Assembly: GCA_028223395.1 (NCBI GenBank)
Contig: JAOIUG010000014.1
Span: 1-36,878, forward strand
Origin: Shewanella sp.
GTDB lineage: Bacteria; Pseudomonadota; Gammaproteobacteria; Enterobacterales; Shewanellaceae
Direction of reading: 5' to 3'
DNA: 36,878 nucleotides
This document shows positions 1 to 36,878 of the stretch, one piece after another. The position numbers and the translations under genes were made by a program. The notes beneath the pieces are model-generated. The model saw nothing but the letters and a program-made list of their open reading frames with translations. It was not told the origin of the DNA and did not search any database. Every line of letters starts with the position of its first letter. Position 1 is the first letter of the stretch.

Positions 1-87
1 TTGAGTTAGCTAATCATTTAGCGATGACACTGATAGCAGTGTGGCCAATATGCCCATGTGAGAGTAAATCATTCCTAGGCGCCTAAT
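1..87 (+). rRNA. 5S rRNA-like 3' end, degenerate or divergent, cut by window edge
   Basis: The stretch CCCATGTGAGAGTA (54-67) followed by CTAGGCGCC matches the conserved 3' third of gammaproteobacterial 5S rRNA (helix IV, loop E and the closing strand), and GTGTGG lies just upstream as expected. The bases before it fit poorly: the usual GCGCCGATGGTAGTGTGGGG block is replaced by a looser match, and the helix IV strands do not pair fully. An intrinsic terminator follows directly. I read it as the tail of an rRNA operon with a divergent or decaying 5S copy. The 5' part is outside the window, so function cannot be judged. Confidence 0.4.
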
Positions 88-93
88 AACGAT

Positions 94-125
94 AAATCCC
101 TAGTGCTCTGCGCTAGGGATTTTTT
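94..125 (+). terminator. Intrinsic terminator after the 5S-like sequence
   Basis: Perfect 9-bp stem AATCCCTAG / CTAGGGATT (95-103 and 113-121) followed by a T run. It lies where an rRNA operon terminator is expected. Confidence 0.75.
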
Positions 126-159
126 CGTTTATTAGCTTTTGAATTGCTGACTCGAACAT

Positions 160-283
160 GGGGAAATTGAAAGCGCATGCGAAGCATGCATCATTACATG
201 TGATAGTAGGGCGAAGTGAGTGCGTTTATGAAGCGCGGAGAGCTCGTTCGAAGCTGGCCATTTCCAGGCGCCTAATTTCTCGT
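160..283 (+). pseudogene. Possible second 5S rRNA relic
   Basis: ACATGTGATAGTAGGGC (204-220) resembles the 5S loop E region CCATGTGAGAGTAGG, and CCAGGCGCCTAAT (264-276) repeats the end of the first 5S-like copy (compare CTAGGCGCCTAAT at 75-87). The two parts are separated by an extra ~45 bases, so this cannot be a working 5S gene. It is again followed by an intrinsic terminator, as in tandem 5S arrangements. The call rests on short matches only. Confidence 0.25.
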
Positions 284-294
284 AAGAGAGTACT

Positions 295-324
295 AAGCCT
301 GTTGCTAACGCAGCGGGCTTTTTT
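295..324 (+). terminator. Second intrinsic terminator of the putative rRNA tail
   Basis: Stem AAGCCTGTTGC / GCAGCGGGCTT (295-305 and 310-320, with two G-T wobbles), loop TAAC, then a T run. Together with the first terminator it insulates the rRNA tail from downstream genes. Confidence 0.7.
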
Positions 325-393
325 ACATCTGTAATTAGGGCGAGTAGATCCTTTGGCGGTAGTGCTATTGTTGTAAGAGTGGCTCTCTTATTA

Positions 394-660
394 GGGGCCG
401 TTGATCTTTCCAGCTTGGTTTTTGTTCGAGTTCAATTATTTTAGTACAGGGCTTGAGCGATGAGGCTTGGCTGGCTAAGTGAAAAGCGCGTAACGCACTC
501 TAGTCATAAAAGAATTGAAGCGAACCCAAAGGGCCGTGTTTCTTGGCTATTTTGGCTGTGTTGTAGACTATTTGTGGAGAATAACTAAACGGCATAGCCC
601 CGCCTTGTCAAAATAGCCAATAAACTGCGGCAAAAACTACCGTGAAAGATCAACTGCCCC
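394..660 (-). mobile_element. Palindromic repeat element, copy 1 (MITE-like, 267 bp)
   Basis: About 90% identical by eye to the reverse complement of 13372-13637. The ends are inverted repeats (GGGGCCGTTGATCTTTCC at the left, GAAAGATCAACTGCCCC at the right). A second, internal inverted pair, TTGGCTATTTTG and CAAAATAGCCAA, lies in the right half. There is no transposase and no convincing reading frame, so it fits a miniature inverted-repeat element moved by a transposase encoded elsewhere. No clear target duplication is visible; flanks are TTA and TAG. Strand is given relative to copy 2. Confidence 0.8.
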
Positions 661-760
661 TAGTATTGCAATGTGTTGATTGAATTGTTTGATAGTAAGA
701 TCATTGCCATTAATTATTTTGTTTCTGCTGGGTCGTTAAAGAAAGCTCTAAAGTCGTAAG

Positions 761-786
761 ATAAAAGGCGCATTAGCGCCTTTTAT
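761..786 (-). terminator. Terminator of the YdcH-like gene
   Basis: Perfect 11-bp stem ATAAAAGGCGC / GCGCCTTTTAT with a 4-base loop. It lies 24 bases past the stop of the minus-strand gene ending at 810. The A/T-rich stem flanks give a usable U tract on either strand. Confidence 0.75.
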
Positions 787-809
787 TGAGATCGAGTGTT
801 GATTCTTGA

Positions 810-1037
810 TCAAGTCACTGATGAAAGTGAATGTTTTTTTAAAATGGCGTAGATCTCTTCTTTTAAGTGTAATTTTTGCAATTTAAGATCGTGCACTTCG
901 GTGGTGTAATCGCTTGAGCTGTGTTGCTCTAAGTTTTTTATGTCTTCATCAAGCTGGTTATGCTTGTTAAATTTCTTTTGAAAGTGAAGATCTGACGTCT
1001 TTAGTTGGCTGATCAATTCTCTATACTCTGGAAACAT
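810..1037 (-). CDS. YdcH-like DUF465 family small protein
   Basis: The 75-residue product starting MFPEYRELISQLK matches the DUF465/YdcH family: the MFPEYR start, a FxKxFxxHNxLDxxI centre and a K-rich LKLQKLHLKEEIYAIL end, all forming a helical hairpin. The frame is open for 22 more codons upstream, but the start at 1037 is chosen because an AAGGAT ribosome site lies 7-8 bases before it and because the family begins at this methionine. Its biochemical role is not known; it is probably a small cytoplasmic protein. It is a single gene, divergent from udp, with its own terminator at 761-786. Confidence 0.85.
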   Translation of the reverse strand: MFPEYRELISQLKTSDLHFQKKFNKHNQLDEDIKNLEQHSSSDYTTEVHDLKLQKLHLKEEIYAILKKHSLSSVT

Positions 1038-1354
1038 ACAGGCTATCCTTTTGCTGGTATTTCTCGTTAGGTCTAACTTTAAATTAACGCGATTAGTTGC
1101 CACTTTTTGTGAGCTTTATCTCGTTTTCAGCCTTTAAACTCTGTTTTTTCACATTTAATTTACAGGTTTTTTTATGCCTGCCTGTATGTTGTTGTGGCGA
1201 CTATTGCTAAGGAGAGCGGTAAAGGTGATTACGTTTTTCTGGTGTGAATTCTGAGCCTATCATTCTGTTAGTTTGTGTTTTATTGGGTTAATATTCCATA
1301 AATGCGCTTTTGGTAACTAGGTTACGGTAATTGATTTACTCTTGGCAAAAAAAG

Positions 1355-1370
1355 TGTGATCAAGTTAACC
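1355..1370 (+). promoter_or_regulatory. Candidate CRP site upstream of udp
   Basis: TGTGATCAAGTTAACC matches the CRP consensus TGTGATCTAGATCACA at 12 of 16 positions, with a perfect left half. A TATAAT hexamer at 1416-1421 puts the likely start point near 1424-1428, so the site is centred 61-66 bases upstream, the class I spacing. CRP/CytR control of udp is established in E. coli; binding here is inferred. Confidence 0.45.
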
Positions 1371-1415
1371 TTATTGCGACCGATACTAGGTTAAAGTCGA
1401 TTTATTAAGAATTTT

Positions 1416-1421
1416 TATAAT
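1416..1421 (+). promoter_or_regulatory. Probable -10 hexamer of udp
   Basis: Exact TATAAT 24 bases before the udp start codon. No good -35 is seen (TTAAAG at 1391-1396 is 19 bases away), which fits a promoter that depends on an activator. Confidence 0.5.
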
Positions 1422-1444
1422 CAAAATTGAAAGGGGTTTTCATA

Positions 1445-2203
1445 ATGTCTGATGTGTTTCATTTAGGCTTGACCAAAGAGATGCTGTCGGGTGCAAGCTT
1501 GGCTATCGTTCCGGGTGATCCGGAAAGAGTAAAGCGCATTGCTGAATTGATGGAAAATGCGACATTTCTTGCCAGTCATCGCGAGTACACGAGCTACTTA
1601 GCTTACATTGATGGCAAGCCGGTTGTGGTGTGTTCAACAGGTATTGGTGGTCCGTCAACGTCTATTGCGGTAGAAGAGTTGGCTCAACTCGGTGTACGTA
1701 CTTTCTTGCGTGTTGGTACAACTGGAGCGATTCAGCCACAGGTTAATGTTGGAGATGTGATTGTTACTCAAGCGTCAGTTCGTCTAGATGGTGCTAGCTT
1801 GCACTTTGCGCCTATGGAATTCCCTGCGGTTGCAAATTTTGAATGTACAACGGCTATGGTTGAAGCGAGCCGTGATGCAGGCTTAGAGCCTCATATTGGT
1901 ATTACAGCGTCATCAGACACCTTCTATCCTGGACAAGAGCGTTACGATACCGTTTCTGGCCGTGTTACTCGTCAGTTCAAAGGGTCCATGCAAGAATGGC
2001 AAGATCTTGGTGTGCTTAACTATGAGATGGAGTCTTCAACATTATTTACAATGTGTGCTTCACAAGGTTGGCGTGCGGCATGTGTTGCGGGTGTTATTGT
2101 TAACCGAACACAGCAAGAGATCCCGGATGAAGCCACTATGAAGAAAACAGAAGTGAGTGCTGTTTCTATTGTTGTAGCTGCAGCGAAGAAATTACTGGCG
2201 TAA
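1445..2203 (+). CDS. udp: Uridine phosphorylase
   Basis: The product (252 aa) closely resembles E. coli Udp throughout: [13 protein letters not shown] at the start, [10 protein letters not shown] (phosphate-binding loop), [58 protein letters not shown] (uracil site) and [13 protein letters not shown] (ribose-binding Glu). It cleaves uridine with phosphate to uracil and ribose-1-phosphate in the cytoplasm. ATG at 1445 is preferred over a TTG 18 bases earlier because AAGGGG (1431-1436) lies 8 bases upstream and the family starts at MSxxDVFHLG. It converges on a Tsx-like channel gene, linking nucleoside uptake with breakdown. A CRP-like site lies upstream. Confidence 0.97.
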
Positions 2204-2220
2204 AGTACAATGTAAGTAAA

Positions 2221-2261
2221 ACTGTAGATAAAAAAGAGCGTTAAGCTTTTTTATCTACAGT
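2221..2261. terminator. Bidirectional terminator between udp and the Tsx-like gene
   Basis: Perfect 16-bp stem ACTGTAGATAAAAAAG / CTTTTTTATCTACAGT with a 9-base loop, between two convergent genes (stops at 2203 and 2278). The internal A and T runs serve both strands. Confidence 0.85.
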
Positions 2262-2277
2262 CCTTTTACAAGCTAGA

Positions 2278-3030
2278 TCAGAAGTGGTATTTGGCGATGA
2301 TAGAAAATGTATTTTGGTTGATCCCATCTACACCATACTTGTTTTGCCAGTAATCGTACTCTAGACCAACAAATAACTGCCCTTTCTTATGCTCACCAAA
2401 TACAGTAGCACCTAAGTCGTATTTCAGCTGGGGGTTAAAATGAAAGTGAGTGGCATAATTGCTCTCGTCTGCTGCAAACACCCAATCAATAAAGCCATCG
2501 AATACAATAGTTGAACGGCCAACAGGAAAGTCCATTCTAAATACAGGAGTGAGTTGCCAACCATCACTGATATTATGGTCGCCTGTAGACTGTCTGCGGT
2601 AAGTATTGAGTTGAAAATAGCTGAAATAAGGTAAGTTTAAATCCATTCCTACACCGTATAGCAAGCTGTTGACGTCACCTTCGCCCTCTTCGTACGCCAA
2701 GGCTAAGGATAGATCCGTGACAGGTCCCATTATTAACGGTTGGCCTGCTATTTTACTGGCACTGAGGCGAGTTGATATTTCACCGTAGGTGGTATTGTTT
2801 CTTCCATTATAATCGCCTTTAAAATAAGTGAGATCTTGGAAGGCAAACCAGTCTCCGTATTCCCAATCACCAACAGTTTCAAAAGTGAGTGTTGTTTGTG
2901 ATGGCGAGGCTGCAAGATCATAGTTGTCACCGTATAACACTGTGACACTTGCATCCCACCAGTTAACCATATTGTCAGCCACGGCCACTGGACTGACCAA
3001 GAGTGCTAGATATAACCCTACTTTATTCAT
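2278..3030 (-). CDS. Tsx/OmpK-family nucleoside-specific outer membrane channel
   Basis: The 250-residue product has a short signal peptide (MNKVGLYLALLVSPVAVA, cleavage before D19). It continues with NWWDASVTVLYGDNYDL, like the start of mature Tsx/OmpK proteins, then alternating beta-strand sequence and a C-terminal phenylalanine (IIAKYHF), the outer membrane insertion signal. The family forms 12-stranded monomeric barrels that pass nucleosides. The neighbour udp, which acts on uridine, supports a nucleoside role. I cannot tell Tsx from the related OmpK branch, so no symbol is given. A TTATATAA stretch at 3068-3075 could serve as its promoter. Confidence 0.85.
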   Translation of the reverse strand: MNKVGLYLALLVSPVAVADNMVNWWDASVTVLYGDNYDLAASPSQTTLTFETVGDWEYGDWFAFQDLTYFKGDYNGRNNTTYGEISTRLSASKIAGQPLIMGPVTDLSLALAYEEGEGDVNSLLYGVGMDLNLPYFSYFQLNTYRRQSTGDHNISDGWQLTPVFRMDFPVGRSTIVFDGFIDWVFAADESNYATHFHFNPQLKYDLGATVFGEHKKGQLFVGLEYDYWQNKYGVDGINQNTFSIIAKYHF

Positions 3031-3398
3031 TTTAAAACCTTATTGTGTAACTCACTTTGGTGGCGTTATATAAGCCCTGTGATGGTATCCATTCGTTGCT
3101 ATAGCGCTTTCATACAAGCTAGAAGCATGGTGGAGCGGTATTAATTAGAACTAAAATTCTATTACGAGCATTTTGGAGCGTGGAATATAAGGGCAAACTG
3201 AATCATGTTCAAAGCATTTATCGACTTTACTGCTGTTAAATGGTCAATATTAGTGTTGGATCGCAATTATGAGCAATTGTCTGTCAGCGCGGGAAAGAGT
3301 GTTGCCAATGTTAGTCAAAATGCTTTGACATATTATGTCGCATAAAGCACTCACTGCTGATATAGTAAAAGCTGACTGTTGTCGTTTAAGGAGGAAAT
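3031..3398. other. Intergenic region between divergent Tsx-like and nfeD genes
   Basis: A 368-base gap expected to hold promoters for both divergent genes. A TTGACA hexamer at 3325-3330 lacks a properly spaced -10, so I do not call a promoter. No RNA gene or strong hairpin was seen. Confidence 0.5.
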
Positions 3399-3872
3399 AT
3401 GACGTTATCAAATCCTATTTTTATTTGGGCCAGTATTGGATTGCTGCTGATGATAGCGGAGCTTATTTTACCTGGCGGTATTGTTATTCTCCTTGGCGCA
3501 GCGTGTTTATTGGTGGCGGGAGCGCTAACGACAGGTTTAATTGAAGGTATTGTGCAGAGCCTGACTTTGTGGTTTATTTCATCAATGGTGTTATTGCTGC
3601 TATTTAGGCAGCTGACGCAAAAACTCGTGGGCGGTGAGGCTCACGTTGATAACACTGATGAAGATCTGGATCTTTACGATCAAACCGCCATGGTTAAGCA
3701 AACTATTGGCCCAGGGCAACAAAGGGGCCGCGTAGAGTTTCAAGGTAGTGAGTGGCCAGCGTTGGGCGATGGCAGTACTATTGCCGCTGGTGAAGAAGTT
3801 CGAGTCATTTGCCGGGATAATATTGCATTAGTGGTTGAGCCACGAACACGTAAATCGGCAGATTTAGCGTAG
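3399..3872 (+). CDS. NfeD-family membrane protein (short form)
   Basis: The 157-residue product has two or three transmembrane segments in the first ~75 residues (IWASIGLLLMIAELILPGG, VILLGAACLLVAGAL, LTLWFISSMVLLLLF) and a soluble C-terminal domain of about 80 residues (TAMVKQTIGPGQQRGRVEFQGSEWPAL..AGEEVRVI) with the OB-fold pattern of short NfeD proteins. It lacks the N-terminal protease domain of long NfeD. Start is supported by AAGGAGG 5 bases upstream. It is first in an operon with two SPFH (stomatin-like) genes, 37 bases before the next start. NfeD-stomatin pairing is an established gene arrangement thought to act in membrane quality control or microdomains. Confidence 0.9.
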   Translation: MTLSNPIFIWASIGLLLMIAELILPGGIVILLGAACLLVAGALTTGLIEGIVQSLTLWFISSMVLLLLFRQLTQKLVGGEAHVDNTDEDLDLYDQTAMVKQTIGPGQQRGRVEFQGSEWPALGDGSTIAAGEEVRVICRDNIALVVEPRTRKSADLA

Positions 3873-3909
3873 TCACAACAAATATTGACATTAAGGAAGG
3901 GAGCCACAC

Positions 3910-4842
3910 ATGTTTGCTTTTACTATATTTATTCTATTTGTTTTTTTTATTCTCTATAAATTACTGCTTATTGTTCCTATGCGAGAGGTCAATGTGATCG
4001 AGCGTTTAGGTAAGTTCAGAGTTGTTTTGCAACCAGGATTTCATTTTTTGATCCCATTTTTTGATCGTGTGGCTTATAAGCATGAGATCCGTGAGCAAGT
4101 CTTAGATGTTCCACCGCAAAGTTGTATTTCAAAAGACAACACTCAGCTTGAGGTTGATGGCTTAGTGTACCTCAAAGTGATGGATGGCAAGTTAGCCAGT
4201 TATGGGATCGAAGATTATCGGCTTGCAGCGGTTAACCTGGCACAAACCACTATGCGTTCAGAAATTGGTAAATTAAGCCTTAGTCAAACCTTCTCTGAAC
4301 GTGACAGTTTAAATGAATCGATTGTCCGCGAGATCGATAAGGCATCCGATCCATGGGGAATAAAAGTGCTCCGTTACGAGATAAAGAACATCACACCGTC
4401 GCGCAAGGTGATTCACACTCTTGAGAAACAAATGGAAGCAGAGCGAAGTAAGCGCGCGGAGATCACGTTAGCGAATGCAGAAAAAGCCGCAATGATTAAC
4501 CTGTCACAAGGTGAGCGTCAGGAAGCAATTAATCTATCAGAGGGTGAAAAGCAGCGCCGTATAAATGAAGCAAAAGGGACGGCAGCAGAGATCACCATTA
4601 TTGCCAAAGCGAAAACAGAAGGGATGGAATTAGTCTCGACTGCACTTGCACAAGAGGGTGGTAATGAAGCGATGAACATGCAGTTAAAAGAACAGTTTAT
4701 TAGTCAAGTGGGCAAAATCTTAGAAGAGGCAGATGTGTCAGTAGTGCCTGCTGAGCTGGCTAAGTTAGAAGGCTTTTTTGAAGGTATGGAGCAAGTGACT
4801 CATGCTGTATCTGCTAACTCAGTAAAAGGAGCACAATCATGA
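3910..4842 (+). CDS. SPFH/band 7 protein, stomatin-like (first paralogue)
   Basis: The 310-residue product has one N-terminal membrane segment (residues 2-20) followed by the band 7 domain: VPMREVNVIERLGKFRVVLQPGFHFLIPFFDRV, then EQVLDVPPQSCISKDN and WGIKVLRYEIKNITP. A charged helical region from ~175 to 240 carries repeated EGEKQRRINEAKG-like units (coiled coil), ending in a hydrophobic C-terminal part. It resembles QmcA/paraslipin, which form large ring complexes at the membrane. An AAGGAAGGGAG ribosome site lies before the ATG. Its stop overlaps the start of the next SPFH gene by four bases (ATGA), so translation is probably coupled. Confidence 0.9.
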   Translation: MFAFTIFILFVFFILYKLLLIVPMREVNVIERLGKFRVVLQPGFHFLIPFFDRVAYKHEIREQVLDVPPQSCISKDNTQLEVDGLVYLKVMDGKLASYGIEDYRLAAVNLAQTTMRSEIGKLSLSQTFSERDSLNESIVREIDKASDPWGIKVLRYEIKNITPSRKVIHTLEKQMEAERSKRAEITLANAEKAAMINLSQGERQEAINLSEGEKQRRINEAKGTAAEITIIAKAKTEGMELVSTALAQEGGNEAMNMQLKEQFISQVGKILEEADVSVVPAELAKLEGFFEGMEQVTHAVSANSVKGAQS

Positions 4843-5780
4843 TTGCAGGAATTAACACTGATGTGATTGTCATGGCGATTTGGGGCGTCATCTTTATTAT
4901 TTTCTTGATCAAGTTGTTCCAGTCTATTCGCTTGGTACCCACTAAATCTGCGTATATTGTTGAGCGTCTTGGTAAGTATCATTCAACCTTAGATGCGGGC
5001 TTTCATGCTTTAGTACCGTTTGTAGATAAGGTTTCTTATATTCATGACCTAAAAGAAGAAACTATCGATGTTCCACCACAAGAGTGTTTTTCTTGTGACG
5101 AGGTTAATGTCGAAGTCGATGGCGTGATTTATATCTCGGTTATTGATCCTGTAAAAGCCAGCTATGGAGTGGTTGATTACCGTTATGCTGCAATTCAGTT
5201 AGCGCAAACGACCACCCGTTCGGTAATTGGTACTCTCGATCTAGACCGTACCTTTGAAGAGCGAGATGTGATTAGTGCCAAGGTAGTTGAAGTACTTGAT
5301 CAAGCTGGTGCGATGTGGGGGATCCGAGTTCATCGTTATGAAATTAAAAACATTACACCGCCTGAAACAGTAAAAAATGCCATGGAGATGCAGGTCAATG
5401 CCGAGCGCGAAAAGCGTGCACTGTTGGCTAAGAGTGAAGGTGACAAGCAAAGCAAAATTAACCGCTCTGAAGGCGTAAAAGCTGAAACCATTAACCATTC
5501 TGAAGGTGAAATGCAGCGCCGCATCAATGAGGCGGAAGGTAAGGGCGAGGAGATATTAACCATCGCGCGGGCAACTGCAGAGTCAATTGAACGAATGGCG
5601 GCAGTGATTGCTGCTCCTGGCGGTAAGAATGTGGTGCGTATGCAGCTGGGCGCTCAATATCTTAAGCAGATGGATGGTTTGAGTTCAAGCAAGAGTAAAG
5701 TGGTCTTGCCGGGCAACATGATGGACTTTGACCATTGGATGAATAGCATAGGTCTAGAAGAATCTAAGACTAAAAAGTAG
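4839..5780 (+). CDS. SPFH/band 7 protein, stomatin-like (second paralogue)
   Basis: The 313-residue product has the same plan as the gene before it: an N-terminal membrane segment (~residues 10-28), the band 7 domain (LVPTKSAYIVERLGKYHSTL, DAGFHALVPFVDKV, IDVPPQECFSCDEVNVEVDG, WGIRVHRYEIKNITPPE) and a coiled-coil stretch with SEGxKQxxINxSEG repeats. The two are clearly related but differ along their whole length, so the duplication is not recent. The GGAG site is inside the end of the upstream gene. A mixed ring of both proteins with NfeD is a reasonable inference. A terminator at 5821-5856 ends the operon. Confidence 0.9.
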   Translation: MIAGINTDVIVMAIWGVIFIIFLIKLFQSIRLVPTKSAYIVERLGKYHSTLDAGFHALVPFVDKVSYIHDLKEETIDVPPQECFSCDEVNVEVDGVIYISVIDPVKASYGVVDYRYAAIQLAQTTTRSVIGTLDLDRTFEERDVISAKVVEVLDQAGAMWGIRVHRYEIKNITPPETVKNAMEMQVNAEREKRALLAKSEGDKQSKINRSEGVKAETINHSEGEMQRRINEAEGKGEEILTIARATAESIERMAAVIAAPGGKNVVRMQLGAQYLKQMDGLSSSKSKVVLPGNMMDFDHWMNSIGLEESKTKK

Positions 5781-5820
5781 GTTTCTGTAGTTTAAATGAA
5801 TTAAATCGACTGCAAAATAA

Positions 5821-5856
5821 AATGCTGGATTTCAATAGGGATCCAGCATTTTTGTT
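5821..5856 (+). terminator. Terminator of the nfeD-SPFH operon
   Basis: Perfect 10-bp stem AATGCTGGAT / ATCCAGCATT (5821-5830 and 5841-5850) followed by TTTTG. Confidence 0.8.
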
Positions 5857-5941
5857 ACTCGCTATTTATTGCTGACTTACTCACCTTTGATGAATGTTTA
5901 ACTTATTTATAATAAAGGTTTTTTTGATATTAAAGGAAGTT

Positions 5942-6353
5942 GTGACGTGCGATTATACATTTAGGTTGAGTCGTCATGCTCTTATATTACGTGAGGGCGT
6001 CAATGAGACGAAGGTTTTACTACTAAAGGTAACCTATGGTGCTTGTTCGTGGGGCTTGCCTGGCGGCGCGCTGGAGCCTGTGAGACAGTTGATCAAGCTT
6101 TGCTGAGAGAGTGTAACGAAGAGCTGGGCGTACTGGTTAAAGTAACTGACTTATCAGGAGTTTATGAACATGGCGCTTATCAGTCACAAGCGTTTATTTT
6201 TCGCTGTGAGATAGATAAAGATACCGTGATCATATTGAGTAATGAACAGTCAGAGTACCAATTTTTTGCGATCTCTACACTGCCGGTAGTGCAAAAAACG
6301 GGTTACTCGATTGTATCGAGTTTGACGGTATCGTTGTGGGCCGTAAATTTTAG
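5942..6353 (+). pseudogene. Nudix hydrolase gene with two frameshifts
   Basis: The frame starting at GTG 5942 (AAGGAAG just upstream) reads MTCDYTFRLSRHALILREG...SWGLPGGALEP, then breaks near 6080. The next frame continues GETVDQALLRECNEELGV once one G is restored, giving a perfect Nudix box (G-x5-E-x7-RE-xx-EE-x-G). A second break lies at the A run 6293-6298: adding one A restores LLDCIEFDGIVVGRKF and a stop at 6351-6353. With both bases restored the protein is 137 residues, normal for a small Nudix enzyme, and would end two bases before the convergent gene. As it stands no intact enzyme can be made. Sequencing error at two sites is the alternative. Confidence 0.85.
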
Positions 6354-6355
6354 TC

Positions 6356-8464
6356 TTAACTGCCGCTATCGGCTCGATGGTTTTCATCGGCCATTTTAAT
6401 CGCTGCAGAGTTGTTATTGTAACGTGAACCAATCTCGATTAGCGCGTCTACAGCCACTGGCTTACTGATTAAAAAGCCTTGAGCGTAATCACACATCATA
6501 AAGCTTAACTCATCGAACTGTTCTTGGGTTTCAACGCCCTCAGCGACAACACGGATCCCCAGAGCGTGAGCCATTTCGATGGCGGCAATGATAAGCTCTT
6601 TACTGGTGTTATCGTTATTCATGTCTTTAACAAAGCTGCGATCAATTTTTAGTACCTGAAATGGGTAGGTGCGAAGGTAATCGAGTGATGAATAACCGGT
6701 ACCAAAGTCGTCCATGGAAATACAAAATCCCGCCTGACTAAGGGCTTTTAACGCATCGAGTGTATCAGTATGGCCGCAGAGTAAAACACCTTCGGTGATT
6801 TCTAATTCCAGATCTTTAGGTTGCATTCCATGCTGGTGAACAGCATCAAGTATGAAAGGAACTAAATTGGCGCTTCTAAATTGTCTAGGAGATAAGTTGA
6901 TGGCGACTCTAAAATCATCATTAAACATATTTTGCCAAGCTTTAGCAGTTTGTAATGCTTGCTGTAATACAAACTCACCCATGGATTCGATAACCCCGGT
7001 TTGCTCTGCAATAGGAATAAATTCTGCTGGAGAAATGCTGCCAAGCGCAGGGTTATTCCACCTCAGTAATGCTTCTGCGCCAATAATAGTTCCTTTGCTA
7101 ATATCAAGTTGCACTTGGTAATGCACTTGTAGCTCTTTGCGTTTTAAAGCACCGTGAATTTGCTCTTCAATGGCGAGGCGACGATAGACTTCTTTTGTCA
7201 TCGCGTGAGTGAAATACGAATACGTGTTGCGGCCTATTCCTTTGCTATGGTACATAGCTGAATCCGCGTTTCTGAGTAGCTCTGAGGCAGTTCTACCGTC
7301 ATTCGGGTAAATAGCAATCCCAATACTGGCAGTTAAAATAAGCTGGCGATCCCCAAGGAAAAAGGGTTTTCTAAAGCAGTTCACGAGTTTTTCAGCTAAT
7401 GAATTAACCTCATTAGCGTTGGATAATCCCTCGAGTAAAATAATGAACTCATCACCGCCTAAGCGGCCAATGGCATCCTCTTTTTGAGTTGTTTTAGTGA
7501 TGCGCTCTGCGGCAGCGATCAAAAGTTGATCGCCTGTTTCATGGCCGAGTGAATCGTTGATTTTTTTAAAATCATCAAGATCTAAAAATATTACAGCGAA
7601 CTGCTGGCCGCTTTGTTTAGCGCTATCAACTAATGACTCAAGTCGATTCAGTGACAAGAAACGGTTAGGTAAATCGGTAAGGGTGTCATAATGTGTTTGA
7701 TGACGAATGAGCGAGTCAATTTCAAGTCGTTGCCTGGCGTCGTAAAAGGCAACCACAATGCCGGCCTTATTATTGCTCAATGTTATGCTGTGTGCGCTGT
7801 ATTCAACAGAAAGGCTAGAGCCGTCAGCGCGAGTAAAATGACTTTCTGTTAAATGGACTGCATCGGGCTGTTGCATCAGCTCATTGGATGTTTGTGTATC
7901 ATCAAATAAGTAAGCTGTTGCGCAATTTTGATTAGATTCAATCAAATGCCACTCATTACGGTAACCAAGCGCACTGACGCAATGATCGTTGGCAAAAATA
8001 CAACTGTTACTATCGTCAACAACATAAATAGCTGTGGGGACACAGTGTAAAACATTGGAGAGAAAATGGTTCTGACTGAGAGTCGATTGTAAATCCTCAC
8101 GTTTTTTATTTGAATTATCATGCAAATAGGTGAGCATATGATTGAGCTCAAACTCTAAACGACTCAGTTCACCATGGGAGCCATATTCACCAATTCGATT
8201 GGTAATGTTTAAGTCACCGTCAGTCCAGCGCTTCACACATTTAGTCAGGTGACGGATCCGAGGTGTGGTTGATAACAATTGGAAGAGGTTCAAGCTTAAT
8301 ATCACGATATTAACAGCACAAAATAGACTAATAGCAAACATTAACGCAGTGTCTAGCGTGGGGTTGGCGATATAAAAATGAGCCACTAAGCATATTGATA
8401 TAATGCTTATAAATGACAGCGCGAGTTGCCAAGGAGTGAGAGCGTGTCTTTTTATTGTTAGCAT
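6356..8464 (-). CDS. Membrane PAS-GGDEF-EAL protein (cyclic di-GMP turnover)
   Basis: The 702-residue product has two membrane segments (~12-32 and ~38-62), a HAMP-like stretch (~70-115), a PAS domain (~125-250), GGDEF (~255-415) and EAL (~425-680). GGDEF is intact (RLGGDEF, 334-340), but there is no RxxD inhibitory site upstream (QKED instead). The EAL domain keeps the catalytic set: EALLRW (464-469), N523, ELEITE (553-558), DDFGTG (585-590), K606, EGVE (642-645) and Q662. It should therefore be able to hydrolyse c-di-GMP; synthesis is possible but cannot be told from sequence. The membrane segments are close together, so there is almost no periplasmic sensor and the PAS domain probably senses in the cytoplasm. 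Single gene, convergent with the broken Nudix gene. Confidence 0.93.
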   Translation of the reverse strand: MLTIKRHALTPWQLALSFISIISICLVAHFYIANPTLDTALMFAISLFCAVNIVILSLNLFQLLSTTPRIRHLTKCVKRWTDGDLNITNRIGEYGSHGELSRLEFELNHMLTYLHDNSNKKREDLQSTLSQNHFLSNVLHCVPTAIYVVDDSNSCIFANDHCVSALGYRNEWHLIESNQNCATAYLFDDTQTSNELMQQPDAVHLTESHFTRADGSSLSVEYSAHSITLSNNKAGIVVAFYDARQRLEIDSLIRHQTHYDTLTDLPNRFLSLNRLESLVDSAKQSGQQFAVIFLDLDDFKKINDSLGHETGDQLLIAAAERITKTTQKEDAIGRLGGDEFIILLEGLSNANEVNSLAEKLVNCFRKPFFLGDRQLILTASIGIAIYPNDGRTASELLRNADSAMYHSKGIGRNTYSYFTHAMTKEVYRRLAIEEQIHGALKRKELQVHYQVQLDISKGTIIGAEALLRWNNPALGSISPAEFIPIAEQTGVIESMGEFVLQQALQTAKAWQNMFNDDFRVAINLSPRQFRSANLVPFILDAVHQHGMQPKDLELEITEGVLLCGHTDTLDALKALSQAGFCISMDDFGTGYSSLDYLRTYPFQVLKIDRSFVKDMNNDNTSKELIIAAIEMAHALGIRVVAEGVETQEQFDELSFMMCDYAQGFLISKPVAVDALIEIGSRYNNNSAAIKMADENHRADSGS

Positions 8465-8874
8465 TATCAGGTTCCTAACCTTGAACGATGAAAGTGTGCC
8501 TAATCAACAACTACAGCGCTAATAAGCCTTCCTTTAGCCTGCTGTTTGGTGGCGTTTTATGCTAACGGTGAAGCTGGTAACATCTTGTGTATCAGCAAGT
8601 TCTGCTTGATTGCCCGATAAACAGCTCCACGGTGTACTGACGTTAGCTTATCAAGCGTAGATGAGGGATTTGAGTTTTGCCAAAAATTTTAATAATAATT
8701 ATGTTACTGAATAAAAAGTGGTTTTTGAGCTAGCTGTTTCACCTTTTATTTCCATACTGTCGCGACTTTAATGTTGCTAAAAGTATAATTTTTTTCACTG
8801 GTTAATTTGCTACTTTTCGATAAAATCCATGCCATCTAACTGAGCTTAATGACGAGCAAATGAGTGAATAGAAT
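8465..8874. other. Intergenic region between divergent GGDEF/EAL and RidA genes
   Basis: A 410-base gap. A TATAAT hexamer at 8784-8789 could be the -10 of the RidA gene, but no good -35 is seen. The part nearest the GGDEF/EAL gene should hold that gene's promoter. No RNA gene or repeat recognised. Confidence 0.45.
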
Positions 8875-9225
8875 ATGAGTATTGAAAGAATGGAAACAGG
8901 TAGCCGAATGAGTCGTATTGTTAAGCATAACGGTACTATTTATCTGTGCGGCCAAGTTTGTAAGGATGCCGAGCAAGGGATTACTGAGCAGACAAGCTCT
9001 ATGCTGGAAAAAGTCGATGCGCTGCTCGCGCAAGCGGGGAGTGATAAAGAGCACATCTTATCGGCCACTATTTACGTAAAAGATATGCAGTACTTTGCTG
9101 AAATGAATGCCGTTTGGGATGCTTGGGTGCCTGAAGGTCATGCACCAGCACGAGCCTGTGTCGCGGCAAAAATGGCTCGCGAAGCACTGCTAGTAGAAAT
9201 ATCAGTAGTTGCTGCTGAGAAGTAA
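8875..9225 (+). CDS. RidA/YjgF family protein
   Basis: The 116-residue product has the small RidA fold: N-terminal [18 protein letters not shown], [20 protein letters not shown] in the middle and [23 protein letters not shown] at the end. R93 and E108 match the positions of the substrate-binding Arg105 and Glu120 of E. coli RidA, so imine/enamine deaminase activity is plausible. It belongs to a subgroup different from RidA itself (shorter, with METGSRMS at the start), so the substrate is unknown. The ribosome site is weak. It is followed by a 12-bp inverted repeat and then uvrD on the same strand. Confidence 0.88.
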
Positions 9226-9234
9226 CCTGCAAGT

Positions 9235-9268
9235 GCTGAGATGGCACCGAGATACCTGCCATCTCAGC
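9235..9268 (+). repeat. Inverted repeat after the RidA gene
   Basis: Perfect 12-bp arms GCTGAGATGGCA / TGCCATCTCAGC with a 10-base loop, ten bases after the stop. It looks like a transcript end structure, but no T run follows, so a Rho-independent terminator is uncertain; it may instead protect the 3' end. Confidence 0.55.
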
Positions 9269-9416
9269 GTTCCTCTAGGTTTTCTGTTGTTAAGATGATA
9301 GCGGTTGTTATTCCCTTTCTAGCCATAGCGACAACGAAGAGAACTTGTAAAAATTCTTCCTCGGTGACAACTCCGCTTATATAAAGAATTGCCTCTGAAA
9401 CCTGCACATTCACGTG

Positions 9417-9432
9417 GCTTGGGTATATACTG
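9417..9432. promoter_or_regulatory. Candidate LexA (SOS) box upstream of uvrD
   Basis: CTTGGGGTATATACTG matches the reverse complement of the E. coli uvrD SOS box (CTGGGTATATATACAG) at 12 of 16 positions and lies 27 bases before the uvrD start. The half sites are imperfect (CTT and CTG instead of CTG and CAG). SOS control of uvrD is known in E. coli; here it is an inference. Confidence 0.4.
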
Positions 9433-9458
9433 CCTGCTTGATTTTATTGGAGGCAATA

Positions 9459-11624
9459 ATGGACGTATCTTCTTTACTCGACGGCCTAAATGACAAGCAA
9501 CGTGAAGCCGTAGGCGCGCCGCAATCTAGCATGTTAGTGTTGGCTGGAGCGGGCAGTGGTAAAACACGAGTGCTCACACACCGAATCGCTTGGCTAATGC
9601 AGGTCGAACAGCAAAGTCCTTACGCTATTTTAGCGGTAACATTTACCAATAAGGCAGCTAAAGAGATGCGTGAGCGCGTCGAAAAGGTCGCTGGCGGTAA
9701 TATGAGTCGTATGTGGATTGGTACATTCCACGGTTTAGCACACCGATTACTGCGCACCCACTATAAAGAGGCCAACCTGCCACAAAGCTTCCAAATTTTA
9801 GACTCGGATGATCAACTACGACTGATTAAGCGCATTCTAAAAAGCCTAAACTTGGATGAGAAACAGTATCCGCCAAGGCATGCTCAAGGCTATATCAATG
9901 GTAAGAAAGATCTTGGCCTTCGCCCGGCACACATTGACGCGGGTGGTTTTCCAATTGAGCAAAACCTACTTAAAATTTATCAAGTTTACCAAGACTCTTG
10001 CGACCGAGCGGGTCTGGTCGATTTTGCCGAGATTTTACTGCGCGCCCATGAACTGTGGCTCAACAAGCCGCACATCTTAGATCACTATCAAGACAGATTT
10101 AAACATATCTTGGTGGACGAGTTTCAAGATACCAACGCCATTCAATATGCTTGGATCCGTGTACTGGCAGGCTCAACAGCCAACGTGATGATAGTGGGTG
10201 ATGATGACCAATCTATTTACGGTTGGCGTGGCGCTCAGGTTGAAAACCTACACAAGTTCTTAGGGGATTTCCCTGCAGCTCAAACAATTCGCTTAGAGCA
10301 GAACTACCGCTCAACCGCCAATATTCTAAATGCTTCTAACGAGCTTATCGCTAACAACCCAGATCGCATGGGTAAAAAGCTTTGGACCGATGATAAAGAC
10401 GGCGAACCTATTGGGCTTTATTGTGCGTTTAATGAAATGGATGAAGCCCGCTTTATTGTCGGGCGGATTAACGATTGGCAAGATGAAGGTGGTAAGTTAG
10501 CAGACTGCGCCATTTTATACCGCTCAAACGCCCAATCACGCGTGTTAGAAGAAGCCTTGCTGCACAAAGGGATCGCTTACCGCATCTATGGCGGTCTACG
10601 ATTCTTCGAGCGCCAAGAGATTAAAGACGCCATGGGTTACCTAAGGCTCATCAGTAATAAAAATGATGACGCCGCTTTTGAGCGTGTGGTGAATACGCCT
10701 GCGCGTGGCATTGGCGGTAGAACCTTAGAGATAATGCGCACCACTGCGCGTCAGCAAGAGCTCACTTTGTGGGATGCTTGTGTACGTTTACTCGAAGAGA
10801 AAGTCCTTAGCGGCCGAGCGGCCAATGCGGTACGTGGTTTTATGGACTTAATTGTCGCGCTAAGAGTCGATACCGAAGAGCAGTCGCTGCACAGACGTAC
10901 CGATCATGTGATCCAAGCGTCTGGCCTTAAGTTGATGTATGAAACTGAAAAGGGCGAAAAGGCCAGAGCCCGCGTGGAAAACTTAGAAGAACTGGTTACC
11001 GCCGCCCGCAGCTTTGTCGTGCCTGAAGAGCTTGAAGATATGGGCGAGCTTGATGCTTTCTTATCTCACGCAGCACTAGAGGCTGGCGAAGGGCAAGCCG
11101 ACGAGTTTACCGATGCGGTGCAACTAATGACGCTGCACTCAGCCAAAGGTCTTGAATTCCCCACAGTCTTTATGGCGGGGGTTGAAGAGGGATTGTTCCC
11201 AAGCCAGATGGCAATTGATGAAGGGGACCGCCTTGATGAAGAGCGACGTCTTTGTTATGTGGGTATGACCCGAGCGATGCAGCAGCTCTACATTACCTAC
11301 GCTGAATCTCGCCGTATATATGGCCGAGAAAGCTTTGCGAGGCCGTCACGTTTTGTGAAAGAGATCCCTGAGCAATTTGTGCAAGAGATCCGCATGCGCA
11401 CCCAAGTGTCGGCGCCAGAAGTGAGCACCCGCTTTAGCAAACAGGACAGCTCCTTTAACGAATCGGGTTTCAAAATCGGTCAAAAAGTGAGTCACCCAAA
11501 ATTTGGAGAAGGCACTGTGACCAACTACGAAGGCAGTGGTCCACAGGCGCGAATTCAGGTCAATTTCTATGATGTCGGCAGTAAGTGGTTAGTGATCGCT
11601 TATGCACGCTTAGATACTCTTTAA
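9459..11624 (+). CDS. uvrD: DNA helicase II (UvrD)
   Basis: The 721-residue product starts MDVSSLLDGLNDKQREAV, almost the same as E. coli UvrD (MDVSYLLDSLNDKQREAV). Superfamily 1A helicase motifs are in order: Walker A AGAGSGKT (29-36, K35), TFTNKAAKEM, DEFQDTN (motif II), GDDDQSIYGWRGA (motif III), QNYRS (IV), TLHSAKGLEFPTVF (V) and VGMTRA (VI). A C-terminal SHPKFGEGTVTNYEG tail domain follows. It unwinds DNA 3'-5' in nucleotide excision repair, mismatch repair and replication restart. An open frame extends 15 codons upstream, but ATG 9459 has GGAGG 5 bases before it and matches the family. ubiA follows 57 bases later on the same strand. Confidence 0.97.
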   Translation: MDVSSLLDGLNDKQREAVGAPQSSMLVLAGAGSGKTRVLTHRIAWLMQVEQQSPYAILAVTFTNKAAKEMRERVEKVAGGNMSRMWIGTFHGLAHRLLRTHYKEANLPQSFQILDSDDQLRLIKRILKSLNLDEKQYPPRHAQGYINGKKDLGLRPAHIDAGGFPIEQNLLKIYQVYQDSCDRAGLVDFAEILLRAHELWLNKPHILDHYQDRFKHILVDEFQDTNAIQYAWIRVLAGSTANVMIVGDDDQSIYGWRGAQVENLHKFLGDFPAAQTIRLEQNYRSTANILNASNELIANNPDRMGKKLWTDDKDGEPIGLYCAFNEMDEARFIVGRINDWQDEGGKLADCAILYRSNAQSRVLEEALLHKGIAYRIYGGLRFFERQEIKDAMGYLRLISNKNDDAAFERVVNTPARGIGGRTLEIMRTTARQQELTLWDACVRLLEEKVLSGRAANAVRGFMDLIVALRVDTEEQSLHRRTDHVIQASGLKLMYETEKGEKARARVENLEELVTAARSFVVPEELEDMGELDAFLSHAALEAGEGQADEFTDAVQLMTLHSAKGLEFPTVFMAGVEEGLFPSQMAIDEGDRLDEERRLCYVGMTRAMQQLYITYAESRRIYGRESFARPSRFVKEIPEQFVQEIRMRTQVSAPEVSTRFSKQDSSFNESGFKIGQKVSHPKFGEGTVTNYEGSGPQARIQVNFYDVGSKWLVIAYARLDTL

Positions 11625-11681
11625 TCATAGCCATAGCCGCCAATTAGCTTACAAGCACAAGATGTTTAGGAGTCAAATACA

Positions 11682-12545
11682 ATGAGTTTAAGGGATAAAC
11701 TAGCTGTGTACTTACGGTTGACTCGCATGGATCGCCCTATTGGTACCCTGTTATTGTTATGGCCTTGTTTGATGGCGTTAGTGTTTGCGGCTGATGGGAT
11801 GCCAACTGGCCATGTTTTATTTATTTTTAGCCTTGGCGTGATCGTAATGCGTGCGTGTGGCTGCGTGATCAATGACTACGCTGATAGAAACTTGGATGCA
11901 CACGTTGAACGTACTCAATCAAGGCCTTTGGCCAGTGGAGAGATCAGCAGTAAAGAAGCGCTGTTGCTGTTTATTACGCTGGCGTTGTTTGCTTTTGCTT
12001 TAGTATTGATGCTTAACCCGCTGGTGATTAAATTGTCAGTTGTAGGTATCGTGCTGACCGTAATGTATCCTTTTACTAAACGCTACACTAACATGCCACA
12101 AATGTTCCTTGGTACAGTGTGGAGTTGGTCAATCCCAATGGCGTACGCAGCGCAAACGGGGACGGTGCCAGCTGAGGCTTGGTGGTTGTTTGCCGCTAAT
12201 TGGTGTTGGACTGTTGCTTACGACACCATGTACGCCATGGTTGATCGCGATGATGACGTCAAAGTGGGGATTAAATCGACCGCGATTTTATTTGGGCGAT
12301 ACGATCGCCAGCTAATTGCCGTTTTTCAATTCGCGGCGCTCTGCTGTTTTGTGATTGCCGGTTTTATCGCTGAGCGAGGCGCAATATATGCAGTGGGCAT
12401 TGTTACCTTTATTGGGTTTGCACTCTATCAGCAAAAGCTCATCTTTAGTCGAGATAGAGCTGCCTGCTTTAAAGCATTTTTAAATAATAATTGGGCAGGA
12501 ATGGTATTGTGTATTTCACTTTTTTTGGATTATTTAGTGCACTAA
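11682..12545 (+). CDS. ubiA: 4-hydroxybenzoate polyprenyltransferase
   Basis: The 287-residue product is an integral membrane protein with eight or nine predicted helices and both aspartate-rich motifs of Ubi[20 protein letters not shown] (motif 1) and [19 protein letters not shown] (motif 2), which bind the Mg-diphosphate. The N-terminus [17 protein letters not shown] matches the E. coli enzyme. It attaches the octaprenyl (or similar) tail to 4-hydroxybenzoate in ubiquinone synthesis. TAGGAG lies 10 bases before the ATG. No ubiC is seen next to it. A strong terminator follows at 12598-12627. Confidence 0.96.
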
Positions 12546-12597
12546 AATTTTGCTGCCCGCGCGGTAAAAATGTAGTTTTAAATACATTGTCTTAACT

Positions 12598-12627
12598 AAA
12601 CGCCTTCATATTTGAAGGCGTTTTTTT
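12598..12627 (+). terminator. Terminator after ubiA
   Basis: Perfect 11-bp stem AAACGCCTTCA / TGAAGGCGTTT with a 4-base loop and a run of seven T. Confidence 0.9.
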
Positions 12628-12835
12628 ATGCTTTTTTTGTTTGTCGGCGAGTGATTTCAACACGGTCGCCTCATCAGAGACTAGATATAAACGTCTATAC
12701 TTAACTCATCAACCTATGCAGCTTAGCTTATCTGTTTGTTACTTAAATCTTTTGTGATAGAAGCTAAATATGTCGGCTTTGAACGTGATAAGCATTGCAT
12801 TTGTTTATGGGGATAACCGGCTACTCGGAGAGTAC

Positions 12836-13372
12836 ATGACGCATTGGATCACCACATTTGACTCTGAGCAATGGCTTGACTACGAGCGGGCATTATTGCT
12901 GGTGGTCGCTATTATTCTAGCGATATGGTTTTGTCTGTGTTTATTTAAGCCCCAAGGGAAGTTACGCTGGAGCCTCATCATACTGTGCTGCGCTTCATTT
13001 TTGGGTTTATGTTTTATTAGCCGCGTGAATGCATTGCAGCTCAGTTCGCTACTGACTCAAGGGCGCAATATTGAGATCCTCGACGGGCCATATCATTATG
13101 GTCGCTATCACTTTCCTTATACATCAGCTCATGGACTTGACTACAGAGAGCTACGTATCGGAGAGCGCGTGTTAAAAATATATCACTCTGGTTACCTGAT
13201 GAACGCACGTTGCTATCAGCGTTTTTTTTCTAGTAATGAGTTTAAAGGCCACACACAACTGCGTTTATATATACATTGGAATGAACGTGAAATCGCGCAT
13301 AAAAATGCGATTATAAAAATTAACACCCCTTGTATCCTACGGATCGACTCTTTATCGAATAAGCGTATCTAG
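12836..13372 (+). CDS. Unknown protein with two membrane segments, ending at a repeat element
   Basis: I do not recognise the family. From ATG 12836 (GGAG five bases before; an earlier ATG at 12770 lacks a ribosome site) the product is 178 residues. It has a short N-terminal region, two hydrophobic segments (ALLLVVAIILAIWFCLCLF, WSLIILCCASFLGLCFI) and a soluble C-terminal half rich in Tyr, His and Arg (GPYHYGRYHFPYTSAHGLDY, LRIGERVLKIYHSGYL, RLYIHW). Its stop codon TAG (13370-13372) spans the junction with repeat copy 2, whose GGGG begins at 13372, so the insertion supplies the end of the gene. Reading across an excised repeat would add only a few codons (about SLC then stop), so little is lost. 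Confidence 0.6.
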   Translation: MTHWITTFDSEQWLDYERALLLVVAIILAIWFCLCLFKPQGKLRWSLIILCCASFLGLCFISRVNALQLSSLLTQGRNIEILDGPYHYGRYHFPYTSAHGLDYRELRIGERVLKIYHSGYLMNARCYQRFFSSNEFKGHTQLRLYIHWNEREIAHKNAIIKINTPCILRIDSLSNKRI

Positions 13373-13637
13373 GGGCTGTTGATCTTTCACGGTTGTTTTT
13401 GCCGCAGCTTATTGGCTATTTTGGTAAGGCGGAGGCTATGCCGTTTAGTTATTGTCCACAAATAGTCTACAACACAGTCAAAATAGCCAAGAAACGCGGC
13501 CCTTTGGGTTCGTTCAATTCTTTTATGACTAGAGTACGTTAGGCGCTTTTTATTTAGCCAGCTAAGCCTCATCGCTCAAGCCTTGTACTAAAATAATTGA
13601 ATTCGAACAAAAACTTGCTCGAAAGATCAATAGCCCC
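13372..13637 (+). mobile_element. Palindromic repeat element, copy 2 (MITE-like, 266 bp)
   Basis: The left end GGGGCTGTTGATCTTTC and right end GAAAGATCAATAGCCCC are inverted repeats. Inner arms TTGGCTATTTTG and CAAAATAGCCAA lie 13412-13498. About 90% identical by eye to the reverse complement of 394-660. The 61-codon minus-strand frame inside it is not kept in copy 1 and is probably not a gene. No transposase is present, so mobility would need one supplied in trans. Confidence 0.8.
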
Positions 13638-13812
13638 TCGTTGTGCTAATTTGTATTTATATAGTATCTATCTTGGCTTGCCCCGTTGTTAAAGAAACCG
13701 CATATCCTACTGCCTACGACTCTTCTACTATAGTTTTACGGACTTTTTTATAATATGGTCAATAGTCATTTTTAACGATCAAGTTAATTGTCGTGTGTTA
13801 AGGAAGTCCGGA

Positions 13813-14952
13813 ATGTTAATGCCACCTTATTTAGACTCGTTTCATCCGCCTCGTCGAACGTTAATGGGGCCGGGCCCCGCCGATGTTTATCCTGAAGTAT
13901 TGGCCGCGCAAGCTAAACCTACCATTGGCCATTTAGATCCGTTGTTTATCGTTATGATGGATGAGCTTAAATCGCTGATCCAATATGCATTTCAAACCAA
14001 AAATGAAATGACGTTAGCGGTATCGGCTCCAGGTAGCGCAGGCATGGAAACTTGCTTTGTGAATTTACTAGAAGCAGGCGAGAAGGTCATTGTGTGCCGC
14101 AATGGTGTATTTGGCGAAAGGATGCGCCAAAACGTTGAGCGTATAGGCGGCGTTGCGGTAATGATCGACTTTGAATGGGGTAAAGCCGTTGATGTTGACG
14201 AGGTTGCCAAGGTGCTAGCAATGCATCCTGATGCTAAGTTCCTTGCTTTTGTACATGCAGAAACCTCAACTGGAGCTCTATCGGATGCTAAATCATTGTG
14301 CGCATTAGCTAAGCAGCATAATTGTTTATCCATTGTTGATGCTGTTACCTCATTAGGTGGAGTGGAATTGAAGGTGGACGAGTGGGGGATCGATGCCATT
14401 TATTCTGGTAGTCAGAAATGCCTTTCTTGTGTACCGGGCTTATCTCCAGTGTCTTTTTCACCGGCAGCGGTAGCAAAAATGCAAGCCCGTAGTACGCCCG
14501 TACAAAGCTGGTTTTTAGATCAAACACTGGTTATGGGTTATTGGGCGGGCGAAAATGGCGGCAAGCGCAGTTACCATCATACAGCGCCTGTTAACGCACT
14601 GTATGCTCTGCATGAATCATTGCGGTTATTGTCTTTAGAAGGTTTAGAAAACGCATGGCAGAGGCATGCTGATATGCACCAAGTGCTACGCCACGGTTTG
14701 CAACGCTTAGGCTTAAAATTTGTGGTGTGTGAGGCAGACAGATTGCCGCAACTCAATACTGTTTATATTCCTCAAGGGATTGATGACGCTAAAGTCCGTA
14801 AGCAACTATTAGAGAACTACAATCTGGAAATTGGCGCAGGCATTGGAGCACTGGCAGGTAAAGTGTGGCGAATAGGGTTAATGGGTCATACCGCTCGTCG
14901 CGAAAATGTCGCTTTGTGCATTAAAGCCTTGGGTGAAGTATTGGTGATTTAA
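13813..14952 (+). CDS. Class V aminotransferase, alanine-glyoxylate/serine-pyruvate type
   Basis: The product (379 aa from ATG 13813) has the fold type I PLP enzyme pattern of the AGXT/SPT group: MGPGPADVYPEVL near the start, SAPGSAGMETCFVNLLEAGEKVIV, HAETSTGAL, SIVDAVTSLGG (PLP aspartate) and YSGSQKCLSCVPGLSP with the Schiff-base lysine K202. WRIGLMGHTARRENV is at the end. The family transfers amino groups from alanine or serine to glyoxylate or pyruvate; the exact substrate cannot be read here. ATG 13813 is chosen over GTG 13795 because AAGGAAG lies 6 bases before it. A TATAAT at 13749-13754 may be the -10. It is downstream of repeat copy 2 and transcribed alone. Confidence 0.9.
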   Translation: MLMPPYLDSFHPPRRTLMGPGPADVYPEVLAAQAKPTIGHLDPLFIVMMDELKSLIQYAFQTKNEMTLAVSAPGSAGMETCFVNLLEAGEKVIVCRNGVFGERMRQNVERIGGVAVMIDFEWGKAVDVDEVAKVLAMHPDAKFLAFVHAETSTGALSDAKSLCALAKQHNCLSIVDAVTSLGGVELKVDEWGIDAIYSGSQKCLSCVPGLSPVSFSPAAVAKMQARSTPVQSWFLDQTLVMGYWAGENGGKRSYHHTAPVNALYALHESLRLLSLEGLENAWQRHADMHQVLRHGLQRLGLKFVVCEADRLPQLNTVYIPQGIDDAKVRKQLLENYNLEIGAGIGALAGKVWRIGLMGHTARRENVALCIKALGEVLVI

Positions 14953-15003
14953 GCCACACTGCCAGACCAAGACTGAAACGCATGTTATTGATTGCGCGTT
15001 AAT

Positions 15004-16353
15004 TTATGCTCGTTTGCGAAAAGCGACAATCACGAAAGCGACAGCTGCGAGGATCATGCAGTACCAGGCATGGCTAACAACATCTAACGGTGACAAGCTA
15101 AAGGTTGATGCAAGTAATAACGCTTGTGCACCGTATGGAATAAGCCCTTGAATGATACATGAGAAAATATCTAAAATACTGGCCGCACGCTTTGGCGTTA
15201 CGCCATGCTTTTGCGCAAGATCTTTTGCAATGTCTCCAGTGACAACAATGGATACGGTGTTATTTGCCACACAAGTATTAGTTGCCGCGACAATACCCGC
15301 CATGCCTAGCTCTGAAGCGCGGCAGGATGCTTCACCTTTCGCTTTCGAAAAACGGCTAATCAGTCTCTCAATTTGTTTACTGATGAAAGCGAGACCTCCT
15401 TGCTGCTGCATTAATGCAGCCAAGCCGCCGACGAGCATAGATAAAATAAAGATCTCTTGCATGTTGCCAAAACCTGCGTATATATCCTGACCAAACTGGA
15501 TCACGCCATAATCCATAGTCGCAATGCCCGTACCTCCCGCCAATAAAATCCCAATAGTCAGTACGACAAAGACATTGAGCCCAGAGATGGCGAGAAATAA
15601 AATAGTGAGGTAAGGAAGCACTTTGACAAAATCGATTGCTTGAGGCGCAACACTGGTTTGTCCTTGCCCTATGAGGGTGAAGACAATTAAGGTGATAATG
15701 GAAGCCGGAATGGCAAAGATCAGGTTTTCCTTAAACTTATCTTTCATTTCGCAACCCTGCGTACGAGTGGCCGCAATTGTTGTGTCAGAAATTATTGATA
15801 GATTATCACCAAACAAAGCGCCAGAAATGACCGCGCCAGCCATAATGGCAAGATCAATATGCGCTTCGTTAGCAACGCCCAGTGCGATAGGCGCAACCGC
15901 GGCAATGGTGCCCATCGATGTTCCCATTGCCGTTGCTATAAAGGCTGCAATAACAAAAAAACCGGGCAATAGTAAATTAGATGGCACGAGTGATAAGCCG
16001 AGTGCCACGGTCGCATCTACGCCACCGGTTGCTTTTGCTACAGCGGCAAATGCCCCGGCGAGGAGATAAATCATGCACATTGCAATAATGTTTGAGTGCC
16101 CAATTCCCGCTAAAAAGGTTTCGATGGTTTGATTCAGTTTTTGCTTTGAGATAAGTATCGCAAATATTATTGCGGGTAAAATAGCAACAACACTGGGCAG
16201 TTGATAAAAAGCAAAATCTACACCTTGATGATGGAAGTAAACGCCAGCACCAATAAACAGTGTTAGAAATAAAAAAAGTGGCATTAACGCTAAAAATGAC
16301 GGTGCACTGGTGTTTGTTATGCTGTTTTGCTGGGCATTATTGGAATTTTTCAA
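15004..16353 (-). CDS. metT: NhaC-superfamily transporter, probable MetT methionine transporter
   Basis: The 449-residue product has about eleven membrane segments and the NhaC/COG1757 pattern: GTSMGTIAAVAPIALG, GAVISGALFGDNLSIISDTTIAATRTQGCEMKDKFKEN and ATNTCVANNTVSIVVTG. It could be read as a Na+/H+ antiporter. However, a MetJ operator (16503-16518) sits four bases from the -35 of its promoter, and NhaC-type proteins under methionine control have been described as MetT methionine transporters in Shewanella and other bacteria. The substrate call therefore rests on regulation plus family, not on residues. Single gene; the upstream hexosaminidase is separated by 312 bases. Confidence 0.75.
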   Translation of the reverse strand: MKNSNNAQQNSITNTSAPSFLALMPLFLFLTLFIGAGVYFHHQGVDFAFYQLPSVVAILPAIIFAILISKQKLNQTIETFLAGIGHSNIIAMCMIYLLAGAFAAVAKATGGVDATVALGLSLVPSNLLLPGFFVIAAFIATAMGTSMGTIAAVAPIALGVANEAHIDLAIMAGAVISGALFGDNLSIISDTTIAATRTQGCEMKDKFKENLIFAIPASIITLIVFTLIGQGQTSVAPQAIDFVKVLPYLTILFLAISGLNVFVVLTIGILLAGGTGIATMDYGVIQFGQDIYAGFGNMQEIFILSMLVGGLAALMQQQGGLAFISKQIERLISRFSKAKGEASCRASELGMAGIVAATNTCVANNTVSIVVTGDIAKDLAQKHGVTPKRAASILDIFSCIIQGLIPYGAQALLLASTFSLSPLDVVSHAWYCMILAAVAFVIVAFRKRA

Positions 16354-16470
16354 TGTTATCTCTCTTATTTAAAATCAGTCATTGAACCATTGTTCCTATT
16401 GCCCTCCTAGCAGGAACAAACGGTGTGTAATATTGAACAATTCACACCATGGTACACCTCAATAGTGGGC

Positions 16471-16499
16471 AGCATAGGAGATTGAAAGAGACATGTCAA
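16471..16499 (-). promoter_or_regulatory. Sigma-70 promoter of the metT-like gene
   Basis: On the minus strand TTGACA (16494-16499) is followed after exactly 17 bases by TATGCT (16471-16476). This gives a leader of roughly 110 bases before the start at 16353. Confidence 0.75.
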
Positions 16500-16502
16500 T
16501 TT

Positions 16503-16518
16503 AGACGTCTAGATGTTT
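16503..16518. promoter_or_regulatory. MetJ operator: two tandem met boxes
   Basis: AGACGTCT (perfect consensus met box) directly followed by AGATGTTT (6 of 8). MetJ binds two or more adjacent 8-bp boxes. The pair lies four bases upstream of the TTGACA -35 of the metT-like promoter, so bound MetJ plus S-adenosylmethionine should block RNA polymerase. Confidence 0.75.
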
Positions 16519-16665
16519 TTACTTCCAAAGTGAATGTTTGGTGAAAGTTGTAACAAGAATTGAGGTTTACTTGGTGGATCTCAGCAATTGCTTAACGAGC
16601 AAGGGTGAGATCCTTGAGCTGCCGGTCACAACATGCGATTTGCAGTGTGACAGAAGATGAGCTGA

Positions 16666-19248
16666 TCACTGCTGATAGCGGCTGGTACGGCTAATATGCG
16701 TACCGTGACGAGCGCGGACAGTCAGAGAGGGGGTTGGTTTTATGGGCGTGCTATACACTTGCCAAGATAAGCCGTTGTCTAGACTATATTCCAACGTTAG
16801 CCCCGGCAATTGGCTAATGACATTAACCTTGCCATTGACGATTTTCATACCGGGAATAGGAACATAAAAACTCCATTTCGCTTCATCGAGTCTTGGGTAC
16901 TCTTTTTGGGCTAAAACACTGGCAAATTGCCCCCAATGCTGTCGGTGTTTACTGTTTTTGGTTTGATCACTCGCGCCTTGATTGTCTGTTTTATGCCAAG
17001 CACGTTCGGCTAATGCGATTAAGCGAGGGAAAAGCATTTCGCCTAACTGTTGCTGCGTTCGCACGGTTTCACTCCATAAGTGCCCTTGGATCCCTGCGAT
17101 ATTTTGTTGCTTTTCAAGTTCGGGTAAAGGACGACCGACTAACGCTTCGAGATTATTAATGGGTTCGCCTGTGCGAGTAAAATCAGCGTTGGCATAAACA
17201 TCATTGGGTATAAAGTTAAATACTTTTTCAACATCGGTGTAGCGCGCTGCCCAGTATAGACCGCGCTCGTTTGGGTGTGGCTCTTGCGGGTGATCAAAAT
17301 ACAAGTGTGTCCCCATGGATAAAATAGAGTGATAACCTTCGTTTGCAAGGCGATAAGCGCGATCAGACACTCCCCATTCCCATATATTGTCCCACGCATT
17401 GGCATACACTTTATCGTTATCAAATTGCTCAATAGGAAAGGGAGTGATGCTGTCGTACATTAAGCCATCTTCCCAAGCGGCAGTGTTAAGGCCGCGTTGA
17501 GCGAGTATTTTTGCAGCGCGAGCGGTGAAGTAAGCTTTGAGATCCGCAGGTCCCTTTACACCACTGTCGGCCTGTAAATATAAGGCATCGCAAATGGGGG
17601 AAGCGGTCCAAGCGCCTTTGCCAACCTCATCACCTCCTAGGTGTAGCATTGACATTTTTAAGCCTGCTTCACGGTACATTTGCTGGAGTTCGTAGGCGAC
17701 TTTATCGATAAAGTTGTAAGCTGAGTCCATACAGACATTCACGGAGTTATCGTTAAAGTTTTGCACACTGGCATAAACAGATTTGTCATTTAAATCAGAT
17801 AGTAAAAAAGCCTCTGCAGCTTGATGTTCACCTGCGGCGGTTAATTTTTTGTACCTTAGCTCCATAGATTTAATGGCCGCTCTAGCATGGCCAGGCAAAT
17901 CTATTTCGGGAATAATTTCAACATGTCTGGTACGGGCATGCTTGAGTAGTTCAATAAACGCTTCTCGACTATAAAAACCGTTGTTTGCCGAATGCTTAAA
18001 AGGCCCTGAACCTCTGGTGGGCAGCAGGCATTTTGTTTCAGAAAGATCAAAGCAACGCTGCGCACCTAAGTCTGTTAACTCTGGCAGACCATTGATTTCA
18101 ATACGCCAAGCTTCATCTTCAGTTAAGTGGAGATGCAGTTTATTCAGCTTATATGTTGCCATGGTATCGATGAGTTTTTTAGTGGCTTCAACGCCATGAA
18201 AGTTTCGAGCCATGTCGTACATAAACCCCCGCCATGCTAAATATGGCTGATCTTCAACACGCAATTGTGGCAGGCTAAATGTTGTTTGTTGTCCGCTGGG
18301 CATGACACTGAGTAGGCTTTGGATCCCATAAAATAGGCCTGCGTTGTCAGCGCCAACAATTTGGATCGTGTCGGCACCAATGTTAAGTCGATAACTTTCG
18401 CTTGGCTGGTGTTGGTTGTTGATGCTGAGTTTAATGTAATGTTTTGTCGGTAACGGTTGATTATCGAGCGTGATTAATAGTTTACGACCTAATTTATGTT
18501 CAAGCTTTGCGAGCAGAAAATCGGCTTCAGACTTAGCAGCACCTTGATAGACTATTTGCCAATTTGACGAAAAAAGCGTACTTGCTTGGTTATCTGTCAC
18601 TTTTACAGGTGTTGGAATAATGACTCGCTGTGCATCACTGGCAGAAAGCGCGTATTGTTGCGCATTGAGATAGCGATCAAAGCGCCATGTATTAGTGGGT
18701 AATTGCCAATGATCTTTAGGTTTGTTGTATCTGAGATATTGCTCTGGAAGCAAAAAAGGTTTGATATAGGCGGCGCTATCTTCTGTGTCAGTGGCGGAGA
18801 AAACTGCTGGAATATAGCCATCTTGGGTAATAAAACTGCGGGGCATAAAATCTGAATATGAGACGGCCCAATTTGCAGCCTCATAAGGAATGTTGAGTGT
18901 ATCGCCAGCTTTTAGGCCATTAAAGCGGGCAGTGGGAGTTAGTTTATATAAATCGCCTTGAATAAATTGTATGTCAATACCATTGGACTCTTTCGTTAAA
19001 ATAGGTCGCACGACATTGGTGTAAATCGCCCAGCTCGCCTTGCCTTTGGGTAAAGACACCGAAGAGTCATTGATTAATTCTAACTGGGCTAAATGTGATT
19101 GTTGGCCATTATGAAAATTATTAACCACCTTCCAAGACCACTTGGTCTTATCAGCAAATTCGTTAAGTTCGTTTTGATCCATATCAGCAAGAACACAAAA
19201 TGAAAAAGCTGCAAATATAAGCGTTAGCGGTATTTTTACCATGTTCAC
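16666..19248 (-). CDS. Secreted beta-N-acetylhexosaminidase (GH20, chitobiase type)
   Basis: The 860-residue product has a signal peptide (cleavage near A21), an N-terminal carbohydrate-binding domain (~30-200), a GH20b domain (~205-330), the GH20 barrel (~335-750) and a C-terminal beta domain (~795-855). Catalytic D540-E541 lie in HLGGDEVGKGAW. Other active-site pieces are RGFMYDMARNFHG, LHLHLTEDEAWR, PEIDLPGHARA, AWEDG and WDNIWEWG. It should release GlcNAc from chitobiose or chitin oligomers in the periplasm or outside. The start is a GTG six bases after AGGAG; an ATG two codons later is possible. A LacI-type operator overlaps its promoter. Confidence 0.93.
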   Translation of the reverse strand: MNMVKIPLTLIFAAFSFCVLADMDQNELNEFADKTKWSWKVVNNFHNGQQSHLAQLELINDSSVSLPKGKASWAIYTNVVRPILTKESNGIDIQFIQGDLYKLTPTARFNGLKAGDTLNIPYEAANWAVSYSDFMPRSFITQDGYIPAVFSATDTEDSAAYIKPFLLPEQYLRYNKPKDHWQLPTNTWRFDRYLNAQQYALSASDAQRVIIPTPVKVTDNQASTLFSSNWQIVYQGAAKSEADFLLAKLEHKLGRKLLITLDNQPLPTKHYIKLSINNQHQPSESYRLNIGADTIQIVGADNAGLFYGIQSLLSVMPSGQQTTFSLPQLRVEDQPYLAWRGFMYDMARNFHGVEATKKLIDTMATYKLNKLHLHLTEDEAWRIEINGLPELTDLGAQRCFDLSETKCLLPTRGSGPFKHSANNGFYSREAFIELLKHARTRHVEIIPEIDLPGHARAAIKSMELRYKKLTAAGEHQAAEAFLLSDLNDKSVYASVQNFNDNSVNVCMDSAYNFIDKVAYELQQMYREAGLKMSMLHLGGDEVGKGAWTASPICDALYLQADSGVKGPADLKAYFTARAAKILAQRGLNTAAWEDGLMYDSITPFPIEQFDNDKVYANAWDNIWEWGVSDRAYRLANEGYHSILSMGTHLYFDHPQEPHPNERGLYWAARYTDVEKVFNFIPNDVYANADFTRTGEPINNLEALVGRPLPELEKQQNIAGIQGHLWSETVRTQQQLGEMLFPRLIALAERAWHKTDNQGASDQTKNSKHRQHWGQFASVLAQKEYPRLDEAKWSFYVPIPGMKIVNGKVNVISQLPGLTLEYSLDNGLSWQVYSTPIKPTPSLTVRARHGTHISRTSRYQQ

Positions 19249-19391
19249 GTCTGGCTCCTAGCAAGTGATACTGATGCTGTGTTTAATGTTTATCGGTGCG
19301 CTGTATGCGTTAACACTCTGAAACAGCAGCCTCAACGAGCATACACGATTTTTAGGTGTTAATAACATGGGTTTAACATAGGACGATGATA

Positions 19392-19420
19392 GATATATCG
19401 CTAATTGACAGCGCTGTCAA
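19392..19420 (-). promoter_or_regulatory. Hexosaminidase promoter overlapped by a LacI-type (NagR-like) operator
   Basis: TTGACAGCGCTGTCAA (19405-19420) is a perfect 16-bp palindrome with the central CG typical of LacI-family operators. On the minus strand its TTGACA is also a -35 hexamer, followed after 17 bases by TATATC (19392-19397). A bound repressor would cover the -35. The sequence resembles the NagR sites I recall from Shewanella GlcNAc genes, which fits the chitin-related gene downstream. Confidence 0.75.
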
Positions 19421-19518
19421 ATGTGTTTGTTCGCAGTAAGTTGAGATTATTAACGCACACGTTTTGTTATGAGTGAGTATGACTGGCTGGATCGGTGGTC
19501 TAAATAACTTTTTTGCTT

Positions 19519-19553
19519 AGAAAAAAGCACTAAACGTATCAGGTTTAGTGCTT
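19519..19553 (-). terminator. Terminator of the purH-purD operon
   Basis: Perfect 11-bp stem AAGCACTAAAC / GTTTAGTGCTT (19525-19535 and 19543-19553). On the minus strand it is followed by TTTT. Confidence 0.85.
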
Positions 19554-19606
19554 GATTTAGCAACGCTACTGAGTATATGCCGCTTTATTTTAGCGAGTTT
19601 AACTTG

Positions 19607-20902
19607 CTAGCTGTTTTCTCTGGCAATTGCACGGTAAGCGATGTCAGTGCGAAAGTACACGTCATCCCAATGGATGGCATCAACTAGCTTATAAGCCGCA
19701 GCTTGCGCGTCTGTTACGTTATTACCCAGTGCAGTGGCACACAGTACGCGACCACCATTGGTAACAACGTGACCTTCATTTAAATGGGTTCCTGCATGGA
19801 AGACTTTAGCATGACTATCGCCCAAATCGAGGCCACTAATGACATCATGTTTACGGTATGCATTTGGGTAGCCTCCCGCAGCAAGTACCACACCAACAGC
19901 AGCGCGAGGGTCAAACTCTGCGGTGACCTGATTAAGTTCACCGCGGGTTGACGCGAGACATAGCTCAACAAGATCTGACTTTAAGCGCATCATGATAGGC
20001 TGCGTTTCTGGATCGCCAAAACGGCAGTTATATTCCAGTACTTTTGCGCTGCCATCAGGGGCAATCATAAGGCCGGCGTAAAGGAAGCCGGTGTAAACAT
20101 TGCCTTCTGCCGCCATGCCATCGACTGTCGGGCGAATAACATGCTCAATAGTCCAATCATGCACCGCTTGAGTGACAACCGGGGCAGGTGAGTATGCGCC
20201 CATGCCTCCGGTGTTAGGACCGTTGTCGCCATTATCTCGTGCTTTATGATCTTGGCTGCTGGCCATCGCGAGGATGTTTTTACCATCAACCATCACAATA
20301 AAGCTTGCTTCTTCACCTTTGAGAAACTCTTCAATAACCACGCGAGATCCTGCTTCACCAAATAAATTACCGGCGAGCATATCTTCGATAGCGGCGTCAG
20401 CTTGTGCTTGATCCGCGGCAATAATAACGCCTTTACCGGCTGCTAGGCCGTCGGCTTTTATCACAATAGGAAAGCCAGTTGTCGCAGTGACGTCTGCAAC
20501 GTAAGCTTTAGCGGGCGCAATATCTGTAAAGTTTGAGTAAGCCGCCGTTGGGATATTGTGGCGCGCTAAAAAATCTTTAGTAAAGGCTTTGGAAGACTCT
20601 AATTGCGCAGCGCCTTGAGTTGGGCCAAATATTGGCAGGCCTGCTTCATTGAAAGCATCAACCACACCCAGTGCTAGCGGCACTTCTGGGCCGACGAGGG
20701 TCATGACGATTTTGTTGTGGGTGGCAAAGGCCACAAGTGCCGGAATGTCTTCAACGTTTATCGCCACGTTTTCAAGCTTTGGCTCTAAAGATGTACCGGC
20801 GTTGCCAGGTGCAACAAACACTTTCTCAACTTGTGTAGACTGCGCCGCTTTCCATGCTAATGCATGTTCGCGGCCACCGCCGCCAATGACAAGTACCTGC
20901 AT
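19607..20902 (-). CDS. purD: Phosphoribosylamine-glycine ligase
   Basis: The 431-residue product starts MQVLVIGGGGREHALAWKAAQS and follows the GARS ATP-grasp order: PGNAGTS, VGPEVPLALGVVD, PIVIKADGLAAGKGV (ATP loop), VIEEFLKGEEASF, SQDHKARDNGDNGPNTGGMGAYSPAP and EYNCRFGDPETQ. It makes glycinamide ribonucleotide, step two of purine synthesis. It is second in a purH-purD operon. AAAGGTGGATA lies before the ATG. The 95-base gap after purH holds an intrinsic-terminator-like hairpin, so its level may be set separately from purH. Confidence 0.97.
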   Translation of the reverse strand: MQVLVIGGGGREHALAWKAAQSTQVEKVFVAPGNAGTSLEPKLENVAINVEDIPALVAFATHNKIVMTLVGPEVPLALGVVDAFNEAGLPIFGPTQGAAQLESSKAFTKDFLARHNIPTAAYSNFTDIAPAKAYVADVTATTGFPIVIKADGLAAGKGVIIAADQAQADAAIEDMLAGNLFGEAGSRVVIEEFLKGEEASFIVMVDGKNILAMASSQDHKARDNGDNGPNTGGMGAYSPAPVVTQAVHDWTIEHVIRPTVDGMAAEGNVYTGFLYAGLMIAPDGSAKVLEYNCRFGDPETQPIMMRLKSDLVELCLASTRGELNQVTAEFDPRAAVGVVLAAGGYPNAYRKHDVISGLDLGDSHAKVFHAGTHLNEGHVVTNGGRVLCATALGNNVTDAQAAAYKLVDAIHWDDVYFRTDIAYRAIARENS

Positions 20903-20951
20903 TGTTATCCACCTTTTTTATTTTAAATGGGGTAAAAATTATTCGATTGTT

Positions 20952-20987
20952 TAAACAAAAAAAGCAGCCCTGTTAAGGCTGCTTTTT
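20952..20987 (-). terminator. Terminator-like hairpin between purH and purD
   Basis: On the minus strand: 11-bp stem AAAAAGCAGCC / GGCTGCTTTTT (20977-20987 and 20959-20969), 7-base loop, then a further run of T. It begins ten bases after the purH stop. It should partly end transcription between the two genes. Confidence 0.75.
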
Positions 20988-20997
20988 ACAATGGTGA

Positions 20998-22599
20998 TTA
21001 ATGACGGAAGTGACGCATACCGGTAAATACCATTGCCATGCCGTGCTCATCTGCAGCATTGATGATCTCTTCGTCACGAATTGAACCACCAGGCTGGATT
21101 ATACAGCTAATGCCCGCTTCTGCTGCGGCATCAATACCATCGCGAAATGGGAAGAAAGCATCAGATGCCATTACAGAATTTTGCACCTCTAAGCCTTCAT
21201 CTGCCGCTTTAATGCCTGCCACTTTAGCACTGTAAACGCGGCTCATTTGGCCAGCACCTACGCCGATAGTCATGCTGTTTTTGGCGTAAACAATGGCGTT
21301 TGATTTAACAAACTTGGCCACTTTCCAGCAAAACATCAGATCTTTCATTTCAGCAGCAGTTGGCTGACGTTTAGACACCACTTTCACATCATCAATACCA
21401 ACCATGCCTTGGTCGCGATCTTGCAGCAATAAGCCGCCATTGACGCGCTTGTAATCTAAGCTGGTGGTCTTGCTTGCCCACTGACCACACTCTAGTAGGC
21501 GTACGTTAGCTTTTGCGGCAATAATATCACGGGCCGCTTGGCTCACTGATGGGGCAATAATGACTTCCACAAACTGACGCTCAACAATGGCGCTAGCGGT
21601 GGCTGCATCTAACTGGCCATTAAAGGCGATGATGCCGCCAAACGCTGACGTTGGATCGGTTTTGAAGGCGCGATCGTATGCTTCGAGTAGATCGCGACCA
21701 ATTGCGACGCCACAAGGGTTGGCATGCTTGACGATGACACATGCTGGCTCGTCAAACTCTTTAACACACTCAAGGGCTGAATCGGTATCAGCGATATTGT
21801 TGTAAGAAAGCGCCTTACCTTGCAGCTGCACGGCTGTCGCAACAGAGGCTTCATCGAGATTGGTATCGACATAAAAAGCCGCAGTTTGATGGCTGTTCTC
21901 GCCATAGCGTAAGTCTTGCTTTTTAATCAATTGCGTATTGTAAGTGCGTGGGAACTTAGAGTCTTCGTGACACTCAGCTTTGCTTTTGCCGTGAGAATGC
22001 GCAGGCACTTTAGTACCAAAGTAGTTAGCAATCATGCCATCGTATGCGGCGGTATGTTCAAACGCTGCAATGGCTAAATCAAAGCGAGTCTCAAGCGTTG
22101 TGCTGCCGTCATTGGCTTGCATTTCAGCAATAACGCGGCCGTAATCGTTAGCATTAACAATAATAGTGGTGTCTTTATGATTTTTTGCGGTAGAGCGCAC
22201 CATCGTTGGGCCGCCAATGTCGATGTTCTCAACAGCGTCGGCTAAGGTACAACCTTCTTTAGCCACGGTTTCGGCAAATGGGTACAAGTTAACAGCAACC
22301 AAATCAATTGGGTTAATGCTGTTTTGCTCCATAACCAGCTCATCGATACCACGACGCGCTAAAATGCCACCGTGCACTTTAGGGTGCAAGGTCTTTACCC
22401 GACCGTCCATAATTTCTGGATGACCAGTGTAATCAGAGACTTCAATGACAGGCACACCATTGTCTGCCAACAGGCGGGCAGTGCCACCCGTAGAGAGTAG
22501 CTCAACACCTTGAGCATGCAGTGCTTGTGCAAACTCTAAGATTCCGGTTTTATCTGAAACGCTTAACAGCGCGCGACGAATAGGTCTGGCATTATTCAT
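20998..22599 (-). CDS. purH: Bifunctional AICAR formyltransferase/IMP cyclohydrolase
   Basis: The 533-residue product has the N-terminal cyclohydrolase domain ([47 protein letters not shown]) and the C-terminal AICAR transformylase domain ([32 protein letters not shown] with the catalytic Lys-His pair, [43 protein letters not shown]). It performs the last two steps of IMP synthesis. It is first in the operon with purD and is preceded by a structured leader of about 185 bases. Confidence 0.98.
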
Positions 22600-22818
22600 T
22601 GTAGGTACAGGGTCCAGTAGTTATTTTAAGGATCTTTCGGAAAGCAGAGCAGTATGCGATTAACCTCGCGACACTGCTTTCCAAAACTCCCTCATACTTT
22701 AGCTGCTCGAAAGGCATGTGTGATTTTATCTAGGCGATAGGCTTAGGAGTATGTTCTCCTTTATGCGAGCAATCACCAGGCGTTATAGCAACATAAATGG
22801 CACTTTATAACGTATCAA
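22600..22818 (-). promoter_or_regulatory. purH promoter and structured leader
   Basis: On the minus strand TTGATA (22813-22818), a 17-base spacer and TATGTT (22790-22795) form a plausible promoter, giving a ~185-base leader. The leader holds two hairpins. One is a 6-bp stem (22733-22738 with 22772-22777) around AGGAG/CTCCT (22745-22749 with 22756-22760). The other is GGAAAGCAG / CTGCTTTCC (22639-22647 with 22674-22682). No known riboswitch consensus and no PurR box was recognised. Confidence 0.45.
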
Positions 22819-23035
22819 TTCTTGGCTAAAACAGCGGTTGTTCACTGTGAATTAGCTCTGTTAAAGCCCCATTATATTGTTACTAAAATCAGCACTTTCA
22901 AGTCGCTTAGGTATTTCCCCGTCACGGCGCGCGTATTTTACCGTAGTTTTCTCCTTGACGGTGTTTTTTTCTGCGCGATTTCACAATACGGTAAACAGAA
23001 CAAGCATTGATCTCATTTTTTACTCACAATAAGGC
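22819..23035. other. Rest of the divergent purH / MerR-regulator intergenic region
   Basis: The gap between purH and the regulator start at 23133 is 533 bases. This middle part shows no clear element. A 62-codon plus-strand frame at 22822-23010 has no ribosome site and no recognisable product. Confidence 0.4.
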
Positions 23036-23067
23036 TTGACCTTGGATACAGCTCCAAGGTTTATACT
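23036..23067 (+). promoter_or_regulatory. MerR-type metal-responsive promoter/operator
   Basis: TTGACC (23036-23041) and TATACT (23062-23067) are separated by 20 bases instead of 17. The spacer is filled by a perfect dyad ACCTTGGA-N6-TCCAAGGT (23039-23060). This over-long spacer with a central dyad is the mark of promoters that MerR-family activators untwist, as in zntA and copA. It drives the regulator itself and the permease behind it. Confidence 0.88.
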
Positions 23068-23132
23068 CAAGGCACTAAACAATGCCAACACGGCTATTGA
23101 CGCCGCACTGGCAGATTGACAAGGGGTGGATA

Positions 23133-23618
23133 ATGTATCGAATAGGCGAATTAGCTCAGTTATTTGAGCTTAAAACCGATACGTTAAGGTTTTACGAAAA
23201 ACATGGGTTGTTGTCACCGTCATCGAGAACTGATTCGGGTTATCGGATCTATACTCAAAGCGATGCTGAGCGCTTACGTTTTATTGTCCGCGCTAAAGGC
23301 GTGGGGTTCACATTAGCAGACATTGCAGAATTGTTGTCGATAGAACTGGATAAATCGAATTGGGCCTGCGCTGACGTCAAAGGCTTAGTGGATGACAAAT
23401 TAGCCAATGTTGAAGCTAAAATTGCTGAATTAAATCACTTTCAATTGTCTTTGCAACGTTTATCGCAAGCTTGCTGTGGTGGGCCTGAAAGCGCTGAGCA
23501 CTGCTCTATATTAGAGGCGCTAGAATCAAGCGATGACAACATAGAGCGTGAGCAGCATCAGGCGCAAAATCACGCGGCAGCTAACCAAAGTGGCCGTCAG
23601 TATTTACAGAGGAAATAG
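23133..23618 (+). CDS. MerR-family metal sensor, ZntR-like
   Basis: The 161-residue product starts MYRIGELAQLFELKTDTLRFYEKHGLL and aligns with E. coli ZntR without gaps into the metal site. The helix-turn-helix (1-~70) is followed by a dimer helix (~80-110) and the metal loop. C79, C114, C115 and C124 are kept, but ZntR His119 is Glu here (CCGGPESAEHC), with a histidine at 123 instead. An extra ~20-residue hydrophilic tail follows. ATG 23133 is chosen over the longer frame from 23082 because it matches ZntR and has AAGGGGTGG upstream. The permease start is three bases after its stop. Likely ligands are Zn, Cd, Cu or similar. Confidence 0.9.
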   Translation: MYRIGELAQLFELKTDTLRFYEKHGLLSPSSRTDSGYRIYTQSDAERLRFIVRAKGVGFTLADIAELLSIELDKSNWACADVKGLVDDKLANVEAKIAELNHFQLSLQRLSQACCGGPESAEHCSILEALESSDDNIEREQHQAQNHAAANQSGRQYLQRK

Positions 23619-23620
23619 CC

Positions 23621-24925
23621 ATGTTATTTGAAAACTTTATCGATTTATTCCTTGATTCAGCGCCATGGTTACTGCTGGGGTTGTTTCTTGCTGGTATGTT
23701 AAAAATGTTTGTGCCTATGGAGTGGATGCAAAAACAATTAGGCGGCCACGGTATTAAAACCACCATCAAGGCAGCAGTACTGGGCGCACCATTACCTTTA
23801 TGTTCTTGTGGAGTGATCCCTGCCGCAGTTGGTTTGCGCCGCAGCGGGGCATCAAAAGCGGCGACCACCTCTTTTTTGGTGTCAACACCAGAGACTGGCG
23901 TAGATTCAGTGGCGGTATCTTACGTTTTACTGGGGCCATTTATGGCAATCGTAAGGCCAATTGCCGCAGTATTAAGTGCGATAGTGGCAGGGTTACTGGT
24001 TGGGCGAGATGAAGATAAGCCGCAGCCCGAAACACAAAATAAAGCTCCTGCAGCAACATGTTGTAGCAGTAACAACACATCAGCAGCAAAGCCGAATGCC
24101 ACATCAAGCTGTGCAACAAATAAACCTGCTGAAATTCACATGAAACCATTGACGCAAAGCCGCGTCATGAGTATGCCGATTAACGCCGGATCGCAGGTTA
24201 TCTCAGCAGAGCCCAACTCTGCTCATTGTTGCAGTAGCAAAAAAGCGGTTAAAACCGATCCCTCTTGCTGTAGTTCAAACTCAACGCCCTCGGCGGAGCA
24301 TGACGCGTGCTGCGATTCTACAAAAGATATTGCCACAGAGCTTAAAGGGACTTCAATACTGAGCCGCATCGGCAAAGGGCTGCATTTTGCTGCCACCGAT
24401 TTGGTCCGTGATACCGCGCTTTGGCTTTTGGTTGGTTTATTTTTTGCGGCATTAGTCACAACGTACGTCCCCGCAGACTTTATGGCAAAATGGGGTGACG
24501 GTATTTTAGCCATGTTAGTGATGGTGTTAATCTCAGTGCCAATGTACATCTGCGCTACAGCATCCACCCCAATCGCGGCAGGATTACTACTGGCGGGCGT
24601 ATCTCCAGGTGCGGTGTTAGTCTTTATGCTTGCAGGCCCTGCAACTAATATTGCCACTTTAGGTGTTGTTGCAAAAGAGCTAGGTAAACGCGCGCTATTG
24701 GGGTATTTAGGCGGCGTTCTCGGAGTGGCATTAGTCTCTGGTGTGTTGGTTAATTACTTGGTTGATACGTTTGGCTTTGTGGTCATGCCGCAAATTGGTG
24801 AGGAGCATCACTTGTTGCCTGAAGCATTAGTGTATTCATCAGGCGTGATCCTCGCGATATTAATGCTGAAGGTGTTCGCAGAAATGCTACCTAAACAGTG
24901 GTGGCGTCGAGATTGCTGCTCGTAA
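23621..24925 (+). CDS. SO_0444-family Cu/Zn efflux permease (DUF318/ArsP-like)
   Basis: The 434-residue product has two membrane bundles (~10-130 and ~255-430). They are joined by a ~120-residue polar linker with double cysteines at 147-148, 203-204, 216-217 and 230-231, each followed by SS or DS. Another pair is at the C-terminus (432-433). Membrane motifs LPLCSCGVIP (C61, C63) and PMYICATASTPIAAG (C311) are typical of DUF318 permeases. NCBI uses the name SO_0444 family Cu/Zn efflux transporter for such proteins (from memory). The linker probably captures metal in the cytoplasm. GAGGAAATAGCC precedes the ATG; transcription is from the MerR-type promoter at 23036-23067. Confidence 0.88.
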   Translation: MLFENFIDLFLDSAPWLLLGLFLAGMLKMFVPMEWMQKQLGGHGIKTTIKAAVLGAPLPLCSCGVIPAAVGLRRSGASKAATTSFLVSTPETGVDSVAVSYVLLGPFMAIVRPIAAVLSAIVAGLLVGRDEDKPQPETQNKAPAATCCSSNNTSAAKPNATSSCATNKPAEIHMKPLTQSRVMSMPINAGSQVISAEPNSAHCCSSKKAVKTDPSCCSSNSTPSAEHDACCDSTKDIATELKGTSILSRIGKGLHFAATDLVRDTALWLLVGLFFAALVTTYVPADFMAKWGDGILAMLVMVLISVPMYICATASTPIAAGLLLAGVSPGAVLVFMLAGPATNIATLGVVAKELGKRALLGYLGGVLGVALVSGVLVNYLVDTFGFVVMPQIGEEHHLLPEALVYSSGVILAILMLKVFAEMLPKQWWRRDCCS

Positions 24926-24938
24926 CCTTATGTTTGAT

Positions 24939-24964
24939 AAAGGGACTCAATGAGTCCCTTTTTT
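24939..24964 (+). terminator. Terminator of the metal efflux operon
   Basis: Stem AAAGGGACT / AGTCCCTTT with a 5-base loop and a T run, 14 bases after the permease stop. Confidence 0.85.
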
Positions 24965-25002
24965 GTGATAACTTAGGCTTGGCATTCCAATAGCCTCATT
25001 GT

Positions 25003-25121
25003 TTGGCTATTCTTACGGTGTTAAAGCCAATGTGTGGGCAATGACTAACGCGTATAATCTCGCCTTGCCAAAATAGCCAGTCATCGGCGGTAAAAATAAT
25101 CATGACAGATCAACAACCCCT
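25003..25121 (-). mobile_element. Palindromic repeat element, copy 3 (half, degenerate)
   Basis: This stretch matches the right-hand ~118 bases of copy 1 in the same orientation: TTGGCTATT at the start, CGCCTTGCCAAAATAGCCA in the middle and GACAGATCAACAACCCCT at the end. Similarity is clearly lower than between copies 1 and 2. The left half of the element is missing. It ends 17 bases before the DsbA-like gene, so that gene's promoter or leader lies within the remnant. Strand is relative to copy 2. Confidence 0.7.
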
Positions 25122-25138
25122 AATAGTAAGGATACAAG

Positions 25139-25795
25139 ATGAAAAAATTACTCACATTGTTGCTAGTAGCAGTGACGACAATCGCTTGTGGAGATAACAA
25201 CACGGCTGAATCGGTACCAGGCTATGTCGCAGGGGTTAATTATCGCACGCTTGCAAACCCTATCAGCACCAATAGCGAGAAAATCGAAGTTAGAGAGTTT
25301 TTTGCCTATGGCTGCCCACACTGCCAGTCATTTGAAACACCGCTACATCACTGGCGCCAAACTATGGCGACAGATGTTAACTTGGTGCAATCGCCAGCGG
25401 TGTGGAATGATTTAATGAAACTGCATGCGCAGGTGTTTTTTATTATTCAAAGCATGCCCAATAAAGCTGAAGTGCATGCTGCACTTTTTGCTGAGGTGAT
25501 GGAGCTGCGCGGCGTGAGTGATGTTAACGCGCAAACAGACAAACTGGCTACATTCTTAGCCGGTTATGGTTTAAGCCGCAATGAGTTTGAGCGGCAGTTA
25601 GCATCAGCTGAAGTGAAAAAAAGCACAGCGCAAGCGATGCAGTTAATGTCACGCGCAAAAGTGGAAGGCACGCCGACGATCGTGATCAACGGCCGTTATG
25701 CCGTGATTAATCGCTCGGCCAAGAGTTTTGAGGAGATACTGGAGATCACTAATTTTCTCATTGATAAAGAAAGAGTGCGTTTAGCTCAACATTAA
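25139..25795 (+). CDS. DsbA-family thioredoxin-fold protein, probable lipoprotein
   Basis: The 218-residue product has a lipoprotein-like signal (MKKLLTLLLVAVTTIAC, C17; the -3 residue is Thr, not the usual Leu). It continues with VREFFAYGCPHCQSFE, whose CPHC active site (59-62) is the DsbA type, and a cis-proline in EGTPTIVING (P179). The family oxidises cysteine pairs in the periplasm. It differs from classical DsbA by the lipid anchor and could be a second, membrane-held oxidase. AAGGAT lies 6 bases upstream. The next gene starts nine bases after the stop, forming a two-gene operon of thiol proteins. Its upstream region is a remnant of the repeat element. Confidence 0.87.
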   Translation: MKKLLTLLLVAVTTIACGDNNTAESVPGYVAGVNYRTLANPISTNSEKIEVREFFAYGCPHCQSFETPLHHWRQTMATDVNLVQSPAVWNDLMKLHAQVFFIIQSMPNKAEVHAALFAEVMELRGVSDVNAQTDKLATFLAGYGLSRNEFERQLASAEVKKSTAQAMQLMSRAKVEGTPTIVINGRYAVINRSAKSFEEILEITNFLIDKERVRLAQH

Positions 25796-25804
25796 GGACA
25801 AACG

Positions 25805-26212
25805 GTGCAACAGCCACAGCAACTTATCATTTTTGACGGTGTGTGCAATTTATGTCATGGCGCGGTTCAATTTGTGGTTAAGCGTGATAGTCACGCTCGC
25901 TTTATGTTTGCACCATTACAATCTAATGCCGCCCAGCGTTATTTATCTCAATTTGGATTAACTGACACCGCCGTCGATAGCGTGATTTTAATCAGCGGCA
26001 ACACCTATTACTTACGCAGCGACGCCGCCATTGAAATCGCCAAACAACTGGATGCACCTTGGCCATTACTACGCTTAACTCGTTGTGTGCCGCGCGTTAT
26101 TCGAGATGGTTTTTATCATCTCATCGCAAAGCGGCGTTACTTGTTATTTGGCACTCGACCTATTTGCCAATTACCCACTAACGCTGTTAAAAAGCGCTTT
26201 ATTCAAGATTGA
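25805..26212 (+). CDS. DUF393 (DCC family) thiol-disulfide protein
   Basis: The 135-residue product starts with GTG, with AAGGACAAAC just before it overlapping the stop of the DsbA-like gene. LIIFDGVCNLCHGAVQFVVKRD holds the DxxCxxC motif (D11, C14, C17) that defines the family. FAPLQSNAAQRYL and SDAAIEIAKQL also fit. Members are annotated as predicted thiol-disulfide oxidoreductases; the biochemical role is not settled. There is no signal peptide, so it acts in the cytoplasm or at the membrane surface. It is co-transcribed with the DsbA-like gene. Confidence 0.85.
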   Translation: MQQPQQLIIFDGVCNLCHGAVQFVVKRDSHARFMFAPLQSNAAQRYLSQFGLTDTAVDSVILISGNTYYLRSDAAIEIAKQLDAPWPLLRLTRCVPRVIRDGFYHLIAKRRYLLFGTRPICQLPTNAVKKRFIQD

Positions 26213-26228
26213 TTGATGCGTGATTAAA

Positions 26229-26265
26229 CCAATAAAAAAGCACTGGATCAGTGCTTTTTTATTGG
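26229..26265. terminator. Bidirectional terminator
   Basis: Perfect 17-bp stem CCAATAAAAAAGCACTG / CAGTGCTTTTTTATTGG with a 3-base loop, between convergent genes ending at 26212 and 26326. Confidence 0.92.
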
Positions 26266-26325
26266 TATCGTGAGCAGTAGTGCAGCTCATTGGCGTTTAG
26301 TTAAACGCATCCTCTAGCGCTGGCT

Positions 26326-27054
26326 TTATTCTGGTAACTCAGCATTGTGGTAGACGTTTTGAACGTCATCACAATCTTCAAGCGCGGCAAGAAACTTATC
26401 AAACTGTTCAATCTCTTCTGCATCAGTGATGGCCGTCATGGTTTGCGGCACAAAAGTTATCTCTTCCATGGCGTATTCAGTGTCTTCAGGTAATTGAGCT
26501 GCAAGCGCCGTTTTCACTTTGAAGAACTCAGTGTGCGGTGCATAAACGCTGATCATGCCGGCATCAAGCTCAACGTCAGTGACATCAACGTCAGCCATCA
26601 TTAACATTTCTAGAATAGCGTCTTCGTCATCGCCAGCAAATACAAACACGGCTTGGTGATCAAACATGTGGCCAACAGTACCAGGGCCACCGAGTTTAGC
26701 GCCATTTTTTACAAAGGCTTGGCGCACTTCAGTAAAAGTTCGTTTGCCGTTATCAGTTAGGCAATCGGCAATCACCATGCAGCCGCCAGGACCAAAGCCT
26801 TCGTAGCGAGCTGTTTCGTAATCTTCACCGCCGCCGCCGCGTGCTTTTTCGATTGCACGTTCAATAACGTGTGCGGGAACCTGATCCTTTTTGGCTTTAG
26901 AGATCATTTGACGAAGTGCGAGGTTGCCATCGGGATCGAAGCCGCCATTTTTGGCGCAAACGTAGATCTCTTTTCCGTATCGAGAATAGAGTCTGGTTTT
27001 CTGCCCAGCTGTTTTCGCCATGGATTCTTTGCGGTTTTGGTATGCTCTGCCCAT
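26326..27054 (-). CDS. YebC/PmpR family protein, YeeN type
   Basis: The 242-residue product has the YebC fold: [22 protein letters not shown] start, [64 protein letters not shown] and [19 protein letters not shown] end. The start [21 protein letters not shown] and the overall pattern place it nearer E. coli YeeN than YebC. The family was first described as transcription regulators and is now linked to relief of ribosome stalling at proline runs, at least for YebC. Single gene, convergent with the DUF393 gene. Confidence 0.9.
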
Positions 27055-27355
27055 CTTGATTCTTTCTCACTAAGCTTTAAAAATTGCTAGCAATGTTAAC
27101 AGCTTTATTAGCACAAATCAGTCGTCGGCATTCAAAAATAGTCACTGCATCAATAAAACTCAACTGCGAGTCGTCATAGCGCCTCGTTTGAGCTGCAAAG
27201 AGGGCTTGCTTTATCGTCATCAAAAAAGAGGTATGAGCTTGTATTGAGGCGTTAGCATGTTGGATTGGCAAGCAAGAGTTGCCGACGTTGTGGGTTTATG
27301 TTTGCCACTTTTCAGTGCTAAACTGCAGCACTAGCCTATTGTTGGAGACGTATCT
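27055..27355. other. Intergenic region between divergent YeeN-like and elaA genes
   Basis: A 301-base gap. A 64-codon minus-strand frame (27077-27271) has no family likeness. No clear repeat, operator or strong promoter was found. Confidence 0.4.
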
Positions 27356-27820
27356 GTGCTGTGGAAATCCCTTTCTTTCTCAGAGCTTAAACTCGACGAA
27401 TTATATGAACTACTCAAGTTACGAGTGGACGTATTTGTGGTAGAGCAAAATTGTCCGTATCCAGAGTTAGATAATAAAGATCGTCATAGCCAAACTCAGC
27501 ATTTATTAGGGCTTGATGAGCATGGCAATATCCAAGCTTATGCGCGAGTGCTTGCACCCGGCGTGAGCTATCCAGATGCCAGCATTGGGCGGGTGATAGT
27601 CTCAAAGGCGGCGCGCGGCGCAGGGGTTGCCCACACGTTAATGCAAAAAGCGATTTCGATATCAGTTAAAAAATGGCCAGAGCATAATATTCAACTCGGC
27701 GGACAAGAGCACTTAACCGGTTTTTATCAACAACAAGGCTTTGAGCCAGTGTCAGATGTATATTTAGAAGACGGGATCCCCCATCTCGATATGCTATTAA
27801 CTTTGAAAGGTAAAAAATAG
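27356..27820 (+). CDS. elaA: ElaA-family GNAT acetyltransferase
   Basis: The 154-residue product closely follows E. coli ElaA: ELYELLKLRVDVFVVEQNCPYPELDNKD, YARVLAPG, IGRVIVSKAARGAGVAHTLM (acetyl-CoA loop), IQLGGQEHLTGFYQQQGFEPV and YLEDGIPHLDML. The start is GTG with GGAGA nine bases before. The natural substrate of ElaA is not established. The next gene begins two bases after its stop, so both are probably co-translated. Confidence 0.93.
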   Translation: MLWKSLSFSELKLDELYELLKLRVDVFVVEQNCPYPELDNKDRHSQTQHLLGLDEHGNIQAYARVLAPGVSYPDASIGRVIVSKAARGAGVAHTLMQKAISISVKKWPEHNIQLGGQEHLTGFYQQQGFEPVSDVYLEDGIPHLDMLLTLKGKK

Positions 27821-27821
27821 A

Positions 27822-28139
27822 ATGTCAGATTATAAAGTGAATACTCAACAGCTAGTGTGTGTGGCAACATTTACCGCCAAAGCGGGAAAAATTGCCGAGT
27901 TAGTCGATGCACTATCAGCACTTATCGCCGATACTCGCCGTGAGCATGGCTGCATTCGTTATGAGTTAAACCTCAGCCGAGAAAACGCTGACAAAGTGAC
28001 GTTTATCGAAAAATTTGTCGATGAAGCCGCGTTTAATCGCCATTGTGAGAAAGACGCGATTCAACATTACTTTCACCAGATCATGCCAGCATTAGTTGAC
28101 TCTCATCATGTTGAAACCTATCACGAAGTGATTGCCTAA
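27822..28139 (+). CDS. Antibiotic biosynthesis monooxygenase (ABM) domain protein
   Basis: The 105-residue product is a single ABM ferredoxin-like domain: LVCVATFTAKAGKIAELVDAL, TRREHGCIRYELNLS, VTFIEKFVDEAAFNRHCEKDAIQHY and the C-terminal VETYHEV. It is of the YgiN type, for which quinol monooxygenase activity is known in E. coli. The function here is unproven. It directly follows elaA. Confidence 0.88.
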   Translation: MSDYKVNTQQLVCVATFTAKAGKIAELVDALSALIADTRREHGCIRYELNLSRENADKVTFIEKFVDEAAFNRHCEKDAIQHYFHQIMPALVDSHHVETYHEVIA

Positions 28140-28512
28140 TTTAATGCTCTAAGGTGTTTGCTTAAACATGCTCGCATATAAGATTTAGCCTAAAATGGTG
28201 CCGCGCGAGGCACCGTTATTGTGATCTTAACGCGTATTGCTCACCCATCACGTTCGCCACTGCTTGAGATTAACTGCTGATTGATTGAGCACCGCAAGCC
28301 TTAAACATGACGTATGATTGTGTTTCTTGTATTTAGTGACCAAACTCAAACGAATAGCGGCTTGGCGATGATTGCCAAGTATCACGCTTTCCTTTAATTT
28401 AGTGACCAGCTAATTTTATTATCAACCTCTTTATATACGTGTTGCGATTACCGCGACACGTAACAGCTTGCTAGCTATTTTGCTGCAAGCTGCGTTTGGA
28501 TTAAGGAATGTA
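28140..28512 (+). promoter_or_regulatory. Upstream region of the condensin-like operon, with repeats and hairpins
   Basis: 373 bases without a gene. GGTGCC / GGCACC (28197-28202 and 28209-28214) is a weak terminator candidate for elaA-ABM. The 12-base direct repeat ATTTAGTGACCA occurs at 28331-28342 and 28397-28408. A CTTGGC / GCCAAG hairpin (28361-28366, 28374-28379) lies between them. CAGCTTGC / GCAAGCTG (28464-28471, 28485-28492) forms a hairpin with an inner AGC/GCT, just ahead of the ribosome site. The direct repeats could bind a regulator; the last hairpin would lie in the mRNA leader. Confidence 0.5.
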
Positions 28513-31500
28513 ATGCCAAGCTTAAATCGCATCGTACTGATTGATACTCACTTGCCCGGCGTAGTTGAACTCGCCCTTGATGGCCATACCAACATATGTG
28601 GTACTAACGCATCGGGTAAAACCACGCTACAGCGCTTGGTGCCGGTTTTTTACGGTGAGTACCCAAGCCGAGTTGTCCCCTCTACTCGTGATAGTTTTGA
28701 GCGCTGGTATCTGCCGCACGAATCGAGCTTTATCATCTACGAATATATTAAATCTGACGGACTCGCCTACCAAGCCGTATTAGCCTCTGCAGGCGATGGC
28801 AAAGGCGTTAATTATCGCTTTATCGCTAAAGGCTTTGAGCTAGATGATTATATTAAAACCCAGCAGGGCGATAACATTCAGTGTTTTACCATGGCTGAAC
28901 TTGGCCGAGAGATGAAGCGCGCGGGTACAGCGGTCACTAATCTACTCAATACTCGAGAGTTTAGGGCGATTATTCAAAACGATAGAGCATTATTAAGCAC
29001 CGGCAGTAACCGCACCGAACTGCGTAATTACGCTCGTCAATTTTCGCTGTGTGAGGCGGAGCACTCGCTGCGCCATATTGAAAAACTGGCCAAAGCAGTA
29101 CACTCAAAAGAGGGTAAGATGGAGACGATCAAATCGATGATCGCCGCCATTCTTGAAGAGGATGGTGTTAATCCTCCTAGCTCTCGCATTAACCCGCAAC
29201 ATGTTGAGTCTTGGATAAAAGAGAGTCAGCTTATTCAGGGCTTTGAGCTTATTCGCCCAGAGTTTGAAAAGCTAGAACAAGAGTTTGACCAGCTACTAAG
29301 CACAGAGCAGCGACTGGCCAGCCTGCGCCGCGGTTATAGCAAAGATGAAAGTGATGAGCTCGAAAGACAAGAGCATCACCAAGATTTGTCAAAAGCGCTC
29401 AACGCTAAACTCAGAGAGTTAGATGAAAAGTGGAAAGCGCAGCGTGATGAGCTCAACTTAGACTTATCAGCCGCTAAGGGCGATGTGGCCAAGTGTGAAC
29501 AAGAGCTTGACTCAATTGAAGATCAACACGCTTCATTTCAAGACGCTGACATTGAACAAGCAAAATTGGATCTCGAGCAGCTGCCCAGCTGGCGCGCGAC
29601 CTTAGAGAACTTGTCAGAGCGGCATAAACTACAAACTGAAAAGCACCAAGATATAGAAGCGGCGTACAACGCCCGTCGCAGTAAAATTGGTGAAGGGCTT
29701 AACCGAGAGCTGGAAAACTTGCATCAAGAGCAAGATAGCTTAAGAGAGTCTCGCGATAAACAGCGTGAACAAGGCCGCTCTGAGTTAGCAGCATTAGAAG
29801 AGCAATGGCGCGATGCCACAGATAAAGGCCAGGCTAAATTTAGTGAACAAGCCTATCAATTAAAGCTGTCTGCCGCAGAGCTGAAAGTACGCGTTGATAG
29901 CGTGACCTACTCAGAAGAGGAAAAGCTGGCATTAGCGGTGTTTGATGAGCGAATTACCCGCGCCGATGAAGAGCAAGAGAGCTGTAACGCAAAGGTTGAG
30001 CGCTTTACAAGCGAAGAGCGTAAGCTGCGTGCTAAACGCGATCAAGCTAATGAAAGTTTACGGGTTGCTGGTATTCGAGTCACAGAGCGCCAAAGCGAGC
30101 TTGAAGAGCTGCACCATATTTTATTCCCGCAGTCACACACGTTACTTGAGTTTTTACGTAAAGAGGCCAATGGCTGGGAAAACACCTTAGGCAAGGTGAT
30201 TAATTCAGATCTGCTGCACCGTAGCGACTTGCAGCCCGCTATTAGCGGTGAAAACCTTGAAGCTTTATATGGTATAGCGCTCGATCTCAAGGCGATCGAT
30301 TCTCCTGAGTACGCCGCCTCTGAGCAGGAGCTGCGCATCAAGCATGCGAATGCCGAGGAGATGCTAACCAGTGCTAAAGAGTTACAGGCAGAAGCTGAGT
30401 CCAAATTAGTGGCCGTTAATAGCGAGCTTGATGCCATGGCACGTGAGCTCACCTTTGCTCGCACCGCCTATAAAAATAGCCGCGACGATCTGCGCCGGCT
30501 GTTTGATGATAAACGCGCTGAGCAAGACAAAATCAACCAAGCATTGAATGAGCGAAAGTCAGCATCGCAAAAGCAACTTGCCAGACTTGAGGGCGAGCTG
30601 AAGCAATTAAAGCAGCAGCAACAAGAGTGGCTTGAAGCGCAAAAAGAGCAGGCGTTAGAAGCGCGCATGGAGAAAAACGCCTATTGGCAGGAGGTTGTCG
30701 GCGCATTAGACAATCAGCTTGGTCAGGTTAAAGCGAATATCCAAAACCGTCGAGATCATGCTAAAAGTGAGCAAAAGGCTTGCGAGCAGTGGTATAAGGA
30801 TGAGCTTAAATCTCGCGGCATTGATGAAGCCAAAATCGTCGCGCTAAAAACCGAGATCCGCACCCTTGAAGCCAATATCAGCAAAGCGGAACAACGCCGC
30901 AGTGAAGTGCTGCGTTATGACGACTGGTATCAACACACTTGGCTGAAACGTAAGCCTAAGTTGCAAACTGAGCTCAGTACAGTAAAGCAAGCGAGCCTAT
31001 CATTAGAGCAGCAACTGAAAGCGCAAGCCAACGACGTTAAAACTCAGCGTGATGAGCTTGAATTACAACGTAAACGCTCAGATGCAGTGCAAGTTGAAGC
31101 CTCAGAAAACCTCACTAAATTACGCAGTGTGATGCGTAAACTGACAGAGCTTAAACTGCCAGCTAATAATGAAGATGCTCAAGGCGGACTGAGCGAGCGT
31201 CTGCGCCAAGGCGAAGAGCAACTGTTAAAGCGTGATTCACTGCTGGGCTCCGTTAAGCAGTATGTTGAACATTTTGATTCAGTCATTGCCAGTAAGTCAG
31301 GTTCTAGCTTATCGGAGACATGGGAGCGCGCGCGCGAAGAGTCGAGCTTTGTCAATGACAAAGGTATTCGTATTCTCGATTACCGCAAACTGGTGCCACA
31401 GCTAGAGCAGTTACTGAACGTGATGGTGCCGCAATCGATGATGGCGCTGCGTGAACAAGGACGTATTTTCGGGGTTGATCTGACCGCGTTTTACGATGTA

Positions 31501-32187
31501 CTTGCCGATATTGACCGCCGCATCGCCACCCAAAGCGCCCGCATTACTCGTGAGGTAGGTGAAGAGTTGTTCCTTGATGGCGTATCGGAATCTGCGGTTA
31601 AGATCCGCTCGCGCATTAGCGAACTAGAATTTTGGCCAGAGCTGGAAGCATTTGTTAAAGCGTTCCGCCAATGGAAAGCGGACGGCTTTAGTGAGTTGCC
31701 GGGAGAAGATTACACCAATAGTATGCGCCGTGCGCTAGACATTATTGGCCGGGCGGCATTATCGGGCGGCATTGCTAAGCTACTGGAGATTGAACTGCGC
31801 TTAAAAGAGGGCAATAGCGATCTGATTATTCGTACCGACAGGCAGCTCAACGAGTCATCAAGCCATGGCATGGCCTACCTTATCTTGTGTAAGTTCCTAT
31901 TAGCTTTTACCCGCCTGTTACGTGGCCGGGCAGAGGTGACGATTCACTGGCCCATTGACGAGCTAGGTACCTTACACCACGGTAACGTGAAAAAGATATT
32001 TGATGCGTGTGAGAATAACAATATCTCAGTACTTGGCGCATTCCCTAACCCAGAATCTGAGGTGCTTAGCTTGTTTGCTAATCGTTATATTATTAATAAA
32101 CAAACCAAAAAACTGCAGGTGGTTAAACCGCAGGTTAACTCGATTGCCGAAAAGCTTAGTCAGCGACGTACTCAGGAGGCGGTGTAA
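28513..32187 (+). CDS. SMC-like ATPase of a Wadjet/Mks-type condensin (JetC/MksB-like)
   Basis: The 1224-residue product has the SMC plan. The N-terminal head has Walker A ICGTNASGKTTLQ (30-38). A first long coiled coil spans ~270-535. A hinge-like part at ~540-605 (HTLLEFLRKEANGWENTLGKVI..LLHRSDLQP) resembles the hinge of JetC/MukB-type proteins. A second coiled coil runs ~610-960, and the C-terminal head follows. The signature position reads SSSHGMAYL (1115-1123) in place of the usual LSGG-like motif, and Walker B is VTIHWPIDELG with D1149-E1150. Start ATG 28513 (AAGGA upstream) is preferred to an earlier TTG. It should dimerise and extrude DNA loops. The stop overlaps the next start by one base. 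Confidence 0.85.
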   Translation: MPSLNRIVLIDTHLPGVVELALDGHTNICGTNASGKTTLQRLVPVFYGEYPSRVVPSTRDSFERWYLPHESSFIIYEYIKSDGLAYQAVLASAGDGKGVNYRFIAKGFELDDYIKTQQGDNIQCFTMAELGREMKRAGTAVTNLLNTREFRAIIQNDRALLSTGSNRTELRNYARQFSLCEAEHSLRHIEKLAKAVHSKEGKMETIKSMIAAILEEDGVNPPSSRINPQHVESWIKESQLIQGFELIRPEFEKLEQEFDQLLSTEQRLASLRRGYSKDESDELERQEHHQDLSKALNAKLRELDEKWKAQRDELNLDLSAAKGDVAKCEQELDSIEDQHASFQDADIEQAKLDLEQLPSWRATLENLSERHKLQTEKHQDIEAAYNARRSKIGEGLNRELENLHQEQDSLRESRDKQREQGRSELAALEEQWRDATDKGQAKFSEQAYQLKLSAAELKVRVDSVTYSEEEKLALAVFDERITRADEEQESCNAKVERFTSEERKLRAKRDQANESLRVAGIRVTERQSELEELHHILFPQSHTLLEFLRKEANGWENTLGKVINSDLLHRSDLQPAISGENLEALYGIALDLKAIDSPEYAASEQELRIKHANAEEMLTSAKELQAEAESKLVAVNSELDAMARELTFARTAYKNSRDDLRRLFDDKRAEQDKINQALNERKSASQKQLARLEGELKQLKQQQQEWLEAQKEQALEARMEKNAYWQEVVGALDNQLGQVKANIQNRRDHAKSEQKACEQWYKDELKSRGIDEAKIVALKTEIRTLEANISKAEQRRSEVLRYDDWYQHTWLKRKPKLQTELSTVKQASLSLEQQLKAQANDVKTQRDELELQRKRSDAVQVEASENLTKLRSVMRKLTELKLPANNEDAQGGLSERLRQGEEQLLKRDSLLGSVKQYVEHFDSVIASKSGSSLSETWERAREESSFVNDKGIRILDYRKLVPQLEQLLNVMVPQSMMALREQGRIFGVDLTAFYDVLADIDRRIATQSARITREVGEELFLDGVSESAVKIRSRISELEFWPELEAFVKAFRQWKADGFSELPGEDYTNSMRRALDIIGRAALSGGIAKLLEIELRLKEGNSDLIIRTDRQLNESSSHGMAYLILCKFLLAFTRLLRGRAEVTIHWPIDELGTLHHGNVKKIFDACENNNISVLGAFPNPESEVLSLFANRYIINKQTKKLQVVKPQVNSIAEKLSQRRTQEAV

Positions 32188-32840
32188 TGAGCCAAGTAAC
32201 AGAAACCACATTAGTGGGCACTAGTGCGTTGATTGAACGTTTATTAAAGGGCGAGTTTATTTGCCGTACTACCGATGAAGATGGCTGGCGCGCGCTAAAA
32301 AATCCAGATACCCGCGAGCGTGTTGAGATCTACTTAAATCAGATCAACCGCACCATTGGCTCAGCGGGCGAAGGTGAGGTGTTTTTTTGCGGTTATCAGC
32401 AACTAGGCGACAGCGAGCGCAAAGTGATTTCATCGCAGTTTAAAGATATCTGTAATGCACTGATCCCGCTGGTGGAATGGTTGGTATTAGTGCAAGAGGG
32501 CAGCGGTCAAGACGCGCCTTTATCTGAAGGCGTAGCAGTCAGATTGACAGAGCTACAGACGCGCATTGAAGACACGCCGGCTTTTCGTGAACAATTGGCT
32601 AAAATCAGCCATTACCGTCTATTTGGCTCAACCAGTAGTAATGTTGATGCGCAAATAAAATTAGTGTTTAAGCGCTTAGTGGAGCTCGGGTATTTAACTA
32701 AACCCAACGCAGAGAAGCAGATTTTCATCGCCACCGGCAAGCTCGATTACCTATATGAAGTGATCCGTTTTATTGATGAAACCGAAGGCTTGAGCTTAGA
32801 GGCGCAAGCTGAAACTGCCACCCAAAGGGACTTGGTCTAA
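32187..32840 (+). CDS. MukE/MksE-like condensin subunit (JetB-like)
   Basis: The 217-residue product is mostly helical with predicted winged-helix pieces: LIERLLKGEFICRTTDEDGWRAL near the start, NQINRTIGSAGEGEVFF, and VDAQIKLVFKRLVELGYLTKPN..IFIATGKLDYLYEVIRFI toward the end. This is the pattern of MksE/MukE, the small subunit that pairs with the kleisin. The strongest argument is its place between the SMC-like ATPase and the kleisin-like gene. Its ATG overlaps the TAA of the ATPase gene (TAATG), and the next gene starts two bases after its stop. Confidence 0.75.
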   Translation: MSQVTETTLVGTSALIERLLKGEFICRTTDEDGWRALKNPDTRERVEIYLNQINRTIGSAGEGEVFFCGYQQLGDSERKVISSQFKDICNALIPLVEWLVLVQEGSGQDAPLSEGVAVRLTELQTRIEDTPAFREQLAKISHYRLFGSTSSNVDAQIKLVFKRLVELGYLTKPNAEKQIFIATGKLDYLYEVIRFIDETEGLSLEAQAETATQRDLV

Positions 32841-32841
32841 T

Positions 32842-34062
32842 ATGAGCAGTAACTTACATCAAGCTGGAGTTAAACTACTCAAGCAGCTTGGGCGTCATGC
32901 TGAATTAGTGATGGATGTTTATCTATCGGGCTCGGTGTCAGAAGATGAAACTAATGCCGCAGCCATCGAAAAGTTACGTAAAAGCGACATATTGTGGCGG
33001 CCAGAAGCGGAGCAAGAGCTGCGTTTAAAGCGCTCGGTGCGTGCTTTATTAGAAGAAGCATTAAGTGATGAGCGTAACCGCCAGATAGACGCTAATGCTG
33101 GCAGTTCGCTGGCCAGTATTAAAACCTTAGCAGCTCATTATAAAGAAGCGCGTCACAATGTTGATTACGCAGCCTCTGAGGCGTATCTCGCTGATCTCAA
33201 TGAGCATGTTTATAGTTTTGCCGATGGTTTGCGTTATTCAATCCGGGTGCTGTGGAGCCGGATTAATAACGAGTTTGGTTATGTTGGCACCATCAACGCT
33301 AAAATTCGTGAAAATGAATTGGCACAACAGCAAGTGACAGAGCTGCTCAACGGCTTAGAGATGTTCAAGTTTAGCGAGCTTACCGAGATTGCGGGTGATA
33401 TTCGTGAACTGAGAAAGTTACTGGTGACCACGTTACAAGATACGTTGAGCGATTGCACACAAGAGTTGAGTGTGGTGCAGGGACGTCTGCTGGAGCTGCT
33501 TGGCCGTTTCCGTCAAATTCGTGGGCGTACTCGTTTACTTAAAGGTTGGCTGCTTTATACCGATCTTCACCCAGATTATCATCCAGCAGATCATGTTAGC
33601 CATAAACAGCTGCCTGCATTGTTTAACTGCGCCGAGGCGCTACTTGCGCCAGCTGCAGTAGATGTTCACAGCCCTTTATACGAGCCTGAACTGTTTGATA
33701 TTGTCGCTAATATTAACCGTATCGACCGACTTAATGCTGGGCAGGTAACCGCCGAGCAAGATGTATCAGTATCGCTAAGCCAAACGGAAGACTTTGATAT
33801 TCCTGATAACCCGCTCAAGTTAGCGGTTGATGCCTACTTCTGCGCGGTGATTGATTCAGGCAAGAGCCAATCAGCCTTAGCGTATCTCGATGAACAAGCG
33901 TTAAGCTGGGATCGTGAAAGTTGGTTGTATCAAGTCATTTGCGGTTATGAAGGCTTGCCTGAAGAGCACAGACAATATTTTGAGCTTGAAGCCATCGGCG
34001 AGTCAGATCCTGTTTATAGCGGTAACTTCATTATTCGTGATGTTGAATTGTGGCTCGCTTAA
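32842..34062 (+). CDS. MukF/MksF-like kleisin candidate (JetA-like)
   Basis: The 406-residue product is soluble and nearly all helical. An N-terminal part (~1-110) could be the winged-helix domain of MukF-type kleisins (HQAGVKLLKQLGRHAELVMDVY, WRPEAEQELRLKRSVRALLEEAL). A central region (~110-240) is rich in long helices, with NNEFGYVGTINAKIRENELAQQQV typical of a helical linker. The C-terminal half includes LLELLGRFRQIRGRTRLLKGW and an acidic end. Identification as the kleisin comes mainly from size, fold pattern and operon context. It overlaps the Toprim gene by 13 bases. Confidence 0.7.
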   Translation: MSSNLHQAGVKLLKQLGRHAELVMDVYLSGSVSEDETNAAAIEKLRKSDILWRPEAEQELRLKRSVRALLEEALSDERNRQIDANAGSSLASIKTLAAHYKEARHNVDYAASEAYLADLNEHVYSFADGLRYSIRVLWSRINNEFGYVGTINAKIRENELAQQQVTELLNGLEMFKFSELTEIAGDIRELRKLLVTTLQDTLSDCTQELSVVQGRLLELLGRFRQIRGRTRLLKGWLLYTDLHPDYHPADHVSHKQLPALFNCAEALLAPAAVDVHSPLYEPELFDIVANINRIDRLNAGQVTAEQDVSVSLSQTEDFDIPDNPLKLAVDAYFCAVIDSGKSQSALAYLDEQALSWDRESWLYQVICGYEGLPEEHRQYFELEAIGESDPVYSGNFIIRDVELWLA

Positions 34063-34904
34063 CTAAAGTCCATGCCAATTTGATTGCCAATGTGCTGCGA
34101 AAGCGCATTGGCAAAGTATCCTTTAGCGCGAATTGGCAAAAGATATTTGCAGAGCTGGAAGTCGGTGATGTTGATGAGTCTAGCCGCGCTTTGCGATTTA
34201 GTGCTGAGCAGTTACATCAACTGAATCAAATGTCGACGGTTTACTTTGGTAGTGAGCTCCTTAACGACTCGTTCGAGGGCACTCGCACTGAAGTTGCCAA
34301 ACACAGTCGCTATGAAAAGCTCGCAGCAATCACTCCAGATGAGCAGTATGTGCTGCTCAAACCGCATCCTTTTTACGCCGGTTTGCCACTTGAGTACTCA
34401 CTGAGAATACCGCTTACTCACATCATTGAATTACTCAAGTCTCAAGCGACACCGATTACTCATCTCGTGATTGTTGAAAATCTTGATGCCTTTGATTGTT
34501 GGCAGCAGTTTTCGGTCGATGAATCGCTCAACAATGCATTAGTGGTGTATCGAGGGCATAACGGATTGGCTAAAGGACTCAGTGCGTTGCTTGAGCTGCT
34601 ACCTCAGAGCATAGCGGTGGTGGCATTTGTAGATGTCGATCCCGCGGGGATCCAAATTGCACTGACTACCCCAAAAGTCACTCAATTGCTTGCGCCAAGT
34701 ATTGAGGCGCTTTTATCGTTAGTGGTTAGCGCAAGCGCTAGCGAAGACTACACCGCGCAATATAAGCAGCTTAAGTATATTCGTCAGCAAAATCATGCTT
34801 GGCAGGTACTGCAGCAGTTTATTATCGAGCATCAAGTCAGTATCAAGCAGCAGCATTTGCTAGCCCATCAGCTCAGGTTAATGCTCCATTCAAAGGCGTG
34901 TTAA
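34050..34904 (+). CDS. Toprim-domain nuclease subunit (JetD/MksG-like, short)
   Basis: The 284-residue product has an N-terminal helical part (~1-130) and a C-terminal Toprim fold: THLVIVENLDAFDCW gives the metal-binding E143, VVYRGHNGLAKG follows, and VVAFVDVDPAGIQIA gives D195 and D197. E plus DxD is the Toprim nuclease set shown to cut plasmid DNA in JetD/EptD/MksG. Typical JetD proteins are around 380-400 residues, so this one is short, with most of the N-terminal arm domain reduced. It starts with GTG inside the end of the kleisin gene and has no clear ribosome site, so it probably depends on translational coupling. Confidence 0.8.
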   Translation: MARLTKVHANLIANVLRKRIGKVSFSANWQKIFAELEVGDVDESSRALRFSAEQLHQLNQMSTVYFGSELLNDSFEGTRTEVAKHSRYEKLAAITPDEQYVLLKPHPFYAGLPLEYSLRIPLTHIIELLKSQATPITHLVIVENLDAFDCWQQFSVDESLNNALVVYRGHNGLAKGLSALLELLPQSIAVVAFVDVDPAGIQIALTTPKVTQLLAPSIEALLSLVVSASASEDYTAQYKQLKYIRQQNHAWQVLQQFIIEHQVSIKQQHLLAHQLRLMLHSKAC

Positions 34905-34946
34905 ACATAAATAATCGCCATGATAAATCGCTTGAGCCAGGCATCG

Positions 34947-35423
34947 TTAATCTGAAGCGAGATGGTTTAAATGCACTTGTGTCGTAAATTTAACCGTTCG
35001 CAAAGAAATAGAGGTGTGGAACTTTCTGATATTGAGATCTTTACGTAAGGAGCCTTCGATAAAATTTTCATATTCGGGAATACTGTGGACATGAACAATG
35101 AGCAAAAAGTCATAACTACCTGATATTTGATAACACTGAGCGACTTCGGGGTATTTCATAATTGAGGTACGAAAGCTGTGATAAATGTCGCCTCTATCAC
35201 TGTCCATTTCGATAGAAACGATAAAAGTAATTATGTTACCTACTAGCTCAGGGTTGATAAGAGAAACATCGCCAATAATCGCTCCACCTTCACGCAAGCG
35301 TTTGACTCGTTTAAGGCAAGCAGGAGGAGAAAGCCCCACTTCCTCTGCGAGGTCAACATTAGCCACTCTATTGTGCTTTTGTAAAATCATGAGAATGTTT
35401 CGGTCGATACGATCTAAAGTCAT
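34947..35423 (-). CDS. Lrp/AsnC family transcription regulator
   Basis: The 158-residue product has the Lrp plan: N-terminal winged helix (LDRIDRNILMILQKHNRVANVDLAEEVGLSPPACLKRVKRLREGGAI) and a RAM ligand domain (~residues 60-150, with VAQCYQISGSYDFLLIVHVHSIPEYENFI). It usually senses amino acids. It is convergent with the Toprim gene and divergent from the Gate-domain membrane protein 152 bases away, which is the likely target. It is not classical Lrp. Confidence 0.92.
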   Translation of the reverse strand: MTLDRIDRNILMILQKHNRVANVDLAEEVGLSPPACLKRVKRLREGGAIIGDVSLINPELVGNIITFIVSIEMDSDRGDIYHSFRTSIMKYPEVAQCYQISGSYDFLLIVHVHSIPEYENFIEGSLRKDLNIRKFHTSISLRTVKFTTQVHLNHLASD

Positions 35424-35574
35424 AATTTCTTAATATCCACTTAAACGTAATCTTTAAAGCAGTAAATACGATAAAAAGAAATTTGGCAATCCTTAACCCA
35501 CCCTTTTGGAAATACGATTAACTCAGGCTGCTTTATGATAACACTCTATAAATAAGTCGATATGGAGACTATCA

Positions 35575-36519
35575 ATGCGTCGAGTCGTAGTAGAGCTTAA
35601 GCAATTAAGTGCTGACATCATTTCAACGACAGTTTCATTATTTAAAGTAATGATCCCTATGATTATTTTAATAAAAATCGTTGAGGAACTCGGTGGTGTC
35701 ACGCTGCTTGGTGACTGGTTAGCGCCATTTATGGACACGCTCGGGCTGCCCAGCTCTGTGGCGCTAGTGTGGGCTACAACAATGCTAACTAACCTTTATG
35801 CAGGGTTATTAGTCCTTATTAATACCGATGTATCATTAACCGTTGCTCAAGTTACCGTGCTCAGTAGTTTGTTATTGATAAGCCACAGCTTACCTATCGA
35901 AGGAGTGATCTCTAAAAAAGCGGGAGTGCCGATGTGGGTGATACTACTTTTAAGAGTTGGTGGTGGCGTGCTTTTTGCTTGGCTGCAGCATGTTTATTAT
36001 ACGTCTACGGCGAGCAATCAGCATATCGCTCCGATCCTTTGGAAAAATGAACCTCCTGTTTATGCAAGCTATGGCGACTGGGCCATTGGACAAGTAGAGA
36101 GCCTATTGACTATTTTTTTGGTGATCTCGGTGCTGATTGTTGTTATTCGATTATTAAAACTATTAAGAATTGAACACCTGATGGCATTTGTATTACAGCC
36201 ATTGTTAAAGCTGCTACAAGTGAGTAAAGAGGCCACCAATTTAGCCATTATTGGTATTACACTTGGTCTTTCTTACGGTGGAGGTTTAATCATTAACGAG
36301 ACAAAAAAAGGAAATTTAACGGCTAAAGATGCACTTATCACTGTAATGCTCCTTAATTTACTGCACAGCATTGTTGAAGATACGGTATTGGTATTACTGC
36401 TGGGCGCTGATTTAAATATGGTTCTATGGGCGCGAATAGTGTTTGCAATATGTGTAATGGCGATCATTTCTCAGGTATACACATTTGTCGTCAGCCGGGC
36501 TAAACAAGTGGATAAATAG
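35575..36519 (+). CDS. Gate-domain (nucleoside recognition) membrane protein
   Basis: The 314-residue product has eight or more membrane segments and two Gate-like halves (~20-130 and ~175-300): SLFKVMIPMIILIKIVEELGG, SSLLLISHSLPIEGVISKKAG and LGLSYGGGLIINETKKGNLTAKDALITVMLLNLLHSIVEDT. Such proteins are named nucleoside recognition domain proteins or related to spore maturation proteins; the substrate is unknown. GGAG lies 8 bases before the ATG and TATAAA at 35549-35554 may be the -10. An Lrp-type regulator is divergent and may control it, which would fit an amino acid or metabolite exporter, but that is a guess. Confidence 0.85.
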   Translation: MRRVVVELKQLSADIISTTVSLFKVMIPMIILIKIVEELGGVTLLGDWLAPFMDTLGLPSSVALVWATTMLTNLYAGLLVLINTDVSLTVAQVTVLSSLLLISHSLPIEGVISKKAGVPMWVILLLRVGGGVLFAWLQHVYYTSTASNQHIAPILWKNEPPVYASYGDWAIGQVESLLTIFLVISVLIVVIRLLKLLRIEHLMAFVLQPLLKLLQVSKEATNLAIIGITLGLSYGGGLIINETKKGNLTAKDALITVMLLNLLHSIVEDTVLVLLLGADLNMVLWARIVFAICVMAIISQVYTFVVSRAKQVDK

Positions 36520-36763
36520 GGTTAAAGTCCGCCGCCTGGCTCGTAGCACGTTCACCAGCGTTGTGTGATTTCATTTAACCGTTCTGCCCTTATTGAGCAG
36601 TCCATTTTACTATCTCATTTATCTTTTTTGGCTAAATCAACCAGCAATATCAACCACCATCAATATTGAACATAAAAACCTCTAAGCGTAGAAATAACAC
36701 CTGGCCTGTATCGCTGTGCATGTCAGGTTTCGCCTTAATATTAAACAACGCGGTTTGAACTTA
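36520..36763. other. Intergenic region after the Gate-domain gene
   Basis: 244 bases with no recognised gene. No strong T-tailed hairpin was seen after the stop at 36519. Confidence 0.4.
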
Positions 36764-36878
36764 ATGTCTAATAAACAGTTGCTTAATAAACAGTTTCTTA
36801 ATGCACAGTTGTTTAAAGTTTGCGTTGTTAGATTAATAAAAAGACTGATGACAAGGTACGACTTGCGCTGGTGTCATA
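36764..36878 (+). CDS. Possible start of a gene cut by the window edge
   Basis: From ATG 36764 the frame stays open to the last base (38 codons: MSNKQLLNKQFLNAQLF, then KVCVVRLIKRLMTRYDLRWCH). The first 17 codons include the three tandem 15-bp repeats. No convincing ribosome site precedes this ATG; a start at the later ATG (MTRYDLRWCH) is also possible, which would leave the repeats upstream as non-coding. The family cannot be recognised from this length. Confidence 0.35.
   Translation, partial: MSNKQLLNKQFLNAQLFKVCVVRLIKRLMTRYDLRWCH
36769..36813 (+). repeat. Three tandem 15-bp repeats
   Basis: TAATAAACAGTTGCT, TAATAAACAGTTTCT and TAATGCACAGTTGTT follow each other without gaps, with a partial fourth (TAAA). 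The period is a multiple of three and lies within an open frame, encoding NKQLL-NKQFL-NAQLF. Confidence 0.8.

What the first reader, a model, noticed from the sequence alone, without database searches (positions are those of the whole stretch)
28513..34904. Four-gene Wadjet/MksBEFG-like condensin and Toprim operon with unusual architecture
Seen: an SMC-like ATPase, a MukE-like and a MukF-like protein, and a Toprim protein in one tightly packed operon. Known: JetABCD/MksBEFG/EptABCD systems defend against plasmids by loop extrusion and cleavage by the Toprim subunit. Inferred: this locus is a divergent lineage of that class. No other defence genes, integrase or transposase border it, so it may be a fixed chromosomal system rather than a recent island.
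Basis: partly seen in the sequence, partly recalled or inferred. Interest (0 to 1): 0.88.

Follow-up and report, generated by a model that had tools for sequence, protein, structure and literature searches.

The report
Condensin with a detachable nuclease
Nearly all Shewanella-family genomes examined carry the same three-gene, condensin-like machine that likely folds DNA, but only about half keep a fast-changing fourth gene, predicted to be a nuclease that would turn the machine into a plasmid cutter, so the group likely offers a natural test of how a defence system becomes a chromosome organiser.

Summary
The four-gene operon is real: a DUF3584 SMC-like ATPase (B), a MukE/MksE-like protein (E), a likely MukF-like kleisin (F) and a 284-aa DUF7281 Toprim protein (G) whose predicted fold matches MksG, Topo VI-A and JetD. 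PADLOC's Wadjet models hardly match it; gene order and nuclease length differ from mksFEBG/JetD. "Fixed plasmid-defence system" is half right. B is in 150 of 152 Shewanellaceae genomes, and E and F accompany it in all 149 operons fetched; G is in only 72 of those 149, with one recent remnant. Its presence changes 12 times by parsimony (19 if only losses are allowed). Without G, B, E and F stay under the same strong purifying selection, so the core has a G-independent job, likely chromosome organisation beside Smc. Where kept, G evolves several-fold faster than the core, yet its presumed active-site residues are invariant in 71 of 71. In 47 of 71 G genes the start folds into a hairpin beyond what the protein requires. 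Best reading: a housekeeping condensin with an optional plasmid-cutting nuclease. The plasmid role is inferred; a plasmid-marker survey did not support it. No paper on this lineage turned up in the searches named.

The parts
28272..28512 (+). leader region shared with the relatives' operon; homology to relative G069 starts at 28272
   Evidence: BLAST match of window 28272-34911 at 88% to G069
28513..32187 (+). B: DUF3584 SMC-like ATPase, 1224 aa
   Evidence: Pfam DUF3584, 1624.9 bits
28600..28623 (+). Walker A GTNASGKT of B (residues 30-37)
   Evidence: identical in 77 of 77 operons without intact G; GTNASGKT or GTNGAGKT in 70 of 71 with G, one gapped row
31951..31968 (+). Walker B region PIDELG of B (residues 1147-1152)
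   Evidence: PIDELG, PVDELG or PIDEIG in 148 of 148
32187..32840 (+). E: MukE/MksE-like (KITE) subunit, 217 aa
   Evidence: MksE E=7.3e-5, 23.6 bits, below cut-off 27; the E of one of two plasmid cousins scanned passes at 34.5 bits
32842..34062 (+). F: likely MukF-like kleisin, 406 aa
   Evidence: no family; model pLDDT 76.7; MukF or MukBEF-complex entries are the first five Foldseek rows and eight of the first nine VIA-align rows
34050..34904 (+). G: DUF7281 Toprim protein, predicted nuclease, 284 aa
34084..34114 (+). hairpin in the start of G: 13-bp stem, 5-nt loop
   Evidence: pair counts on relatives
34476..34478 (+). codon of G Glu143, presumed metal ligand
   Evidence: invariant in 71 of 71 G proteins
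34632..34640 (+). codons of G Asp195 to Asp197 (DxD), presumed metal ligands
   Evidence: both Asp invariant in 71 of 71 G proteins

Best explanation
The operon encodes a MukBEF-like set of three proteins (B, E, F; F by predicted fold only) that is kept in all 149 Shewanellaceae operons fetched and likely acts as a second, loop-extruding chromosome condensin, plus a protein with a predicted Toprim fold (G) that is present in only 72 of those 149 genomes and is predicted to be a nuclease that would cut small circular DNA which the condensin has fully reeled in. Shown here: the conservation pattern, the repeated absence of G at one place in the operon, unchanged selection on B, E and F without G, fast protein change of G with an invariant set of presumed active-site residues, and a hairpin with compensatory changes in the start of many G genes. 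Inferred from MukBEF, MksBEFG and JetABCD: that B-E-F extrude loops, that G docks on the complex and cuts when extrusion of a circle is complete, and that absence of G leaves a plain condensin. The hairpin probably keeps nuclease output low relative to the condensin; this is a guess from its position.
For: B over cut-off in 150 of 152 family genomes; E and F found beside it in 149 of 149 fetched operons, which were chosen by B. G: 71 in the fetched stretch, 1 on another contig (G009), 1 remnant of 41 residues 97.6% identical to a neighbour's G (G075), 76 absent. The symporter gene that follows G in 57 of 71 operons follows F in 60 of the 77 without intact G, one of these 77 being cut short. 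States cluster on the B-E-F tree: 12 changes against at least 41 in 300 shuffles. In disjoint closest pairs, median dN/dS with G and without: B 0.0295 and 0.0239, E 0.0212 and 0.0194, F 0.0294 and 0.0285 (p 0.29, 0.82, 0.67); G 0.149. Walker motifs are kept without G. E143, D195, D197 in 71 of 71. The G model matches MksG, Topo VI-A and JetD. Plasmid cousins carry four genes in the same order with DUF7281 in 3 of 3 looked at, so G is likely ancestral. MksG and JetD are reported as nucleases in PMC10123090 and PMC10586767 (sections read).
Against: Nothing here shows plasmid cleavage. Rep_3 plasmid initiators are not rarer in genomes with G: 16 of 73 with G, 7 of 77 without (tallied by hand). 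Smc is present too (147 of 152 over cut-off), so a chromosome role of B-E-F is not forced. The F model is mediocre and helical bundles match widely. 14 of 43 well-supported splits of the G tree conflict with the B-E-F tree, so some G history may be transfer rather than loss. All-pair medians gave E a higher dN/dS without G, 0.0523 against 0.0279; this vanished in disjoint pairs. The ABC-signature stretch of B is variable in both groups.
Confidence: 0.6

Rival explanations
1. A plain Wadjet-like plasmid defence system: B-E-F has no job without G, and genomes lacking G carry decaying remains.
For: Four-gene architecture and Toprim fold; plasmid-borne cousins with four genes.
Against: B, E and F reading frames are near full length in all 76 operons without any G, with dN/dS no higher than in operons with G and intact Walker motifs.
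Confidence: 0.1
2. G serves the chromosome, not defence: a Topo VI-A/Spo11-like subunit that nicks or resolves DNA held by the condensin, dispensable in some lineages.
Against: Much faster protein evolution than the core and patchy presence fit an accessory or arms-race part better; the nearest solved relatives include the plasmid nucleases MksG and JetD.
Confidence: 0.18
3. The core came first and G was gained several times, rather than lost many times.
For: Under free gain and loss 12 changes suffice, against 19 losses if gain is barred; 14 of 43 supported splits of the G tree conflict with B-E-F.
Against: The most divergent operons of the midpoint-rooted tree and the plasmid cousins have G; G and B-E-F distances correlate at r 0.88, shuffles at most 0.24; G sits at the same place, and 41 of 71 G genes overlap F by exactly 13 nt; a fresh remnant shows one loss.
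Confidence: 0.12

Closest known systems
Wadjet JetABCD types I-III
   Different: SMC gene first and kleisin third; nuclease 284 aa against 374 residues in the solved JetD chain; PADLOC Jet models match at 18.7 bits or less; nuclease often absent
MksBEFG (C. glutamicum) and EptABCD
   Different: MksG has DUF3322 plus DUF2220 (PMC10123090); G has DUF7281 and no DUF3322 match; operon order there is mksFEBG
MksBEF without nuclease (P. aeruginosa)
   Same: condensin without nuclease, as in the G-less Shewanella operons; [quoted passage not shown]
   Different: here species with and without the nuclease sit side by side within one genus; the sequence relation of the two lineages was not tested
MukBEF
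   Same: MukF-like fold of F
   Different: B does not match Pfam MukB; MukB is over cut-off in only 4 of 152 family genomes, not in the window's own, which is 52.6% complete

Membership tests
Wadjet (JetABCD) | SMC, KITE, kleisin and Toprim nuclease encoded together | tested here: inconclusive
   SMC and Toprim clear; E below its cut-off; F only by a mediocre fold model
Wadjet (JetABCD) | match to type I-III models | tested here: not met
   best PADLOC scores: JetC 17.5, JetB 12.2, JetD 18.7 bits, none for F
Wadjet (JetABCD) | operon order kleisin-KITE-SMC-nuclease (as printed for mksFEBG in PMC10123090; the order in every type was not checked) | tested here: not met
   order here is SMC, KITE, kleisin, nuclease
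Wadjet (JetABCD) | Toprim metal-binding acidic residues in the nuclease | tested here: met
   E143, D195, D197 in 71 of 71; equivalence to JetD residues is read from fold and motif, not from a residue table
Wadjet (JetABCD) | restriction of small circular plasmids | not testable with these tools
   needs an experiment; the Rep_3 marker survey gave no support
MksBEFG | nuclease with DUF3322 plus DUF2220 | tested here: not met
   G matches DUF7281; JetD_C only at 12.7 bits, below 22; no DUF3322
MksBEFG | MksE-family KITE subunit | tested here: inconclusive
   23.6 bits against a cut-off of 27; of two plasmid cousins' E scanned, one passes at 34.5 bits and one has no match
MukBEF | MukB N-terminal family in the SMC | tested here: not met
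   no MukB match in B
Bacterial MukF-type kleisin | MukF fold | tested here: inconclusive

The most novel reading that the evidence does not exclude
A housekeeping condensin that moonlights as a plasmid killer: across Shewanella and probably related marine families, one vertically inherited motor folds the chromosome, while a plug-in nuclease, throttled by an RNA hairpin at its own start, can be kept, rapidly remodelled or dropped without disturbing the motor, so the defence-to-chromosome transition has happened over and over in one genus.
Probability: 0.4. Interest if true: 0.82.

Novelty: new variant of a known kind. Interest (0 to 1): 0.66.

Why it matters
The review read (PMC10586767) calls the origin of Wadjet and its relation to other SMC complexes unresolved. 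Here operons with and without the nuclease, mostly at one site in closely related species, allow the step between plasmid defence and chromosome organisation to be tested directly, with laboratory strains available. It also points to a condensin family hardly matched by the PADLOC models and to a hairpin that may guard a potentially toxic nuclease.

Tried and rejected
Sequence searches of the PDB with B and G alone found nothing; profiles of E and F found only weak rows of unrelated proteins; the profile of G found Spo11 (E 0.0017) and, more weakly, Topo VI-A (0.039) and MksG (0.58).

Contrast of residues conserved with G but variable without G, to find the docking surface: the genomes without G are more diverse, so all three proteins shift; not used.

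Hairpin as an intrinsic terminator: the copies printed mostly lack a T-run after the stem, so a plain terminator is unlikely. Rfam gave no match over a gathering score for 33900-34300. By the synonymous test 22 of the 30 G genes that do not overlap F by 13 nt show no hairpin at nt 19-75; folding of the whole F-G junction against dinucleotide shuffles gave 37 of 41 and 11 of 30 below z -1.5. In pair counts on A8, a slid control (+2) had a slightly higher covariation score (0.182 against 0.169), and pair types did not exceed the shuffles. The first 57 nt of F also fold somewhat better than random (mean z -1.32).

Ancestral site in the window's own genome: the downstream symporter gene was not found, but the genome is 52.6% complete, so nothing follows.

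Alignment A3 held one wrong row (an F protein among B proteins) and was not used.

Full report
WHAT IS THERE. The window lies in a fragmentary genome (146 contigs, 52.6% complete). Its operon holds four genes: B 28513-32187, E 32187-32840, F 32842-34062 and G 34050-34904, with E starting on the last base of B and G overlapping F by 13 nt. B is a full-length DUF3584 protein (1624.9 bits), G carries DUF7281 (144.7 bits), E is weakly MksE-like (23.6 bits, cut-off 27), F has no family. NCBIfam gives nothing near its cut-offs; PADLOC gives only weak JetC, JetB and JetD matches.

A NEAR-UNIVERSAL CORE. In 152 genomes of the family, DUF3584 is over cut-off in 150; the two exceptions are in genus g5. 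MukB is over cut-off in 4 of 152, three of them strongly, and Smc in 147 of 152. I fetched 149 operons, located by B (all but G119, on a broken contig, and the two without B; window). E and F were found in 149 of 149; B of G126 was cut by my stretch and F of G088 was partial. Titles from one scan by B show Shewanella, and Parashewanella for one genus-g4 genome; 72 of 74 named loci matched a handle, 29 with G and 43 without.

A DETACHABLE NUCLEASE. Of the 149, 71 have G in the fetched stretch, G009 has it on another contig, G075 keeps only a C-terminal remnant of 41 residues (97.6% identical to a neighbour's G), and 76 have none. A genome-wide profile search matched 76 of 152 genomes: these 72, G075, G119, and two genomes (G039, G131) with a DUF7281 protein only away from the operon. 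The same symporter gene follows G in 57 of 71 operons with G and follows F in 60 of 77 without intact G (G075 included; G141 was too short to tell), so G is present or absent at one place. On a midpoint-rooted B-E-F protein tree of 148 operons (G126 left out), presence changes 12 times by parsimony; 300 shuffles never gave fewer than 41. If only losses are allowed there are 19. G and B-E-F distances correlate (r 0.88, 65 genomes; seven with partial or remnant G or cut B left out), though 14 of 43 supported G splits conflict with supported B-E-F splits.

SELECTION. Among the window and seven close relatives, pairwise identity is 57.0-91.5% for G and 92.8-98.9% for B; between the window and G123 dS is alike (0.52 for G, 0.50 for B) but dN/dS is 0.139 against 0.027. 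Tree distances of G are a median 8.8 times those of B-E-F among close pairs, 5.5 over all pairs. In disjoint closest pairs (28 with G, 25 without, 24 for F; G075 counted as without), dN/dS of B, E and F does not differ by the state of G. All-pair medians agreed for B and F but not for E. Thus there is no sign that the core is relaxed once G is gone. G keeps R79, K90, E143, N144, G169, D195, D197, P198 and G200 in 71 of 71. Whether the speed of G is relaxation or an arms race is open.

A HAIRPIN IN THE START OF G. A 13-bp stem lies at 34084-34114; window 34050-34140 folds at z -3.69 against dinucleotide shuffles. Against synonymous-codon randomisation, nt 19-75 of G gave mean z -3.69 in the 41 genes that overlap F by 13 nt (39 of 41 below -1.5); the overlapping window nt 37-93 gave -2.79, and the 13 other windows lay between -0.47 and 0.15. 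Of the 30 other G genes, 8 are below -1.5, making 47 of 71. The stem differs in sequence and register between clades. Pair counts on 30 of the 41 (28 distinct) gave 95.0% and 90.1% of cells paired, with both-sided changes at 4 of 10 and 3 of 13 pairs; left out were 8 genes of the window's own clade, G042, G104 and G007. The structures were taken from the same sequences, so these counts lean towards them; the synonymous test does not. Six control windows in E gave no signal; of six in F, those at its start gave a mild one.

BEYOND THE FAMILY. In 295 genomes of the order, DUF3584 is over cut-off in 104 and DUF7281 in 61. By hand tally outside the family: 82 with DUF3584, 46 of them with DUF7281, 36 without; unnamed family f6 has 12 with DUF3584 and none with DUF7281 over cut-off. 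Their operons were not inspected. DUF3584 relatives at under 60% identity occur on 43 plasmid records, 7 of them with a match over at least 80% of B. The three inspected (Aromatoleum, Acinetobacter, Vibrio) have four genes of matching sizes in the order B-E-F-G with DUF7281 in the fourth. PADLOC gave them only weak Jet matches (best 25.8 bits, JetD3, for the Acinetobacter G; 22.7, JetB, for the Vibrio E; the Vibrio B was not scanned). So the four-gene form exists on mobile DNA, and in Shewanellaceae its core became resident.

THE WINDOW'S OWN COPY. Homology to G069 covers 28272-34911; upstream DNA maps elsewhere in the eight relatives searched and the DNA after the operon found no match in them: in this genome the operon has moved, or the assembly is joined wrongly.

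MECHANISM AND LIMITS. From the review (PMC10586767, section 4 read in full) and the MksG paper (PMC10123090, sections 26, 27 and the first part of 32 read): JetABC and MksBEF are MukBEF-like; JetD and MksG are Toprim nucleases; JetABCD cuts small circles, proposed to follow total loop extrusion. I carry this over to G by fold and active site. Not shown: extrusion, docking, cutting, or any plasmid effect. A crude test went against it: Rep_3 initiators occur in 16 of 73 genomes with G and 7 of 77 without; some lie on contigs of over 100 kb, which the model would spare, so it decides little.

NOVELTY. Searches for DUF3584 (5 papers, none on this by title), DUF7281 (0), Shewanella with MksB (0), Wadjet with Shewanella (8), Wadjet/MksB/MukB/Toprim (9), condensin/Shewanella/MukB/SMC (15 of 223 listed), JetD/JetC/type IV/Wadjet (18) and MksBEF/MksG/JetD (6) showed no account of this lineage; apart from the two papers read, I saw only listings with titles and abstract starts. 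The library lacks most subscription journals.

Noticed in passing
window 28272-34911: The operon is not at the alanine-symporter/dicarboxylate-symporter site seen in close relatives; shared DNA ends sharply at both sides.
   Followed up: partly
L047:7432-10906: Genome G131, whose operon lacks G, has a lone DUF7281 protein near a phage-type integrase and next to a sodium/hydrogen exchanger.
   Followed up: partly
G039:C26:93962-100370: Genome G039 has a core without G and, elsewhere, a second DUF3584 gene near a DUF7281 gene, probably a whole accessory system.
   Followed up: no
L101, L102: Three Shewanella genomes (G061, G133, G134) carry a MukB-like gene with about 74 bits, unusual for the family.
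   Followed up: no
window 34084-34114: Hairpin in the first codons of the nuclease gene, with compensatory changes among relatives; no Rfam family over its gathering score.
   Followed up: yes
start of F genes, nt 1-57: Mild excess of RNA structure against synonymous codons (mean z -1.32, 15 of 41 below -1.5).
   Followed up: no
L049: G055 holds, between the same two symporter genes, a much more distant version of all four genes (B about 25% identical over the aligned half), so the version at this site can be replaced.
   Followed up: partly
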